From NCBI RefSeq assembly GCF_007752135.1, contig NZ_CP036298.1:8238501-8302500 (forward strand): DNA of 64,000 nucleotides, in the 5' to 3' direction. Below are positions 1-64,000 of the stretch, piece by piece. The DNA is from Aureliella helgolandensis. Its GTDB lineage: Bacteria; Planctomycetota; Planctomycetia; Pirellulales; Pirellulaceae. Position 1 is the first letter of the stretch. Each line of letters begins with the position of its first letter. A program made the translations under genes and the position numbers. The notes under the pieces were generated by a model. That model ran no database searches. It was not told the origin of the DNA and was given only the letters and a program-made list of their open reading frames with translations.

Positions 1-533
1 AGCGGGCGTAGCGACCAGGCATCGGCAGCCGTTGCTGCAACATCCACCTCTTCCACCGGGGCCCACGCCCAGTGCGACTGAATGCGTTGTTGCAGCCAAT
101 TCCGCTGCCCCTCACCGGCGGGCTGGTCTGCCGACCAAGGTGCCCCCTTGGCGACCCATTGCTCAAGAATCTCGAGCTCTCTTGGGCTGAGCGACTTTTC
201 CGGTGGCATTTCAAACGACTCACGACGGATCGCCTCGACCAGTAGGCTTGCATCGGGATCGCCCGGAACAATCCCTGCCCCACTATCGCCTCCCGCCAAG
301 ACGGCTTCCCGCGACTCCAAACTCAGCCCACCTTTGCGCCGAGTCGGATCCTCACTGTGGCAACTGCCGCACTGCGCTGCGAGCAGCGGGCGCACCTCTC
401 GCTCAAACCATTCAATGTCTTCAGCCGAAAACGAGGGCTCAGTGGCTGGGGCGGGAATTGCATGAAATGCCAGGAGCGCAAGGTTCAGCCAAGCCAAACA
501 AGCACTTCTGAGTATTCGACGAGCGCAAACCAT
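1..533 (-). CDS. Planctomycete cytochrome c-type (PSCyt1/PSD1) exported protein, N-terminal part
   Basis: The gene reads leftward from an ATG at 533 and runs off the left edge, so only about 177 N-terminal residues are visible. It opens with a hydrophobic signal segment (about residues 12-32). A c-type heme motif CGSCH then sits inside a PSCyt1 domain, with later conserved strings GDPDASLLVEAIR and MPPEKSLSPRELEILEQWV. This layout is typical of planctomycete PSD1 proteins, which continue with DUF1549 and DUF1553; those parts would lie outside the window. The family is exported and often paired with DUF1501 proteins, and its biochemical role is not established. The start is chosen because it is the first ATG ahead of the signal segment. 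Confidence 0.85.
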   Translation of the reverse strand, partial: MVCARRILRSACLAWLNLALLAFHAIPAPATEPSFSAEDIEWFEREVRPLLAAQCGSCHSEDPTRRKGGLSLESREAVLAGGDSGAGIVPGDPDASLLVEAIRRESFEMPPEKSLSPRELEILEQWVAKGAPWSADQPAGEGQRNWLQQRIQSHWAWAPVEEVDVAATAADAWSLRP

Positions 534-664
534 GGGGATTACTACGATTAGGGAGTCCGATCAACTAGCGAGGCGAGACTCCCATTGTAGTCATTTTCAC
601 CGTGTTGTTCGCCCTTTCCGGTCTACCCGGCTCGGTATATTCCCCACCCTGTGATCAATCTTGC

Positions 665-1714
665 CTAGCCAGCCATGTAAACGAGATACAGGGCACCTAG
701 TACCAATAGGGCAATTAGGGCTGCATCGGGCTCAATCAACCAATACCGCTTGCGCGGACGGTACAGCAGCGTTAGCAACCCCACCGCGGTGACGACGATG
801 GCAGCAGCAGCCGTGATGGCGTGCGTCCCCGAAACGACCTGCAGGAGCGAATCGGTGGTACTCGCATCGAGCGATGCTAGAATCAACATATTGAAGGCGT
901 TGCTTCCAAAAATGTTGGCGATCGCCATGTCCGCTGCTCCCAAACGCACTGCAGCAATCGACGATACCGCCTCGGGCAACGAAGTCACGACAGCCAGCAG
1001 CAGCGTCCCTACAAAAGTGCGGCCCAGACCAGTAACTTCCGCCAGGGTATCGGCCGTCGTGGCCATGCGGGGTGCGACAAAAAAGATGACTGCAGCAGCC
1101 ACCGCGAACCCCCCGATACTAACCATAGCTCCCCGAACGTTCTTCTTGGACTCCCCCGGTTCCGCGGTCGATTCTTCGGCCAAGAGTTTGGCCGACTCAC
1201 GTTCATCCAAAAACAACAGCCTCGCACACAGACAGTAGGCTCCTATTACCGCCCAACTAGCAGGCCCAACGTTGAGCAACGTCCAAGGGGAATCGACGAG
1301 CATGCCAATCAAGATGATTCCCGCCAATAGCACTCCCACCGTAGCGCTCAATCCATGGGCCGCCGCAGCCCGGGTTAAGATGCTGCCCGGGCGTCGCGAA
1401 ACCAAGTCAATCAGCGCTAAGATCATCAGGTTAGCCAGCGAGCTCCCCAGAATGCCTCCAGCCGTCAAGTCGGCGGCCCCGAGCTTCACCGCGCTATACC
1501 CCACCGATAACTCTGGCAAACTAGTGGCACCGGCTAACAGGACCAATCCCGTAATCGACCCACCCAATCCAGTCCGCTCAGAGATTTCGTCACCGAACTT
1601 TGCCAAAAACATGGCAGCCACGACAATCACAACTGAAAGTGCAACAAAAGTAAGGGACAAAAGGAACATGGCGTCCTGTTCGAAAAAATACAAGGGAAAG
1701 CGACCATACGGCAC
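665..1714 (-). CDS. Sodium/calcium exchanger family (CaCA) antiporter
   Basis: Integral membrane cation antiporter of the CaCA superfamily, YrbG-like, expected to exchange Ca2+ or a related cation for Na+ or H+ across the inner membrane. Both inverted alpha repeats are visible: GATSLPE near residues 62-68 with ILGSSLANLMIL after it, and VTSLPE with IFGSNAFNML in the second half. About ten hydrophobic segments fill 349 residues, the usual length for bacterial members. The first 15 residues are atypical and the ATG at 1669 (sequence MFLLSLTF) would put the first membrane helix at the N-terminus, so 1669 may be the true start. It is divergent from the osmolyte transporter downstream. Ion specificity cannot be read from the sequence. 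Confidence 0.9.
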   Translation of the reverse strand: MPYGRFPLYFFEQDAMFLLSLTFVALSVVIVVAAMFLAKFGDEISERTGLGGSITGLVLLAGATSLPELSVGYSAVKLGAADLTAGGILGSSLANLMILALIDLVSRRPGSILTRAAAAHGLSATVGVLLAGIILIGMLVDSPWTLLNVGPASWAVIGAYCLCARLLFLDERESAKLLAEESTAEPGESKKNVRGAMVSIGGFAVAAAVIFFVAPRMATTADTLAEVTGLGRTFVGTLLLAVVTSLPEAVSSIAAVRLGAADMAIANIFGSNAFNMLILASLDASTTDSLLQVVSGTHAITAAAAIVVTAVGLLTLLYRPRKRYWLIEPDAALIALLVLGALYLVYMAG

Positions 1715-2140
1715 GAGGGACTGCTACGTCCGTAGCAGAGTACCATTCCGCCTGATCCAAGGCGAGGGCCCCCTGTCAGGCGCTCCGCCAGGTGACGCAG
1801 CGCTTTCGCTCCACTCGTCTCGCCTGATCGCCCAACGCGCCTGCCGCCAGACTTCCAATTGCGTTCAGTAAGGCCAATTTTCTCCCGAGCCGCCTTTCGT
1901 TTCACTGTTTCCTAGCGCATCTTCCTAGCGCATCCTGCCTGCTACCATGCATCGATGATATCGTCCGCCAGGAGGGCTACGTCGTCCGAGTCGGGGGTGG
2001 TACTCGCCTACAGACGAAGCCTAAGATGCTGCCTCATCGAATCGCTGCACGGTTTTCCTTACACTGCAGCTAGTCTCCACGCACTGTTGCTTGCCGCGTC
2101 TGCCGAATTCGGTCGTGCCTATTGAATACGAAAGCACTCC
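1715..2140. other. Intergenic region with a 13-bp tandem duplication
   Basis: No credible gene is visible between the divergent exchanger and osmolyte transporter genes. The only clear structure is a perfect 13-bp tandem duplication, TTCCTAGCGCATC, at 1909-1921 and 1922-1934. The region presumably carries both promoters, but no convincing -35/-10 pair was identified. Confidence 0.6.
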
Positions 2141-3670
2141 ATGTCCATGCCTCACCAATTGCCGCTACCAACTCGGCGACTGTGCTGCCTCCTGTTCATT
2201 CACTTCGTTGTCCCCTGCCTGTGCTTGGCAGAGGAACCGCGGGCGGTGCGTATCGGCTCCAAGAGTTTTACCGAATCGGTCGTACTCGGTGAATTGCTAA
2301 GCACCCTAGGCAGACATGCGGGCGCCACCATCGATCACCGTAGCGAACTGGGGGGGACGCAAGTTCTCTGGCAAGCCCTTCAGCAAGGAGACATTGATGC
2401 CTATGTGGAATACAGCGGTACTCTCACCGAAGAGATCTTGGCCGATCCGAAGCTCGCAAGACTCGAACGCATCGCTGAGCAACTCGCCTCCCAAGGCATT
2501 GCGATGTCCAAGCCACTGGGATTCAATAACACCTATGCGATCGGCATGAAACAAACGCAGGCAGAGAAGCGGAACATCACCAAGATTTCAGATCTCCGTG
2601 AGCACCCGGAGCTGCAAATCGGTTTTTCCGATGAATTCGTCGATCGCAAAGACGGCTGGAGGGGGTTGAAGGCTAAATACAAACTACCTCACACCAAAAC
2701 CCGAGGGCTCGACCACGCGTTGGCCTATCGCGGTGTCTGGGGTGGCTCGATCGATGTCATTGACCTCTATGCGACCGACCCCGAAATCATCAGCTACGAA
2801 CTTCGCGTGCTGGAAGACGACCTCGCTTACTTCCCACTCTACGAAGCGGTCATCCTCTACCGCCCCGAGCTGGAGGTCTCCCATCCCGCAGTCGTCGAAC
2901 AGTTCCTCCGGCTCGAGGGAACAATGGACAACGCGACCATGACCTCTCTCAACAAGTCGGCTCGGATTGACCACATTCCCGAAGATGTGGTTGCAGCCCA
3001 ATTTGCACACGACCACATCGATGCCTCCATCCCAGTTCCTGATCCCAATGCCGATTGGCTACAGCGCCGTTTCTCTCGCTTCCTCACCCGTTCCCTGGAA
3101 CACTTGGTGCTGGTGGGGGTATCTCTCACGATGGCTATCGCATGTGCAATTCCGCTGGGCATCTTCGCCTATCGACAGCCACGATTGGGAGAATGGATAC
3201 TCGGTACCGTTGGCATTATCCAGACGATTCCCTCAATGGCCTTGCTCGTATTTATGATTCCGCTGCTAGGGCTCGGCGCGAAACCCGCGATCGTTGCCCT
3301 GTTTCTATACAGTCTTCTACCTATCGTGCGCGGTACGCACTCGGGTCTGGCGAACCTGCCGGCCAGCATCCACGAATCGGCTCTCGCATTGGGATTGCCC
3401 AGCTCCGCTAGACTTCGACTCATCGAACTCCCACTTGCCGTGCCATCCATTCTGTCGGGCATTAAGACCTCGGCGGTGATCAATATCGGAACCGCCACGA
3501 TCGGAGCCTTCATTGGTGCGGGGGGCTACGGTCAACCGATCATTACCGGAATTCGCCTAGCCGACCTCGGGTTGATCCTCCAGGGAGCTGTCCCTGCCGC
3601 CATCCTGGCACTCCTCGTTCAAGCCGCCTTCAGCTGGGCGGAACGCCACCTAGTAACCACTCCAACCTAG
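2141..3670 (+). CDS. Fused substrate-binding protein/permease of an OpuA/ProU-type (quaternary amine) ABC transporter
   Basis: A single polypeptide combines the extracytoplasmic binding domain and the membrane permease of a glycine betaine/choline/carnitine-type importer. A signal peptide covers about residues 12-30. The OpuAC-type binding domain follows with GSKSFTES at 39-46 and VEYSGTL near 89-95. From about residue 307 comes the permease with five or six helices and the EAA loop near 412-430. Known fusions in this family usually place the permease first and the binding domain last; here the order is reversed. No ATPase lies next to it. The only osmolyte-type ATPase in the window is at 57996-58751. 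The ligand is unknown, and the downstream ethanolamine ammonia-lyase makes an ethanolamine- or choline-like compound conceivable. Confidence 0.88.
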   Translation: MSMPHQLPLPTRRLCCLLFIHFVVPCLCLAEEPRAVRIGSKSFTESVVLGELLSTLGRHAGATIDHRSELGGTQVLWQALQQGDIDAYVEYSGTLTEEILADPKLARLERIAEQLASQGIAMSKPLGFNNTYAIGMKQTQAEKRNITKISDLREHPELQIGFSDEFVDRKDGWRGLKAKYKLPHTKTRGLDHALAYRGVWGGSIDVIDLYATDPEIISYELRVLEDDLAYFPLYEAVILYRPELEVSHPAVVEQFLRLEGTMDNATMTSLNKSARIDHIPEDVVAAQFAHDHIDASIPVPDPNADWLQRRFSRFLTRSLEHLVLVGVSLTMAIACAIPLGIFAYRQPRLGEWILGTVGIIQTIPSMALLVFMIPLLGLGAKPAIVALFLYSLLPIVRGTHSGLANLPASIHESALALGLPSSARLRLIELPLAVPSILSGIKTSAVINIGTATIGAFIGAGGYGQPIITGIRLADLGLILQGAVPAAILALLVQAAFSWAERHLVTTPT

Positions 3671-3877
3671 ACGCCCCCGCTCTTGTGCGTGCGACCGATC
3701 GTTGAGTTTTTTATGCTATCCTAGATGCAGGAGACTCAAGGTGCAGCACATCGCCGGAGCTGCTGAGCACACCTCGGTATTGCATTGCTGTTTGCCATGA
3801 CTGCGGCTGGCCGCAATTTGCTGGCCTCTCGCTCAAGTGCTCCAAAATGTAAAGTAAGACGCAACCATCGTTTGGGA

Positions 3878-6184
3878 ATGATGCACATGTGGGCTCCGAT
3901 CAATCGACGATTCTTTCTAGGTTCGATGCTAGCAGGAGCGGGAACGATGAGCGAATGGGGGCCATGCGCCGCTGCTGAATTGGACTTACCACCAGGGGTG
4001 ATCGTCGGCCACGTCGAACCCTCGGAGGATATTTTCGCTTACATTGAACGGGTCGCAGGTCGCTTCGATCCAGCGCTCTACCTGCGGCTATTGGGAGCTG
4101 CCAACGAATTCAAAGAGGGAGATGCCATTGTCGGAGTCAGCGCCGCCGACGAAACGGCTCGACTGGCTGCTCGCCAACTACTGGCCAACACACCTCTGTC
4201 GGCAATTGATCTGCATGCTCCACACCGCGACGAGCTTTGCGAATTCGTGCGCAGCGGCCTCGACCCGGCGGCGCTCGGCCCGCTGGCCCAGGCCACCCTG
4301 GGAGAACTAAAAGCGTTTTTGCTGGCCGCCGCGGAAGCTGAAATCCATCAGATATCCCCAGGCCTCTCCAGCGATGTGATCGGGTGCTTGGTCAAATTGA
4401 TGTCCAATGCCGAACTGACCCAATTGGGCGCCAACATCTTTAATGCGTTGCCAGGCAGCCAGATCGGAGCCAGAGGTTATCTCGGAGCCCGCGTTCAACC
4501 CAATTCCCCCACCGACAATGTTGATGATATTCGATGGCAAGTCTTCGATGCGTTTGCATATGCCGTCGGAGATGTCCTACTGGGCACCAACCCCGTATCG
4601 AGCGAACCCGCCTCAGTGCTAGCGGTTGAGCAGACGTTGCAAGAGGTGCTACTCACCTTTGGCATTGACCACTTGCTACCGCATTGCGTGCTGTCCCACA
4701 TCGACGTCCAAGCCCAGGTGGAAGAGCAGCAGCCAGGATCAACCGAATTGTGGTTCCAGAGCATTGCTGGCACTGATGCAGCCAATGCCACCTTCGACGT
4801 CAGCGTCGACAAGATGGTCGAATATGCCCGCCAGCGTCGCGGGCGGTTTGGGCTCTACTTTGAAACAGGCCAAGGTGCCGACTTCACCAACGGTCACGCT
4901 CACGGTTTCGACATGGTCTTGCATGAATCACGCAAATATGGCCTCACCCGTCAGCTAGCTCGGCAAGTAGCCATTGCCCGTGGAACCGACTGGGACACGC
5001 AACGCTCCTGGGTGCATGTAAATGATGTTGCGGGCTTCATCGGCCCGGAAGTCTTCCGCACGCGCGAGCAGTTGGTGCGTTGCTGCCTGGAAGACATCGT
5101 CATGGGCAAGCTCCATGGGTTGACGATCGGGCTGGACGTCTGCTCCACACTACATATGGATGTTACCTTAGATGACCTCGATTGGTGTCTTGAACAAGTG
5201 GCACCAGCCTGCCCTGCCTACCTCATGGCCCTGCCGACCAAGATCGATCCGATGCTGGGGTATTTAACCACTGGCTATCAAGACCATGTGCGTTTGCGCG
5301 AGCAGTTTGGCTTCCGCGTCAACGATGGAATGTGGCAGTTTTTTCAAGAGCTGGGAGTGATCGACGCTGCGGGACAGCCAACCAAGCATTTCGGTGATCC
5401 AGCCTGGGTCTATTTGCAGTTCTGCCGGCGGCAGGGAGACGGTCGCAGCGACGCAGAAATATTGGCCGCAGGAAAGCGTACGCTCCAAGAGATTGATGGT
5501 CGCGGGGTGTTTATTGCTAAGGGGTTTGGGAAACGTCCCTCACAACTAGCTCCCCAACTGCGTTATAAAATCGAACACATCTACCAAGACTCTAAACGCT
5601 GCCTTTGGGTTGAGTGGAACGAGGATTTCATCGCGCAGATTCCGCAAAGAGTCGTACTCCAAACCACCTCTGAGGGACGGCTTGACTACATCCTGCGTCC
5701 GACCGGTGGCGAGCAGCTCCTCTCCAGCTCGCTGGAACAGCTCGGGCAGCTACGCCAGCAGCAGGCTGAACAATACAATGTGCAGATCGTCGTCTCGGAA
5801 GGCCTGAACGCTCTGGCTGTGATGGACGAAGGCCAGCTACAACCGTTGCTCCGCAAACTCCGTAGCGAATTGGCTGCAGCAGGTTATCGACTTGCGCCCG
5901 AAACAATTGTGGTCAAGTCGGGTCGCGTCCGGGCAGGATACCGCATCGGTCAATCGCTGTTCGCTGGCATAGCTGGGGAGCGCAACCTGATTCACATTAT
6001 TGGAGAACGGCCTGGGAGTGGGCATCATACCCTGTCTGCCTACTTGACGACCGCCACGGGAGAGCAGTGGCAGACAACCGGTGCCATCGACCACAATATC
6101 ACCAAGGTTGTTTCGGGGATCGCCACTACCGCCTTGGCTCCCGAACAGGCCGCCGTCGATATTCGTCGCGTGCTCACTAGTTGA
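3878..6184 (+). CDS. eutBC: Ethanolamine ammonia-lyase, large and small subunits fused (EutB-EutC), with Tat signal
   Basis: The family is adenosylcobalamin-dependent and splits ethanolamine into acetaldehyde and ammonia. The first two thirds match EutB: ARVQPN (Arg and Gln equivalent to E. coli R160/Q162), GTNPV (N193), FETGQGADF (E287) and GLDVCSTLH (D362). The last 240 residues match EutC: VVSEGLNALAVMDEGQL, GRVRAGYRIG, HIIGERPGSGHHTLSAY and VVSGIATTAL. The two are separate genes in enterobacteria. Before the EutB core is NRRFFLGSMLAGAG, a good twin-arginine motif with a short hydrophobic stretch and an AAA cleavage-like site. The frame is open from 3785, but the ATG cluster at 3878-3889 gives a normal Tat n-region. 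No eut shell, reactivase or aldehyde dehydrogenase gene is nearby. It ends 42 bp from the convergent EF-hand gene. Confidence 0.9.
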   Translation: MMHMWAPINRRFFLGSMLAGAGTMSEWGPCAAAELDLPPGVIVGHVEPSEDIFAYIERVAGRFDPALYLRLLGAANEFKEGDAIVGVSAADETARLAARQLLANTPLSAIDLHAPHRDELCEFVRSGLDPAALGPLAQATLGELKAFLLAAAEAEIHQISPGLSSDVIGCLVKLMSNAELTQLGANIFNALPGSQIGARGYLGARVQPNSPTDNVDDIRWQVFDAFAYAVGDVLLGTNPVSSEPASVLAVEQTLQEVLLTFGIDHLLPHCVLSHIDVQAQVEEQQPGSTELWFQSIAGTDAANATFDVSVDKMVEYARQRRGRFGLYFETGQGADFTNGHAHGFDMVLHESRKYGLTRQLARQVAIARGTDWDTQRSWVHVNDVAGFIGPEVFRTREQLVRCCLEDIVMGKLHGLTIGLDVCSTLHMDVTLDDLDWCLEQVAPACPAYLMALPTKIDPMLGYLTTGYQDHVRLREQFGFRVNDGMWQFFQELGVIDAAGQPTKHFGDPAWVYLQFCRRQGDGRSDAEILAAGKRTLQEIDGRGVFIAKGFGKRPSQLAPQLRYKIEHIYQDSKRCLWVEWNEDFIAQIPQRVVLQTTSEGRLDYILRPTGGEQLLSSSLEQLGQLRQQQAEQYNVQIVVSEGLNALAVMDEGQLQPLLRKLRSELAAAGYRLAPETIVVKSGRVRAGYRIGQSLFAGIAGERNLIHIIGERPGSGHHTLSAYLTTATGEQWQTTGAIDHNITKVVSGIATTALAPEQAAVDIRRVLTS

Positions 6185-6226
6185 TCTTCGCGGCCAGCAG
6201 CGAATGGCGGTCATGTTGCGGAGCGG

Positions 6227-7759
6227 CTAAGGCAGTTGGTCTTGCAGAGTAAGGCTTCCATCTCCGTCACGATCAAGCTTTTCAAACTGCGCCATTTCCC
6301 CTAGAAACTCTCGGCGGCTGAGCGTCCCATCACGATTGCGGTCCATGGCCTGAAACCATCGCGGCCCCGCACTTGGCCTATTGTCCAGCAGCGAATCGGG
6401 GCGACCATGACTAACAACCCCCCGCAACTGAAGAGGCAGGCTGCCCAGCTCGATCCGCTTTGCTTCCAAGATCCCCAGGCTTCCAAACATCGCGCCACAC
6501 TGCTGCAGCTCACGGCGATCGAGGGCGCCATCGAAATTTTGATCAAGAGCGGCGAACAAACTCGGCCCGAGATCAACGATCGCGAGCATCCACTGCACGT
6601 TGTGAATTTGAGACAGCACTGTTCTCCACTCCTCGAACTCGCGTAAAGCAATCGCTCCATCACGGTTTACATCCACCAACTGCACAATTCTCTGGACCGT
6701 GCCACTTGGCTGGCCAACCCCGTTGGCTGGGCGGCCGGCTATTGCGAGCTCATGCCAGTCCTGGTATTCATTGAATTGACTCGCGGTTGCCGCCATCAGA
6801 TCTAACGTTTTGGCTGACTGCACAGTATGGAATCGCGCATGGAGATCCGAACCGTGCTGCCATACAACGCTCTGAGCTCCCTTCGAGTCGCTAGCCAAGC
6901 CTGGCGTCAACGGTTCGTGCAACTGCACTTCACCGTCAAGGACCTGGAGCTCCAGTAATTTCAGGGTTTGCCCTGAATAATTCGCGGTTGCTGTGTTGAA
7001 CGGACCTTCGACAGGCTCTCTATCGTCTCCCTCCAGGCACTCCATCGGCGGCAGACAGGCCCTCAACCGCTCGCCCGACTGCTGAAGCTCGAGCAGGTGC
7101 GTGGCGGTCGTACCGGGAAAGGACATTTGCAGCACAAGTTCCTGCGGCTGGATCAAATCGTCTCGATTGAGATCCCGAGTCCACAGCAGGTCAACCGCAT
7201 CCGACAAACTCGCGACATCGATCGATTGCCCCACCTCCAATCCCATGGCAGACAACAGCCCTGCGTCCAATCGCTCGGTATTGGGAAATCGTCCATACGA
7301 GACCGCTGGCATTCCAGCCCCCAATTCCGCATAGAGCTTGGCAAACTCTTTGAGGGAAAGTGCACCATCGTGATCTTCATCCCAGTCCTTCGGCTTGTCG
7401 ACGATGGCCGGTAAGAGGTTGCCCCACATCATTTGTCGCAGGCCGAAGGGAGTCGGCAGCGCACTGCATTCTTCCATTCCAAGCCGACCATCACGATCAC
7501 CATCCTTAAAATGAAAGAGAGCCTGAACTGCCTGCTGCGAAACCGAACGAGCCGGCATGCCGTCAATCGTCAAGGACACGCTCCACCACTGCGGGGTATT
7601 GGGGGTCACACCCACTTTCTGAGTCCGCACCTCAAGCATGAGACAACTGTTTGATATTGAAGAGGCGTTGCCCTCCCCTTCAGGCCCTCCTTCCTTGGCA
7701 AAGAGCATGCCGGAAGACAGCAGAATCACAGAGCTCCACCACATTCGCTGGAATCGCAT
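6227..7759 (-). CDS. Exported EF-hand repeat protein
   Basis: Secreted calcium-binding protein of unknown role. A signal peptide (about residues 5-21) is followed by seven recognisable EF-hand loops of the DxDxDG type, beginning near residues 86, 127, 196, 374, 414, 473 and 496, for example DGDRDGRLGMEE and DRDGDGSLTLQD. A central stretch of about 150 residues without EF-hands separates the N-terminal three from the C-terminal four. The ATG follows directly on the TAA of the DUF1501 gene (7760-7762), with no gap, so the two are almost certainly co-transcribed and possibly translationally coupled. Multi-EF-hand exported proteins are commonly encoded next to DUF1501/DUF1549 genes in planctomycetes. 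Confidence 0.85.
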   Translation of the reverse strand: MRFQRMWWSSVILLSSGMLFAKEGGPEGEGNASSISNSCLMLEVRTQKVGVTPNTPQWWSVSLTIDGMPARSVSQQAVQALFHFKDGDRDGRLGMEECSALPTPFGLRQMMWGNLLPAIVDKPKDWDEDHDGALSLKEFAKLYAELGAGMPAVSYGRFPNTERLDAGLLSAMGLEVGQSIDVASLSDAVDLLWTRDLNRDDLIQPQELVLQMSFPGTTATHLLELQQSGERLRACLPPMECLEGDDREPVEGPFNTATANYSGQTLKLLELQVLDGEVQLHEPLTPGLASDSKGAQSVVWQHGSDLHARFHTVQSAKTLDLMAATASQFNEYQDWHELAIAGRPANGVGQPSGTVQRIVQLVDVNRDGAIALREFEEWRTVLSQIHNVQWMLAIVDLGPSLFAALDQNFDGALDRRELQQCGAMFGSLGILEAKRIELGSLPLQLRGVVSHGRPDSLLDNRPSAGPRWFQAMDRNRDGTLSRREFLGEMAQFEKLDRDGDGSLTLQDQLP

Positions 7760-9040
7760 TTAGAACAAGCCTTCGATCAAACGGGCGGAGGGATCGGCAA
7801 TTCGGATGGGGCGATCGACGTTGGAATCATTCTGTTGCATCGGATCCACGCCGATTGCATGGCAAATACTAGCGATCAAATCGGGAACCTGGTAAGGCTC
7901 GCTCTCAACTTGCAATCCATCCGCCGAAGTCGCGCCAATCACTTGCCCCCGCCCAACGCCCCCACCGGCTAAAACCGTTGACCATGCGCGTGGCCAATGG
8001 TCCCTTCCGGAGTTGCTATTGATAACGGGGGTTCGTCCAAACTCCCCCAGACAAACGATCAGGGTCGAATCGAGCATTCCACGTTCGGCCAAGTCTGCAA
8101 TCAGTCCGGACAGGGCCCGATCGAGTTGCCCTGACAACTGAATTACTTGTTGAAAATTCTGGTTGTGCGTGTCCCAGCCGTCGAGGGTCACTTCGACAAA
8201 AGAGACACCTCGCTCCAACAACCGTCGCGCCATGACGCAGCCTTGGCCAAACAGATTGCGCCCCAAACGATCGCGGGCTCGTTCGGGCTCAGCTTCCAAA
8301 TCGAAGGCCTCCACCACTTCAGGCTGCATCATCCGTATCGCCCGGCGTCGCACATCTGCCCCCGCAAGCACAACAGGTTGTCGGTGCATGCCGGAGAAAT
8401 CAGTATCCAGCTGCTGGAGTATCTGCTGCCTGAGGTTCCTGCGATCCAAGGGCAGCATTCGATCGGGTTGCAGATCCCGCACCGTCAGATCTGCAATGGC
8501 ATCTGCTTGCTCACCAACGTAGAGCGGAGCGCAACGCGACTCGAGAAACCCATTGCCCGCAAAGGCCACTCGCCTGGGCGGAAGGATGCTGACATAGTTG
8601 GGTAAAGGGCTGTCCGATGCTCCCTGCTCGTGCACAAGGAGTGCTCCCAAATCGGGAAAATCAATCCCCGCCTGTGGCACGTAACCGGTCCGCGCGAAAT
8701 GCGTGGCTCGACTGTGATCCCCCTCCTTGGAAGTCATAGAGCGAACCACGGCCAGTTGATCACTACAACGCGCTAGCTCCGGTAGATGCTCGCTGATGCG
8801 CAGACCAGGAACGCGAGTTGCGGTCTCTGAAAAAGGCCCGCCGTTGACATGACCAGGCTTCAAATCCCACAAATCGATCGTAGCCGGTCCGCCGTTGAGC
8901 CATAGCAGAATAACCTTCTTAGGGCTCGGCATTACACTTGCCGCCGCTGCAAGCGACTTCAACCATCCCGAAGGCGAAATTGCCATCGTGGCCAAGAGTG
9001 CGTTCCGACATAAACTTCTTCGATTGAGAAAACCCGACAT
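7760..9040 (-). CDS. DUF1501 family exported protein
   Basis: Member of DUF1501, a sulfatase/alkaline-phosphatase-fold family abundant in planctomycetes and usually encoded beside DUF1549/DUF1553 proteins. Family strings are clear: KKVILLWLNGGPATIDLWDLKPG near the N-terminus, GVSFVEVTLDGWDTHNQNF in the centre, and CLGEFGRTPVINSNSGRDHWP in the C-terminal half. The frame is open to 9181, but the ATG at 9040 starts MSGFLNRRSLCRNALLATMA, a Tat-like signal, and avoids overlapping the upstream gene, so it is preferred. The gap to the upstream DUF1549 gene is then 37 bp. The catalytic activity of the family is not established. Confidence 0.9.
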   Translation of the reverse strand: MSGFLNRRSLCRNALLATMAISPSGWLKSLAAAASVMPSPKKVILLWLNGGPATIDLWDLKPGHVNGGPFSETATRVPGLRISEHLPELARCSDQLAVVRSMTSKEGDHSRATHFARTGYVPQAGIDFPDLGALLVHEQGASDSPLPNYVSILPPRRVAFAGNGFLESRCAPLYVGEQADAIADLTVRDLQPDRMLPLDRRNLRQQILQQLDTDFSGMHRQPVVLAGADVRRRAIRMMQPEVVEAFDLEAEPERARDRLGRNLFGQGCVMARRLLERGVSFVEVTLDGWDTHNQNFQQVIQLSGQLDRALSGLIADLAERGMLDSTLIVCLGEFGRTPVINSNSGRDHWPRAWSTVLAGGGVGRGQVIGATSADGLQVESEPYQVPDLIASICHAIGVDPMQQNDSNVDRPIRIADPSARLIEGLF

Positions 9041-9077
9041 CCTAGCAGTACTCTCGATGAACCGAATGGACTTAGTT

Positions 9078-10754
9078 TCAGTGATTGGTATTGAACTCCA
9101 CCGAGTTGGTAAGAATCCAATGCACATCTTCGTATCGCTCCCACCGTGAACTACGGTCTTCACTGAAGAGTCCAGCCTCACGGAATTGATCCAGCTCCTG
9201 GAGTGTCGGCGGCCGTCCTAGTGCAAGCCAGTACAGTGCGTCCATACACGCCGCTTCCGAGAGGAAATCGGCGGTCGCTAATGCCTCAATTGCAGGAGGC
9301 TGTCCCCATGCCGTACCATTCATCAAAGACAACAACTGGGTTACGGATCTCGCTTGATCCCCCTCGACGCCCACTTGTTGCGACTCGGAAAACGCGCGCC
9401 GCGTTCGCTCCCGAATGCCCGCCGGCCCCGCGGCCAACCCGGTTGTTTCCCCTTGTGCCATCTGCAAGCTATCCAACAGCTGGGTGGCCGACAACGCTTT
9501 GATGTTGTACACCGCCAGTAGCTGCTGGCGTCGTTTCAGGACGCCTCCTGCCAGACCAATTCCCTGCGATTCAGCACGATATGCTCGGGTCTGTACTAGA
9601 GCGGCGACGAGGGGAAATAGTGGTGATCCTCGCGCAACGAATTCGTCGGCCAACCCGGCGTGCAGTCGTTCCCAATGCTGCACCACTTCGGATTCCGCCC
9701 GGTGGGCTAACTCGCTCAGACGAACTCCGAATAGCTGGCCCCACACGACGTCGACGGTATGTCTCGCCATCCAGCGGTTGCGTTTGTCACACATCCAGTC
9801 TGCGAAGAGAGTTCGTCCCGACTCTCCTTGACTTGGTGAGTAGACGCGGCGATTTAGCGTGGCGTCTACAAACAGTTGAGCAGTCACGATCTTCTGCGAA
9901 TCGGGGATTAGAACCTTCAGCGACCCCACCTCGGCGAACTCAAGTGAAGGGTTGTCGGGGAGTTCGAAGAAGGCTGCGGTTTGCCAAAACTGTTGCTGAG
10001 TCCAGCGATCGAAGGGATGATCATGACACTGTGCACACTCGAGATCGATCCCTAAGAACGACCGCGTGGCGTTGCTAGCCATCCTAGCACTCTGAAACTC
10101 ATTGCTTGCGATGAAAACATCTGGGACCGCCGTCTGTCGGGTTGCCCAGGGGGACGAGCCGGCCACTTTTTCATGCTGAACTTCATGCTGAACTTCATAC
10201 TGAACGGTAAGCAACTCATGCGCCATCTCGTTGATGCAACGGTGATTGAACAATTGCTCGGTCAGCCAACTCTCAGTATCTGCTTGGAGGTATTGATACG
10301 GCGGGACGTCCGTCTGCGGAAACCACAACCTACGCAGCAAGCTTCCCCAATAGCGTGCAGCCGCGCCACTTTGGATCAATTCTCGAAGTGCGTCTTCGGC
10401 CTGCGAAGCGGACTCATACTGGGAATTGGTCCGCGCCGAATCCATGGAAGGTATGCGACCGGCCACATCCAAATTGACTCGCCTCCAATAGACCTCCGGA
10501 GACGCTTGCTTGGGAGGTGCTACTTTTGCCACATTCCAAATGCAATCAAGCTGCTCATCAACGAACGACGTCAGCTTCTGAATATCCTCTCGATCCCACT
10601 CGGAGGCTGTGGCACGCGGCAATCCGCATCCACCGGCCAACCCCACAACGAGGTAAATGGCTAACGCACGGCATACCATTTCACGGTCCGTTCGCTTAGG
10701 ACGATGCGTGCGTGTTCGCCTATTCGGCCGCCTCTGCAACATAAGGGAACTCAT
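9078..10754 (-). CDS. DUF1549/DUF1553 (PSCyt2-PSD1) exported protein
   Basis: Planctomycete-type protein with an N-terminal DUF1549 domain containing the CXXCH string CAQCHDHPF at residues 240-248, and a shorter DUF1553-like C-terminus (LMNGTAWGQPPAIEALATADFL, YWLALGRPPTLQELDQF). At 558 residues it is smaller than typical 700-1000 residue relatives and lacks the N-terminal PSCyt1 domain. The ATG at 10754 overlaps the TGA of the DUF1559 gene by 4 bp, which suggests coupled translation. The alternative ATG at 10679 lies directly before the hydrophobic signal segment. An in-frame run of three 12-bp repeats at 10170-10205 encodes a QHEV-type repeat. Confidence 0.87.
   Translation of the reverse strand: MSSLMLQRRPNRRTRTHRPKRTDREMVCRALAIYLVVGLAGGCGLPRATASEWDREDIQKLTSFVDEQLDCIWNVAKVAPPKQASPEVYWRRVNLDVAGRIPSMDSARTNSQYESASQAEDALRELIQSGAAARYWGSLLRRLWFPQTDVPPYQYLQADTESWLTEQLFNHRCINEMAHELLTVQYEVQHEVQHEKVAGSSPWATRQTAVPDVFIASNEFQSARMASNATRSFLGIDLECAQCHDHPFDRWTQQQFWQTAAFFELPDNPSLEFAEVGSLKVLIPDSQKIVTAQLFVDATLNRRVYSPSQGESGRTLFADWMCDKRNRWMARHTVDVVWGQLFGVRLSELAHRAESEVVQHWERLHAGLADEFVARGSPLFPLVAALVQTRAYRAESQGIGLAGGVLKRRQQLLAVYNIKALSATQLLDSLQMAQGETTGLAAGPAGIRERTRRAFSESQQVGVEGDQARSVTQLLSLMNGTAWGQPPAIEALATADFLSEAACMDALYWLALGRPPTLQELDQFREAGLFSEDRSSRWERYEDVHWILTNSVEFNTNH
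10170..10205 (-). repeat. Three 12-bp in-frame tandem repeats inside the DUF1549 gene
   Basis: Plus-strand units TTCATGCTGAAC (10170-10181 and 10182-10193) and TTCATACTGAAC (10194-10205) lie end to end. Being multiples of three they keep the frame and encode a short Gln-His-Glu-Val-type repeat around residues 185-196. This is probably slippage within a tolerant loop. Confidence 0.85.
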
Positions 10755-11710
10755 CGTGGGAGGTAGTCTGCGGGATGAACGAGTTCCCCATCGGCAATGC
10801 TGACCAAGGCCACCATCGTCTCTTCATCCAAACCCGACCGAAGTGGACGCACCGAGCCATCTGCCAGGGCAACGTTCGCGAATCCGTCATGGAATCCGTA
10901 CAGCGAGCCCTCGTTGGAACAATTGACGCTACAGGCGCCAAACGCCGTGGTGCCGTCGAAGCCAAACGAGCGCAGGTGATTCCAATTCGGTGCAATCCAT
11001 TGTCCGAATCCAAACCCTTCCACAATCGGCCGGGGCGACCTATCTTGCGTGCGATTGATGTGCAACTTCCCCGCTTGCCACTGATTGGGCTTGTCGGCCA
11101 TTTCAACCAACAGCAACGAATTCGACAAACCATCGACGATTTCATCCAATCGCACAGCTTGTCCCGCCAGCACGTTGGAGCCTCCATACTTTCGCCCCGG
11201 CGAGGCCATGGCTCCCCGATAGAGCTGATCGATCACGTTGTTGTGCAAGTAGGCTCCCGCCGAGCCAACGTAATCCGTCGGAGCCGCTTGAAAAGCATTC
11301 CCCTCTGGATCTTGCAACGCCAAGACGCGATCACCATTGGGAGCCGATGGACACAGCAGCTTGCTCAGCCGTGTCGCCGCCAACACTTGGTTTTCCGAAT
11401 TCGCCCCGTCCCACCAATTCCGACTCGCGTCGTAGCGTGCCGACAGTTCCCCCTCTTCGATGAAGGGCAAGAGTTGTGCATTCCAGCCGGTATACGGAAC
11501 ACGGCGATTGCTGGGGAGATAATTGCGACGATTCGTAGCAAAGTCGGTACAGCCGCGGGCCAATAGCCGCAGATGATCCTCGCACTGCAGCTTGCGAGCC
11601 GTTTCACGAGCTCTTACTAACAATGGCAACACCAGCAGTGCGAGCAAAGCCAAAGCACCCCAGGCGGCCACCTTGTTCCAGCTCGATCGCCAAGTCAGAT
11701 CCATGATCAA
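10751..11710 (-). CDS. DUF1559 family protein without prepilin motif
   Basis: DUF1559 (H-X9-DG type) protein. The N-terminus has one hydrophobic helix (about residues 14-32) followed by RARETARKLQCEDHLRLLARG, like the post-pilin region of the family. The canonical FTLVELLV cleavage motif is absent, so it may stay as a membrane-anchored protein. The C-terminal signature is present as HDGFANVALADG (His, nine residues, Asp-Gly). It lies between the true pseudopilin-like DUF1559 gene (112 bp upstream) and the DUF1549 gene, whose start it overlaps by 4 bp. The function of DUF1559 proteins is unknown; a role in type II secretion/pseudopilus-like assemblies is often assumed from the N-terminus. Confidence 0.85.
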   Translation of the reverse strand: MIMDLTWRSSWNKVAAWGALALLALLVLPLLVRARETARKLQCEDHLRLLARGCTDFATNRRNYLPSNRRVPYTGWNAQLLPFIEEGELSARYDASRNWWDGANSENQVLAATRLSKLLCPSAPNGDRVLALQDPEGNAFQAAPTDYVGSAGAYLHNNVIDQLYRGAMASPGRKYGGSNVLAGQAVRLDEIVDGLSNSLLLVEMADKPNQWQAGKLHINRTQDRSPRPIVEGFGFGQWIAPNWNHLRSFGFDGTTAFGACSVNCSNEGSLYGFHDGFANVALADGSVRPLRSGLDEETMVALVSIADGELVHPADYLPR

Positions 11711-11822
11711 ATCCTACTATGAAGCGTGGTGAATTGAGGAAGCATCCCCTACCGGTCGAGCGACACCGCCCGAGTGCCGCTCGGAAAATACAGCCTCCCT
11801 GACCAATGAAAGGGGCTGCCAA

Positions 11823-12797
11823 TTAGTATTCCCCAACCACATTCCCATCCTGCTTTTTGCATAGATTGACGAAGACTTGGGAATCCACGGAATCGGACAG
11901 AGTCTGCGTGGAACCGTCTGCCAAGACGATCACCACAATCCCAGTATGGAAGCTGTAGGGCGAAAGTTCGTTGTCGACGTTAATGAAGCGATTGCAGGTG
12001 TCGCAGCCTTTGACCGTGCCATCTTCCGACCAGTTGTAAACTCCGACGCCGTTGTTCCCAGCCCAAGGGCCGTGGCTGTAGAACTGAGCATGTGTGACCG
12101 CTGGCTGCTTCTTTCCAAGCCGCCAATGATCCGGCTTGCCCGCGTTCTCAAACAACAGAATCGTATTGCTGGTCCCATCGGTAATGTGGCCAATGCGAGT
12201 CGCCGACTCATTCAGGATGCCGCAATCGCCATCCCACACGTGAACTTGCCCGCTGCCAGGTGTCCCCTGGAGGTGGTGCAAGCCGCGCACTCCCTGATAA
12301 TCGGAGACCTCTCCCGTCAATCCGGTCAGCGCATTCATGTCGTTTGTCCACCCCATGTTCCAACCCGAATAAATCGGACTGACTTCATCGGCGGGCGACG
12401 ACGGGCAGCGGAACGCGGCGACACGAACGTTCACCGCTGGTTGATTGATCACATCGTCAAACCCAAACTTCTGGTCGTACGTATTGAACAGGTTCGAGCC
12501 TTCCAGATAGGGCAATACCATCGCCAGGAAGCCGGTAACGACTTTGGTGGGATTGCCGTCAGATTTCCAGCCGTTGTAAACCAAACGGCCAGGCGGAAAC
12601 GTTCGCAAGGCGGAATGATAGTTGTGGCAAGCCAGACCAATCTGCCGCACGTTATTGCTACACTGCATGCGTCGTGCTGCTTCGCGAGCCGCTTGCACTG
12701 CGGGCAAGAGCAGCCCCACCAAGATGCCAATAATGGCAATGACCACCAACAATTCAACTAGAGTGAACGCAGCGCGTTTGCGCAAAGATAGACGCAT
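11823..12797 (-). CDS. DUF1559 protein with type IV prepilin-like N-terminus
   Basis: Large paralogous planctomycete family. The N-terminus MRLSLRKRAAFTLVELLVV is a classical prepilin cleavage/methylation site, and the sequence continues GLLLPAVQAAREAARRMQCSNN, the usual DUF1559 entry. The C-terminal H-X9-DG signature is HTGIVVIVLADG. The frame is open to 12875, but the ATG at 12797 places the basic leader directly before the prepilin motif and is preceded by a purine-rich GAGGAA element, so that start is chosen. It is the first gene of the probable five-gene unit running down to 6227. A strong hairpin lies about 150 bp upstream. Confidence 0.9.
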   Translation of the reverse strand: MRLSLRKRAAFTLVELLVVIAIIGILVGLLLPAVQAAREAARRMQCSNNVRQIGLACHNYHSALRTFPPGRLVYNGWKSDGNPTKVVTGFLAMVLPYLEGSNLFNTYDQKFGFDDVINQPAVNVRVAAFRCPSSPADEVSPIYSGWNMGWTNDMNALTGLTGEVSDYQGVRGLHHLQGTPGSGQVHVWDGDCGILNESATRIGHITDGTSNTILLFENAGKPDHWRLGKKQPAVTHAQFYSHGPWAGNNGVGVYNWSEDGTVKGCDTCNRFINVDNELSPYSFHTGIVVIVLADGSTQTLSDSVDSQVFVNLCKKQDGNVVGEY

Positions 12798-13196
12798 GGT
12801 AATTCCTCTTCCAACAGGCATGTAGGTAGCGATAGTCGTCGCGTTCCTGGCTGGCGGAGGAATACAGGCGGTCATAAACCACCTTTTCCGAGCTTGCTTG
12901 GTAGCTGCAACTGAGATTCAGTCTCAATAGTAGAGTCAATGGCGACGCTTCTTGCAAGTCCAGCATCGCAAGAAGCGTGCCAGTACCACCGGAAAGGCTC
13001 AAACAGCCTTTATCCTTAGCGTTTTGAGAGGATTTTGGAGCAAAGCTTCGACTCTTGGCAGAGCCACACCGCTGCGGTAGCGGTGAAATACACGCCAACA
13101 GCGACGTTTTTTCGTCCACGGAAAACCAACATGATCGCTGGGATGAGCCCCAGCGATCGAAACGTTCGCAGCCAGATCCTCTAGGCGTGACGCGAT
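12798..13196. other. Intergenic region with an 11-bp perfect hairpin (12945-12978)
   Basis: No gene is visible. The region holds a perfect inverted repeat, ACGCTTCTTGC at 12945-12955 and GCAAGAAGCGT at 12968-12978, with a 12-nt loop, and a smaller TGAGA/TCTCA repeat just beside it. There is no T-tract next to the large hairpin, so it does not look like an intrinsic terminator. It lies in the probable 5' leader of the DUF1559 transcript and downstream of nothing on the plus strand. Confidence 0.65.
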
Positions 13197-14645
13197 CTAC
13201 TTGATCGCGTCAAACATGCTCATGAGCCGCTCGACGATTTTTTCCGACGCATCCAGCTGGACGCGATTGGTACCCATCCAGGTCTCGTAGCCTCCCAGCT
13301 CGTGCTGGGCCGGCGAGGGAAGGTAACCGTAGGAACCACCCGCTAGCTCAATCGTGAAGCTATCCGACAGAGGGCAGCGATCTTTGATCTCTAGACCAAT
13401 TTCCGTAAACACTTCGAAGGGAACGGCAGCGATTCCAAGATCGCCAATCCGCAGCGTCTGCAACGGAACGTCGACGGTATCGGGAGATTCCGACAACGTC
13501 GCAGTGCGAGCGGCATAGGTCTTCTCATGCCGATGGTACGGCTTTTCTTCTTCGGGTCGCTGGACCACTCCTGCCAGATAAGCCTTCATTTCTGCGTCGG
13601 GCTTGCGAACCTTCAAGGTTAACTCGGATTGCTGCGCGCCCAATTTCACCCAGTCTTGATACTGCACTTCGCCCAGCGATTCATGAACGCGACGCGCGAT
13701 CAGCTGGCCCACTAAAGCCATCTTTTCGAACGGGGCATACCGTGCACTTCGATCGCGAAAGTTGATGTTGTTGACATCGCCGCTCGTACCGTTGGAGAGA
13801 ATGCCGACAAACGGTGGATACTGCGTTTCCGTTTCCAGCAATCCTCCGAGATGTTCCGCAAAGACGGCGAAATAGTCTGCCGAAACCACACGCGAGGGCA
13901 CGCCTCCCACATAGTGCAACGAATAGTTTCCCAGGATCGCAATGGGCCGACCGTCAAGGGCCTGCAGCGCTAGGTACGAGACTTCGGGATCGACGGGGCC
14001 AGCCGGTCGAATCAACGTCGAGCTGCTACTGGGGTTCATTCGCACCTCGTCGACTCCACCAAAGGGATTGCGACGCTGCTCCTCTTCCACAACGTACCAG
14101 CGACGATTGAACAGCTCAGACGCTTCCTCCACACTCCCCCAGCCAATTCGGGCTGGTTCCAGACGCTTATTGGCGATCCGTACTGCATCCACGATCCGAT
14201 CCGCTAGAAAAATCTGATAGCCTGACAGCTCTTCGTCCTTGACCATCGAATTCTTACCACGCGCTGTCGTGGCGGAGTGCGTGTGGGTGGCTGCATACAA
14301 TTGATTCTTAACGGGAATTCCCGTCGTTGCTTCAACTTGAGCTTTCGCTACGTCAAACACTTCTCGTGGAATACCTACATTGTCACAAATAGCAATCGCT
14401 AGCTTGGTATCGCCATCGTCGAGCACAATTGCCCGCACGTGCAATTCATCGTGCACCTCGTCCGCGGGCACCGGTTCCCAACCACCCACCACCATCTCGC
14501 CCAGGGGCGGCGTGATATTCGCGGTAGCTGCACCGGCGCGAAACGGAGCATCTGCTGCGTGGCCTGAACTACACCATACAAGGCAACCGACGAGCAACGC
14601 GACTGCGGAAGCTGGGAATTGCATAAATGCCTTTTGAGATAACAT
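13197..14645 (-). CDS. Neutral/alkaline ceramidase-like exported hydrolase
   Basis: Secreted protein resembling the N-terminal catalytic domain of neutral ceramidases. After a signal peptide (about residues 9-31) come FRAGAATANITPPLGEMVVGG, the usual entry of the family, then the metal-site-like string AATHTHSATTARG, and ILGNYSLHYVGG with a further conserved His. At about 480 residues it lacks the C-terminal immunoglobulin-like domain of full-length ceramidases, which is usual for planctomycete homologues whose substrates are unknown. The second Met (14624) sits closer to the signal peptide and may be the actual start. The gene stands alone: 276 bp from the permease gene upstream and about 400 bp from the DUF1559 unit. 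Confidence 0.8.
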   Translation of the reverse strand: MLSQKAFMQFPASAVALLVGCLVWCSSGHAADAPFRAGAATANITPPLGEMVVGGWEPVPADEVHDELHVRAIVLDDGDTKLAIAICDNVGIPREVFDVAKAQVEATTGIPVKNQLYAATHTHSATTARGKNSMVKDEELSGYQIFLADRIVDAVRIANKRLEPARIGWGSVEEASELFNRRWYVVEEEQRRNPFGGVDEVRMNPSSSSTLIRPAGPVDPEVSYLALQALDGRPIAILGNYSLHYVGGVPSRVVSADYFAVFAEHLGGLLETETQYPPFVGILSNGTSGDVNNINFRDRSARYAPFEKMALVGQLIARRVHESLGEVQYQDWVKLGAQQSELTLKVRKPDAEMKAYLAGVVQRPEEEKPYHRHEKTYAARTATLSESPDTVDVPLQTLRIGDLGIAAVPFEVFTEIGLEIKDRCPLSDSFTIELAGGSYGYLPSPAQHELGGYETWMGTNRVQLDASEKIVERLMSMFDAIK

Positions 14646-14920
14646 GTTTCCGACCTGATTCTTGGGGAGGAGTTGGAGGGATAAAAATCGAAGCGGCCAC
14701 GGGGGCGAGGAGCCGTTGCTCGTTCATCGGGCTGAGGAATTTACCACCCACCGTGTGACAGCAATCGCGTGACAGCTTGTGGACACTGTTGATCTGCCGC
14801 GCAAGCCAGGCAAGATTAGGCGCTGCTACAGCACGATTCAGGGAGGGGGTCTGGCGGTAAAACCGGAATGATCACGAACTCAGACCGCCGCGCGATTGAG
14901 GCCCAACCGACGTCAGCCGG

Positions 14921-16285
14921 TCACACCTTGGTCTGCCAATTGGACATCATCCTAACGATACCGTAGACCACCATACCAAGAACGAAGGTGGCCAACATGG
15001 CGATAAAGCCAAAAAAGTGCGTCGAATAGGAAGCGGCAATAATGCAGGCGGTGACACTCAAATAGACAACCATCGCCAGATTCTCCCACCAACTCAGCGG
15101 TCGCGTGTCGGGCAGACGTCGCTTGGCCCACCATAGGGACATGACCGCTAGGGCACCGCAGGCGGACAGGGTCAGCCCGAGGTACATCATCAACTCCAAC
15201 AAGCTCGCGATCCACACCGCAACCAGGCTGAGCGCCGCTTGCACTAAGATTGCCCAGCGTGGCACGCCACCGGTCGACCGAAACAGTGCTGGCATAACCC
15301 CATCGTCCGCCATGCGTTGATACACCCGCGGTCCCGTGAGCAGCATCGCAAAAACACTGCTTGTCATCGATAGCACGATGGTTACGCGTATCCAGTTCTG
15401 CAGCCTTACCCCGCCGATCGCAAGTCCCGCGATTCCCGCGACTCGCTCCTGCCCTACGATGGACTCCGGTGCCGGTGCATAGACGAACACATAGTTGAGC
15501 AATAGGTAGACGACCGTGACGGTTAACGTACCGACGATCATCGATCGCGGAACGTTCCGAGTCGGCTTACGCGCTTCGCCAGCGACGTAGATAGCAGCAT
15601 TGAAACCGGTGTAACTCAATGCAATCCAGGACATCGAACCAGCCAGGACCACCCAGGCAGACCAACTCTCTGGCCACCAGCTACTGGGGCCATCAACGAG
15701 TCCCCGCCCCTGCCACACTTCGTTGGGAGCGAATAAAAACGCCCAAGCGATAATCACAACCAGCAGCGCCAGCTTCGCAAAGACGATAATATTTTGCGCA
15801 GTGCCACCCACATGAGCACCGAGCAATTGACATCCGGTGGCGACGATGATAATTCCAGCCGCCAAGGCTTTGACCTGCCATGGCTCCACCTCGGTAGTGG
15901 GCATCGCGTAAACGGCCGCACCTAGGGCAGCAGCTGCGATGGGTGCGGTGAAGCCGGCGATCATGGACACCCAGCCACCGAGAAATCCGATAGCTGGGTG
16001 CACAAACCGACTTAAGAATAGATACTCACCGCCCGACAATGGTAGCCGAGCGACCAGTCCCCCGTAGCAAATTGCGCCACAAATCGCCCAAGCCCCACAC
16101 AACCACCAAGCCAACATCACCCGCCCCGGGTGTCCTAGAGCAGCCAAGGAAAAACCACTCGACGTAAACACCCCCGCTCCAATCATATTGGCTACGACTA
16201 GAGTGGTAAGCGTCGTGAGGCCCAGTGACGGAGTTTCCAGTGACGGAGTTTTGGGAGTGGCGTTGGATGCTTGAACTTCGCTCAA
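14921..16285 (-). CDS. APC-family amino acid permease
   Basis: Inner-membrane amino acid/polyamine/organocation transporter with about twelve hydrophobic helices over 454 residues, the normal family size. The first helix carries ANMIGAGVFTSSG, the conserved substrate-binding glycine motif. LPLSGGEYLFLSRF and ALSYTGFNAAIYVAGEARKP are further APC signatures. The predicted start is a TTG at 16283-16285 placed exactly after the TAA of the methyltransferase gene, so translation is probably coupled. An internal ATG at the GAGVF helix would be too late. Substrate is not predictable. Confidence 0.87.
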   Translation of the reverse strand: MSEVQASNATPKTPSLETPSLGLTTLTTLVVANMIGAGVFTSSGFSLAALGHPGRVMLAWWLCGAWAICGAICYGGLVARLPLSGGEYLFLSRFVHPAIGFLGGWVSMIAGFTAPIAAAALGAAVYAMPTTEVEPWQVKALAAGIIIVATGCQLLGAHVGGTAQNIIVFAKLALLVVIIAWAFLFAPNEVWQGRGLVDGPSSWWPESWSAWVVLAGSMSWIALSYTGFNAAIYVAGEARKPTRNVPRSMIVGTLTVTVVYLLLNYVFVYAPAPESIVGQERVAGIAGLAIGGVRLQNWIRVTIVLSMTSSVFAMLLTGPRVYQRMADDGVMPALFRSTGGVPRWAILVQAALSLVAVWIASLLELMMYLGLTLSACGALAVMSLWWAKRRLPDTRPLSWWENLAMVVYLSVTACIIAASYSTHFFGFIAMLATFVLGMVVYGIVRMMSNWQTKV

Positions 16286-17113
16286 TTATTTTCCAAATCG
16301 CAGTAAATAGTTTTCCTTGAAACCATCAATCTTCACTTCTTCTTCGAACTTAAATCCGGCGTCGATAAACTCTTGCTTGAAAACCGATTGTGGAGCGCGA
16401 ATGTGCCCCATCAACCACTCTTTCCGGTCGCCTTCCACCTCGCGGTGAAAGTCCACTAATATCAGCTTCGCATCATCTTTCATGGCCTCATAAATCGACT
16501 TGAGAGACGCTTCGGGGTATTCAAAGTGATGGTAGACATCGCAGATGAAAACGCGATCGATGCTGTTGGGTTTCAAGTTTACGTCATGATCCGAACACAG
16601 GACTACGCGCACATTGTCCAGCCCCTCGTGCTTGGCGCGCTGCCGCAAGTGTTTGACGAACTGCGGCGCGATATCGACGGCATAGACTTTCCCCGTCTCA
16701 GTAACGCCCTGCGATAGAGGTCCCAGATAGAGGCCAGTCCCTGAGCCAACATCGGCAACCTCCATGCCGGGTTGCAGTTGGATCGCCTTCAATATTTGAT
16801 GCCGACAAGCGAAGACCTCGCGACTCTCGGTTTCAAAGCGCTTGATATAATCTTCGACTTTCATTTCTGGATCGAGGAAGGCATCGTTGATCCCGTCAGG
16901 CAAGTTCGGCGCACGCCCTGGAGCTTCTGCCAAAGCGGTAGCCCCATCGTCGAGGACCGCATCCTGCGCGACAACCACTGCGGAAAAGTTGACAAGCAAG
17001 CTGGACACTAACAGTACCGCGAGCAATCCCCGTGGCAGTTCACCTCGCAAACCACTCAGCGGGATACCCCGCTCGACGACCTTCGTAACAGGGAGAAATA
17101 CCTTGAATCGCAT
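16286..17113 (-). CDS. Exported class I SAM-dependent methyltransferase
   Basis: Methyltransferase of the ubiE/Methyltransf_11 type with an N-terminal hydrophobic signal or anchor (about residues 29-50, ending VVVAQD). The SAM-binding motif VADVGSGTGLYLGPL lies near residues 118-132, followed by VYAVDIAP (motif II) and VFICDVYHHFEYP. The extracytoplasmic location implied by the signal is odd because SAM is cytoplasmic, though such signal-bearing homologues are frequent in planctomycetes and the segment could be an inner-membrane anchor with another topology. The gene abuts the APC permease without spacing. Divergent from ggt across about 160 bp. Confidence 0.83.
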   Translation of the reverse strand: MRFKVFLPVTKVVERGIPLSGLRGELPRGLLAVLLVSSLLVNFSAVVVAQDAVLDDGATALAEAPGRAPNLPDGINDAFLDPEMKVEDYIKRFETESREVFACRHQILKAIQLQPGMEVADVGSGTGLYLGPLSQGVTETGKVYAVDIAPQFVKHLRQRAKHEGLDNVRVVLCSDHDVNLKPNSIDRVFICDVYHHFEYPEASLKSIYEAMKDDAKLILVDFHREVEGDRKEWLMGHIRAPQSVFKQEFIDAGFKFEEEVKIDGFKENYLLRFGK

Positions 17114-17271
17114 TGCGTCATCCTCTCGCTACCGTGAAAAGAACTCAAAAAAAGAGCCGGACCTCCAATAGAACTGCAAACGCTACGGACGTTTTGCAGT
17201 CGCTAGCTTACAACTATAGTAGTCCTTACCGTCTACGTGAACACTCCCGCTCCGAACGAAAGCGACCTTGG

Positions 17272-19050
17272 ATGATACGCCCCGAACTCAGCCGTCGTGA
17301 ATTCCTCAGCAAGTCTACGATTCGCAGCGTGGGCAGCGCGGCTGCCTTCTCTACCGCAGCGGGATGGAATAACCTCCTTTTGAGGGGACAAACCCACACC
17401 ACGACAGACGCCCTCCCTGCTCAGGTCGCGCACAGCTCTCGAGGAGTGATTGCTACCGTCCACCCGCTGGCCAGCCAAGCCGGAATCGCGGCGTTGGAGC
17501 GAGGCGGCAATGCAATCGATGCAATCGTGGCCGCATCACTCATGCTGTCCGTAGTCGACGGACACAACTCGGGACTCGGCGGTGGTTGCCTAGCTCTGGT
17601 TCGCCAGCCAGATGGCACGACCGTTGCCATCGATGGCCGGGAGATGGCTCCGCAGGCCGCCTCTCCCGAAATGTTCTTCCGAGATGGCAGGCCCGACCCC
17701 AATTTGAGTCAAATCGGGCCGCTGGCCGCTGGGGTCCCTGGCCTAGTCGCAGCCCTGGAGCGTTTGAGCCAACAGTATGGCCAAATCGACTGGAAGACCG
17801 CCCTCCACCTGGCCGCCGAGCGGGCGGAAGAGGGATTCATCGTCTCCCAGGGATACGCCCGAGTGCTGAAGTCGTCGGCCAGCCGGCTCCGCCAATTCCC
17901 CTCGTCGGCCAGCATCCTGCTCGACAGCTCGGGTCAGCCCTGGCGCGCGGGACAGACGATCCAGCAAAGAGATCTAGCACGCACGCTACGCGCGATTTCT
18001 GAACAGGGCAGCGAATGGTTTTACGAAGGAGAATTTGCCCACAAGGCAGCCACCTTCCTCGCCTCGGCTGGAGGCTTGATGACTGCCGACGACTTCGCCA
18101 AGTACCATACCGTCCAGCGTCCTCCCATCCAGACGCAATATCGTGACCATTCCGTGCTGGGCTTCCCACCACCCAGCTCCGGAGGTGTGCACATTGCTCA
18201 GATGCTGGGAATGCTCAGTGGCTACGACGTGAGGTCGATTTTCGAGTCCTCCGAAGCCGAAGGCTTGCACCTGCTAATCGAAGTCATGAAGCGGGCGATG
18301 GCCGACCGGGCCTATTGGCTAGGCGATGCGGATTTCGCCAAGGTCCCACGCGGTTTGTTGGACCTGGATTACCTACGCCAACGCGCTAGCTCCATCGATC
18401 TCAGCCAAGTCACCGAAGTCGCCAGCCATGGCATGCCACCTCGCGCGGATCTCGATCTGTTTGGCCAACAAAAACACACCACTCACCTAACCGCTGCGGA
18501 CGCACAAGGTAACGTCGTGGCCATCACGCAAACCGTAAACACTTCGTTCGGTTGCAAAATGATCGTTCCAGGCACCGGCGTCGTACTCAACAACGAGATG
18601 GACGACTTCAGTATTTCTCCCGGCGTTCGCAATGCTTTTGGCCTAGTCGGCTCGGCTGCCAATCTCGTCGCTCCCGGCAAGCGGCCCCTATCCAGCATGA
18701 GCCCCACTCTGGTGCTCGACACCAATGGCATGCCCGTCCTCAGTTGCGGTGCGGCGGGTGGCCCTAAGATCATCACCACGGTGCTACAGCTACTGGTCCG
18801 CGTCTTGGATCTGCAACAACCCATCGCACAAGCCATTGCATCACCACGCGTGCACCATCAGTGGTCGCCCGACACCACGATCTGCGAAGCCGCCATGCCC
18901 GCAGCGATTGTCGCCGGTTTGGAGGAGCGCGGGCATCACGTAGATCGCATTGCCTCCGCAGCGGTCGCCCAAGGCATCACGCGCGAAGAAACTGGAGAGC
19001 TGACCGCCGCCTCCGACCCCAGGGTCGAAAGCGCCGCCCTGTCCCTCTGA
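17272..19050 (+). CDS. ggt: Gamma-glutamyltransferase with Tat signal
   Basis: Extracytoplasmic N-terminal nucleophile hydrolase that cleaves gamma-glutamyl bonds of glutathione and related peptides. The start at 17272 gives MIRPELSRREFLSKSTIRS, a nearly perfect Tat motif; the open frame to 17113 overlaps the divergent gene and is rejected. The autoprocessing/catalytic Thr is the first Thr of TTHLTAADAQGN (residue 403 from this start), which would begin the small subunit. NNEMDDFSISPG, PLSSMSPTLVL and CGAAGGPKIITTVLQ are the other family signatures. At 592 residues it matches bacterial GGT. It is followed by an 840-bp region without a gene. Confidence 0.93.
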   Translation: MIRPELSRREFLSKSTIRSVGSAAAFSTAAGWNNLLLRGQTHTTTDALPAQVAHSSRGVIATVHPLASQAGIAALERGGNAIDAIVAASLMLSVVDGHNSGLGGGCLALVRQPDGTTVAIDGREMAPQAASPEMFFRDGRPDPNLSQIGPLAAGVPGLVAALERLSQQYGQIDWKTALHLAAERAEEGFIVSQGYARVLKSSASRLRQFPSSASILLDSSGQPWRAGQTIQQRDLARTLRAISEQGSEWFYEGEFAHKAATFLASAGGLMTADDFAKYHTVQRPPIQTQYRDHSVLGFPPPSSGGVHIAQMLGMLSGYDVRSIFESSEAEGLHLLIEVMKRAMADRAYWLGDADFAKVPRGLLDLDYLRQRASSIDLSQVTEVASHGMPPRADLDLFGQQKHTTHLTAADAQGNVVAITQTVNTSFGCKMIVPGTGVVLNNEMDDFSISPGVRNAFGLVGSAANLVAPGKRPLSSMSPTLVLDTNGMPVLSCGAAGGPKIITTVLQLLVRVLDLQQPIAQAIASPRVHHQWSPDTTICEAAMPAAIVAGLEERGHHVDRIASAAVAQGITREETGELTAASDPRVESAALSL

Positions 19051-19892
19051 GCCATTCCCACCTAAGCGAGCCCCGCCAAGAATTCACCTCCCCCACGTAG
19101 GATTGCCTCTCCGAGACGGACACTAGTGGCTCCCCAAGCAGAGCAGAATGACAACCGCGAAAAATGCCAAAGAAACGAAAAGAAGACGGAGCGAGGTACG
19201 GTGCAAACGGCGGCCTCGGACGCTAAAACTTTCGCATATTTAGCGTCGTTCGCGGTCGCCCTATTCCTATCCTGCCAACCTGATTGGCGGGGACCGAGCG
19301 AGTACTGCACACTGATGGAGACGGCGCTGCACGACTCGGTCCTCTTCGTTTACCCCCGCGATCTTCGCCCCGCTGGAGCTAGAGTTGTGCTGGTGACTCT
19401 CCTGTTCGTCGAGTGAAGACCAAGCATCCGCATCCCCAGACGATCAAGCTGCCGGAGGACTCGGGAACGCTTGTTCCGACTTGCAGCCGGAACAACTAAT
19501 CTGTCGCGATGCTCGACTGCCGGTTAAAGTCGCTGCCTCCGGAATTTGCAAGTAAGCGATACTTTCCCGGCTCAAGATTTCCGCCCAGGGAATAGGCACC
19601 CGGCGCGCTAAACTCATGCAGGTTGGCGGCTGTATCCACATGCCATAACACGAATCGTGACTCAGCGTTACCCGACTGACACCAACTTATTCTTCCAATC
19701 GCCGAAGCGATTCGAATCGCCCCATCGAATCGTTGTCAACGATCGGGGCGGGGATGGCTGTCGCCCCACGGTACAATCAAGAAGTGTTTTCCAATGGCAT
19801 TGCAACCGTAGCGTGCAGTGCTCCCCTCCCCCGTTCGCGATTGATTAGAATATAGTGGAAGCGATGAAGCAGCACACTGGAAATTGTCAATC
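19051..19892. other. Long intergenic region with a 9-bp hairpin
   Basis: No complete gene is supported. A perfect inverted repeat GACGCTAAA (19219-19227)/TTTAGCGTC (19239-19247) with an 11-nt loop lies centrally, without a T-tract. A stretch on the minus strand near 19496-19700 translates into protein-like sequence but has no start (listed separately). The last 60 bp before the sigma factor are AT-richer (GATTAGAATATAG) and could hold its promoter. Confidence 0.5.
19496..19700 (-). pseudogene. Possible C-terminal gene remnant
   Basis: Reading the minus strand toward a TAG at 19496-19498, one frame stays open for about 65 codons and gives plausible protein text: FVLWHVDTAANLHEFSAP, then AYSLGGNLEPGKYRLLANSG. 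No start codon or upstream continuation is visible. It may be the decayed end of a secreted beta-rich protein, or chance. No family is recognised. Confidence 0.22.
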
Positions 19893-20636
19893 ATGAGCAG
19901 AACACCGGCTGAACCAGATGCGTTTGAGACGACGCAGTGGAGCACAGTGCTCGCGGCGGGGGATGTTGCTGCGGCGCGACACGGCGATGCATTGGCAGAG
20001 CTTTGTCAGCGATACTGGCGACCGCTTTACGGCTTTATTTGTCATCGTGGCAAGTCGCCAGATTCTGCCGAGGACTTGATCCAAGCGTTCTTCGTTCAGC
20101 TGCTTGACGGACCGGCGCTACGAATTGCCGATCCGTCGCGGGGGCGATTTCGCACTTTCTTACTCACCTCTTTGACCAATTTTTTGCACAACCAACGCGA
20201 TCACAACATGGCCCTCAAACGCGGCGGAGCGGTGCGTTTGTTAAGTCTCGACATTCGCAATGCCGAGGGCGAATTGATCAACCAGCCAATGCAATTCGCC
20301 TCGGCAGAAGACGAATTTCAACGACAGTGGGCCATCACGGTGATGGACGAAGCGCTGAGCCGAACAGAAGCGACTTACAGGCGGCGTGGCAAAGCACATT
20401 TATTTCAGTTGTTGTCAGCCAGTCTATCCGTTAGCGGTACCGAGCGGACTTACGCTGAAACGGCAACATTGCTTGGCATGTCCGAGTCAGCGGTAAAAGT
20501 CGCCGTGCACCGGTTAAGAAAAGAGTATCGATTACAACTTCGCGAGTCGGTGGCTTCCACGGTTGAGTCGACAGGAGACGTTCAGGACGAATTGGAAACG
20601 CTGTTGTCAGCACTCAGGCCGACGCGAGACCGTTAG
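19893..20636 (+). CDS. ECF-type RNA polymerase sigma factor
   Basis: Sigma-70 family factor of the ECF type common in planctomycetes (N-terminus FETTQWSTVLAAGD). Region 2 includes YGFICHRGKSPDSAEDLIQAFFVQLL, which recognises the -10 element. Region 4 is TYAETATLLGMSESAVKVAVHRLRKEY, a helix-turn-helix for the -35 element. The ATG at 19893 is used; the upstream TTG at 19884 is less likely. The gene lies 97 bp upstream of a large Ser/Thr kinase in the same direction. In planctomycetes and some other bacteria, ECF factors of this class sit next to such kinases, and phosphorylation of the sigma factor is thought to replace a classical anti-sigma switch; that is an inference here. Confidence 0.9.
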   Translation: MSRTPAEPDAFETTQWSTVLAAGDVAAARHGDALAELCQRYWRPLYGFICHRGKSPDSAEDLIQAFFVQLLDGPALRIADPSRGRFRTFLLTSLTNFLHNQRDHNMALKRGGAVRLLSLDIRNAEGELINQPMQFASAEDEFQRQWAITVMDEALSRTEATYRRRGKAHLFQLLSASLSVSGTERTYAETATLLGMSESAVKVAVHRLRKEYRLQLRESVASTVESTGDVQDELETLLSALRPTRDR

Positions 20637-20733
20637 GCACTTTCTAAGAATTTTTCTAAAATATCTAGTAACCATCTCTGGTGCTTGCTTTATCTAATTC
20701 CTGGACACCGACACTTAGCCAGGAAATCCAGCC

Positions 20734-23700
20734 ATGACCAATCCAACCGTGACCGTTGATGATATCTCGCCAGATAAGTGCCCCGAGTGCGGAGAGCGTT
20801 TGGCCGTAATTCAGCAACGAATCTACTGTCCTGCATGTGCTCTGCGAGATGCACTTCGGACCGACGGGACGAGCATGGGACCGCATTCGCTGGATTTATC
20901 CCATTCGTGGGAGATTCCGCTGGGAGGATCGAGGCCCGAAGCCTCAGACGACTTTGGTGAATTGACATCGGGCGAAACGTTTGGCGACTACCGAATCGTC
21001 AGGCGACTGGGCCGCGGCGGAATGGGCATTGTGTACGAGACCGATCATCTGCCCACCTCGCGCCGCGTTGCTTTGAAAGTAATGACGCATTCCTGGGACG
21101 ACCGAGCGGCGCGAGCCCGGTTCCTGCGTGAAGGCCGATTGGCGGCGTCCATTAACCACCCCAACAGTGTTTACGTCTATGGCACCGAGGAAATCAACGG
21201 TCGACCTGTGATAAGCATGGAATTGGTTCGTGGCCGAACCCTGGGCGACTGCGTCAAAAGCGATGGACCTCTTTCGTCGAAGCGCGCCGTCGATGCCGTG
21301 CTGCAGATTATTGACGGACTGGATGCCGCCAACGAAGCCGGTGTACTGCACCGCGATGTCAAACCCAACAATTGCTTCGTCGACGAAGATGGTCAAGTCA
21401 AGATCGGTGACTTCGGGCTGTCCATCACCACCACGGGACGAATGGAAAGTGATCCGCTACGGCCCACGATGACGGAAGTAACCCGAGCAGGCACCTTTCT
21501 TGGCACTCCGGCCTATGCATCACCAGAACAATTGCGTGGCGAGCCGCTCGATCATCGTAGTGATATATATGCCGTTGGCGTCACACTGTATTACTTACTG
21601 AGTGGCAAAGTTCCATTCGCAGCGGAAAACATGGTCCAGCTTCTCGCTCGCGTCCTCGACAACGCGGCACCGCCACTGAAGGCGATCGCACCGAACGTAC
21701 CCGCCGAGTTGGACGCGATTGTAGCGCGGTGCTTGCGAAAATCTCCCGGCGCACGCTTCGGCGGATACAACGAACTGCGCCAAGCACTACTGCCGCTTGG
21801 TTCGCACGCGCCGGTCGCCGCTCCACTGGGCAGCCGCTTCCTGGCAGGCGCAATCGACTTTACGTTGCTAAGTATTGCGTTCTTACCACTCTCCGCCTTT
21901 TCCATATTTTCACAGGGTCAACCGGTTCTCGCAAGCGACCCGCTTCGAGGTGTATCGACCCTATTGCTATCGACCTTGGCAATCGCGTTGCAGTGGTTGT
22001 ACTTCGCACTTAGCGAATGGCGCTTTGGTAAAACGTTCGGCAAACACTTATTGGGACTGCGAGTCACCAGCGATCAATCGAAACCCAAACTCTCAGCCGC
22101 CTTGACGCGGTCCGCACTCTTCTTACTCGTCCCGCTGATACCACTGCTCATTGCGAACTCACTCGGCTATTGGCAAACCATGAAAGCTGGGCTCTCATTT
22201 CCCCAAGCACTCACAATGGCTCTACTGGGGTGGTCGCGATTTCTAATCGGTGCAGCGATGTTTGCTTCCGCGCGCAGCCGAAACGGTAATGCATCCCTTT
22301 ACGATTTGTTAACGGGCACCCGTGTGGTGGTCAAACTTGTCAGCCCGTCGGTTCACTCGTCGGCAATCACAACTAGCGACTCGTTCAACACTCGCGGCGC
22401 CGAGACCGTAGGCCCGTATCACGTACTCAATACGATTGGGAAAACCGATTCGGGCAAATTACTTCTCGGATACGATGCGCGATTGCTACGGCGAGTTTGG
22501 ATTCACCGAGCCGACGCCTCCAGTGAGTTATCCGTGGATACGTCGTCTCACGAAATCGCTCGAGACATTCGCCGAAGAACTCAATTGCGATGGCTCGGTG
22601 GCAGTCATGCCTCGGCCGGCGAGAAGTCGAACGAGCTCGTTCAAAGTTGGGACTGCTACGAAGCACTCAGTGGCGGCCCACTCTCCGATATCGAACCGAC
22701 TTCGATCGATTGGCAAGATGCCAAACGCGGCCTAGCGGAGCTGGCCATCGAATTAAATGCCATGGACGCCAGCGACCAAGTCTCCTTGGAGCATTGTTGG
22801 ATAACAGACGCGGGTCAAGTTAAGCTGTTACCATTTGCCGTGTTTCCTGAACCAACGGCGGTAGGCGCTGGCCCCATGCAGGCTGAAGTTTCTGTGCCCG
22901 TGGAGCCCCACCACGGCTCAGACGCTACTGACACACGCTTGACTACACTCCAGCAAATCACGGCAATACTAGAAAAAAAGTTTGCATTGGTAGGAGGGAC
23001 GTCGCAAAGCATGTCGCTGAGCGAGCAAGGAGACCTGAACCAACTGAATGCCGCTTCAAGCCTCTCCGACGCGTCTCCCATCGCAAACGAATTGGCACGC
23101 CGCCGCAGCGTTCAAGTGCAATCGAGAGTCGCGGGCATGCTGGCTGCATCGTTCATACTCCCGTGCTTCTGTATCATCTCCCTTCTAGCGACATCCGTTC
23201 TCTATGATCGGCAGGAAGCATCGATGCCGGAAGTACGCGAGCTGGCCGACGCCATGTATTTACGCGAGCACAGCAACCGCGGTTTGGGCCTCAGCCAACT
23301 GGAGCGTCGCAACGTTATCGTCAAGCACATTCGTGCCGAATTTGAAGAGGTGTACCGAGATACATATCGCATGAGTTCGCTTTATGGCCAAACTCAGTTG
23401 ATGAGATATCGTAGCACCTTAGATCGCATCTTCGCAACTCCACGCCCAACGAACGACGAGGCGACAGAAGCTGCCCGACTCTTTGAGGCGATCGCGGCTG
23501 AGCAGACTTTGCCTCGGCCACTGGTCAATGCGTTTTTTAGTAGCGAATCAGCTATTTTCTGGGGCGCGCTCACATGGCTGCAGCTTATCTGGTTCCCCAG
23601 CCTGATCACAGGCTTGCTGTTTCGCGGTGGAGCGTTAGTGCGCTTGTTTGGCTTGACGTTTGCGAACCGTCGTGGACAGCCAGCATCTGGGCTGCGCGTG

Positions 23701-23910
23701 TTCATCCGCATGGTGTTCAGCGGACTCATTCCCATGGCTGCTTTCGTAGTATACGGATCGTTCCAGTCCAACCGTTTATCGCCGGTAACACATCAGCAAT
23801 TCGTGGCTGCGTTTCTCGTCCTAGTTGCCTGCTTTGCCGTCGTCGCCTACCGCAGCCGCCAGCGGCTATTCAGTGACCGGTGCGCCGGCACTTTCGTAGT
23901 GGCAAAATAG
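20734..23910 (+). CDS. Membrane Ser/Thr kinase with zinc ribbon, RDD domain, degenerate second kinase-like domain and second RDD-like domain
   Basis: A 1058-residue protein with unusual architecture. Residues 16-35 form a zinc ribbon (CPEC...CPAC). Residues 86-350 are an active-looking Hanks kinase: G-loop GRGGMG at 93-98, Lys115, HRD at 206-208, DFG at 226-228, and GTPAYASPEQLRG. Residues 363-535 are an RDD membrane domain. Residues 557-705 resemble a kinase fold again (VGPYHVLNTIGKTDSGKLLL ... ITDAGQVKLLPFAV) but lack the catalytic Lys, HRD and DFG, so this part is probably a pseudokinase. Two more membrane regions follow (about 785-810 and from 920), the last being a second RDD-like domain. 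It is paired with the ECF sigma gene upstream and probably relays a membrane signal to it. Confidence 0.88.
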   Translation: MTNPTVTVDDISPDKCPECGERLAVIQQRIYCPACALRDALRTDGTSMGPHSLDLSHSWEIPLGGSRPEASDDFGELTSGETFGDYRIVRRLGRGGMGIVYETDHLPTSRRVALKVMTHSWDDRAARARFLREGRLAASINHPNSVYVYGTEEINGRPVISMELVRGRTLGDCVKSDGPLSSKRAVDAVLQIIDGLDAANEAGVLHRDVKPNNCFVDEDGQVKIGDFGLSITTTGRMESDPLRPTMTEVTRAGTFLGTPAYASPEQLRGEPLDHRSDIYAVGVTLYYLLSGKVPFAAENMVQLLARVLDNAAPPLKAIAPNVPAELDAIVARCLRKSPGARFGGYNELRQALLPLGSHAPVAAPLGSRFLAGAIDFTLLSIAFLPLSAFSIFSQGQPVLASDPLRGVSTLLLSTLAIALQWLYFALSEWRFGKTFGKHLLGLRVTSDQSKPKLSAALTRSALFLLVPLIPLLIANSLGYWQTMKAGLSFPQALTMALLGWSRFLIGAAMFASARSRNGNASLYDLLTGTRVVVKLVSPSVHSSAITTSDSFNTRGAETVGPYHVLNTIGKTDSGKLLLGYDARLLRRVWIHRADASSELSVDTSSHEIARDIRRRTQLRWLGGSHASAGEKSNELVQSWDCYEALSGGPLSDIEPTSIDWQDAKRGLAELAIELNAMDASDQVSLEHCWITDAGQVKLLPFAVFPEPTAVGAGPMQAEVSVPVEPHHGSDATDTRLTTLQQITAILEKKFALVGGTSQSMSLSEQGDLNQLNAASSLSDASPIANELARRRSVQVQSRVAGMLAASFILPCFCIISLLATSVLYDRQEASMPEVRELADAMYLREHSNRGLGLSQLERRNVIVKHIRAEFEEVYRDTYRMSSLYGQTQLMRYRSTLDRIFATPRPTNDEATEAARLFEAIAAEQTLPRPLVNAFFSSESAIFWGALTWLQLIWFPSLITGLLFRGGALVRLFGLTFANRRGQPASGLRVFIRMVFSGLIPMAAFVVYGSFQSNRLSPVTHQQFVAAFLVLVACFAVVAYRSRQRLFSDRCAGTFVVAK

Positions 23911-24350
23911 CAAATACTGCAGCCCCAAATCATCGGGAGACGCTACCAAGGCACCAAGATCACACGACACCACACCTCGCACTTGCGGGAGGCTGGATGC
24001 GATGCGGCCGGGGAGGGCATTCGCCGGGTCCACTCAAAACGTTCGAAGCGCAGCAGCGTTGGAAATAATAGGACAAATAGGTCAGGTGCCTTTGATGCGA
24101 CTTGCCTACTAAGACCAGACTGACTTACTAGACACGTGCTTGCGTAGTTGATTCAAGATTGAACTGAAGTTCCCCAAAGTCGCGGACTAGTCCGATTCGC
24201 CCGTGGGCACCAATAGGAACTGGATTCAGACGGTATCGCACGCCGAGACTCTTTTTTGTTTACAATAGGCACTGCATTTCAATTGTTACTCGACCAACCC
24301 GCCCGCCAATTACATCCCTCACAATCCCTCACCGAGATTGCCAGCCCGCC
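23911..24350. other. Intergenic region, nothing recognised
   Basis: About 440 bp between the kinase and the DUF1080 gene with no credible ORF, hairpin-T-tract terminator or repeat. The part just upstream of 24351 is AT-richer and contains TTTACAATAGG, possibly promoter material, but no complete promoter can be argued. Confidence 0.4.
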
Positions 24351-25661
24351 ATGAAACTGCCATTATTTCGACGTCTGCTCCTATTAAGCCTTTCGTCCAT
24401 CGCGTTGACGAACACTTTTGCTCAAAGTCCCAACGATTCGGTCTCCTTGTTCAATGGGAAAGATTTGAGCGGTTGGCACGGCGACAATCCTCACAATACC
24501 GTCAAGGCGGAAGCGGGGCAGCGAGAAAAGGCCATTGCGGATCAACAGCCAGAGTTTGTGAAACACTGGAGTGTGGACAACCAAGAATTGGTCAACGATG
24601 GACATGGCCCCTACGCAACCACCGACCAAGAGTATGGTGATATCGAACTGGAACTCGATTACAAAACCGTGGCGCTGGCCGACAGCGGCATCTACCTCCG
24701 CGGAACACCTCAAGTTCAAATTTGGGACACCACCAAAGCTGGCGGAAAATGGAACCGCAATGCAGATAAAGGCTCCGGAGGGCTGTTCAACAATCGAGCC
24801 GACCTGCCAGGACAACTGCCGCTAGTATTTGCCGACAAGCCGTTCGGCGAGTGGAATCATTTTCACATTGTGCAAATCGGTAGTCGGACCTGGGTGGAAC
24901 TGAATCACAAGCTGGTCGTCGACGGAGCGATCATGGAAAACTACTGGGACAAAGATCGTCTCACGCCACTCCCCGCCCAAGGCCCAATCCATCTCCAGAC
25001 ACACGGTGGAGAAATCCGCTGGCGCAATATTAACCTGCGAACCATCGATGCGGACGAGGCGATCAGCCGTCTGCGCGGAGATGATGCCCGGTTCGGATTC
25101 ACCTCCCTGTTTAACGGAAAAGATCTCACTGGCTGGGAAGGTGCCACGGACGATTACGAAGTCGTCGATGGCACGTTGCAGTGCAAGCCAGGAAAGGGTG
25201 GTGTGCTCTTTACCAAGGACCAGTACGCCGACTTCGCCGTCCGACTTGAATTCAAACTGCCAGCCGGAGGAAATAACGGCTTGGCAATCCGCTATCCCGG
25301 AGAAGGCAGAGCCTCCTACGATGGAATGTGTGAGTTGCAGATACTGGATGACGATGCTGAGAAGTACGCGACGCTAGACCCGCGCCAATATCACGGCTCA
25401 GTCTACGGCGTCGCACCAGCACACCGCGGCTATTTGCGGCCAACGGGTGAATGGAATTATCAAGAGGTTACCGTCAGCGGCTCTAAGATCCGCGTGGAAC
25501 TCAACGGCACCATCATCGTCGATGCCGATGTCAATCAGATCAAGGAATACAAAGACAATGCAGAGCATCCCGGACTTGGTCTGAAGCAAGGTCATTTTGG
25601 TTTTGCGGGTCACAACGACCCCGTCCAATTCCGTCGCATCGCGATCAAGCCGCTACACTAG
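24351..25661 (+). CDS. Exported protein with two DUF1080 (3-keto-disaccharide hydrolase) domains
   Basis: Signal peptide over residues 1-24 (LLLLSLSSIALTNTFAQ), then two tandem DUF1080 domains: the first opens VSLFNGKDLSGWHG (about residue 32) and the second TSLFNGKDLTGWEG (about 251). Each holds the concanavalin-like core strings: the first IELELDYKTVALADSGIYLRG, the second FAVRLEFKLPAGGNNGLAIR. DUF1080 proteins are periplasmic or secreted and some cleave 3-keto-disaccharides; the substrate here is unknown. The tandem duplication within 436 residues is less common than the single-domain form. No neighbouring sugar oxidoreductase is present. Confidence 0.9.
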   Translation: MKLPLFRRLLLLSLSSIALTNTFAQSPNDSVSLFNGKDLSGWHGDNPHNTVKAEAGQREKAIADQQPEFVKHWSVDNQELVNDGHGPYATTDQEYGDIELELDYKTVALADSGIYLRGTPQVQIWDTTKAGGKWNRNADKGSGGLFNNRADLPGQLPLVFADKPFGEWNHFHIVQIGSRTWVELNHKLVVDGAIMENYWDKDRLTPLPAQGPIHLQTHGGEIRWRNINLRTIDADEAISRLRGDDARFGFTSLFNGKDLTGWEGATDDYEVVDGTLQCKPGKGGVLFTKDQYADFAVRLEFKLPAGGNNGLAIRYPGEGRASYDGMCELQILDDDAEKYATLDPRQYHGSVYGVAPAHRGYLRPTGEWNYQEVTVSGSKIRVELNGTIIVDADVNQIKEYKDNAEHPGLGLKQGHFGFAGHNDPVQFRRIAIKPLH

Positions 25662-26053
25662 ACGGCAGTTCCAGCAAACCCGTGGCACGGCTGGTAGCAT
25701 GGCCCCCCCGGGCCGTGTCACCCAGTCCGTGCCCCACCGGCCAGTAGCATGGCCCCCCGGGCCGTGTCCGCACCTATTGGCGTATCCGCACCTATTACTT
25801 ACTGCTAATTCCTAGCCAAATTTCGACGGGAAGCTCTCTGTCCAATGGAACAGAAGGCAACAAACACTAACACCATTTTAGAGAAGGCGGCTATTCATCG
25901 CTCACCCCAGACTCTGTCCCAGTCACAGCCTGGAAACACAGTGGTCAGTGGTGGACTGTCGTCCCTTCATCGATTGCCCCAGTAAAGCTCCCAAACCAAG
26001 ACCACGAACGCCTCCCACCCCCTCGTCTTCTCTGAGCCAAAGGCTATTTTCCC
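25662..26053. other. Intergenic region carrying a duplicated palindromic GC-rich motif
   Basis: No gene is visible between the DUF1080 gene and the sugar-type transporter operon. The region begins with the direct repeat listed separately. The rest has no clear structure apart from a second copy of the short string TCCGCACCTATT within 30 bp. Confidence 0.5.
25694..25768. repeat. Two copies of a 25/26-bp repeat with a GGCCCCCCGGGCC core
   Basis: The string GTAGCATGGCCCCCCGGGCC followed by GTGTC occurs at 25744-25768, and with one extra C at 25694-25719, 50 bp apart. The core is nearly self-complementary. The copies lie directly after the DUF1080 stop codon and may belong to a dispersed intergenic repeat family. 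Confidence 0.8.
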
Positions 26054-27061
26054 ATGCAACGAATGTTTTCTGTCGTATTTTGTTTGACTCTATGCCTCTT
26101 ATTGACCGCATGCGAACCGGGGAGCGAATCCTCTGCCAGCAAATCGGGTGCAGCCAGTGCCGACGGCAAGCTGCGGATTGCCGTTATCCCCAAGGGGACC
26201 AGCCATCAGTTCTGGATGGCGGTCAAGTCGGGCGCCGAAGCGGCCGCTGAGGAATTGGGAAATGTCGAAGTGCTGTGGAAGGGCCCGGAAACCGAAGCTG
26301 ACACCATGGGGCAAATCTCCGTAGTCAAAAATTTCATTACGGGACAAGTCGATGGAATCTGCCTCGCCCCAAACCATTCTCAAGCATTGCTCGACGTTGT
26401 CCTCGAAGCTAATGCGGAAAATATCCCCGTCGTGGTATTTGACAGCGGGTTGGCCGATGGCGCCGAGCTGGTCAGCTACGTAGCTACCGACAACTACCAT
26501 GGAGGAGTCTTGGCGGCAGAAAAGCTAGCCGAGGCAATGGGAGGCCAGGGAAATGTTATCCTGCTGCGTTACAAGGAAGGGAGCGAAAGTACAGAGCAAC
26601 GCGAAGAAGGATTTTTGGAAACGCTGAATAAAATGCCCGAAATCAAGATCCTTTCCTCCGACCAATATGCCGGCACGACCACCGAATCAGCCCTCGCCAT
26701 GGCGACACAATTGCTCAACAAGTACGATGGAGAAGTCAACGGCATCTTCGCCGTGTGCGAACCCAACTGTAACGGGACGCTCGAAGCGCTCGTTCAAACC
26801 GGCTCTGCGGGCAAGGTCAAGTTCATTGCCTTCGATTCCAGCGACCGCTTGATCGCCGGCCTGAGTGACGACAGCGTGTCGGGCATCGTTCTCCAGGATC
26901 CCTTTGAAATGGGACGTCAATCGGTGTTAGCCATCGCGGCTCATTTGCGTGGCGAAACGGTCGAACCCAAGACATCTACTGGAGAATACGTTGCCACGGG
27001 TGAGAACCAGCATACGGCTCCCTACGACCGCCTCCTGAAGCCAGGCGCCGTCGAACACTAA
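26054..27061 (+). CDS. Sugar/inositol-type ABC transporter substrate-binding lipoprotein
   Basis: Periplasmic binding protein of the RbsB/Peripl_BP_4 class. The N-terminus MQRMFSVVFCLTLCLLLTAC ends in a lipobox (LTAC), so it is a membrane-anchored lipoprotein. Typical family text follows: KLRIAVIPKGTSHQFWMAVK near residue 36, VDGICLAPNHSQALLDVV and PVVVFDSGLADGAELVSYV. It is the first gene of a unit with the duplicated ATPase (40 bp later), the permease, and myo-inositol oxygenase. Because the last gene degrades myo-inositol, inositol or a derivative is the best guess for the ligand. The family also binds ribose, xylose and galactose, so the ligand remains open. Confidence 0.9.
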   Translation: MQRMFSVVFCLTLCLLLTACEPGSESSASKSGAASADGKLRIAVIPKGTSHQFWMAVKSGAEAAAEELGNVEVLWKGPETEADTMGQISVVKNFITGQVDGICLAPNHSQALLDVVLEANAENIPVVVFDSGLADGAELVSYVATDNYHGGVLAAEKLAEAMGGQGNVILLRYKEGSESTEQREEGFLETLNKMPEIKILSSDQYAGTTTESALAMATQLLNKYDGEVNGIFAVCEPNCNGTLEALVQTGSAGKVKFIAFDSSDRLIAGLSDDSVSGIVLQDPFEMGRQSVLAIAAHLRGETVEPKTSTGEYVATGENQHTAPYDRLLKPGAVEH

Positions 27062-27101
27062 GGCTGCATTGCTTTTCCGGCTTTCCTGCAATGGATCTAA
27101 C

Positions 27102-28586
27102 GTGGAACAACCTCTCCTGTCAATGCGTGGAATCTCCAAACGATTCGGAGCCACGCAAGCGCTAAAGAACGTAGCACTCGACGCGTACGCTGGCCAAGTG
27201 GTTGCGTTGATTGGTGAGAATGGTGCAGGTAAGAGCACACTCATGAAAGTTCTCAGCGGGGCCCACGTCCCTGACGAGGGAACCATGGAGATCTCGGGAC
27301 AGCCACTCACCCCCAAACGCCCGCAAGACTCGCGCAGCGCCGGCGTGGCCATTGTCTATCAAGAACTCAACCTAGCTCCCCACTTATCGGTTGAAGACAA
27401 CATCATGCTCGGCATCGAGCAACAGCGAGGGGGATTCCTTCGCCGATCCGAGCAACGACGGCGAGTTCGTGAAGCATTGAGTCTACTGGGGCACCCAGAT
27501 CTCACTCCCGATCGCATTGTTGGGACCCTCTCGATTGGTGCTCAGCAATTGGTCGAAATCGCCAGAGCTCTTGTTGCCGAAGCGCGGGTGGTAGTTTTCG
27601 ACGAACCGACCAGCTCCCTGACGCAACAAGACGTCCAAAGACTCTTCGATGTCATACGTCGACTCCAAGACCAAGGCTTGGCAATTATCTACATCAGCCA
27701 CTTTCTGGAAGAGATTCGGGAGGTTGCGAATCGATACGTTGTGCTCCGCGACGGAGAGCCGGCCGGCAGTGGCCTACTCACCGATACCTCCAACGACGCC
27801 ATCGTCTCGCTCATGGTGGGCCGCAGCGTGGAAACCCTATTTCCGCATGTCCCACACCAGCTTGGTGAGCCTATTTTGCAGGTCAAAGAGCTGTCGGGCA
27901 AGAAGTTGCCGCAGCGAGTTTCGCTCAAAATCCGCCGGGGGGAAATCTTTGGACTGTTTGGGCTGGTCGGCGCTGGGCGCACCGAAACGTTGCGGCAACT
28001 CTTTGGATTGGATCGAGCGGCCCAAGGTACCGTGCAAATTGGCAATGCCTACCCAGCTTGCTCTCCCAACGCACGCATTCGTGCCGGGCTGGGGTTCGTG
28101 TCGGAAGACCGCAAGGGTGAAGGGTTGGCACAGAGTCTATCGATCGCCGACAACCTAACGCTCAGCAAGCTACAGACCTATTCAACGGCAGGCATCATGC
28201 GACTCGGCGCACGGCGTGCCGCCACGCGAGATTGGATGCAGCAACTCAATGTCAAGGCGCAAGGCCCCGAGCAGACGATTGGAAATCTCTCGGGTGGCAA
28301 CCAACAGAAGGTCGCCATAGCCAGAGTTTTGCATCAAGACGCAGAAATCCTTCTACTCGATGAACCGACCCGCGGCATCGATGTTGGTACCAAAGCGGAA
28401 ATCTATCGCTTGATCGGCGAATTGGCTGCTGCAGGAAAAACCATTCTCTTCGTCAGCTCCTACCTCCCGGAACTACTGGCCGTCTGCGACACACTGGGCG
28501 TTATGTCCAAAGGGCGATTGCTAGAAACGCGCTCGGTCGACCACTGGACGGAAAACGAAATTTTGTCGGTCGCCATCAGCTCTTGA
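27102..28586 (+). CDS. RbsA-type duplicated ABC ATPase
   Basis: Cytoplasmic ATPase energising the adjacent importer. Two nucleotide-binding halves are visible. The first has GENGAGKST, the signature LSIGAQQLVEIARAL and Walker B VVVFDEPTSSL. The second has the altered Walker A GLVGAGRTE usual for this class, then LSGGNQQKVAIARVL and LLLDEPTRGIDVG. A GTG at 27102 is chosen as start because VEQPLLSMRGISKRFG aligns with the N-terminus of E. coli RbsA; the TTG at 27069 and ATG at 27123 are alternatives. The protein has about 494 residues, normal for the family. About 400 bp separate it from the permease gene. Confidence 0.92.
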   Translation: MEQPLLSMRGISKRFGATQALKNVALDAYAGQVVALIGENGAGKSTLMKVLSGAHVPDEGTMEISGQPLTPKRPQDSRSAGVAIVYQELNLAPHLSVEDNIMLGIEQQRGGFLRRSEQRRRVREALSLLGHPDLTPDRIVGTLSIGAQQLVEIARALVAEARVVVFDEPTSSLTQQDVQRLFDVIRRLQDQGLAIIYISHFLEEIREVANRYVVLRDGEPAGSGLLTDTSNDAIVSLMVGRSVETLFPHVPHQLGEPILQVKELSGKKLPQRVSLKIRRGEIFGLFGLVGAGRTETLRQLFGLDRAAQGTVQIGNAYPACSPNARIRAGLGFVSEDRKGEGLAQSLSIADNLTLSKLQTYSTAGIMRLGARRAATRDWMQQLNVKAQGPEQTIGNLSGGNQQKVAIARVLHQDAEILLLDEPTRGIDVGTKAEIYRLIGELAAAGKTILFVSSYLPELLAVCDTLGVMSKGRLLETRSVDHWTENEILSVAISS

Positions 28587-28983
28587 CGCCATCAATCACA
28601 CCACACGCGGCTCTCGCCGAGGAGTGCCACGCGCACAGCGAGTCAGCTCGCAGAACGGGCTGGCTGCGAGTTTACGCGATATGTCAGTCATACCTCGCGG
28701 AGCACTCTCCAAAGTTGACGACTCGCGACTGAGAGAATTTCTAACGCAAAAGATTGGCCCGCCTGTGGCCTAATCGTTCATGCAATGACCTTGAGACTCG
28801 GAGCACAGGAATTTGTTTGCTCCAGGTAAGTTTTCCTGAGGCGATCACCATTGATTGTAGAGTCAGTTGCTAGGATACTCAGTGCGATGCCGTCTTGCCG
28901 GCCTAGGCGAGACGGACCTACGTGGTGTGAGGCTTCTCGACACAGTTCCACCCAAATCTGAAACACGCTTGAAAATTGACCGC
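28587..28983. other. Gap inside the transporter unit, nothing recognised
   Basis: About 400 bp between the ATPase and permease genes, unusually long for an importer operon. The frame of the permease is open back to 28867, but without family similarity. No hairpin followed by T residues was found, so the unit may still be transcribed through, or an internal promoter may exist. Confidence 0.4.
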
Positions 28984-30003
28984 ATGTCCAACAAGACCAC
29001 TTCGTCTCAGACTTCCGCCCGACTTTGGAGCTGGCTGCAAGCGTTTGGACCGCTGCTCGCTCTGGTCGTTGTCACTCTAGGGTTTGCGGTCGCGGATCAG
29101 GTGTGGGGTGCCGGACACTTTAGTGAACTGCGAAATTTCCGCGTCGTATTGGTGCAAGCAGCACCGGTCGCTGTCGCAGCGCTGGGAATGACGTTGATCA
29201 TAATTTCTGGCGGAATTGACCTCTCAGCCGGGACCGCCTCCACTCTATGCGCGACGGTGCTAGCCATCAGCCTGAGTGCCGAGCGATCTGCGGCGGAAGC
29301 GGTTCTCTTGACGCTAGCCGCCGGCGCCGCTTGCGGCATGATCAATGGCTTGTTGATCGGCTTGCTACGCATCCCTCCGTTCATTGTCACACTCGGGACG
29401 ATGACCATCTTCCTGGGAATTGCCAAGCGATTGGCGGGAGGTTCTACGGTTTTTGTGGAGCGACGACTGTTGCCCGATTGGCTATCGACACTCAGCTCAA
29501 CGATGCCGCCCGATTGGCAAGGAGGTTTTCCGCGGATCGCCACGGGAGTGTGGCTCGCGATCGGGATTGCAATTCTAGTTTCGATCGTGCTGCGTTACAC
29601 CGTCTTTGGCCGGCACTTGTTCGCCTTGGGTTCTAATGAATCGACGGCGCGGCTGTGCGGGGTCAACATTCTGGGAACCAAGGTCATTGTGTACGTGCTA
29701 GGTGGCTTGCTGATTGGCATCGCGGGTATCTACTCGTTTTCACTCGTAAAAGTGGCCAGTCCGATCGAAGGCATCGGTCGTGAACTAAAATACATTGCGG
29801 CGGTAGTCATCGGGGGTGGAAGCTTGAGTGGCGGTCGCGGCTCGGTGCTTGGTACCCTGGCGGGAGCTGCCATCATGGGAGTTATCGCCAGCGGTTGTTC
29901 GCAACTGGAAATCCAAAATTCAACGCAAGACATCATGATTGGCGTCATCATTATCGCAGCTGTCACATTAGATCAGTTTCGCTCCCGCAATCAGAACAAT
30001 TAG
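28984..30003 (+). CDS. RbsC-type ABC transporter permease
   Basis: Inner-membrane permease of the BPD_transp_2 family with about nine or ten helices over 339 residues. Recognisable strings are LGMTLIIISGGIDLSAGT, IPPFIVTLGTMTIFLGIAK, VFGRHLFALGSNESTARLCG and VIGGGSLSGGRGSVLGTL, all standard for RbsC/XylH/AraH-like permeases. The ATG at 28984 starts MSNKTTSSQTSARLWSWLQA; the longer frame to 28867 has no membrane or family features. It is followed after 17 bp by myo-inositol oxygenase, which suggests co-transcription and an inositol-type substrate. Confidence 0.92.
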   Translation: MSNKTTSSQTSARLWSWLQAFGPLLALVVVTLGFAVADQVWGAGHFSELRNFRVVLVQAAPVAVAALGMTLIIISGGIDLSAGTASTLCATVLAISLSAERSAAEAVLLTLAAGAACGMINGLLIGLLRIPPFIVTLGTMTIFLGIAKRLAGGSTVFVERRLLPDWLSTLSSTMPPDWQGGFPRIATGVWLAIGIAILVSIVLRYTVFGRHLFALGSNESTARLCGVNILGTKVIVYVLGGLLIGIAGIYSFSLVKVASPIEGIGRELKYIAAVVIGGGSLSGGRGSVLGTLAGAAIMGVIASGCSQLEIQNSTQDIMIGVIIIAAVTLDQFRSRNQNN

Positions 30004-30020
30004 GTAGGTAGCTCCCAAGC

Positions 30021-30914
30021 ATGTCAACGAAATCGAACCAGCCGCTTAAGAATCTTGACGAGTGGGAAGAAGATCTATTGCGACGCTATCCCCAAGAGAG
30101 CACCAAGTCAAAGCGTTCGGTGACCGTGGATACAGGGGATAGCACCACCGCAAATTTCCGGAATTATGCCGCCGAGGCGCGGCCCAGCGTTCGCGAGTTC
30201 TATCGCCTCAATCATCGCCACCAGACTCTCGAATTTGTCCGCAGCAAACGAGCTGAGTACCTTTCGCTCAACCGGCGAAGAATGAGTATTTGGGAAGGCA
30301 TGGAGTACTTAAATCAATTGGTAGACGACAGCGATCCCGATATCGACCTACCGCAAATCGAGCACTTGTTGCAAACCGCTGAAGCGATTCGTGCAGACGG
30401 CAGACCCGATTGGTTCATCCTGGCTGGTCTCATTCACGATCTCGGCAAGATTCTGTGCCTGTGGGATGAACCGCAGTGGGCCGTTGTGGGCGACACCTTC
30501 CCGGTCGGCTGCCGCTACTCAGAACGCATCGTCTACCACGAAGCCTTTCGAGAGAACCCCGATTGGAACAACTCCGAATACCAGACCGAGCTGGGTATCT
30601 ACCAACCCCACTGCGGACTTGACAACGTACTCCTCTCCTGGGGGCACGACGAGTATCTGTACCATGTCGTGAAAGACTACTTGCCACCGCCAGCACTGGC
30701 CATGATTCGCTATCATTCCTGCTACCCCATTCATCGCGAGCAGGCCTACCAGCACCTATTGGTCGATGAGGATCACGAGATGATGCGGTGGGTCACTGAT
30801 TTCAACCAATACGACCTCTACACCAAGCGCGATGAGCGGATGGACGTGGCCGCGCTTCGCCCTTACTACGAAGCGCTGATCTCAGAGTACTTCCCGGGCG
30901 AATTGGCTTGGTAG
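30021..30914 (+). CDS. miox: myo-Inositol oxygenase
   Basis: Non-heme di-iron enzyme converting myo-inositol and O2 to D-glucuronate. All iron ligands known from mammalian MIOX have counterparts: His115 ([11 protein letters not shown]), His139 and Asp140 (GLIHDLGK), His209 (SWGHDEYL), His232 (IRYHSCYP) and Asp265 (NQYDLYTK). The strings [21 protein letters not shown] and [14 protein letters not shown] are also family hallmarks, and 297 residues is the normal length. No signal peptide, so cytoplasmic. It lies 17 bp behind an RbsC-type permease and completes a probable uptake-and-oxidation unit. No glucuronate isomerase or reductase gene is nearby. MIOX is mainly eukaryotic and scattered in bacteria. 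Confidence 0.96.
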
Positions 30915-30989
30915 CTAGGCTAGGTGGGAATGCGTATAATCAGCCGCTACAGTCACTTTCCCCCAATTGCTTATTTGGAGCCTCGTCCA

Positions 30990-32042
30990 GTGACACTTCT
31001 CAGTCGCCGCCAATGGCTGGGCACCTCCACGCTAGCCGCGGCCAGCCTGGGACTGAACGGCCGGTCGAGCCTCGCTCAATCGCCCGGTCGGACCAACCCA
31101 GCCTGGGAACAGTCGATTCGGTCGGGGTTGGACTACTTAGCACGCACGCAGACCGCTCGCGGGCAGTGGAATACCCCCTCCTACCCCACCGCCTTGGCCG
31201 CTTTGGCTGGCACCGCCCTGCTCTGCTCCGGTTCCACCACCACGCAGGGCCCCTACGCTCAACAGATTGCCCGGTGCACCGATTTCCTGATTAGCAAGTG
31301 CCGGGGAAACGGACTGATCGGCGATCCAACGACTGACAATCGTTACACCTACGGGCATGGATTCTCGATGCTGCTATTGAGCCAAGTGTTGGGAGAAGAG
31401 GGATACGAAGATCGTCGACTGGAGTTGCTTGAGGTGCTGCGACAAGCGGTCGATTTCTGTTGCAATGCCCAAACGGATGCAGGGGGTTGGGGATATGTGA
31501 GCGCCAAAGATGGTGCCAACTACGACGAGGGCTCGACGACGATCACCCAGGTGCAGGGGCTGCGCGGATGTCGAAACGCTGGCATTGCCGTCCCCGCTGA
31601 AGCGATCGAAAAGGCCAAGAACTACATCTACGAATGCAAGAATGACGATGGAGGCATCAGTTATTCGAGCAAGCAGATGGGGACTTCACGGCCAGCGATT
31701 ACGGCCGCTGCCTTAGCCGCCCTGTACAATGCGGGCGACTATGACGGACAACACGTCCCGGAGATGCTGAAGTACTCGCGCGAAAAACTGCATACCAACA
31801 TTGCCGATGACGGGACCGCTTTTGGACATTGGCATTACACCTATTTATACTACAGCCAAGTCGTCTACCGCCAAGGCGATGAACAATGGCTTCCCTTTCG
31901 CGACCGCCTCTACGACAAAATCGTCAGTGAGCAGGCAAGCGACGGCTCCTGGACAGGTCAGATTAGTCCAGTTTACATAACGGCCTGCAACTTGATCATC
32001 CTCCAACTGGACCGTGGCCTGCTCCCCATCTATCAACGCTAA
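30990..32042 (+). CDS. Tat-exported squalene cyclase/prenyltransferase-fold repeat protein
   Basis: Alpha/alpha-barrel protein of the prenyltransferase/squalene oxidase repeat type. Repeat-like strings are GLDYLARTQTARGQW, AVDFCCNAQTDAGGWGY, YIYECKNDDGGISY and IVSEQASDGSW, with the usual Gln/Asp-Gly-Trp pattern. The acidic cyclase motif DxDDTA is not seen, so a triterpene cyclase activity is doubtful. A GTG at 30990 is chosen because GGAG at 30977-30980 gives a well-spaced ribosome binding site and the product then starts with LLSRRQWLGTSTLAAASLGL, a good Tat signal; an ATG at 30930 is the longer alternative. It follows the oxygenase gene by 75 bp and converges with the ThiO-like gene. Confidence 0.83.
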   Translation: MTLLSRRQWLGTSTLAAASLGLNGRSSLAQSPGRTNPAWEQSIRSGLDYLARTQTARGQWNTPSYPTALAALAGTALLCSGSTTTQGPYAQQIARCTDFLISKCRGNGLIGDPTTDNRYTYGHGFSMLLLSQVLGEEGYEDRRLELLEVLRQAVDFCCNAQTDAGGWGYVSAKDGANYDEGSTTITQVQGLRGCRNAGIAVPAEAIEKAKNYIYECKNDDGGISYSSKQMGTSRPAITAAALAALYNAGDYDGQHVPEMLKYSREKLHTNIADDGTAFGHWHYTYLYYSQVVYRQGDEQWLPFRDRLYDKIVSEQASDGSWTGQISPVYITACNLIILQLDRGLLPIYQR

Positions 32043-32077
32043 GCGGGTCTTGGGCCGAGTCGAACCTTCAGCACAAC

Positions 32078-33202
32078 TTAACCACGACCGGGGCGGAAGG
32101 GGTTGAGATCGATGGAGGTGGGGTGCCCCAGCATGAGGTCCGCCATCAATACGGCGGTCCCACAGGAGAGGTGAATGCCAGCCCGATAGTGTCCTGCGGC
32201 GACAAATAGGTTTTCGGTTGTCCCGATTTTCCCCATGTAAGGCCAGCCGTCGAAGGAGCCGGGGCGCAAGCCGGCCCAGCTCTTTTCCACCGGCGTCTGC
32301 TGCAGGAGTGGCAAAACCCCTTCGGCCCAGTCGCGAATTTGCCGAATCCCCTCGGAGGTGGTTTCAATGCGAAAGCCAACTTCTTCCTCAATGCTGCCTG
32401 CTAAGATGCGTCCATCGCTCCGCGCTACCAAGTAGCGATTCCCCTCGTTGACGACACGCGAGATGGGAGGAGTCTGGCAGCGGTACATAACGATCTGGCC
32501 GCGGACGGGCATCATGCCAGTCGATATGCCCATCTGCTCCAGCGTCATCCGTGCCCAAGGCCCTGAACAGAGGCAGAGCTGGTCCGCTTGGAACACCTCG
32601 TCACCGGCCCGCAGACTGGCGACTCCCGAGGGGCCAATGAGCACCTCGTCCACCGGTGTCTCTTCGATCAACTCTACACCGGCCAGCGAGCAGGCGGCTG
32701 CCAACGCCTTGAGGTGACGGGGATTGCGGAGCTGATACTCCTCGGGGAGGAACCAAGCGCTCTTGAGCTGGGGGACCAAAGCCGCCAGAGCAGGCTCATG
32801 CCGCATCAGCTCTTCTGGCGACCAGCGGTGAAATTCAATCCCGTGCTCCTGCCACCAAAATTGGCTAGCCACCAACGTGGCCGCTTCAGCCCTAGTGCGT
32901 GCAAGGTAGAGACCACCACACTTTTGAAAGCCGGTATCGATCCCGGTTTCCTCCTGCAAGCGGGCGGCCCAATCGGGATGCAATGCGTGGCTGAGGCTCT
33001 TGAGTTGATCGTAAGCATCGTTGGCACCATACTTGGCTGCCGGGGGCAAAATCCCCGCTCCGGCCCAGGAGGTAGCCCGTCCAACCTGCCCACTCTCCAA
33101 GACACGGACCCTCAAACCACGCTGAGCCAATTCCCAAGCGAGGGAGAGCCCGATAACACCACTGCCGACTATTAAGACATCAGTGGTAGGTGGGGCGGAC
33201 AT
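32078..33202 (-). CDS. ThiO-like FAD-dependent glycine/D-amino acid oxidase
   Basis: DAO-family flavoprotein. The FAD-binding dinucleotide motif VLIVGSGVIGLSLAWELAQR lies at residues 9-28, followed by the acidic residue in VRVLESG. ATSWAGAGILPPAAKY near 43-58 and the C-terminal VAAGHYRAGIHLSCGTA are typical of ThiO, which oxidises glycine to iminoglycine for thiazole synthesis. At 374 residues it matches that family. No other thiamine gene is adjacent, so assignment to thiamine synthesis rests on similarity alone; another amino acid oxidase is possible. The gene ends 36 bp from the convergent squalene-fold gene. Confidence 0.8.
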   Translation of the reverse strand: MSAPPTTDVLIVGSGVIGLSLAWELAQRGLRVRVLESGQVGRATSWAGAGILPPAAKYGANDAYDQLKSLSHALHPDWAARLQEETGIDTGFQKCGGLYLARTRAEAATLVASQFWWQEHGIEFHRWSPEELMRHEPALAALVPQLKSAWFLPEEYQLRNPRHLKALAAACSLAGVELIEETPVDEVLIGPSGVASLRAGDEVFQADQLCLCSGPWARMTLEQMGISTGMMPVRGQIVMYRCQTPPISRVVNEGNRYLVARSDGRILAGSIEEEVGFRIETTSEGIRQIRDWAEGVLPLLQQTPVEKSWAGLRPGSFDGWPYMGKIGTTENLFVAAGHYRAGIHLSCGTAVLMADLMLGHPTSIDLNPFRPGRG

Positions 33203-33528
33203 GGCAAGTTTTCCAACAAGAGAAATCGGCGAAGCGGTACGTAGTTTCCTCCAGGTTTTTTCTACAATCCCATGATTCTACGAATGCTCAGGAGTAGAAT
33301 GAAGGGCAAGCTTGAGGACCGAAAGGGGACGTGTTGCAATTAAGATAGGCTATTTTCCCCAATTCAAGGCTTCTGAGAATCACCTCGTGGTTGAACATTT
33401 GTTCTAATTCACCTCATCATCTTGGCAATCGTACCGCACCAGAAGACATCAGCAATAGCCTCATCACTAGGCTCGAATCCGCCCCACGCGAGCACCGTCG
33501 TCTAAAACCGGACCCGTAAGAGCCCCTT
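33203..33528. other. Divergent intergenic region
   Basis: No gene is visible. It must carry promoters for the oxidase (minus) and the kinase (plus). A 12-bp palindrome-like site, GAACATTTGTTC, lies at 33393-33404, 125 bp before the kinase; it is short enough to be chance. Confidence 0.4.
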
Positions 33529-35157
33529 ATGGCCACAGTCACTGCAGAGAAGCTTGTTGAGCTGGTCCGAAAAAGCCAGCTTGCAGAACCGGAGACGCTC
33601 GACGCAGCGCTCGAACAAATCCGGTCCGAACAGGGAGGCTCCCTACCGACGGAAGCGGTAGCCCTCGCAAAACTGCTTCAGCGCAAGAAGATTGTGACGC
33701 GATGGCATTGCGAAAAACTGTTGCTCGGTAAATACAAGGGATTCTTTCTCGGCAAGCACAAGTTGTTGGGGCACATCGGCAGTGGCGGGATGAGCAGCGT
33801 CTACCTGGCCGAGCACATGAAGATGCATGACTTGCGAGCCATCAAAGTCCTACCGCAAAGCAAACTGGGCAAGTCCTCCTACTTGGCTCGCTTTCAGCAA
33901 GAAGCCAAAGCCATCGCATCGCTCAATCACCCCAACATTGTGCGGGCACACGACATCGACAATCAGGGCGACACGCACTACATCGTCATGGAGTATGTCA
34001 ATGGCGATGATTTGCAAACGATCGTCAAGAAAAAAGGCCCGCTATCCTTTGAGAAGGTCGCCACCTATATCGCTCAAGCCGCGCGAGGATTGCAGCATGC
34101 CCACGACATGGGCTTGATTCACCGCGACGTTAAACCTGCGAACGTGCTGATCAATTCCGACGGACAGGTCAAGCTACTGGACCTGGGACTGGCCCTATTC
34201 ACCGACGATGCTGAAGCTTCGTTGACCATGGATTTCAACGACAAGGTTTTGGGCACTGCCGACTACTTAGCCCCCGAACAAGCGCTCAATAGTCACAAAG
34301 TGGATCATCGTGCAGATCAATACGGCCTGGGGTGCACGATGTACTTCCTGCTCGTCGGCCATCCACCCTTTCCCGATGGAACCATCGCCCAACGCATTGC
34401 CAAACACCAAAAGGAAATGCCTAAAGAAATCCGCAAACTCCGCAGTGACTGCCCGGGCGAACTCGAGGGGATTTGTTGGAAGCTGATGCAGAAGGATGCA
34501 AAGTTCCGCTACGCGACCTCCGCGCAGGCCGCCGAAGTCCTGGAGCAGTGGCTTGTAAAGTACCGTGCCCAGTTGCCTGCCCGAGTGGGTGGCGGAGGAA
34601 GTTCACTGAGGTTAGGCGAGGAATCCAGTTCCGGTGACTCGCGTGGCTCCAGCTCCCAAGCGCTCAGTTCCGTGGATACGGTCAGCAATCGCGGGAGCGA
34701 TACGATGGCTGGCAAATCGAGTGCAATCTCTAGCTTGTCGGCCTCCGATAGTGGCGTTTTGGTCCGAGTCGCCAAACGAGCTGGAGCGTCGGACACCAGC
34801 AGCCAAATCGATCTTGCTTCTGAAATCGCTAGGCGTAGCCAGTCGCACGCGGGCAGTTCGGCTCATGGCAATGCACCCCGCGGCAGCGCCATCCACGCCC
34901 GTAGCGTAGCCCCAGCCCGCACCGGCTTAGCTCCAGGCGCACATGCCCCCGTAGCCAGCCCGATCGCGGCTGCCAAAGGCCCTCGCTGGGCATGGATTTT
35001 AGGTCTCATAGTCATGTTTGCCCTAGCGGTCCTATTGGGGATAGTGATTGCTCGACTCACTTCCCCGGCGACCACCCCCGGCATTCAATCCACCAGTACC
35101 CTAACACCAGCGGCGCCCCGGCTGGCTGAGTACATCGTCGGAGTGTCAATCGCTTAG
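33529..35157 (+). CDS. Ser/Thr protein kinase with C-terminal membrane anchor
   Basis: Hanks-type kinase. Residues 1-70 are a helical N-terminal domain often seen in planctomycete kinases. The catalytic domain runs from about 78 to 345 with G-loop GSGGMSSVY, Lys in RAIKVL, HRDVKPANV and LLDLGLA, where DLG replaces DFG as is frequent in this phylum, and GTADYLAPEQ. A Ser/Gly/Ala-rich linker of about 130 residues leads to one membrane helix (WAWILGLIVMFALAVLLGIV) and a short outer tail of about 35 residues. The kinase is thus cytoplasmic and anchored. It precedes the di-cytochrome gene by 180 bp. Substrates are unknown. Confidence 0.92.
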   Translation: MATVTAEKLVELVRKSQLAEPETLDAALEQIRSEQGGSLPTEAVALAKLLQRKKIVTRWHCEKLLLGKYKGFFLGKHKLLGHIGSGGMSSVYLAEHMKMHDLRAIKVLPQSKLGKSSYLARFQQEAKAIASLNHPNIVRAHDIDNQGDTHYIVMEYVNGDDLQTIVKKKGPLSFEKVATYIAQAARGLQHAHDMGLIHRDVKPANVLINSDGQVKLLDLGLALFTDDAEASLTMDFNDKVLGTADYLAPEQALNSHKVDHRADQYGLGCTMYFLLVGHPPFPDGTIAQRIAKHQKEMPKEIRKLRSDCPGELEGICWKLMQKDAKFRYATSAQAAEVLEQWLVKYRAQLPARVGGGGSSLRLGEESSSGDSRGSSSQALSSVDTVSNRGSDTMAGKSSAISSLSASDSGVLVRVAKRAGASDTSSQIDLASEIARRSQSHAGSSAHGNAPRGSAIHARSVAPARTGLAPGAHAPVASPIAAAKGPRWAWILGLIVMFALAVLLGIVIARLTSPATTPGIQSTSTLTPAAPRLAEYIVGVSIA

Positions 35158-35337
35158 ATTGCGTCCGCTCCGGTAATCCTCGTTCCCAGGCTCAGCCAGG
35201 GAATGCACTGCACCACAGATTCCACCTCGACCGCCAGTTCTCGCAGCAGAAGCTTGCGAGTCGGTGGGCTCCAGGCAGAGTCGAGGGACCACCTACCCAG
35301 CTTCCTGTTCCGCCCGCACTTGTCACGGTTCGCACAC

Positions 35338-37347
35338 ATGAACTCTAGGATGCCGTCCCAACTCTGGCGTAGCATTTCCGCTTCCGCAGCCTCCTGGGCT
35401 GTCGCTCGTAGAAGTCGCGCCGCACCTCCATCAGCCAACTCCAGTTTCTTCAAAGTTAACTGTTGGAAATGGTGCCTACTAGCTGGACTACTGCTATTGC
35501 CCGTCTCCCACGCCTGGGGAGCCATCACGCCGGAACAGCGTGCGCAACTCCAAGATTTGAGAGATCGCACTCAAGCAGCAGGCAAACTCTTTGCCGCTGG
35601 CGATCTCGAGCAATCGGCGGAGCGTGTGCAGGCCATTCAAACGCAGCTACTGAAGCTGCTTGAGACAAAAGATAAAGCGCTCTGGCGTTCTGCCAAACCA
35701 CTCTACGATAACGTCGCGCGAGCGCACGCTCTCCTCGAACTTGAGGGATTTGAGATGCAAGCCCTGCCCTCATGGCAGGAAGTCACCAGCGAGGCTCCCA
35801 TGCCCGGGACCGGAGCACCGCCCAATACCCCCAGCAGTGGTTTGGTGAGCTTTCAATCAACCATTGCGCCTTGGATCCAAAAGCAATGTGGCAACTGTCA
35901 CGTGAAAAACTCGCGCGGAAAATTCTCCATGGCCAGCTACAGCGCTCTAATGCGAGGGACGCCGGCGGGTGTCGTTCTGTTCGCAGGTAGCGCCTCCGGC
36001 AACCGAATTGTCGAAGTGATTGAAAGTGGCGACATGCCACGTGGCGGTGGCAAGGTCGCACCGGAGGATCTGAAACTGCTGATTCAATGGATTGCCCAAG
36101 GAGCGAAATTCGACGGGCAAGATCCCGAGCAGAATCTAGCCGAATTGACTCAACTCACTGCCACTCCGCCTCCGGCAGAGATGACGCTCCCTGGCCCGAT
36201 GCTGCAGAATCCCACGGGCAAGGAAACCGTCAGCTTTGCATCCGATGTTGCCCCGATCCTGCTCGAAAATTGCCAGGGTTGTCACATCAATGGACGACAG
36301 GCTTCTGGCAATCTGCGGATGAACAATTTCAACCAAATTTTGCGAGGCGGTGATTCTGGCCCGCTCATCGTGGGCCGCAACGCGCCCGAAAGCTTGCTCA
36401 TCAAGAAGCTCAAAGGCGAAGCGGGGCAGCGGATGCCCGCCGGTGGGCGGCCCGCACTCTCCTCAACCCAAATTGATTTGATTTCGAAATGGATCAGCGA
36501 AGGATCCACCTACGATGGTAAGGATCCCGGTGCCCCGCTGGCCGATGTCGTGAGCGGCGCATGGGTTGCCAATGCCGACCATGCCGAGCTATTCCAACAG
36601 CGCCAGCAGCGCGCCCTGGAGCGTTGGCGCAAAGTACTGCCCAATGACGAGCCTGCAACCGCCAGCAACGACGCGATTTATGTGCTCGGAAATGTTCCTA
36701 CAGATCGGCTCGACGAACTACTCCAGCAACTCACCGCCGCCGCCTCAGAGGTTCAGAAACTCCTCCGACTTCCGTCCGACAAACCGCTGATTCACGGTGG
36801 TGCCGTCGTATACGTACTCAGAAGTCGCTACGACTATAGCGAGTTTGGTCGCATGACAGAGAACCGCGAGCTCCCCAAAGACTGGCTGGGGCATTGGCAA
36901 ACCAGCATTATCGATACTTATGGGGTCGTCGCGGACGACCAGGAAAGTGACTCAAACGCAGCGGAGTCACTCGCCGTACAGATCCTAGCCGGAGCGTACA
37001 TCGGCAGTCTTTCCGATGTACCCGCCTGGTTTGCCGAAGGCACCGCTCGCGCCTTGGTGTTCAACAACTTCCGTCGTAAAAACCCTCGCGTTCAGGCTTG
37101 GCAACAAGCCCTGCCCAGCGCACTGCAGCGAGTTCCCAACGCAAAATCGCTCTTGAATGGAAAACTGGACGAGGAGTCTGCGGGCTTAGTTGGCATGAGT
37201 TTTGCCAACTACTTGATGAGCCCCAGTACGCGTCGTCGGTTTGACAAGCTGCTGGAGCAACTGCAAGCGGGAACATCCTTCGATGAAGCGCTCACCATGA
37301 CATTCGGCCCTCCTCAATTGCTTTTGAAAGCTTGGCTGGGAAAATAG
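35338..37347 (+). CDS. Exported protein with two PSCyt1 cytochrome c-like domains
   Basis: After an N-terminal basic stretch and a hydrophobic segment (WCLLAGLLLLPVSHAWGA), the protein has a helical region and then two planctomycete cytochrome c-like domains: CGNCHVKNS followed by MASYSALMRGTPAG, and CQGCHINGR followed by MNNFNQILRGGDSG. Each also carries the distal MPRGG/MPAGG string. The last 250 residues contain VPAWFAEGTARALVF and resemble the DUF1570/gluzincin-like C-termini of planctomycete proteins, but no HExxH is present, so peptidase activity is doubtful. The open frame reaches back to 35203; the ATGs at 35338 or 35350 are better. Redox partner and role are unknown. Confidence 0.8.
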   Translation: MNSRMPSQLWRSISASAASWAVARRSRAAPPSANSSFFKVNCWKWCLLAGLLLLPVSHAWGAITPEQRAQLQDLRDRTQAAGKLFAAGDLEQSAERVQAIQTQLLKLLETKDKALWRSAKPLYDNVARAHALLELEGFEMQALPSWQEVTSEAPMPGTGAPPNTPSSGLVSFQSTIAPWIQKQCGNCHVKNSRGKFSMASYSALMRGTPAGVVLFAGSASGNRIVEVIESGDMPRGGGKVAPEDLKLLIQWIAQGAKFDGQDPEQNLAELTQLTATPPPAEMTLPGPMLQNPTGKETVSFASDVAPILLENCQGCHINGRQASGNLRMNNFNQILRGGDSGPLIVGRNAPESLLIKKLKGEAGQRMPAGGRPALSSTQIDLISKWISEGSTYDGKDPGAPLADVVSGAWVANADHAELFQQRQQRALERWRKVLPNDEPATASNDAIYVLGNVPTDRLDELLQQLTAAASEVQKLLRLPSDKPLIHGGAVVYVLRSRYDYSEFGRMTENRELPKDWLGHWQTSIIDTYGVVADDQESDSNAAESLAVQILAGAYIGSLSDVPAWFAEGTARALVFNNFRRKNPRVQAWQQALPSALQRVPNAKSLLNGKLDEESAGLVGMSFANYLMSPSTRRRFDKLLEQLQAGTSFDEALTMTFGPPQLLLKAWLGK

Positions 37348-37383
37348 CAGGAGACGGATGGCCGCTGCTCCGGGGAGCTCCAC

Positions 37384-38451
37384 CTAGCGCCGCCCTCGCC
37401 GCATGAGTAAGAGTCCTGCGACCGTTAAACACCCCCCTAAAACTTGGGCAAGCAGCGGTTGTTCTTTCAAGAATAGCCAACCACCGATCACCGCGACCAG
37501 CGTTACGACGTTCTGATAAACAGCCGCATGCGAACCACCCACAGCGCGCACACCTGCGTGCCAGGTCGCATAGGCGACACCGGTCGAGAAGACGCCTGAA
37601 TAGACAATCGCCAACAGTGTCCGAGGTTCGAGCGCCGCGGCCAATGCGCCCGGCAATTCCCTGGCAACCAGCGCTAAGTGCAACGGTGTGGTCAGCATCG
37701 CGCTGATAAATGCCAAGCGAAGCGGCGAGAACGATTCGAGGATCGATTTGCTAACTACCGTACCGGATGCCCAGGTAATGGCGGCGCATAACATCAGCAA
37801 ATTGCCCACGACGAACTCGCCTGCCAAGTTGACCGGGCCACTACTCTGCGTCGTGACGATCACCGTTCCTACAAAGGTGATGAACAACCCCAACCAGGTA
37901 ATCCAGGGAAGACGTTCATGCAGGAAGAAGAAGGACAAGGCTGCGGTCCACATCGGCATCGACGCCAAGATCAAAGCGGTATTGCCAGCGGTTGTTAACT
38001 CAATTCCCTTGACAAACAACAGCAGGTAGAAAAAACCACTCAGAAAGCAAAACGCCAGCACGCGGCGCCAATCGACTTTGCCCACGGGCTTTGGCCAAAA
38101 CTTCGCTTCCAGCCAAGCCAGAATTCCTAGGGTGATGGTTGCAAAGACTAAGCGGAGCGCATTAAAAACCCAGGGATTGAAATCACCAATTGCGTGTTTA
38201 AACACAATGATGTTGATCCCCCACATCATCGCGGTCGAAAACAGGATTGCGTCGGCAAAACGACGGCTGGTGGAACGATGAAGGCTTTGTGATGAATCCA
38301 AGACTATCGACTTAGCATACGAATCTACAGTGAAATGAACTTGCGATGAACGCTCGTGAGGGCCAGCGGGCTCTTCGAAAACCCCGAGCCTGTCAACGAA
38401 CCGCGACAACTTCCTAAGCCAACGAGTTCGCGCTTTTCCACAGGACGCCAT
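37384..38451 (-). CDS. EamA/DMT-family transporter
   Basis: Ten-helix drug/metabolite transporter with two EamA repeats. The first repeat contains GINIIVFKHAIGDFNPWVFNALR and the second ITWASGTVVSKSILESFSPL and YSGVFSTGVAYATWHAGVRAV, ending in a basic tail. Exporters of this family move amino acids, nucleosides or drugs; specificity cannot be told. The N-terminal extension before the first helix is long (about 65 residues from 38451, more from 38496), so the true start may be further downstream, for example a GTG around codon 38 from 38451. It ends 36 bp from the convergent di-cytochrome gene. Confidence 0.82.
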   Translation of the reverse strand: MASCGKARTRWLRKLSRFVDRLGVFEEPAGPHERSSQVHFTVDSYAKSIVLDSSQSLHRSTSRRFADAILFSTAMMWGINIIVFKHAIGDFNPWVFNALRLVFATITLGILAWLEAKFWPKPVGKVDWRRVLAFCFLSGFFYLLLFVKGIELTTAGNTALILASMPMWTAALSFFFLHERLPWITWLGLFITFVGTVIVTTQSSGPVNLAGEFVVGNLLMLCAAITWASGTVVSKSILESFSPLRLAFISAMLTTPLHLALVARELPGALAAALEPRTLLAIVYSGVFSTGVAYATWHAGVRAVGGSHAAVYQNVVTLVAVIGGWLFLKEQPLLAQVLGGCLTVAGLLLMRRGRR

Positions 38452-38769
38452 TCTAACTAGCCTGCTCAGACTGTCAGCGCCGCCCCCTTTCGCCAATTCG
38501 AACTAAGCAGCCCCTTGTCAGCCCTCCGCGAGCCACACCGATAAGGGGGTTAGAATCCGCCTTCTACGCTGGAGATGGAGAAAATTCGGAGCTTTTGCTG
38601 CGAGGCGCGGCGCATGCGATTAGAATAGATTGGAACGGAACGTGCCAAGCCAGTAGATGCGGCTAACGTAATCCAGGCATCCACCGCGCGACCTATTGCC
38701 AGCCGCCTAGTCGTTGCCCGACGTACGAACTCTCAAACTTGACGATTTGCAGCTCGCGGGAGGCGCTCT
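38452..38769. other. Divergent intergenic region, nothing recognised
   Basis: About 320 bp between the EamA gene and the DUF1559-like gene without a credible ORF or repeat. The exact left edge depends on the uncertain EamA start. Confidence 0.35.
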
Positions 38770-39858
38770 ATGCAAGCCTCAAAAATTCGGTTCAGCGCTG
38801 CGCACTTGTTCTATGCAATCACCCTCTCGGCAGCCACGACCAGTCTCTTTGGAATGGCCGGACCGGCCATCGCCGCTTTCATTCTGCTCATTTGGTGGCA
38901 GGTGCTGGCGGGTGTCCTGCGAGAGGCTTCTGCGAACTCTGCAGCGGCGGCTGTCCGCTCGACCGAAATGCTCTCCCCTTCGCCCAGCACCACAGCACCG
39001 GTGCAAGACCGTTCATTGAGAACCGGGGTGGGGCGCATCGCGACCAAAGCCGAGTTAATCGCCATCCTGTTCTTTGCCCTATTGGTACTCGGGTTACTCA
39101 TGCCGGCTCGCCACGGCTCCGATCCAATGCAAGCCGCTGAGAATTCAATGAAGCTGGTGGCTCAAGCCATTGCAGAGTACGAAGCGAAACATGGCACATC
39201 CCTCCCAGCGATCCTCTGCGACTCCAGCGGTACTCCCGTCCACAGTTGGCGAGCACTCATCCTGCCCGAGCTGGGTGAACACCAACTAGCAGCAGCCTAC
39301 CGCTGGGATGAGCCCTGGAACGGCCCCAACAATTCCCTACTCCTCCAGTACCGCCCAGCTTGCTTCCGCCCCTCCTACCTCCATCCGCTCGAGTCGCAAT
39401 ACTCGCAACCGGAGTCGGCGATTGGGGAGCAGACGCTGACTTCACTGCACACCGTCGACCTAGCCAGTCGGACGGTACTGGTGGAGCATGAATCCGCTGC
39501 AGTACCATGGCTGGCGCCCGATCAATACTCTCCGCAACAGTGGCAAACGCAGAATCAACTTCCTGAACTAGACCAGGGCTTCTGGCGACGGGGGTTCTTT
39601 GTCTCTCACTTTCGCGGCAGAATAGCGGTGGCGGGAAACCATACATTCCACCTCCATCCCAACACCACGCTACTTGAAGAAAACTTGCCCGCAACCGCTT
39701 CTATAACAGCTCCGAGTCGCGACCATCAGAGTCTTGGCCAGCCGCAAGCAATCGTTCATTTCGACACGTCACTGCGATTGGTCTTTTTTCTGTCAGTGGC
39801 ACTCTACCCACTGCGTTGGCTACATTGCCTACGCTCCGCTGGTTTGAGTAACGTGTGA
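38770..39858 (+). CDS. DUF1559-like membrane protein
   Basis: Protein of 362 residues with two N-terminal hydrophobic regions (about 10-50 and 93-112) and one near the C-terminus. The middle portion resembles DUF1559: ENSMKLVAQAIAEYEAKHG, WRALILPELGEHQLAAAYRW and DEPWNGPNNS are close to the family's post-pilin region. There is no prepilin motif, and the H-X9-DG signature is degenerate: SHFRGRIAVAGNHTFHL has Gly where the Asp of DG is expected. The last 30 bp overlap the 3' end of the convergent channel gene. Function unknown. Confidence 0.68.
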   Translation: MQASKIRFSAAHLFYAITLSAATTSLFGMAGPAIAAFILLIWWQVLAGVLREASANSAAAAVRSTEMLSPSPSTTAPVQDRSLRTGVGRIATKAELIAILFFALLVLGLLMPARHGSDPMQAAENSMKLVAQAIAEYEAKHGTSLPAILCDSSGTPVHSWRALILPELGEHQLAAAYRWDEPWNGPNNSLLLQYRPACFRPSYLHPLESQYSQPESAIGEQTLTSLHTVDLASRTVLVEHESAAVPWLAPDQYSPQQWQTQNQLPELDQGFWRRGFFVSHFRGRIAVAGNHTFHLHPNTTLLEENLPATASITAPSRDHQSLGQPQAIVHFDTSLRLVFFLSVALYPLRWLHCLRSAGLSNV

Positions 39859-40788
39859 CCGCCTCGCATCCCCGCCGTCTCCGTCTTGATTCTGCACCAG
39901 CGAATTGCCGCACATATCGCAAAAATTGGCATCGATGGAATGCCCCTCGCGAAAGCAATGGGGACAGGTTCGGGAAGTCAGATCGCGATTCTGCACCTGC
40001 CGCCGTGCCTGCACCTCTGCAGACACAAAGCCCGTCGGCACAATAATTAGGCTGTAGCCCAAGAGAATAAGTGCCGCAGAAATCACCTTCCCGATCGTGG
40101 TGCGTGGGACGATGTCTCCGTAGCCGACCGTCGTCATGGTCACGATGGCCCAATACATGGACTGTGGAATCGAAGTGAACTGGTCCACGCGTTTAGGGGT
40201 TAATTCCCCCTCAGCACGCATCACCACATGTTCAACATGGTACATGAGAGTACCACTGATGGTGACGGCTACCATGACCACCGAGAGGAACACGAAGATC
40301 TTCTCGCGAGAGCGCCACACCGCTTGCTTAAGATCCTCTGCTTCGCGGAGCATGCGCATCATTTTCAAGATGCGAAAAACTCGCAGCAAACGAATACTGC
40401 GAACGATCATCAGCGACCCGGACTTGACCCCCGTGAATAGGGTGACGTACATTGGCAGACAGGCCAGCAGATCGATGATTCCAAAGAAACTAAAGGCATA
40501 CCGTAGCGGTCGATGCACGCACAGCAAGCGGGCTACGTACTCGCCAGTAAATAGCAAGGTGAGCCCCCACTCCAAGGCCCAAAACGCAGACATCCACGCA
40601 GTACGGTCCTCGAAGTACTGTACCGTTTCCAGAGCGATTGCGCTCACGCTGAGAATGATTCCGACCAGCAGGATGACATCGAAGAACTGTCCAGCTCGGG
40701 TGTCGGCTTCAAAAATAACGACATACAGATCGTTTCGCCACTGTGCGCGGCGTGAGGAGTCTGGTTGTTGGGGAGTGCTGGGGGACAC
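39829..40788 (-). CDS. Voltage-gated potassium channel with C-terminal zinc ribbon
   Basis: Six-helix Kv-type channel. Helices S1-S3 cover about residues 35-120. S4 is the Arg-rich RSIRLLRVFRILKMMRM. The pore loop has the K+ selectivity filter TVGYGD, followed by S6 (ISAALILLGYSLIIVPTGF). After S6 comes a cytoplasmic tail with CPHC...CDMC, a zinc ribbon not usual in bacterial Kv channels, then an acidic/polar end. The 3' end overlaps the convergent DUF1559-like gene by 30 bp, so the last residues of both proteins share DNA. The start ATG at 40788 gives a short cytoplasmic N-terminus before S1. Confidence 0.92.
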   Translation of the reverse strand: MSPSTPQQPDSSRRAQWRNDLYVVIFEADTRAGQFFDVILLVGIILSVSAIALETVQYFEDRTAWMSAFWALEWGLTLLFTGEYVARLLCVHRPLRYAFSFFGIIDLLACLPMYVTLFTGVKSGSLMIVRSIRLLRVFRILKMMRMLREAEDLKQAVWRSREKIFVFLSVVMVAVTISGTLMYHVEHVVMRAEGELTPKRVDQFTSIPQSMYWAIVTMTTVGYGDIVPRTTIGKVISAALILLGYSLIIVPTGFVSAEVQARRQVQNRDLTSRTCPHCFREGHSIDANFCDMCGNSLVQNQDGDGGDARRSHVTQTSGA

Positions 40789-41364
40789 GTTGGCTCAGTA
40801 TCAAGATAAGATGAAGTTGCAAAAGAGAAGACGCTTGCGCCTCATCAGCAGTCGTGCGCTGCAAGCGGCTTGCCTATATAGTAACCCGCCAAGCAACGGA
40901 CGGTTGCAGTCGCACGTGCCGGGTAACGGGTTGTCGATGTCATCCGTGCCGCCTCTCGCGCTGCGAAGGCGGGCGGGCGGAATGCTATTTTCGCGGAGCG
41001 AAAGGCATGGGACCGATCATTTCAATTCCATCGACAGTTGCGAAAGCAAACAGGGGTGGTTAGCACGATCGGCAGATTTGGGGCGTTGGGCGCATTAGGT
41101 CCCCCATGCTCTCAAATCTGCTAGCTAGTCAGCCAGGCACAACTCACGGGTTCCGGCCTGGTGCTTCCGGCTCTCCACATTCCCTCTGAAAGTCCCAAAG
41201 TGATTGCATCGGCAAGCTGCAGCCCCAGCGCGAGCATGGCCTGAACCCTCAACGGAGGCTCCCGCTTCCCTCGAAAAGTGTATGATACTAGGGGTTGAAC
41301 CGCTATTGCTACCCAAATCGTAGCATCCTTCAGATATCCTCCCTACCTTGCCTGAAAGTCCATC
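40789..41364. other. Intergenic region, nothing recognised beyond a short hairpin
   Basis: About 575 bp between the channel and NIPSNAP genes without a credible coding frame. It contains TTTCGCGGAGCGAAA (6-bp stem, 3-nt loop) near 40991-41005. Promoters for both divergent genes presumably lie here. Confidence 0.4.
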
Positions 41365-42150
41365 ATGAAACTCTGCCTTACCACGGTCCTAATGTGCTCT
41401 GCACTGTTGGGTAGCCAATTGCTCGCCCAGGCTCAATCTGCAAAGCCAGACGCCAAACAATTCATTGAAGTCCGCACCTATTCGGTAGTCGATGCCGAGG
41501 CAGAAGCCAAGCTGGACGCGTATCTTGAGAACGCCCTCATTCCGGCCTTGGAGCGCCAGGGGCTTGGTCCCATTGGAGCACTCGATCAAGTCGACGATAG
41601 CCAGGGGGTCGAAGTCAAACTAATTATTGCTGGTCCGAGTCTGGAAGCAGTCACCTTGGCTGGCAATAAGCTGGCCGACGATTCTGAGTACTTGGAAGCT
41701 GCGAAGGATTACCTAGCAACCGATGCCAAAAAACCGGTACTGAAACGCATTCGAAGCGAACTGCTGCTCGCCTTCGAGTGCTGGCCTCAAGTCACCGTGC
41801 CTCAGCAGAAGCAAGACGGCCAAGCTAGGTTTTTTGAACTGCGGACCTACGAAAGCGCTACCGAGCATCTCGCCGCTCTAAAAGTTGAAATGTTCAATGA
41901 AGGTGAGGTCCCGATCTTTCTTGATGCTGGAATTAATCCGGTATTTATGGGACAAGCGTTGATCGGCGACATGCAGCCCAACCTGACCTATATGGTCGTC
42001 TTCGACGACGAAGCAGGCATGAAAGCCGCCTGGCCGAAATTTGTCGCCCATGCCGACTGGAAGGTCCTCAGTAAGAATCCACGTTATGCCAATACCGTCA
42101 GCAAGAACAACAAGAGCTACTGGACTCCCAAATCCTACTCTCGGTTGTAG
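41365..42150 (+). CDS. Exported NIPSNAP family protein
   Basis: Signal peptide (residues 1-24) followed by two ferredoxin-like NIPSNAP domains: FIEVRTYSVVDAEAEAKLD (about residue 32) and FFELRTYESATEHLAALK (about 156). The C-terminus has LTYMVVFDDEAGMKAAWPKF and the usual SKNPRY string. Planctomycete NIPSNAP proteins are commonly secreted; their activity is unknown, and they are related to dimeric alpha/beta-barrel proteins. The M13 peptidase gene follows after 60 bp in the same direction. Confidence 0.9.
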   Translation: MKLCLTTVLMCSALLGSQLLAQAQSAKPDAKQFIEVRTYSVVDAEAEAKLDAYLENALIPALERQGLGPIGALDQVDDSQGVEVKLIIAGPSLEAVTLAGNKLADDSEYLEAAKDYLATDAKKPVLKRIRSELLLAFECWPQVTVPQQKQDGQARFFELRTYESATEHLAALKVEMFNEGEVPIFLDAGINPVFMGQALIGDMQPNLTYMVVFDDEAGMKAAWPKFVAHADWKVLSKNPRYANTVSKNNKSYWTPKSYSRL

Positions 42151-42210
42151 TCCTGCTGCTGGAAATCTCCACACCACTAAACAATCAAAACTTACACACA
42201 AAGGATTGCC

Positions 42211-44241
42211 ATGCGAGTTTCACTAGCCGCCCTACTGCTCAGCGGCGCTGTCTGCGTTTCGTCCCCAGCCGTAGAACCCGCTCCAACCAAGCAAGTCTCC
42301 GGCATTGAGCTGCAGCACTTTAGCTCCTCGGTTTCAGCGGGTGATGACTTCTACGAATACGTCAACGAAGGATGGCTAAAGAATACCGAGATCCCTCCAG
42401 ATCAATCGAATTATGGTTCATTCTCCGTGTTGGATGATGGGGTCAAAGCAGCGATTCGCACCATTATTGAAGAGGCCGCCAAGCAGGACGCGCCCGCGGG
42501 AAGTGACGCTCAAAAAGTGGGAGACTTCTTTAAGAGCTATACGAATATCGAGCGACGCGATGAGTTGGGGACTGCCCCCGTGCAGCCCCTGCTCGACGAA
42601 GTTGCTGCGGTCAGCGATTCCGAGGGGCTGGGCAAGCTGGCAGCCAGTCTCTTTCGCAAGGGAATTGCGGGGCCTTTCGCCTGCTACATCTCGCCCGATG
42701 CCAAGCAGAGCGATCAATACACGGTCTACCTAACTCAAACCGGGACGACCTTGCCCGATCGCGATTACTACCTGGAGGACAAACCTCAATACAAGCAAGC
42801 ATTGGAAGACTTCGAAGTCTACATCAGCGATATGCTGACGGCATTTGGGCATGCAGAGCCCCAAGAGGCGGCAAAGCGCATTGTGGCTCTTGAAAAAGAG
42901 CTGGCAACCATCTTTTGGGACCGCGTTGAAAACCGTGATCCCATCAAGACCTACAACAGCTTCACGCCCGAAGAACTAGCTTCGGCCCTTAGCAATTTTG
43001 CCATTCCAACCTTCTTGCGCGATAGCGGGCTCGAGAAGCAGGCTGCCTTTGTAGTGCGGCAACCAAGCTATGTGGAAGGTCTCAACACGTTGCTGGCCGA
43101 GACTCCTTTGGCGACTTGGAAAGACTACTACACTTTCCGCGTGATTGACGCCACAGCCATGGACCTCAACCAGTCGCTCGAAACCCGCCACTTCCAATTC
43201 CATGATACGGCGCTTAGCGGAGTCGAAGAGCAAAAACCACTCTGGCGGAGAGGTGTAGAGGCCTGCAATGGGATTTTGGGAGAAATGGTTGGCAAGTTGT
43301 ATGTCGACAAACATTTCCCTCCAGCTGCCAAAGTTCGCATGGACGAATTGGTCAAAAACCTCAAAAAGGCCTTCGGCAAGCGGATTGACGCACTGGATTG
43401 GATGAGCCCTGTGACCAAGCAGGCCGCCCACGAGAAACTGTCCAAGTTCACGACTAAAATTGGTTATCCCGACAAATGGAAAGACTACTCGAAGCTGGTC
43501 ATTCGTAGCGATGACCTCGTCGGCAACTACATGCGGGCTGCCGAAGTCGAATACGAGCGTGAGCTCAACAAGTTGGGTGGGCCCATTGATCGCAACGAAT
43601 GGTTCATGACCCCACAGACCATCAATGCATATTACAATCCCACGATGAACGAAATCGTCTTTCCCGCCGCGATTCTTCAACCACCTTTCTTCAATCTGGA
43701 AGCCGACGATGCGGTCAACTACGGCGGAATCGGTGGGGTCATCGGGCATGAGATCAGCCATGGCTTTGACGACAAGGGCAGCCAGTACGATGGCGACGGC
43801 AACCTGCGCAAGTGGTGGAGCGAGAAAGACCGCTCCGAGTTCGAATATCGCGCCGGGCAGCTGGTCGACCAATACAACGAATACAAGCCGTTCGATGACA
43901 TGCATGTAAACGGCGAGTTCACCTTGGGGGAAAACATTGGCGATCTAGGCGGCATGGCCGTATCCTACGAAGCGTACCGCATCTCACTCGATGGCAAGGA
44001 AGCTCCCGTGATGGATGAGCTAACCGGCGATCAACGCTTCTTCCTAGGGTGGGCACAAATCTGGCGTCGACTCTACCGCGAGCCAGAGCTGCGCAAGCGA
44101 CTCGTGCAAGATCCGCACTCACCGAGCCAGTATCGTTGCAACGGTATCGTCTCCAATATGGATGCCTTCTACGAAGCATTCGGGATTAAACCCGGAGACA
44201 AAATGTATATCGCGCCCGAGAACCGAGTGCGTATTTGGTAG
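42211..44241 (+). CDS. M13 family zinc metallopeptidase (neprilysin/PepO-like)
   Basis: Exported zinc endopeptidase cleaving oligopeptides. A signal peptide (residues 1-20) precedes the M13 N-terminal helical domain (DDFYEYVNEGWLKNTEIPPD). The catalytic domain holds NAYYNPTMNEIVFPAAILQPP, the zinc site VIGHEISHGFD (HExxH) and the third ligand/essential Asp in ENIGDLGG. The C-terminal YRCNGIVSNMDAFYEAFG and W motif are intact. At 676 residues it is full length. It lies 60 bp after the NIPSNAP gene. Confidence 0.95.
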   Translation: MRVSLAALLLSGAVCVSSPAVEPAPTKQVSGIELQHFSSSVSAGDDFYEYVNEGWLKNTEIPPDQSNYGSFSVLDDGVKAAIRTIIEEAAKQDAPAGSDAQKVGDFFKSYTNIERRDELGTAPVQPLLDEVAAVSDSEGLGKLAASLFRKGIAGPFACYISPDAKQSDQYTVYLTQTGTTLPDRDYYLEDKPQYKQALEDFEVYISDMLTAFGHAEPQEAAKRIVALEKELATIFWDRVENRDPIKTYNSFTPEELASALSNFAIPTFLRDSGLEKQAAFVVRQPSYVEGLNTLLAETPLATWKDYYTFRVIDATAMDLNQSLETRHFQFHDTALSGVEEQKPLWRRGVEACNGILGEMVGKLYVDKHFPPAAKVRMDELVKNLKKAFGKRIDALDWMSPVTKQAAHEKLSKFTTKIGYPDKWKDYSKLVIRSDDLVGNYMRAAEVEYERELNKLGGPIDRNEWFMTPQTINAYYNPTMNEIVFPAAILQPPFFNLEADDAVNYGGIGGVIGHEISHGFDDKGSQYDGDGNLRKWWSEKDRSEFEYRAGQLVDQYNEYKPFDDMHVNGEFTLGENIGDLGGMAVSYEAYRISLDGKEAPVMDELTGDQRFFLGWAQIWRRLYREPELRKRLVQDPHSPSQYRCNGIVSNMDAFYEAFGIKPGDKMYIAPENRVRIW

Positions 44242-44603
44242 TCCCTCAGTAAACGATCTCTCGGAGGTTTTCCGCCGATCGAAAGCATTTGCAGCTCGTT
44301 GCCAGGCTTAGTCCGGTAGCGAACTGCAATCAGGGCTGCGTCTGTTAGGCAGCCAAACATAACAGGTTGAACCTGCACAACGGCCGATGCACAACGGACT
44401 TGCACATCACCGCAGTCCCTCTGCGGGCCGCGGGAACCAGCCTAGAAACCTGAAACCTGAAACCTGGACCGCGACCGCGATACAACGCGAGCCAACCTCC
44501 TGCCAGAAGAAGCCGGGGAGGTTTGCTCTCTGCCCCGCCCGCTCCTAGGCTCGTGCTTCTCGATTCGCTCAAGAGCCAGTCCTGCGAGTCACTGGTGCGC
44601 GAC
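44242..44603. other. Convergent intergenic region with a 7-bp triplication
   Basis: No gene is visible between the M13 peptidase and the minus-strand unknown gene. A perfect tandem triplication of GAAACCT occupies 44445-44465. No obvious intrinsic terminator was found. Confidence 0.5.
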
Positions 44604-45527
44604 CTATTGGGGTTTGCTAGTGGGAGATTGAGCAGGTTCAGCTAGCCGACTGCGCGACCGCCTTACCCTCTTCTTGGGTTGCTCCTCCTTGGTCGCCTCC
44701 AGGTCTTGCTTCGCGTTGGGTGTGGCGCCAAGTGGTTGCACACCCGTCACGGTCATCTTCTGCACTTGAATCCAATCGGGTTGTGCAGCATTTCGCAATC
44801 CGGAAATCTCCACGGCATCCCCCTGCACAGCCAAGCTCAGATCGGAAGAAGCGACCTTAACGATCCCGTCCTCGGCGAGTGTGACTACGATCGAACGCGC
44901 GCCAACCATCACTTGCAATTTTCCCTGCTTGGCAAATTTCAGCTGCCCCACAACGCGGACCGTCTTAATTGCAGGGGACCTCTCGGAAGCTGGATCGGGT
45001 GCCTTTTTGGCTGGTTGCCTCGACTGGTTGGCCTCAGGTTCTTCGACCGGATAGATGCCTGGCATCTGGTCTTGGCGTTCCTGCCGCGACATCCTCCGGC
45101 GCTGCGTAGCTTGGAAAATCTCGATTTCCTGCAGTTCTGCTTGCGGCTTTCCGGCCGCGTCGAAGGGAGCGGTAAAGCGAACAAATACCCCAGGCTGCAA
45201 CACGGACTTGTCGGCCTCCCCTAGATAGGTCACCTGGGTTTCATTCCCCAACACCCCAAAGGATTGGTGAGACTGCTCATCCTCAATTTTGACTTGATTG
45301 CCCGAAATCGCTTGTAAAGTGCCGCTGACCTGCACAGCATCCAATCCTCCTTGAACCGCGCCAGGCAACTGGGCCCAGGCGTCCGTGGCGGAGCCCAAGG
45401 CAATCCAACACACAGCGATCGTCTTCACCCAACGTGCGGTCTGAGAAGCAACGAGCCTTCGATGGAAACAACCGCCAGGAGCCGCTCGATACCCTGCCAC
45501 TCCCTGAAGAAGATTGATGCTGTTCAT
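44604..45527 (-). CDS. Exported protein of unknown function
   Basis: About 307 residues from the ATG at 45527; the frame is open to 45620 but the first 31 codons look non-coding. A hydrophobic segment near residues 33-53 (TIAVCWIALGSATDAWA) is probably a signal. Two small beta-rich regions are similar in style: VQVSGTLQAISGNQVKIEDEQ and VRVVGQLKFAKQGKLQVMVG, suggesting two OB-like or beta-barrel modules, separated by an Arg/Gln-rich charged stretch. The C-terminus is basic and low complexity (KKRVRRSRSRLAEPA). No family is recognised. Divergent from panB. Confidence 0.7.
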   Translation of the reverse strand: MNSINLLQGVAGYRAAPGGCFHRRLVASQTARWVKTIAVCWIALGSATDAWAQLPGAVQGGLDAVQVSGTLQAISGNQVKIEDEQSHQSFGVLGNETQVTYLGEADKSVLQPGVFVRFTAPFDAAGKPQAELQEIEIFQATQRRRMSRQERQDQMPGIYPVEEPEANQSRQPAKKAPDPASERSPAIKTVRVVGQLKFAKQGKLQVMVGARSIVVTLAEDGIVKVASSDLSLAVQGDAVEISGLRNAAQPDWIQVQKMTVTGVQPLGATPNAKQDLEATKEEQPKKRVRRSRSRLAEPAQSPTSKPQ

Positions 45528-45696
45528 TGCTTGGAAATACCCATATCGAAAGTGGGGACTTGGGACCAAGGATCGCCTGCCATACGCTATAGGGCTAACT
45601 GAGGGTCGGAGGAGGCGCATCCACGGATAACGATTCTCGCCTCCGATTATAACTCATTTCCACAACTGACGAAGAAATCACAGCGATCGGGCTAAT

Positions 45697-46497
45697 ATGG
45701 CAACTGAACCGAAGCAAGTAACCACCGCTTCCTTGCTGAAAATGAAGCAACAAGGTGAGCGGATTTCGATGTTGACCGCCTACGACTTCACTTTCGCTTC
45801 GCTACTCGATGAGGCGGGCGTCGATATGCTGCTGGTGGGGGATAGTCTGGGAATGGTGATCCAAGGGAACGACACCACGATTCCTGTCACGCTGCGGCAG
45901 ATGATTTATCATGGACAATGTGTCGTCCGCGGTACCAAGCGGGCCATGGTGGTGGTCGACCTGCCTTTCCCGCACGGCCAACTCGGGGTTCGGAAGACGC
46001 TACAAGTGGCCGCACGGGTCATGAAGAAGACTGGCTGTGCCGCCATCAAACTTGAGGGCGGAGCCGAACAAGCAGATACGATCTCCGCTTTGGTCTCGGC
46101 AGGTATCCCAGTCATCGCTCACGTCGGCTTGCGGCCCCAGAGTGTGCATGCACTAGGTGGCTACCGCGTGCAGCGTGACGCGGAACGTATCGAACAGGAT
46201 GCTGTAGCCGCTCAACAAGCAGGTGCGTTTTGCGTCTTGATGGAATGCGTTCCCTCCGAAGTAGCCAAGTCCATTACCGACAAGCTTAGGGTCCCAACCA
46301 TTGGAATTGGGGCCGGAGCAGGTTGCGATGGACAAGTCTTGGTCACGCACGACATGCTAGGCTTGACCGTTAGCCACGTTCCCAAATTTGTGCGACAAAC
46401 CGGGCAACTGGCCGACCACGTTCGACTGGCTGTCGGCACCTACAATCAATCGGTGCGCGATGGTACGTTCCCGAGTGAACAGGAATCGTTCCGCTAG
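45697..46497 (+). CDS. panB: 3-Methyl-2-oxobutanoate hydroxymethyltransferase (ketopantoate hydroxymethyltransferase)
   Basis: First committed enzyme of pantothenate synthesis, transferring a one-carbon unit from methylene-tetrahydrofolate to 2-oxoisovalerate. The Mg2+ site and core are intact: MLTAYDFTFASLLDEAGVD, LLVGDSLGMVIQGND, VVVDLPFPHGQ, AIKLEGGAEQ, VIAHVGLRPQSV and TIGIGAGAGCDGQVLVTHD. The length of 266 residues is standard. No panC or panD is adjacent. It is followed after 41 bp by a sulfatase gene with no evident functional link. Confidence 0.97.
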   Translation: MATEPKQVTTASLLKMKQQGERISMLTAYDFTFASLLDEAGVDMLLVGDSLGMVIQGNDTTIPVTLRQMIYHGQCVVRGTKRAMVVVDLPFPHGQLGVRKTLQVAARVMKKTGCAAIKLEGGAEQADTISALVSAGIPVIAHVGLRPQSVHALGGYRVQRDAERIEQDAVAAQQAGAFCVLMECVPSEVAKSITDKLRVPTIGIGAGAGCDGQVLVTHDMLGLTVSHVPKFVRQTGQLADHVRLAVGTYNQSVRDGTFPSEQESFR

Positions 46498-46538
46498 ACC
46501 ACCTCAACCCAACCGCTCGATCCAAGAGGATTCCTCCG

Positions 46539-48122
46539 ATGCGAATGTCTACCGCATGCTGCCTGCTACTGAGCCTGATCGGATTCACGTCCCAAGACAC
46601 CCTAGCCGCCGACCGACCCAACGTTGTCGTGATCCTAGCGGACGATCTGGGGTATTCTGATATCGGATGCTACGGCAGCGAAATTGAAACTCCCAACTTA
46701 GATGCCCTGGCCGCGGATGGCTTGCGCTACACCCAGTTCTACAACACGGCTCGTTGCTGGCCCACGCGTGCAGCCTTGTTGACCGGATACTATCCCCAGC
46801 AGGTTGGCCGCGATGCGCTGCCGAACCTCCCAGGAGGTGCGCGGGGCGGGCGTCCCGCGTGGGCGCGTCTCCTCCCCAAACTCCTGAGGCCTCTAGGCTA
46901 TCGCTCGTACCTTTCGGGAAAATGGCACGTTGATGGCACCCCCATCCAATCGGGCTTTGACCACTCCCTCACCATGGATGATCACGGACGTTTTTTCTAC
47001 CCTGAGAAAACGACGAAGGATGACGTCGTGCAACCTCCGATACCACGCGGCACCGACTACTACCAAACCACGGCTATTACCGACCATGCCTTGGAATGCC
47101 TCCAAGAACATGCAGCAAAGTACCAGACTCAACCCTTCTTCCACTACGTCGCCTACACATGTCCCCACTTCCCCCTGCATGCGCCTGCCGCAGACATCGT
47201 AAAGTACAAGGGACGTTACGATGCAGGTTGGGACGCAGCTCGACAATCGCGATGGGAGCGAATCCAAGAGCTCGGATTGGTGAGCGGTTCCCTCTCGGAA
47301 CTAGAACCCGAGATCGGTCCTCCCTATGATTTCCCCGCAGCCATCGCGGAGTTAGGTGACAAAGAGGTCAACCGAGAATTGCCCTGGGATTCTCTTACCG
47401 ACGACCAACGTGCCTTCCAGGCAGCCAAGATGGAGATCCATGCCGCGATGGTCGATCGCATGGATCAAGAAATCGGCCGGATCCTTGCCCAGCTGAAATC
47501 GATGGAGGTCTACAACGATACGCTCATCCTATTCCTGTCCGACAACGGCGCCAGTGCCGAGATAATGATTCGATCCGACGGACACAATCCAGCGGCACCG
47601 CTGGGATCTGCCGAATCTTACCTCTGCCTGGGACCTGGCTGGTCCAGCGCCAGCAACACCCCATTCCGCCGACATAAGACGTGGGTCCACGAGGGGGGCA
47701 CCTCTACCCCGCTCATCGCGCATTGGCCCAACGGCATCTCCCAACACGGAGCTCTCCGCCATCAGGTCGGACACGTCATCGACATTGCTCCCACGCTGGT
47801 CGAACTGGCCGGCGGGGAGTGGCCAACGAGCTTCCAGGGGCACACTCTTCCCCCCGCGCCAGGGCACAGCCTAATCCGGTCCTTCCAGTCGGATACCGAC
47901 GAAGAGCGAGCCGTGTGGTGGCTGCACGAAGGGAATCGCGCTTTGCGGCGTGGTGAATTCAAATTGGTAGCCGCCAAGGGAGAGCCGTGGCAATTGTACA
48001 ACTTGGCCAACGATCGCGCCGAATCACACGATCTGATCAGTGGGTTGCCGCAGAAGGCGGCAGCACTTCAAGCCGAATGGGAACGCATGACTTCCGAGTT
48101 TGAATCGCTCCGCCACCCCTAG
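46539..48122 (+). CDS. Exported sulfatase (formylglycine-dependent)
   Basis: Arylsulfatase-family enzyme releasing sulfate from sulfate esters, probably of marine polysaccharides given their abundance in planctomycetes. A signal peptide (about residues 1-23) precedes NVVVILADDLGYSDIGCYGS, which carries the metal-binding Asp pair. The formylglycine site is CWPTRAALLTG, matching CxPxR. HVDGTPIQSGFDHS and LFLSDNGASAEIM supply further active-site residues. Maturation requires a formylglycine-generating enzyme or anSME encoded elsewhere. Length 527 is normal. Confidence 0.95.
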   Translation: MRMSTACCLLLSLIGFTSQDTLAADRPNVVVILADDLGYSDIGCYGSEIETPNLDALAADGLRYTQFYNTARCWPTRAALLTGYYPQQVGRDALPNLPGGARGGRPAWARLLPKLLRPLGYRSYLSGKWHVDGTPIQSGFDHSLTMDDHGRFFYPEKTTKDDVVQPPIPRGTDYYQTTAITDHALECLQEHAAKYQTQPFFHYVAYTCPHFPLHAPAADIVKYKGRYDAGWDAARQSRWERIQELGLVSGSLSELEPEIGPPYDFPAAIAELGDKEVNRELPWDSLTDDQRAFQAAKMEIHAAMVDRMDQEIGRILAQLKSMEVYNDTLILFLSDNGASAEIMIRSDGHNPAAPLGSAESYLCLGPGWSSASNTPFRRHKTWVHEGGTSTPLIAHWPNGISQHGALRHQVGHVIDIAPTLVELAGGEWPTSFQGHTLPPAPGHSLIRSFQSDTDEERAVWWLHEGNRALRRGEFKLVAAKGEPWQLYNLANDRAESHDLISGLPQKAAALQAEWERMTSEFESLRHP

Positions 48123-48220
48123 CAGTTTGACTACGTGGAGTTTCGACAAGGTGGATTATTGGAGGGAGAGGTAGTAGACGCGTCCCCCAACATGATGCAG
48201 AGAACTTCGCGACGCACACG

Positions 48221-48247
48221 AAAAACGCCCGGCAAATGCCGGGCGTT
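48221..48247 (-). terminator. Intrinsic terminator of the cupredoxin gene
   Basis: On the minus strand a 10-bp perfect stem (plus-strand arms AACGCCCGGC at 48224-48233 and GCCGGGCGTT at 48238-48247) with a four-nt loop is followed by a run of T residues (plus-strand A run from 48221). It lies about 42 bp downstream of the cupredoxin stop codon. Confidence 0.9.
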
Positions 48248-48288
48248 GGATGCCTATCAATCGGTTGCTTCAGTGGAACTCAGCAAGT

Positions 48289-49074
48289 TTACTTATTGAA
48301 AGCAGCAGCTGGAATCTTGATCGTTCCCAAGTCATTCATACCAGGCTTGAGATCGACTTCCATGTAACCACGACTCCATTTTTGCGCCTTGCCGCCAACT
48401 TCGCCTTTGTCAATTGCACCATCTTGGTTTTCATGCCACAGGCGGAAAGTGACTTCACCAGCTGGCAAGTTCTTGATTTCAATCACTCCATCCTCACCAC
48501 TCACCCCGACGTAGGGATGGTCTCGAACGATGATGTACGACTTCATCCAGGGGTGAATATTGCATTCCACAGGATTGGCACTTGCGCGCTCTGCGGACTC
48601 GAGCTTGAACTCGATCGAACCACCAACCGGGATGAGATCATTGCGAGATTCATTGGAGAAAAAATCAAACTTGGCGTTGTGCCCAGTTTGATCGCTGTTC
48701 TTGACCTTCACGGTCTGGCCCGCTCGAGCGACAAACACGTGTGGCTTAAAGATGCAGCCATCATTGTCGAGCACGACAGGTTCTGCCGAAGGCTCCGCTA
48801 GATCGGGATGGATCGCATCGACCTTGCTCTTCCGAGGGTCCATGATCAAAGCCAAATTGGCGAGCTCGCCACCCTTACCCACCACCATCGCTTCTGAAAC
48901 GATGTCCAGTTTGGCGCAAAACGCATCCTTGGACGAATCGACTTTCATCCGTGTTGGGATAGGTCCGTCATAAACAATCTTTGCCTTCAAGGTGGCCCAT
49001 TCTTGCGCCTGAGCGACAAGGGGGGCAGCCGACAACATACAGGAAAGTGCTAGGACACTTAGTGTTTTCTTCAT
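48289..49074 (-). CDS. Exported cupredoxin-domain protein
   Basis: Signal peptide (residues 1-23, ending VAQAQE) followed by a plastocyanin-like domain. Probable copper ligands are the His in QTGHNAKFDFF and the Cys, His and Met of VECNIHPWM. A C-terminal beta-sandwich stretch DGVIEIKNLPAGEVTFRLWHE resembles carboxypeptidase-regulatory-like domains. Such proteins are common in planctomycetes and are thought to act as periplasmic electron carriers or copper proteins; the partner is unknown. A clear intrinsic terminator follows. Upstream, TTGCAA and TATATC (minus strand, within about 49155-49180) with 15-bp spacing are a weak promoter candidate. Confidence 0.83.
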   Translation of the reverse strand: MKKTLSVLALSCMLSAAPLVAQAQEWATLKAKIVYDGPIPTRMKVDSSKDAFCAKLDIVSEAMVVGKGGELANLALIMDPRKSKVDAIHPDLAEPSAEPVVLDNDGCIFKPHVFVARAGQTVKVKNSDQTGHNAKFDFFSNESRNDLIPVGGSIEFKLESAERASANPVECNIHPWMKSYIIVRDHPYVGVSGEDGVIEIKNLPAGEVTFRLWHENQDGAIDKGEVGGKAQKWSRGYMEVDLKPGMNDLGTIKIPAAAFNK

Positions 49075-49528
49075 TTATTTTCTCCAGAAACTACGAGGTT
49101 CGGCAGGATGCTTGTTGGTAGCACATCAGTTTCTACCGGTCGCGCTCGTCGAAAGATATAGTCCCCTGCCAGCAGTTGCAAGTCAAGGACTCGGATTGTG
49201 CCAGGAAGGCGGTTAGGTGGGCGCTGGACTCCCCTAAAACACGATTGCGGCCCAGGATTTGTCACAGTGCGTCCATTATACACAGCCAGGAGTTTAAAAT
49301 CGACTGCAAGCCCCCCCCAAACGGGAGCAAAGGTTATGGCAACTGCAGACAGTTGCCCCCCGGGGCCTCTCCGCTGCTGAGCGTCAACGGTTCCTCGACT
49401 CAGTCGGCGCGTGCCACACCAGCCTGCCCTGCCCTGCGTGAATGGCCCCGCCCTGCTTTGATACGTGGCGATGCGTGGCCGTGCATATCCCCTTAGCCGG
49501 CCCCTACGGACACGAAATCCGCTCAACC
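49075..49528. other. Intergenic region, nothing firm
   Basis: About 450 bp between the two minus-strand genes. A minus-strand frame is open through it (49071-49526), but its product is Arg/Gly-rich with no domain or signal, so it is not accepted as a gene. The weak promoter candidate for the cupredoxin gene lies at the left end. Confidence 0.4.
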
Positions 49529-51046
49529 TTAATACGCCTTGGCAAACACACCCTTCTTCTCGGCAGGTTTACCGGTTAGGAAGCAGATGCCGGGAGTGTC
49601 GTTGTCATCGATGGGGATGCAGCGGATGGTCACCTTCAACTCATCCAACAGTGGCTGGACCTCTTCTTCGGAGGAGAAGTAGCACATGGCAAAGCCGCCA
49701 TGGAACTCGGGATTGTCTGCATTCTTGGGCGTGAAGTACTTGCGAAACTCGGCTTCGCTGTTGATTTCCTGCGTAAACTCCTCGCGCATGGCCTTTGCCC
49801 GCGTCAACAGGTTGGCTTGCATATCGTCTAGAATCGACAGCAGGTTGGCGAGCAGATCGGCTCTTCCCATACTCTCTTGCTTGCCAGTATCCCGGCGAGC
49901 CAAGAAGACCGCATCTTTGGCCATATCCTTGGGGCCGACCTCAATCCTAAGCGGCACACCTCGCTTGACGTGGTACCATTTCTTTTCACCACCTCGCAGG
50001 TCTCGATCATCCAATTCGACTTCAATGGCGCGGCCCGCGTAGGCTTGCTTCGACAATTCCTGCTTCAGCTCTTGGCAGTATGCGAGCACCTCTGCCCGCT
50101 GCGTCTCATCCCGGTAAATAGGTAGAATGACTGCGTGTGCCGGAGCGATTTTGGGTGGTATCACCATTCCGTCGTCGTCGGAGTGGGTCATGATCAACGC
50201 CCCAATTAGGCGTGTGCTGACACCCCATGACGTAGTCCAGGCGTAAGAGATTTCACTATTCTGATCCTGGAATTTGATCTCTTGGGCACGTGAGAAATTC
50301 TGCCCCAGGAAGTGGCTCGTGCCTGCCTGCAACGCCTTGCGATCTTGCATCATGGCCTCGATCGAAACGGTAATATCAGCTCCAGGAAAGCGTTCGCCAG
50401 CGGTTTTCTCCCCTTTAATCACCGGTACTGCCATGTAGTTCTCGGCGAAATCCGCATAGACATCGAGCATTTTGTAGGTCTCTTCGATGGCTTCTTCCTT
50501 GGTCGCATGGACCGTATGCCCCTCCTGCCACAGGAATTCCGCAGTGCGTAGGAACAAGCGCGTTCTCATCTCCCAACGCACCACGTTGGCCCACTGGTTA
50601 ATCAAGATGGGGAGGTCGCGGTACGACTGCACCCACTTGGCGTACATGGCTCCGATGATCGTCTCGCTGGTGGGCCGAACAATCAGAGGCTCTTCCAGCG
50701 GTCCGGCGGGGCGCAGGCCCCCGGTTTCGGGATCGGCCTCCAGGCGATGGTGCGTAACCACCGCACATTCCTTTGCAAATCCCTCCACATGCTCCGCCTC
50801 CTTCTCCAGGTAGCTCATCGGAATGAACAGCGGAAAATAGGCGTTTTGGTGACCAGTCTCCTTAAACTTTTTGTCTAGGACCCGTTGCATGTTCTCCCAT
50901 AAGGCATACCCCCAAGGCTTGATCACCATGCAACCCCGCACCGGCGAATTTTCAGCCAAGTCCGCATGCCGAATCACCTGTTGGTACCACTCGGGATAGT
51001 CTTCAGCGCGAGTCGGCGAGATGGCAGTTTTAGAGGCTTTGTTCAT
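49529..51046 (-). CDS. proS: Prolyl-tRNA synthetase, archaeal/eukaryotic-type
   Basis: Class II aminoacyl-tRNA synthetase charging tRNA-Pro. Motif 2 and neighbours are EEPLIVRPTSETIIGAMYAKW and NQWANVVRWEMRTRLFLRTAEFLWQEGHT. Motif 3 is TSWGVSTRLIGALIMTHSDD, with GMVIPPKIAPAHAVILPIY starting the anticodon-binding domain. The C-terminus ends ...FAKAY with a Tyr, a hallmark of the archaeal-type enzymes, and there is no INS editing insertion as in E. coli ProS. Length 505 fits that type. It is divergent from aroF across a 480-bp region. Confidence 0.96.
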   Translation of the reverse strand: MNKASKTAISPTRAEDYPEWYQQVIRHADLAENSPVRGCMVIKPWGYALWENMQRVLDKKFKETGHQNAYFPLFIPMSYLEKEAEHVEGFAKECAVVTHHRLEADPETGGLRPAGPLEEPLIVRPTSETIIGAMYAKWVQSYRDLPILINQWANVVRWEMRTRLFLRTAEFLWQEGHTVHATKEEAIEETYKMLDVYADFAENYMAVPVIKGEKTAGERFPGADITVSIEAMMQDRKALQAGTSHFLGQNFSRAQEIKFQDQNSEISYAWTTSWGVSTRLIGALIMTHSDDDGMVIPPKIAPAHAVILPIYRDETQRAEVLAYCQELKQELSKQAYAGRAIEVELDDRDLRGGEKKWYHVKRGVPLRIEVGPKDMAKDAVFLARRDTGKQESMGRADLLANLLSILDDMQANLLTRAKAMREEFTQEINSEAEFRKYFTPKNADNPEFHGGFAMCYFSSEEEVQPLLDELKVTIRCIPIDDNDTPGICFLTGKPAEKKGVFAKAY

Positions 51047-51239
51047 CGGTATTGGATGTTTGCGGAAGAGGTTGAAGGAGTTTGAATTTGGAAACGAAAT
51101 TGGCGAAAACTAAAACTAGCGGAGAAAGCGTCGAGATTTTAAGCCATGAAGGGACGTTGAGTTAGCCCGGAAGCAGTGAATTCGTTAAAGCATTCCCGCT
51201 CCCATGCGACTCCCAGGCCACCTAACATGCGGACAGGAC

Positions 51240-51267
51240 TTGCATTCACTCCAGCGGGCGTCATAAT
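51240..51267 (+). promoter_or_regulatory. Candidate sigma-70-type promoter of the aroF leader
   Basis: TTGCAT at 51240-51245 and CATAAT at 51262-51267 are separated by 16 bp, with four and five matches to the consensus hexamers. Transcription would start near 51274, almost at the leader ATG, which would make the leader mRNA nearly leaderless. A weaker alternative lies upstream, TTGGAA at 51088 and TAAAAC at 51111 with 17-bp spacing. The choice needs transcript data. Confidence 0.4.
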
Positions 51268-51274
51268 AATCGCC

Positions 51275-51349
51275 ATGAACAATTATAGCTCCACCTATTC
51301 CTTTAGCTTTGCACCCCAGTTTACGACTGGGGCTGAGGGAAGTACGTAG
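51275..51349 (+). CDS. Tyr/Phe-rich leader peptide of aroF
   Basis: A 24-codon ORF (ATG 51275, TAG 51347-51349) in the aroF leader. Five of its first sixteen codons specify aromatic amino acids: Tyr at 4 and 8, Phe at 10, 12 and 16. The peptide begins MNNYSSTYSFSFAPQF. Codons 14-16 overlap the 5' arm of hairpin 1, and the 3' arm lies within the following codons, so the ribosome position would decide which hairpin forms. This is the arrangement of classical leader peptides such as PheL and TrpL. No good Shine-Dalgarno sequence precedes the ATG, which is the weak point. It is too short for ordinary gene finding. Confidence 0.6.
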   Translation: MNNYSSTYSFSFAPQFTTGAEGST

Positions 51350-51416
51350 AGCGGGAACACCCGAAATCGAACAACTCACAGCCCCGATGATCTTCGCGAT
51401 CCTCGGGGCTTTTTTT
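51314..51416 (+). promoter_or_regulatory. Transcription attenuator of aroF
   Basis: Three competing structures can form. The 1:2 hairpin pairs CCCCAGT (51314-51320) with ACTGGGG (51326-51332), loop TTACG. The antiterminator 2:3 pairs GGGGCTG (51329-51335) with CAGCCCC (51379-51385). The terminator 3:4 pairs AGCCCCGA (51380-51387) with TCGGGGCT (51403-51410), extended by GATC/GATC inside, and is followed by T residues to 51416. Stalling of the ribosome at Tyr/Phe codons of the leader would cover segment 1, free segment 2 to pair with 3, and allow readthrough into aroF. No other plus-strand gene lies upstream that could use this terminator. Confidence 0.72.
51380..51416 (+). terminator. Intrinsic terminator within the aroF leader
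   Basis: An 8-bp GC-rich stem (51380-51387 with 51403-51410), continued after one mismatch by a 4-bp GATC stem and a TTCGC loop, is followed by at least six T residues. It is oriented on the plus strand, 115 bp before aroF, where the nearest upstream plus-strand gene ends more than 3 kb away. Confidence 0.88.
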
Positions 51417-51530
51417 GTCCCCAATTGTTCAGATGCCCGGCAGTTCGAGGCAAGCGGCCTTGTCTCGTCCCCAGCTTACAACCTACCCCATCTCTAAGCA
51501 CTCCCACACACAGCACAGCGAGAAGAAACC

Positions 51531-52556
51531 ATGATCGTCGTTATGGAAAAGAGCGCGACCCAAGCGCAAATCGAGCACATGATCGGACGCGTCCAAGAGC
51601 TAGGACTCAAGGCACACGTCATCCAGGGTACCGAGCGGACCGTGATCGCCGCCGTCGGAGACGACCGTGGCAGCAGTAAGGAATCGCTGGCCAGCGGACC
51701 TGGCGTTTCCGAAGTCGTGCCGATCCTGGCTCCCTACAAAGTGGCCAGCCGCGAACTCAAACCCGATCCAACTCAAATCCAGGTTGGGCAGTTCAAGGCC
51801 GGGGCGGGTGTGGTCGGCGTAATGGCCGGTCCCTGCTCAGTGGAGAGCGAAGAGCAAATCGTTTCGTCAGCTCACGCGGTCAAAAAAGCGGGCGCAACCG
51901 CACTTCGCGGCGGTGCGTTCAAGCCGCGAACGAGCCCCTACAGCTTCCAGGGCATGAAGGAAGAGGGCCTCAAGCTGTTGGCCCTGGCGCGAGAGGAAAC
52001 GGGACTGGCAATTGTCACGGAAGTCATGAGTACCGAAGAGGTCGACCTGGTAGCTAAATATTCGGACGTGTTGCAAATCGGCGCCCGCAACATGCAAAAC
52101 TATCGCCTGCTGGAAGCCGTGGGCAACAGCGACCGCGCCGTCCTTCTGAAACGTGGAGCCAGCGCGACAATCGAAGAATTCCTGCTGGCGGCCGAGTACA
52201 TTTTAAACGAGGGCAATCCCAACGTCATGTTGTGCGAACGTGGAATCCGCACCTTCGAAACCCACACCCGCTTCACTCTGCCACTGGCCACCGTCCCCTA
52301 CCTCCACCGCAAGACCCACTTGCCGGTCATCATCGACCCCAGCCACGGAACAGGACATGCGTACCTAGTTCCCGACATGTCGGTCGCCGCAGTGGCTGCC
52401 GGTGCCGATGGACTGATCATTGAGGTTCACCCGACTCCTGAAACAGCCGCCTCCGACGGCTACCAGTCGCTCACCTTCCCGCAGTTTGACGAGACGATGG
52501 CTCGCTGCGCTCGCGTCGCAGTGGCGGTCGATAAAGAGATGTGCACGATGCACTAA
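51531..52556 (+). CDS. aroF: 3-Deoxy-7-phosphoheptulonate (DAHP) synthase, type I-beta with N-terminal ferredoxin-like domain
   Basis: First enzyme of the shikimate pathway, condensing phosphoenolpyruvate and erythrose 4-phosphate. Residues 1-70 ([20 protein letters not shown] ... VIAAVGDD) are the ferredoxin-like regulatory domain known from Thermotoga-type enzymes, where it mediates Phe/Tyr inhibition. The barrel has [68 protein letters not shown] and [11 protein letters not shown], covering the PEP/E4P and metal site. Length 341 is normal. Its leader carries a probable Tyr/Phe attenuator, so control would act on both enzyme and transcript. No other aro gene is adjacent. Confidence 0.96.
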
Positions 52557-52641
52557 GTCCCTTCGGTCGCTAGAATTCAGATCTCCAAAACTCAGGGCCA
52601 CCTAGTTGCCCTGAATTGCCGCCGCATGAGGACAGACCAAG

Positions 52642-53772
52642 ATGGCAACCGAAATCGATTCCTTGCTAGGAAAGATTCACCAGGGTGACTGCGTCGCAGG
52701 TCTCAAGCAGCTCCCCAGCGACTCTATCGATCTGGCCTTCGCCGATCCGCCGTTTAACATCGGCTACAAGTACGATCAGTACGACGATCGCCTCGGTAGC
52801 GAAAAATACCTTGACTGGTCCAACGAGTGGATGCAGGAGATCTACCGAGTCCTCAAGCCGGCGGGCACATTCTGGTTGGCAATTGGGGACGAATACGCAG
52901 CGGAACTCAAGGTAGCCGCCACCAAGCTGGGATTCAGCACTCGCAATTGGGTCGTGTGGTACTACACCTTCGGAGTTCACTGCAAAACCAAATTCACACG
53001 TTCGCATGCGCATCTGTTTTACTTCGTAAAAAATCCAGCTCAATTCACGTTCAACCGCGACGCCATCGCTGTCCCGTCGGCACGCCAGTTGGTTTATGGC
53101 GACAAACGCGCCAACGCCAAGGGAAGAACACCTGACGACACCTGGGTTCTTCGTCCCCAGGATCTTCCGGAAGGCTTTTCGAAGGAAGAGGATACTTGGT
53201 ACTTCCCTCGCGTCGCTGGCACGTTCAAAGAACGCTCGGGCTTCCACGGTTGCCAAATGCCGGAACAGCTACTGGGGCGTATCATTCGAGCTTGCTCCTG
53301 TGAAGGCGAGATCGTCTTAGATCCGTTTTCCGGCAGTTCGACGACCTTGACCGTGGCCAAGAAGCTCGGTCGCCAATACTTTGGTTACGAACTCTCAGAC
53401 GACTACGTCAAGCTGGGGACCCGACGGCTCGAGGCGGCTAACGCAGGAGACCGCCTCGAAGGGGCCGAGGAGCCCAACGTGAGTGCGCCTGCTACCCATT
53501 CCCAAAAGGCGAGACGCTTGGCCGATCCAAGCCCAAAGGCCGTGAAGAAAAAAGCCGTAAAGAAGAAGGCGGCGAAGAAGTCCGTAGAGAAGAAGTCCGC
53601 AGAGAAGAAGTCCGCAGAGAAGAAGTCCGCAGAGAAGAAGCCCGTAGAGAAGAAGCCGGCAAAGAAAAGAGCCGTGAAGAAAAAGCCGACCAAGAAAAAG
53701 GCTGCGAAACGCAAGCCAGTTGTGAAGATGGTGAAACCAAGCTCTCAATTGTCCATCGAATTCGGACCCTAG
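52642..53772 (+). CDS. Orphan site-specific DNA methyltransferase with Lys-rich C-terminal tail
   Basis: Beta-class amino-methyltransferase: the catalytic motif ADPPFNIGY (residues 34-42) comes before the SAM-binding motif [11 protein letters not shown] (about 223-233). It modifies adenine N6 or cytosine N4; the recognition site cannot be deduced. The catalytic domain ends near residue 265. The last 85 residues are an extended, strongly basic tail built from KKxAxKK-type units, with a closing segment QLSIEFGP. No restriction endonuclease is adjacent, so it is an orphan enzyme, possibly regulatory like CcrM or Dam. The tail resembles histone H1-like DNA-binding tails and probably increases nonspecific DNA affinity. 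Confidence 0.9.
53581..53655 (+). repeat. Five 15-bp tandem repeats in the methyltransferase tail
   Basis: Units TCCGTAGAGAAGAAG, then three perfect copies of TCCGCAGAGAAGAAG, then CCCGTAGAGAAGAAG, lie end to end. Each encodes one five-residue Ser/Pro-Ala/Val-Glu-Lys-Lys step, so copy number can change without a frameshift. Confidence 0.95.
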
Positions 53773-54111
53773 TTCCCAGTTAGGCCATAGCTCGCCAACC
53801 AGGAGTGCCACCTCCGCCGTGTGGCAATGGCTCGTCGGAGAGCTTCCAAGGGTTGGCCGTGGTAGCGCAAACACCGACGGCGACTGCCGAAGCACTACAC
53901 GCCTCCCCGGCAGCCCAGCCGAGCAAATTGCAAGCTCCCAAGAAAAATAGCTAGCCACACGGGCCAGCCCCCGCCGCACGGGAGTGAGGGGCTAGCCCCA
54001 AGCACTCCCCACCATCAGTATTCCGCGCACCAGAGTTCCGCGCATCCGCCTTGGAGATCACCTGGGGCTTTTCCTGTGGGAGAATCCCCAGCTGGAGGAA
54101 GAGCCCCCCTG
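53773..54111. other. Convergent intergenic region with a GC-rich hairpin (53961-53998)
   Basis: No gene is visible. GGGCCAGCCCC at 53961-53971 can pair with GGGGCTAGCCC at 53988-53998 (one mismatch, 16-nt loop). There is no T-tract, so it may be a bidirectional barrier or a dispersed repeat and not a standard terminator. Confidence 0.5.
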
Positions 54112-55095
54112 CTAGCTGCCAGTCGCCTTATTTGCCGAGGGTTTGAAGAACTTGCGCCCCATGATGGGTGAGTACGCAGTCCAGTCGCTATCGGTATTGC
54201 GATCCGACTCAATCAGCTCCGTGGCTGCGTTGACCTTGGCGTCCAAGTCATCGATGTGCGCCAGCACGATGGCTTCGATGGTCATCGGAATCTTGGGGCT
54301 ACCGTGGTCGAGCTGGCCATGGTGCGAGAGGATCATGTGCTGCAACCGCCATAGAATGGGGTCGGGCAGCGGCAGCCCTGTCTCTTTGGCAATCTGCGTG
54401 GCACGCCGGTCCAGGTCGATGGTTCCTTGGACCAGATGTCCCAACATTTGCCCTGAATCGCTATAGGATAGGTCACCATCAAAACTCAGCTCATCCAGCT
54501 TGCCGAGATCATGGAGGAACACGCCGACGAGTAGCATTTCGCGATCGAGTTGCGGGTAGTTGGGCGCGATGGCCTCAGCAATTCGCAGCAAATCGAGAAT
54601 ATGCCGGAGCAAGCCGCCCTCATAGGCATGGTGTGTTTTGATTCCGGCTGGGGCCCGACGAAGTTTGTCGATCAATTGTTCGTCGTTCACGTAGGCCTGG
54701 ACGACGCGCTTCAAATGCGCATTCTTCACTGTCCCTAGCCGTTCGCGGAGCTCCTCCAAGAGCTGCTCCACCTCGCCCGGATTGGTCTTGGTGAAATCCT
54801 CGTGAGTCACTTTGGACGGGTGCACCGTTTCAAAGTCCTGAACAATAATTTGCAGCATCCCGTTATGCAGTTGCGTGGTCCCTAGGACGCGCAGGAAATC
54901 TCCTTTTTGGAAGGTTTCGTAGAGGGATTGCCCTGCATTCCAGCGCATACCACTGATTTGTCCAGTACGATCCATGAGCTGCAACAGCAGGTAGTCATTA
55001 CCTTGCCGATTGGATCGCACTTGCTTGTCGGCCACGCGGTAGATCTCGTCGACATTATCCCGGGCCTGCAAATCTGCGATAAACTGGCGATGCAT
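54112..55095 (-). CDS. YhaM-like 3'-5' exoribonuclease (OB-fold plus HD domain)
   Basis: Residues 1-110 form an OB-fold nucleic-acid-binding domain (NDYLLLQLMDRTGQISGMRW). Residues about 150-300 form an HD domain with HHAYEGGLLRHILDLLRIAEA and VGVFLHDLGKLDEL, followed by LSHHGQLDHGSP; these His and Asp residues are the metal ligands. This is the layout of B. subtilis YhaM, a Mn-dependent exonuclease. The frame extends to 55566, but the ATG at 55095 starts the conserved N-terminus and avoids overlap with the divergent fusion gene. The product has 327 residues, close to YhaM. Confidence 0.87.
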   Translation of the reverse strand: MHRQFIADLQARDNVDEIYRVADKQVRSNRQGNDYLLLQLMDRTGQISGMRWNAGQSLYETFQKGDFLRVLGTTQLHNGMLQIIVQDFETVHPSKVTHEDFTKTNPGEVEQLLEELRERLGTVKNAHLKRVVQAYVNDEQLIDKLRRAPAGIKTHHAYEGGLLRHILDLLRIAEAIAPNYPQLDREMLLVGVFLHDLGKLDELSFDGDLSYSDSGQMLGHLVQGTIDLDRRATQIAKETGLPLPDPILWRLQHMILSHHGQLDHGSPKIPMTIEAIVLAHIDDLDAKVNAATELIESDRNTDSDWTAYSPIMGRKFFKPSANKATGS

Positions 55096-55307
55096 GAAAA
55101 TCCTTACAATATGACGGAATCGAGGGTTGGAGAGAGGAGCACCGCTAGATTCTACTCCGTTCCGCGCCAATTGTTCAGGCCGTGCCGTCATCCGGCCGAA
55201 GAGTACTTCCAACCCGAGGATGGAAATACCGTGAAAATGCGCATGTTCTTGGAGTGTGCAGGCATCTACTGCCTGAGAATCAACCATTTGCTTCGGGAAT
55301 TTGTGAC

Positions 55308-57938
55308 GTGAAAAACTGGGTGAATCGAACTTTCTGGGCCATTTGTCGCTTCCTCTTAAGCTTCCGTTACCGAGTCCGAATTGCGGGGCTGGACCAGCTG
55401 AAAGGCCTCCAGGGACCAACCCTGGTGCTCCCCAACCACCCCGCCTACATCGATCCGGCCATTGTCTCGAGCCACCTTCGGCTGCATAAGCCGCTCCGGC
55501 CGCTGGTCTTTTCGGGCACGTATCGCATGACGCTTTTGCGCCCCATGATGTCCATGGTGAACGCATTCGAAGTCCCTGATCTATCGTCGCACAGCCGCGA
55601 TGCCCAAGCCAAAGCCCTGCAGATGATCGAGGCGGTAGCGGAGCGACTGCGGGCAGGCGATTGCATGCTGATCTACCCCTCAGGTCGCTTGCAACGTGGC
55701 AATCGAGAAGTTGTCGGGGCAGCGCGTGCCGTCCACGAAATCGTCCGCCAATGCCCTGAGATCAATGTCGTTTTGGTCCGCACCCGCGGGGTGTGGGGCA
55801 GCATGTTCAGCTGTGCAGAAACGGGCACCACCCCCAACCTGGCCCAGCGGGTACTCGCCGCCTGCGGCTGGGTTCTTGCGAACCTCTTCCTCTTCCTGCC
55901 ACGGCGCCCCGTTTCGCTGCATCTGGAAGTCGTCAAGCCGAACCAACTACCGACCGATTCGCGGGAAGCATTCAATTCCCATTTGGAGAAGTGGTACAAC
56001 ACCGATGGAGGGCAAACGCCACTCTTCGTCCGCTACCACCCATTTCTCGGCCCCAGCGAAGTTGAGTTTGGGAAAGCCACCAGCGGAGTGGACATCGACC
56101 TGGAGAAGATCAAGCCCAAGACCATCGCCTTGGTCAATGACCTGCTGCAATCCCACCTGGGACGTCCACTCGACCCGCAAGATTTGGCTGCCGAGCAAAA
56201 ACTGGAAGATATCGGGCTCGATAGTCTCGACCGAATGGATCTGGCACTGAAGATTGAGCACCAGTTCGGCTTCCGTAGTAATGCTGTCTCCGGCACGCTT
56301 GGTGAACTATGGGCATTGGCCGACGGGCAGCTGGCCCAAGCCGAAGAGTCGTTGGAAGCCCCCGAAGCGTGGCGCAGTGCAGTACTGGCCCCCCACACGC
56401 CCACCATCTTGGCAGACACGATTGGCGAAGCCTTCGTACGGCGCGCGTTGCAGAACCTCAACCAGGTCGCTGCTGCCGATACCCTCTCCGGTGTTCTTAC
56501 CTATCGACGCATGCTAGTTGGGGTGACCCTCATGGCGCGTCGCTTCGCCGCCTACCCTGAGAAACATGTGGGCATCATGCTGCCCGCCTCCGTGGCGGCC
56601 GATGTGGTTTTCTTCGCCTTGCAATTGGCTGGCAAAGTTCCGGTGATGATGAACTGGACCACGGGCCCCGCCAATCTAGCCCACGGAGTGGCGACGACCG
56701 ATGTCGACCGCATCGTCACCTCCCAGAAAATGATCGACCGCCTGGGTATCGAAGTTGAGGGTGCCGAGTACGTGTTCCTCGAAGAGGTGAAGGCCGGGAT
56801 TAAAAAGTCGGAAGCGGTTGCCACTCTCCTCGCCACCTACCTCCGTCCCAACAGCTGGCTGAAATGGATTGCTCAGCAGGATCCCGAGGAAACCGCGATG
56901 TTCCTCTTCACCTCGGGCTCGGAAAGCCTTCCTAAAACAGTGCCTCTGACTCACCGCAACGTCTTGGTCAATGTGCAGGATGGCTTGGAGATCCTGGAAC
57001 CGAGTCCCACCGACTCGCTGCTCGGTTTTCTACCGCCATTCCACAGTTTCGGCATGACTGGAAATCTCTTATTGCCCCACCTCTCGGGCCTGCGCAGCGT
57101 GCGGTACGCAGACCCCACCGACGCTGCAGGCTTGGTGCGAACCATCGCCGCTTACCAACCCACCATGGTCTTCACCACCCCCACCTTCCTGAGCTACATC
57201 CTGGCAGCCTGCCGTGGCGAGGAACTCCACAGCCTGCGAATCATTGTCACCGGCGCGGAAAAATGCCCAGATGCCGTGTTCGCAAAGTGTCGTGAGCTGG
57301 CACCGCAGGCTACGATCCTAGAAGGCTACGGCATTACGGAATGCGCACCCGTCGTGGCGGCCAATCTCAGCCACCATTCCAAGGCGGGCTCCGTCGGAAA
57401 ACCGGTAAAACATGTCGAGGTTTGCATTGTAGATATCGACACCGATCAACCCGTCGCCAAGCACCAGACCGGCATGCTACTCGTCGCTGGCCCCTCTATT
57501 TTCAAGGGCTACTATCGCCATGACGGCCCTTCCCCCTTTATCGAAGTTGCTGGAAAACAGTGGTACAAGACGGGTGATTTAGTGTCGCAAGACGACGAAG
57601 GCTTCCTAACCTTTCAGGGACGGCTGAAGCGATTCTTAAAGGCCGGTGGCGAGATGATCTCCCTGCCCGCGTTGGAAGAGCCCTTCAGCCGGAGCTTCCC
57701 TCCCGACGAAGAGGGACCGCGGGTTGCCGTGGAAGGGATCGAAACGGAAGAGGGACGACACATTGTCCTGTTCACCCGCACTCCCCTGACACTGCGCGAC
57801 GCAGGCGACCTCCTGCTGGAAGCCGGATTGAGGGGCGTGATGCGGCTGGACGAAGTTGTCGAAGTCGAATCCATTCCCGTGCTGGGAACTGGGAAAACCG
57901 ACTACAAGGAACTCCGTAAACTGATCACCCCTATCTGA
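55308..57938 (+). CDS. Acyltransferase-ACP-acyl ligase fusion (PlsC/ACP/AMP-binding)
   Basis: Three enzymes in one 876-residue chain. An N-terminal PlsC-type acyltransferase has NHPAYIDP (His44, Asp49) and IYPSGRLQRG. A central acyl carrier protein domain has LEDIGLDSLDRMDLALKIE, with Ser306 as the predicted phosphopantetheine site. A C-terminal AMP-forming acyl ligase has FLFTSGSESLPKTVPLTHRN, ILEGYGITECAP and WYKTGDLVSQDDEG. It resembles E. coli Aas (acyltransferase-ligase), which reacylates lysophospholipids, but with an inserted carrier domain. Acyl groups could be activated, loaded on the carrier and transferred within the same protein. Start GTG 55308 (VKNWVNRTFW) is preferred over the open frame from 55182, which looks non-coding. 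An osmolyte-type ABC ATPase follows. Confidence 0.88.
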   Translation: MKNWVNRTFWAICRFLLSFRYRVRIAGLDQLKGLQGPTLVLPNHPAYIDPAIVSSHLRLHKPLRPLVFSGTYRMTLLRPMMSMVNAFEVPDLSSHSRDAQAKALQMIEAVAERLRAGDCMLIYPSGRLQRGNREVVGAARAVHEIVRQCPEINVVLVRTRGVWGSMFSCAETGTTPNLAQRVLAACGWVLANLFLFLPRRPVSLHLEVVKPNQLPTDSREAFNSHLEKWYNTDGGQTPLFVRYHPFLGPSEVEFGKATSGVDIDLEKIKPKTIALVNDLLQSHLGRPLDPQDLAAEQKLEDIGLDSLDRMDLALKIEHQFGFRSNAVSGTLGELWALADGQLAQAEESLEAPEAWRSAVLAPHTPTILADTIGEAFVRRALQNLNQVAAADTLSGVLTYRRMLVGVTLMARRFAAYPEKHVGIMLPASVAADVVFFALQLAGKVPVMMNWTTGPANLAHGVATTDVDRIVTSQKMIDRLGIEVEGAEYVFLEEVKAGIKKSEAVATLLATYLRPNSWLKWIAQQDPEETAMFLFTSGSESLPKTVPLTHRNVLVNVQDGLEILEPSPTDSLLGFLPPFHSFGMTGNLLLPHLSGLRSVRYADPTDAAGLVRTIAAYQPTMVFTTPTFLSYILAACRGEELHSLRIIVTGAEKCPDAVFAKCRELAPQATILEGYGITECAPVVAANLSHHSKAGSVGKPVKHVEVCIVDIDTDQPVAKHQTGMLLVAGPSIFKGYYRHDGPSPFIEVAGKQWYKTGDLVSQDDEGFLTFQGRLKRFLKAGGEMISLPALEEPFSRSFPPDEEGPRVAVEGIETEEGRHIVLFTRTPLTLRDAGDLLLEAGLRGVMRLDEVVEVESIPVLGTGKTDYKELRKLITPI

Positions 57939-57995
57939 TTCCGCCCCGGGTCCGCTATCGGCCCACCGGAACTCCTCCCCTCCACCCCCATTGGG

Positions 57996-58751
57996 ATGCG
58001 TCTGATGATCGAACTCGACAACGTTTCGAAACAGTACGATGCGACGGTCGTGCTACAGCCGACGAATTTGCAGGTGGGAGCGGGAAAAACCGTCGTCCTG
58101 ATCGGACCGAGTGGCTGCGGAAAATCAACGCTCCTACGCATCCTGATCGGGCTGATCCCACCAAACACCGGCTGCGTGCGCTTTCAAGGAACCACCATCA
58201 CACCAGACAACGTCCTCGAGATACGGCATCTCATGGGCTACGTCTTGCAGGATGGTGGCCTCTTCCCGCACCTCTCGGTAACCGACAACGTAACACTCCT
58301 GGCCCGATTCTTGAAATCGATGAACGCCGAGGCGATGCAACAACGGGTCCAGGAATTGGCCGATTTGACTAAGCTTCCGGTAGAGACGCTGAACCGCTTC
58401 CCTAGCCAAATCTCGGGTGGGCAACGCCAACGCGTCGCAATCATGCGCGCCCTAATGCTCGACCCACCTCTGCTCTTGCTCGATGAACCGATGGGGGCGC
58501 TCGATCCACTCGTGCGGTACGACCTACAGGAAGACTTGAAGCAGATCTTTCGCGAGCTCAAGAAAACCGTCGTGCTCGTCACCCACGACATGGGTGAAGC
58601 CGGATTTTTTGGCGAAGATGTCATCCTGATGGCCAACGGACGGATTGTCCAACGCGGCCAAATCCAGGACTTCCTCCAACATCCAGCAGAGGAATTCGTC
58701 ACCCAGTTCATTACCGCTCAGCGCATCCCGATCGTAGCCGCCTCCCAATAG
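57996..58751 (+). CDS. ABC transporter ATPase, OpuCA/ProV-like
   Basis: Single nucleotide-binding domain with Walker A GPSGCGKST, Q-loop GYVLQDGGLFPHLSV, signature ISGGQRQRVAIMRAL, Walker B LLLLDEPMGALDP and the H-loop VTHDMGEA. The GYVLQDGGLFPHLSVTDNV string is characteristic of quaternary-amine-uptake ATPases, but the C-terminal CBS domains of ProV are missing (251 residues). No permease or binding protein is adjacent. It is a candidate partner for the fused binding protein/permease at 2141-3670, about 54 kb away. The ATG at 57996 is used; 58005 is equally possible. It lies 57 bp after the acyl ligase fusion. Confidence 0.9.
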   Translation: MRLMIELDNVSKQYDATVVLQPTNLQVGAGKTVVLIGPSGCGKSTLLRILIGLIPPNTGCVRFQGTTITPDNVLEIRHLMGYVLQDGGLFPHLSVTDNVTLLARFLKSMNAEAMQQRVQELADLTKLPVETLNRFPSQISGGQRQRVAIMRALMLDPPLLLLDEPMGALDPLVRYDLQEDLKQIFRELKKTVVLVTHDMGEAGFFGEDVILMANGRIVQRGQIQDFLQHPAEEFVTQFITAQRIPIVAASQ

Positions 58752-59105
58752 GCACATTCCACTGCCCAAGCCCCGGTTGCCTGCCCCCCAGATACCTGCC
58801 CCAGATACCCGCGCCGAGTTGCCCGAACCCGAGTTGTCCAAACCCAAAGCGCTCGTAAGAACCGTCACATGGGCATGCCTCTGCCATACGAGTACCGACG
58901 GCAGGCCTACCCTGGAGGCAACCGCTAGGAGTATCGCACGCCCTTTACGGCATGACACCGCACATATTTGCCGCTTGGCACTAACGGGACCGGTCACTCC
59001 CGGGTATCTTAAAACCCAAGTTATTTGGAAACTGCCGTACTCCCTCGGCTGATCAGCTCGTAACTAAAACCTTCGCGCTCCTCAAAAAAAGCTCCCCCAA
59101 GTTCG
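58752..59105. other. Intergenic region before hisD
   Basis: No gene is accepted. GCTCGTA (58851-58857) and TACGAG (58887-58892) can form a stem enclosing a GGCATGCC palindrome, and a CCTGCCCC/AGATA string is duplicated near 58790-58808. No terminator-like hairpin with a T-tract was found, so there is no firm sign of attenuation of hisD. Confidence 0.4.
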
Positions 59106-60500
59106 ATGACCGCTACCGAAACTCCCAATCCACTCGAAATTCGACGCCTGGATGCCTCCAGTAGCCAATTTGGCTCACAACTCGAGCAACTGCGCCGGCA
59201 ACTAAGTCCTTCCGGCGATGTCGTCAGCCCCAAGGGACGGGAGTTAACCCAGCGCGTGTTTGGAGAACCGTTGTTGCCGAGTCAAGTTGTGCAACGGATA
59301 TGCGATGCGGTCCAGAGCGAAGGCCAACCCGCCCTCCTCCGGTTTTCCCAACAACTCGATGGCGCCGAACTGGCCCCTGGACGACTTCGTTTGGAAACCT
59401 CGAAGTTGGAAGAGGCGCACCGGGCAGCCGCTCCGGAGTTTCTCGCCAGCATTCGTCGGATTCGGGACAACATCCTAGCGTTCCAATCCTCCATCCTGCA
59501 TACCAATGTGACAATTCGGCCCAGCGATGGGGTACGCCTCGACCAACGCTACGTCCCCCTCCGGCGGATTGGCGTGTGCGTTCCCGGTGGTGCTGCCGCC
59601 TACCCGTCGACCGTACTGATGACCGTCCTGCCAGCCCAAGCTGCTGGCGTGGAGCAAATTGCTGTGGTCGCCCCTCCCACTCAATTTGGCGCTTACAACC
59701 CGGACGTTTTAGCAACCTGCTATGAACTGGGAGTTCGAGAGGTTTATCCGGTTGGCGGTGCCCAGGCCGTGGCTGCGATGGCCTACGGCGTGGAGGGATT
59801 GCCGGCGGTCGATAAGATCGTGGGACCTGGAAACCTGTTCGTCGCCCTCGCCAAGAAACGGGTTTATGGCGAGGTGGATATCGACTCTATCGCTGGCCCC
59901 AGCGAAGTGGTTATTGTCGCTGATGATTCCACCCATCCCGCCTATACTGCCGCCGACATGTTGGCTCAGGCTGAACATTCTCCCGGCGCCAGCCTCTTAG
60001 TTACCTGGGATCCTCAATTCATCGATCGGGTCCAATCCGAACTGGAACTGCAGCTGGCGCAGTTGAGTCGCAGTGCACTGACGCATGACAGCCTCAACGC
60101 CTTCGGCGCGTTCATTTTAGTTCGCGATGCCGATCAGGCCTGCGAGGTCACCGATTTGATCGCCCCCGAACACTTGCATATCGCTTGCCGTCATCCGCGG
60201 AAACTGGCCGAGAAGATCCGCAACGCTGGCGCCACCTTCCTGGGGCCATTCAGTCCGGTAGCGCTCGGCGACTACGCGGCTGGCCCCTCTCACGTCCTTC
60301 CCACCGGTGGCACGGCGCGGTGGGCTGCGGGTTTGTCGGCCAATGCCTTCCTGCGGAGCTCGAGCATCATCGAGTACTCGCAAGCTGCGCTGGAAGACAT
60401 CGCTGGGGACATTTCCAATCTGGCAACCAAAGAGGGGCTCACGGCCCACCGCCGCAGTGTCGAAATTCGTACCCATTCGCCTGCTGCGGCCGAGCACTAA
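59106..60500 (+). CDS. hisD: Histidinol dehydrogenase
   Basis: NAD- and Zn-dependent enzyme of the last two steps of histidine synthesis. Family signatures are intact: VPLRRIGVCVPGGAAAYPST, YPVGGAQAVAAMAYG, VDKIVGPGNLFVALAKK, DIDSIAGPSEVVIVAD and MLAQAEHSPGA, with APEHLHIAC and GPFSPVALGDYAAGPSHVLPT in the C-terminal part. Length 464 is somewhat over the usual 430, mostly from the N-terminus. It precedes hisC and hisB, from which it is separated by about 720 bp of repeats, so co-transcription is uncertain. Confidence 0.96.
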   Translation: MTATETPNPLEIRRLDASSSQFGSQLEQLRRQLSPSGDVVSPKGRELTQRVFGEPLLPSQVVQRICDAVQSEGQPALLRFSQQLDGAELAPGRLRLETSKLEEAHRAAAPEFLASIRRIRDNILAFQSSILHTNVTIRPSDGVRLDQRYVPLRRIGVCVPGGAAAYPSTVLMTVLPAQAAGVEQIAVVAPPTQFGAYNPDVLATCYELGVREVYPVGGAQAVAAMAYGVEGLPAVDKIVGPGNLFVALAKKRVYGEVDIDSIAGPSEVVIVADDSTHPAYTAADMLAQAEHSPGASLLVTWDPQFIDRVQSELELQLAQLSRSALTHDSLNAFGAFILVRDADQACEVTDLIAPEHLHIACRHPRKLAEKIRNAGATFLGPFSPVALGDYAAGPSHVLPTGGTARWAAGLSANAFLRSSSIIEYSQAALEDIAGDISNLATKEGLTAHRRSVEIRTHSPAAAEH

Positions 60501-60680
60501 ATCGCCTTGCCCCAACTCACTCCTACAGAAAGCCAAGCCCCTTAAGCGTGCGGCGGCACAGCAGATTTGCAGCAGATTCACAGCCTGCCGCGTCGTCGAG
60601 CAGCGTTCGTTTTGAATTGCCGATACGGCTGATTGCTTTATAAATACCTTTTGAATTCCAATACTAAAATCGTACCCCAA

Positions 60681-60712
60681 AATCACACCGAAGCAGAATC
60701 ACACCGAAGCAG
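60681..60712. repeat. Perfect 16-bp tandem duplication
   Basis: AATCACACCGAAGCAG occurs at 60681-60696 and again at 60697-60712 without mismatch. Confidence 0.95.
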
Positions 60713-60739
60713 CGACGACTCCAGCGTTGCTTAGGGCCT

Positions 60740-60837
60740 TCGGAACAACTATTGGCGGATAGCCGCCGAACCGCTTCGCCGGTTGGTTCGGGAAAATGCT
60801 GATCGGCCGAGCGATTTGGCGACACTTATTGTTCCGA
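60740..60837. mobile_element. MITE-like 98-bp palindromic element
   Basis: Terminal inverted repeats TCGGAACAA (60740-60748) and TTGTTCCGA (60829-60837) enclose two hairpins: GGCGG/CCGCC near 60754-60767, and CCGAACC (60766-60772) with GGTTCGG (60785-60791). It has no coding capacity. The form is that of a small non-autonomous element or dispersed intergenic repeat. Confidence 0.55.
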
Positions 60838-60846
60838 CAGTCCTTA

Positions 60847-61024
60847 CCGGCTTGTTGATTTAAGAGTGAGTTAAGTTTTCACGTGGAGGTCGTTCCCCTA
60901 GTTTACCTGTAGCGGCAACCACCTTCCCTTGCTCACCGGGCTGTTGATTTAATCGCAATTTGAATTTTAATGCGGAGGTAGCATCCTTAATTGCCTTGTA
61001 GCGGAGGTTATCTTTCCTTGCTCA
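60847..61024. repeat. Two imperfect 89-bp direct repeats
   Basis: Units 60847-60935 and 60936-61024 have equal length. Both begin CCGG-(C/G)-(T/C)-TGTTGATTTAA, contain GGAGGT and TGTAGCGG at the same positions, and end CTTGCTCA. The two differ at many internal positions, so the duplication is old or under selection for spaced motifs. Confidence 0.85.
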
Positions 61025-61031
61025 CGCGGCG

Positions 61032-61110
61032 GGTTACTATTTCAACAGCCCGTCATGCAGCTGGTTGCTATTTCAACAAGCCGTTACGCGGCGGGTTGCG
61101 ATCTAAACAA
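61032..61110. repeat. 31-bp period repeats, inverted relative to the 89-bp units
   Basis: Copies begin at 61032, 61063 and 61094 with GGTTNC(T/G)AT followed by TTCAACA or a variant. TCAACAAGCCG (61073-61083) is the exact complement of the head of the first 89-bp unit (60848-60858). TCAACAGCCC (61042-61051) is the exact complement of the head of the second (60938-60947). The result is two nested long-range stems. Confidence 0.85.
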
Positions 61111-61221
61111 TCAAGAAGCGACTCATTGTCGCTGTTTGCCTTGCTCGTGCGGGAAGGCAATATTTGGCAAGTCGCTGAGCGCATTCTCTTTTTTCCTTTC
61201 CAACTTACAACTACGACCACG

Positions 61222-62292
61222 ATGACCCATCCCGCGTCCGACATCGAATCCCTGTTTCGGCCCGAAATCCAGCAGTTGAGCCCCTATGTTCCGGGGGAGC
61301 AGCCGCAGGGTGGAAAGTTCATCAAGCTCAACACGAACGAGAATCCCTACCCTCCTTCCCAGAAGGTCATCACGGCGATCCAAGAAGCTGCTGCGGCGCG
61401 GCTTGAACGCTACCCCGATCCACTGGGGAACGCCTTCCGAACGCGCGCCGCTGAAGTCCTGGGGGTCGAGCCGGACTGGATCCTATGCGGCAATGGCAGC
61501 GATGACATTCTGACGATTCTCACGCGCAGCTTTGTGGGGCAAGGCCAAAAACTCCGCTTGCCGTATCCCAGCTACATCCTCTATCGCACGTTGGCACAGC
61601 TGCAGGGAGCGAGCTCTGAAGAAGTCCCCTTTCAGCCCGACTTCACGCTGGACGCGCGGTTCGCTGAGATGAGCGATGAGCTTCGCTTGATCTTTCTTCC
61701 CAATCCCAATAGCCCCAGCGGAACCATGCTTCCCCCAGCTAAAATTGCGGCTGTGGCGGAGCGCTTGACCTGTCCTCTGCTTATCGATGAAGCCTACGCC
61801 GATTTCGCCGATACCAACTGCATTGAATTGGTCCGCCAGAATCCACGCCTGATGGTCTCGCGAACCCTCAGCAAATCGTACGGTCTAGCCGGATTGCGAT
61901 TCGGTTTTCTGATCGCACAACCAGAAATCATCTCGATGCTCCGGAAGGTAAAGGATAGCTACAATTGTGATTCACTGAGCTTGGCCGGCGCAACCGCTGC
62001 CATTGATGATCAGAAATGGCTAGCGAGCAATCTGCAGAAGGTGATCGCGACTCGGGGGCGGATGACCCTCCGACTGCGCGAACTCGGGTTCGAGGTCGCC
62101 GATAGTCAAGCCAACTTTGTGTGGTGCACGCGCCGCGACCGGCCAGTCCAACCACTTTACGAAGCCTTGAAGAAAGACAAAGTCTTGGTGCGATACATGA
62201 ACTATGCTGGATGGGGGGATGGACTACGTATCAGTGTCGGCACGGATGACCAAATCGATGCCTGCCTCGCGTTGCTAGCCAGCTACCTTTAA
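61222..62292 (+). CDS. hisC: Histidinol-phosphate aminotransferase
   Basis: PLP-dependent class I/II aminotransferase converting imidazole-acetol phosphate to histidinol phosphate. FIKLNTNENPYPPSQKVI, LCGNGSDDILTILTRSF, FLPNPNSPSGTMLP and LIDEAYADFAD are family strings; the PLP lysine is in SRTLSKSYGLAGLRFGFLIA. The frame is open from 60991, but the ATG at 61222 (MTHPASDIESLFRPEIQQLS) gives the normal length of 356 residues and avoids the repeats. hisB follows after 167 bp. Confidence 0.96.
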   Translation: MTHPASDIESLFRPEIQQLSPYVPGEQPQGGKFIKLNTNENPYPPSQKVITAIQEAAAARLERYPDPLGNAFRTRAAEVLGVEPDWILCGNGSDDILTILTRSFVGQGQKLRLPYPSYILYRTLAQLQGASSEEVPFQPDFTLDARFAEMSDELRLIFLPNPNSPSGTMLPPAKIAAVAERLTCPLLIDEAYADFADTNCIELVRQNPRLMVSRTLSKSYGLAGLRFGFLIAQPEIISMLRKVKDSYNCDSLSLAGATAAIDDQKWLASNLQKVIATRGRMTLRLRELGFEVADSQANFVWCTRRDRPVQPLYEALKKDKVLVRYMNYAGWGDGLRISVGTDDQIDACLALLASYL

Positions 62293-62459
62293 CCGAAATC
62301 CATGTTGTCGTGGCACCACGACAAAAGGAACCGGGAAAGATCCTGAATACCTGAATATACAGTGCAGCAACACCGCTTCTCCCCTCCGCCTGTTGGCCCC
62401 CTCCAACTCCGCACAACGTTTACCACTAGTCGCTTACTCCCATTATCCCCTACGCCATC

Positions 62460-63050
62460 ATGACCCAACGCACCGCACAGATCGACCGCCAGACAGCGGA
62501 AACCAAGATCTCCCTGAAGCTCAACCTCGACGGCTCCGGCAAGAGCAAGATCGCTTCCGGCGTCGGCTTTCTGGATCATATGCTGACGCTGTTTGCCAAG
62601 CATGGATTGTTTGATCTGGAAGTCACCTGCGATGGCGATGTGCAAGTCGATGCGCACCACACGACCGAGGACATTGGCATCTGCCTGGGGCAAGCTTTTG
62701 CACAAGCTCTGGGAGACAAACGCGGCATCACGCGGTACGGACACATCATCCTGCCAATGGAAGAAACGTTGGTTACGATCGCCGTCGATTTGAGTGGTCG
62801 CAATTATGTGGTATTCCAAGCTCCCATGCCCTCCCCAAAAATCGGCGATTTCGACAGCGAATTGGTAGAGGATTTTTGGTACGCATTTGCCAGCAACGCG
62901 CTATGCAACTTCCACGTTCAATTGAACTACGGTCGAAACACGCACCACATTGCCGAGGGAATCTTTAAGGGGAGTGCTCGAGCTCTGCGAACAGCCATTG
63001 CCGTCGACCCCCGTCAAACCGACGTCCCCAGCACTAAAGGTGTGTTGTAA
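62460..63050 (+). CDS. hisB: Imidazoleglycerol-phosphate dehydratase
   Basis: Mn-dependent enzyme of histidine synthesis, monofunctional form (196 residues, without the N-terminal phosphatase of E. coli HisB). [59 protein letters not shown] and the C-terminal PSTKGVL supply the metal-binding His/Glu motifs. The start ATG at 62460 precedes [18 protein letters not shown], the usual N-terminus. It is followed by a DUF4416 gene. Confidence 0.97.
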
Positions 63051-63137
63051 TGGAATACCAGAACGCCCCCCTAGCGCGCACCGAACGATCCGTGCATGAC
63101 CGCTCGTCCGTGCCAGAGAGTCCAAGGATGTATTGAA

Positions 63138-63731
63138 GTGGCCACTCCCAAGCCCCACCCGCCAACGCTGCAGTTGGTCGCCATTTTCAGCCGACATGGC
63201 GCTGCGTTGGACTGGGCGATCAAGCAGATCAGCGATTGCTGGGGAGCATTGGCTCTCATTAGCCCTCGCTTCGATCACAGCGAAACCAATTACTACCAAG
63301 CAGAAATGGGAACCGGACTCAAGAAGCAATTCTTGGTCGTCGAGGGCGACTATGACCCGAGTCGATTGGCTGCTTCCAAGCTGGAGAGCAACGGCTGGGA
63401 GGCAGAATTTGCAGAGCAATCAGACCACGCTGATCAGCGTCCATTGAATATCGATCCAGGCTACCTGACTCTCACGAAGCTCGTGCTCGCCAGTGCCAAA
63501 GATCGCGCACACCGAATCTACTTAGCGGATGGCATTTACGCCGAAGAGTGCTTGTACTACCTCGACCAAGGCTGGCGGGCGCGGCCCTGGACCTACCCCG
63601 ATTACCAACGCTCAGACTTCCAAGTCTTTTTTGTCGAAGCTCGGGAACTCTTGAAGCAGCGGATGGCTGAGTTGCGACGCGTTCTGACCCAACAAAACAG
63701 TGCACCACAGTCCAAAGAGATGGGGATCTAG
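63138..63731 (+). CDS. DUF4416 family protein
   Basis: Small cytoplasmic protein of unknown function. Family strings are LQLVAIFSRHGAALDWAI near the N-terminus, SETNYYQAEMGTGLKKQF, RPLNIDPGYLTLTKLVLASA, KDRAHRIYLADGIYAEECLY and RPWTYPDYQRSDF. The frame is open from 63096; the GTG at 63138 (VATPKPHPPTLQLVAIF) has an AAGGA element about 10 bp upstream and fits the family start. One base separates its stop from the TTG start of the next gene, so the two are probably co-translated. In other bacteria DUF4416 genes are scattered and no activity is known. Confidence 0.85.
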   Translation: MATPKPHPPTLQLVAIFSRHGAALDWAIKQISDCWGALALISPRFDHSETNYYQAEMGTGLKKQFLVVEGDYDPSRLAASKLESNGWEAEFAEQSDHADQRPLNIDPGYLTLTKLVLASAKDRAHRIYLADGIYAEECLYYLDQGWRARPWTYPDYQRSDFQVFFVEARELLKQRMAELRRVLTQQNSAPQSKEMGI

Positions 63732-63732
63732 T

Positions 63733-64000
63733 TTGACTACCTGGGCTTTGCTTATTCTTTTAGGTGCTGCAGTACTACCGAGTCTGCTCATCGCGTACTT
63801 CACTGTCGGGTGGGTGCGTGGCGCGGCCGAACAACTGGGCTTAGTCGACAAACCAGGGGCGCGCAAGGTTCACTCTGTCCCGATCCCTCTCGGTGGCGGG
63901 CTAGGAATCTGGGCGGGCGTTATGGGCACGCTCGCACTCGGAACGCTGGCCGTCTATTTGGCTACGCATTTTCCGAGTTTGGCCAGTCTCCTACCCGAGG
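63733..64000 (+). CDS. WecA/TagO-type polyprenyl-phosphate sugar-phosphate transferase, N-terminal part
   Basis: Only the first 89 codons are in the window. The start is a TTG at 63733, one base after the DUF4416 stop. A hydrophobic helix (TWALLILLGAAVLPSLLIAY) is followed by LGLVDKPGARKVHSVPIPLG and then GGLGIWAG, the conserved first cytoplasmic motif of the MraY/WecA/TagO family, then a second helix. The complete enzyme would transfer a sugar-1-phosphate to undecaprenyl phosphate in the inner membrane, starting an O-antigen, exopolysaccharide or similar glycan. Which sugar is not readable from this part. Confidence 0.88.
   Translation, partial: MTTWALLILLGAAVLPSLLIAYFTVGWVRGAAEQLGLVDKPGARKVHSVPIPLGGGLGIWAGVMGTLALGTLAVYLATHFPSLASLLPE

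Follow-up and report, generated by a model that had tools for sequence, protein, structure and literature searches.

A Phe/Tyr-rich leader peptide as a probable transcription attenuator of the DAHP synthase gene aroF in Aureliella helgolandensis and related planctomycetes

The aroF gene of the planctomycete Aureliella helgolandensis is preceded by a short open reading frame (ORF) rich in Phe and Tyr codons and by a set of mutually exclusive RNA helices. We interpret this leader, with high confidence, as a ribosome-mediated transcription attenuator through which aroF transcription responds to the supply of charged tRNA-Phe and tRNA-Tyr. The leader lies in a 64,000-nucleotide stretch of DNA analyzed here as a whole (the window), from a genome that consists of one 8.44-Mb contig. 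The anatomy of the leader, its conservation, and the covariation of both alternative helices were computed from the window and its relatives, and the dependence on the position of a stalled ribosome comes from a folding model. An earlier note on the window had proposed the attenuator reading, and the comparative test now supports it with a conserved leader and covarying alternative helices.

The leader-peptide ORF (MNNYSSTYSFSFAPQFTTGAEGST; 51275–51349, plus strand, as are the other elements of the leader) has 24 codons and is probably translated from a leaderless transcript. Five of its 24 codons specify Phe or Tyr, namely Tyr4, Tyr8, Phe10, Phe12, and Phe16, and both the ORF and these codons are placed as the earlier note had them. 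Segment 1 (51298–51321) contains the control codons Phe10 and Phe12 and provides the 5′ strand of a 1:2 hairpin, with an outer part at 51298–51307 and an inner part at 51315–51321. Segment 2 (51325–51341) serves either as the 3′ strand of that hairpin or, through GGGGCTGAG at 51329–51337, as the 5′ strand of an antiterminator. The inner hairpin pairs 51315–51321 with 51325–51331; its 5′ arm, attributed earlier to codons 14–16, consists of codons 14 and 15 and part of 16. It is extended by 10 bp formed between 51298–51307 and 51332–51341, and the complete 1:2 hairpin, from 51298 to 51341, folds at −21.2 kcal/mol. Segment 3 (CTCACAGCCCCGA; 51375–51387) can pair with segment 2 to form the antiterminator or with segment 4 to form the terminator. 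The antiterminator duplex joins GGGGCTGAG to CTCACAGCCCC (51375–51385) with one mismatch, and the GGGGCTG/CAGCCCC complementarity reported previously is present within this region. The intrinsic terminator (51380–51416, −20.1 kcal/mol) is built by a stem at 51380–51410 followed by a T-run at 51410–51416, the same plus-strand structure already recognized in the earlier reading. The folding energy of the leader region is 4.1 sd below that of dinucleotide shuffles, none of which (0/200) folds as well. The nine nucleotides up to and including the leader stop codon (51341–51349, AGTAYGTAG) are largely retained in L004 and L011, despite an earlier TGA that ends their leaders, so this stretch seems to be kept as RNA; it lengthens the antiterminator in some computed duplexes.

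The regulated gene, aroF (51531–52556, plus strand), encodes a DAHP synthase with an N-terminal ferredoxin-like regulatory domain (PF00793, PF18152, NF006421/TIGR01361), which agrees with the domain assignment made before. The closest PDB structures to its product are 4grs, 1rzm/3pg9, and 1vr6, of which we take 1rzm/3pg9 and 1vr6 to be the Thermotoga DAHP synthase. The aroF start lies 114 nt past the T-run, outside the alternative helices described above. On the other side of the leader, proS is encoded on the opposite strand, with its transcription pointing away from the leader. Directly downstream of aroF, at 52642–53772 on the plus strand, is a DNA methylase gene (PF01555) whose product has a lysine-rich, repetitive C-terminal tail.

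The course of events that we infer, from transcription start through translation and stalling to termination, would run as follows. RNA polymerase would start at or within ~1 nt of the leader AUG, and a ribosome would follow it through the 24-codon leader. When Phe- and Tyr-tRNAs are plentiful, the ribosome would reach the UAG and cover segment 2; the 3:4 terminator would then form, and aroF would not be transcribed. If no ribosome were loaded, the 1:2 hairpin would form, leading again to termination. A ribosome stalled at Tyr8, Phe10, or, above all, Phe12 would cover segment 1, the 2:3 antiterminator would form, and aroF would be transcribed.

The effect of the stall position was computed with a model in which the ribosome occludes all RNA as far as 15 nt beyond the first base of the P-site codon, with reaches of 12–18 nt tried. 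The read-out is the probability that segment 2 holds the 5′ arm of the terminator before the 3′ arm exists; the model is one of equilibrium folding that assumes the ribosome edge and ignores co-transcriptional kinetics. In the window, this arm-held probability is 0.02 for the free RNA and 0.03 when codon 4 occupies the A site, rises to 0.39–0.57 at codons 5–11, and reaches its highest value, 0.59, at Phe12. It is 0.56 at codon 14, 0.42 at codon 15, and 0.16 at Phe16, stays at or below 0.16 from codon 16 on, and is 0.00 at the stop. With the full terminator present, only the Phe12 stall tips the balance at a reach of 12–16 nt (0.55–0.56 versus 0.41–0.43), and at 18 nt the Phe10 stall does so as well as Phe12. 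Tyr4 is too far upstream to act in the model, with the exception of a value of 0.37 at the 18-nt reach before the 3′ arm is made. The value for codon 25 at this reach is an indexing artefact and was disregarded. The predicted sensor is Phe12, helped by Phe10 and Tyr8, and Phe is predicted to be the dominant amino acid. The same calculation was applied to 84 distinct leaders (95 minus 11 that share the last 30 nt of their ORF with another). The arm-held probability averages 0.58 for aromatic codons versus 0.39 for other codons, and the difference is positive in 81 of the 84 loci (within-ORF permutation p 0.001). A ribosome at the stop gives an average of 0.04; the free-RNA average is already 0.45, which shows that the strength of the 1:2 hairpin differs between leaders.

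Every feature of leader-peptide transcription attenuators that can be tested in sequence is present at this locus. First, a short ORF rich in codons for the pathway products lies upstream of the biosynthetic gene. Second, an intrinsic terminator separates this ORF from the gene. Third, an antiterminator that excludes the terminator by sequestering its 5′ arm competes with a hairpin spanning the control codons. Fourth, in the folding model, the control codons are placed to free the antiterminator when a ribosome stalls on them. By these features, computed and modeled, the aroF leader is a member of that class.

Conservation was assessed first within the genus, where 12 of 15 genomes, including that of the window, have an aroF ortholog with readable upstream DNA; in G008 the locus runs into a contig end, and no ortholog was obtained from G002 or G012. 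At all 12 loci the leader is F/Y-rich, segment 2 is of the GGGG type, and a terminator is present, as illustrated by the congener leaders MRNYFFNYFFTFRPLFTCGAEKST, MKTRPYYFYFCGFRPAFTSGAVKGM, and MNIFPAFTYFFGFGPYCSSGDGQSM. A strict rule was also defined, which asks for an ATG-initiated ORF of 12–45 codons with at least five and at least 20% F/Y/W codons and a stop 5–65 nt before a terminator. Ten of the 12 loci pass it, and the two that fail, L012 and L014, have four aromatics each. In L011, L012, and other aroF loci, the aroF matches contain one in-frame stop in the aligned stretch, perhaps reflecting alignment past the true stop.

Across the family Pirellulaceae, 135 of 241 genomes have aroF at E ≤ 1e-110, and 108 loci, genus and family together, were examined upstream. 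The strict rule holds for 71 of these 108 upstream regions, for none of their 108 reverse complements, for one of 324 dinucleotide shuffles, and for none of 10 aroF paralogs (~47–52% identity; one of them, L020, has only 141 nt of upstream DNA). When the rule is applied to other classes of amino acids, A/G/P scores in 57 of 108 regions and S/T/N in 31 of 108, so that the clean controls there are the shuffles and reverse complements only. The earlier note had proposed to examine the conservation of the leader ORF, of its aromatic codons, and of the paired segments. All are conserved in relatives, with the leader present at the 12 readable loci of the genus and, by the strict rule, leader and terminator together at most of the family loci. 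The possibility that all aroF genes of the family have the leader is rejected by the same count. Among the 37 failures are the congeners L012 and L014 and seven loci without a terminator (L189, L191, L201, L202, L204, L209, and L212, candidate attenuation losses); these seven look like real losses, and part of the family would accordingly have lost this control or replaced it. A cluster of loci (L181–L184, L186–L189, L191, L201–L204, L209, L211, and L212) is without a leader by the strict rule. Relatives that keep aroF and lack the ORF had been named in the earlier note as the outcome that would speak against attenuation; they occur in part of the family but not among the 12 readable loci of the window's genus, and losses elsewhere do not undo the conservation in the window's own genus.

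The amino acids represented in the leader differ between genera. Every one of the 84 distinct leaders contains F, 80 contain Y, 61 contain W, and 59 combine all three, figures that are not independent of the choice of loci, which were partly picked for aromatic content. Leaders of the window's genus contain F and Y, with W in one of 12. DAHP synthase feeds all three aromatic pathways, and a tri-aromatic leader would therefore be a plausible joint sensor; in many related genera, the W-bearing leader probably reports all three aromatic end products. The earlier proposal of Tyr/Phe sensing is supported with two refinements: Tyr4 is nearly idle in the model, and relatives often add Trp.

For the analysis of RNA structure, 96 upstream regions were scanned (89 aroF orthologs and seven paralogs), and 47 were used for pairing and fold statistics. 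Thirty-three of the 47 entered alignment A2 and covariance model R1, with 14 omitted for long or doubtful ORFs, and 16 entered alignment A1. In the 16 sequences, 77.6% of the antiterminator cells are paired, two-sided changes occur at 8 of 12 pairs, and the covariation score is 0.251 versus 0.176 for shuffled pairs, a control that does not remove the relatedness of the sequences. Sliding the register by 1–3 columns lowers the pairing to ≤51%, with the caveat that the reference structure derives from one of the counted sequences and favors the named register over the slid ones. For the terminator, the paired fraction of cells is 96.8%, with both sides changed at 7 of 10 pairs. The covariation of the paired segments anticipated in the earlier note is therefore found for the antiterminator and terminator helices, with pairing at its peak in the named register. 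Matched 2:3 pairing is stronger on average than pairing between segments swapped across species (p 0.00015 for the 12 congeners and 0.00005 for the 47 loci), although the species' own segment 3 ranks first among all partners in no more than 3 of 12 congeners and 6 of 47 loci. The 2:3 pairing beats 95% of shuffled ORF ends in 34 of the 47 loci; it is weakest, among the 47, in the relative Roseimaritima sediminicola (L038/L126), which carries the element. RNAalifold on the full alignment returned the terminator alone, as is to be expected for mutually exclusive helices. The register of the 1:2 hairpin drifts between species, and for this reason a codon-order shuffle was used in place of column-wise covariation: leader ORFs have a mean fold z of −2.04 over the 47 loci, with 28 below −1.64 and 19 not.

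Upstream of the leader, we identified a putative promoter that the earlier note did not contain. It consists of TTGCAT at 51240–51245, a 16-nt spacer, and CATAAT at 51262–51267 (51240–51267 overall, plus strand), and is predicted from conservation: in the 16-sequence alignment, few columns are as well conserved as those of TTG and CATAAT. A generic sigma-70 scan of the window did not flag this promoter, whose −35 element is a poor match to the consensus. The boxes were counted in 64 distinct leaders obtained by the strict rule, with start codons assigned from the aromatic fraction and without regard to the promoter. Forty-three of the 64 have a box matching TATAAT at five of six positions within 15 nt of the ATG, and 42 of these 43 have a TTG at 15–19 nt spacing. 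The distance from box to ATG in the 43 is 6 nt in 24 leaders, 7 nt in 14, 9 nt in three, 4 nt in one, and 13 nt in one. Where only a single in-frame ATG is possible, the box is found in 21 of 31 leaders, and the background of the same box in equal windows elsewhere upstream is 2.4%. An SD-like motif is present in one of the 64. Transcription usually begins 6–8 nt past the box. With 7 nt separating CATAAT from the leader ATG in the window, the RNA would be expected to start with the AUG itself. The leader mRNA is probably leaderless, judging from the position of the promoter.

A leaderless start bears on the first of four alternative explanations, in which the terminated leader RNA or its peptide acts mainly in trans, with attenuation secondary. 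The predicted start mirrors that of trpL in Sinorhizobium meliloti, where both the RNA and the peptide (rnTrpL and peTrpL) act in trans (PMC7298713). The sequence of the aroF leader peptide, however, is variable, with only the aromatic richness and a Gly-Ala specified by segment 2 held in common, and at the RNA level conservation coincides with the promoter and the helices of the attenuator; a mainly trans-acting role is unlikely. Control of aroF translation, or of Rho-dependent termination or processing, would have a parallel in some actinobacterial leader peptides without obvious terminators (PMC1262725). Here, a strong GC stem with a T-run is conserved at a median of 29 nt downstream of the leader stop, and the distance of the aroF start from the alternative helices also argues against such control, which we consider very improbable. 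The hairpin could in principle be a plain terminator of an upstream gene or short RNA, with the ORF and other hairpins coincidental. This explanation needs no leader, and the free window RNA does terminate in the model (P 0.99); yet proS is transcribed away from the hairpin, the combination of F/Y/W-rich ORF and terminator is practically confined to the true upstream strands as opposed to their reverse complements and shuffles, it was not found before the 10 aroF paralogs, and segment 2, for which a plain terminator has no need, covaries with segment 3. We give it almost no weight. Equally hard to credit is a metabolite-binding riboswitch or T-box with an incidental ORF: T-boxes do target aromatic pathway genes in Firmicutes, but no Rfam family reaches its gathering score in the window or 11 related loci, the alignment from promoter to terminator comprises the ORF and ~30 nt with no further conserved block, and the constraint falls on the aromatic codons and the three segments. 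A known Rfam cis-regulator was also sought in the leader region by a relaxed search and rejected, the best sub-threshold match being sX13 at E 0.15, with its good part falling on the terminator.

The proposed aroF attenuator has counterparts in other bacteria. Its leader ORF continues past segment 2, in contrast to E. coli trpL, in which the stop codon lies between segments 1 and 2. Closest in function is the aroR-aroF attenuator of Corynebacterium glutamicum, in which a Phe/Tyr leader peptide precedes a DAHP synthase gene and stalling on Phe/Tyr codons brings relief (Neshat et al. 2014, as cited in PMC11802643; Mentz et al. 2013, PMC4046766). Its Phe-Tyr-Phe leader responds to limitation of Phe and not of Tyr, according to PMC11802643, citing Neshat et al. 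2014. The two systems belong to different phyla, and the Phe-Tyr-Phe core of C. glutamicum contrasts with five aromatics in the window and often more, plus Trp, in its relatives. The pheL-pheA and pheST leaders of E. coli are named in PMC11802643 as well. Such leaders use Phe codons and stalling-controlled attenuation, and differ in the genes they regulate. Leader peptides on leaderless transcripts, several with terminator control, are described for S. meliloti trpL and for leuL, trpL, and ilvL of Streptomyces lividans (PMC7298713 and PMC8079986); there, the leaderless starts are reported from transcript data, whereas ours is predicted from the promoter position, and the amino acids differ.

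Leaders of similar layout are found before other genes within the planctomycetes. In the 8.44-Mb genome of the window, the aroF element is the only full-length match to the covariance model built from 33 leaders (102.8 bits), and the next match, at 29.1 bits, covers only the terminator part and lies upstream of leuA. That gene is preceded by a Leu-rich leader with a GTG start and a terminator (VNFTSSNLLLSGLALLALADCER; G000:C1:7944705–7944776, minus strand, L346). Four congener stretches before leuA (L347–L350) have similar Leu-rich leaders; in a fifth, L351, which lies before an apparent other LeuA-like gene, a Leu-rich leader was not found. For TIGR00973-type leuA, 10 of 13 relatives have a Leu leader. 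The planctomycete leuA leaders, in the window's genome, its relatives, and Gemmataceae, share the layout of the aroF leader, with a product-rich short ORF and a terminator ~20–50 nt past the stop. They differ in carrying Leu codons; unlike the aroF leader, the leuA leader of the window's genome has a GTG start and no promoter box noticed right before it.

Across the phylum, the covariance model matches 59 of 392 genomes, most of them in the terminator only, so this count is not an estimate of distribution. Seventeen stretches around the fuller matches were inspected, and 15 have an identifiable amino-acid gene behind the element. In five, leuA of a family genome comes next (MNQNLLLLQLLLITPGC and kin; NCBIfam typed one of these genes and sequence the others), and in one, a leuA-like gene of G425. 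Window-type aroF follows in five (L251 and L257 typed; L254, L258, and L260 by sequence). Four, from other planctomycete groups, have F/Y-rich leaders before aroFGH-type DAHP synthases (L249, L252, and L256 by NCBIfam, L253 by sequence), which suggests that control may have been re-acquired or moved between isozymes. The remaining two, L255 and L259, have no identifiable amino-acid gene behind the element; L255 (G369:C87) is a full-length model match with an ORF not enriched in aromatics, and probably represents a terminator whose upstream match arose by chance.

A survey of further genes (omitting L274, L320, L334, L339, and L340 as truncated, fragmentary, or distant) found a W leader before none of 20 trpE genes and an F/Y/W leader before none of 19 prephenate dehydratase genes. 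An I/L/V leader precedes one of 22 ilvB genes, a background level given one of 20 and one of 19 in the trpE and prephenate dehydratase sets; the trpE and ilvB sets include two and five loci, respectively, below the family cut-off. These counts reject the prediction of the same control before these other aromatic and branched-chain genes. Among six loci with citramalate-synthase-like genes, of which only L278 and L280 were typed, three (L275, L277, and L279; for example MNTTKVAPIIGISIIIRHGAR) have clearly Ile-rich leaders by eye, and these ORFs end 26–33 nt before a terminator. At L280, in the window's own genome, a terminator is present and no Ile leader was seen. In Gemmataceae, to which G632 (the genome of L107) belongs, relaxing the rule slightly to allow GTG starts yields Leu leaders before 22 of 30 leuA genes and aromatic leaders before six of 19 aroF orthologs. 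None was found before 10 aroF paralogs or in reverse complements. The 30 leuA loci were taken from 37 matches, and L402 was omitted for too little upstream DNA.

The earlier note was not aware of such a leader in this phylum, and we found no report of leader-peptide attenuation in planctomycetes in the open-licence literature, an earlier prediction in subscription papers being possible. One Planctomycetes match in that literature, PMC4833913, deals with stop–start distances of leader genes and mentions no aro gene in its main text. Naville and Gautheret (2010; PMC2965389) wrote that leader-peptide systems were confined, as far as known, to Proteobacteria and Actinobacteria, to which they added Firmicutes; Planctomycetota are not named in their main text. 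The mechanism itself is already known; the interest lies in where it occurs, how far it reaches across the phylum, the probably leaderless start, and its bearing on coupling.

Attenuation needs a ribosome close behind RNA polymerase, and conserved attenuators therefore speak, at the genomic level, for a coupling of transcription and translation in planctomycetes, Gemmataceae among them. In that family, a nucleus-like separation of the two processes has been debated. Taken jointly, the surveys may indicate that attenuation is old and general for first committed enzymes in Planctomycetota, Gemmataceae included, and that the aroF leader is an OR-gate in many genera, a reading to which we assign an even chance. 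Its scope would comprise two DAHP synthase subfamilies, two leuA types, and perhaps citramalate synthase. In the OR-gate, a shortage of Phe, Tyr, or Trp would be reported through one short ORF on a leaderless mRNA. If this is true, transcription and translation would be coupled in Gemmataceae. The finding would bring a textbook control mechanism to the phylum Planctomycetota and suggests amino-acid-responsive expression tools for genetically tractable planctomycetes.
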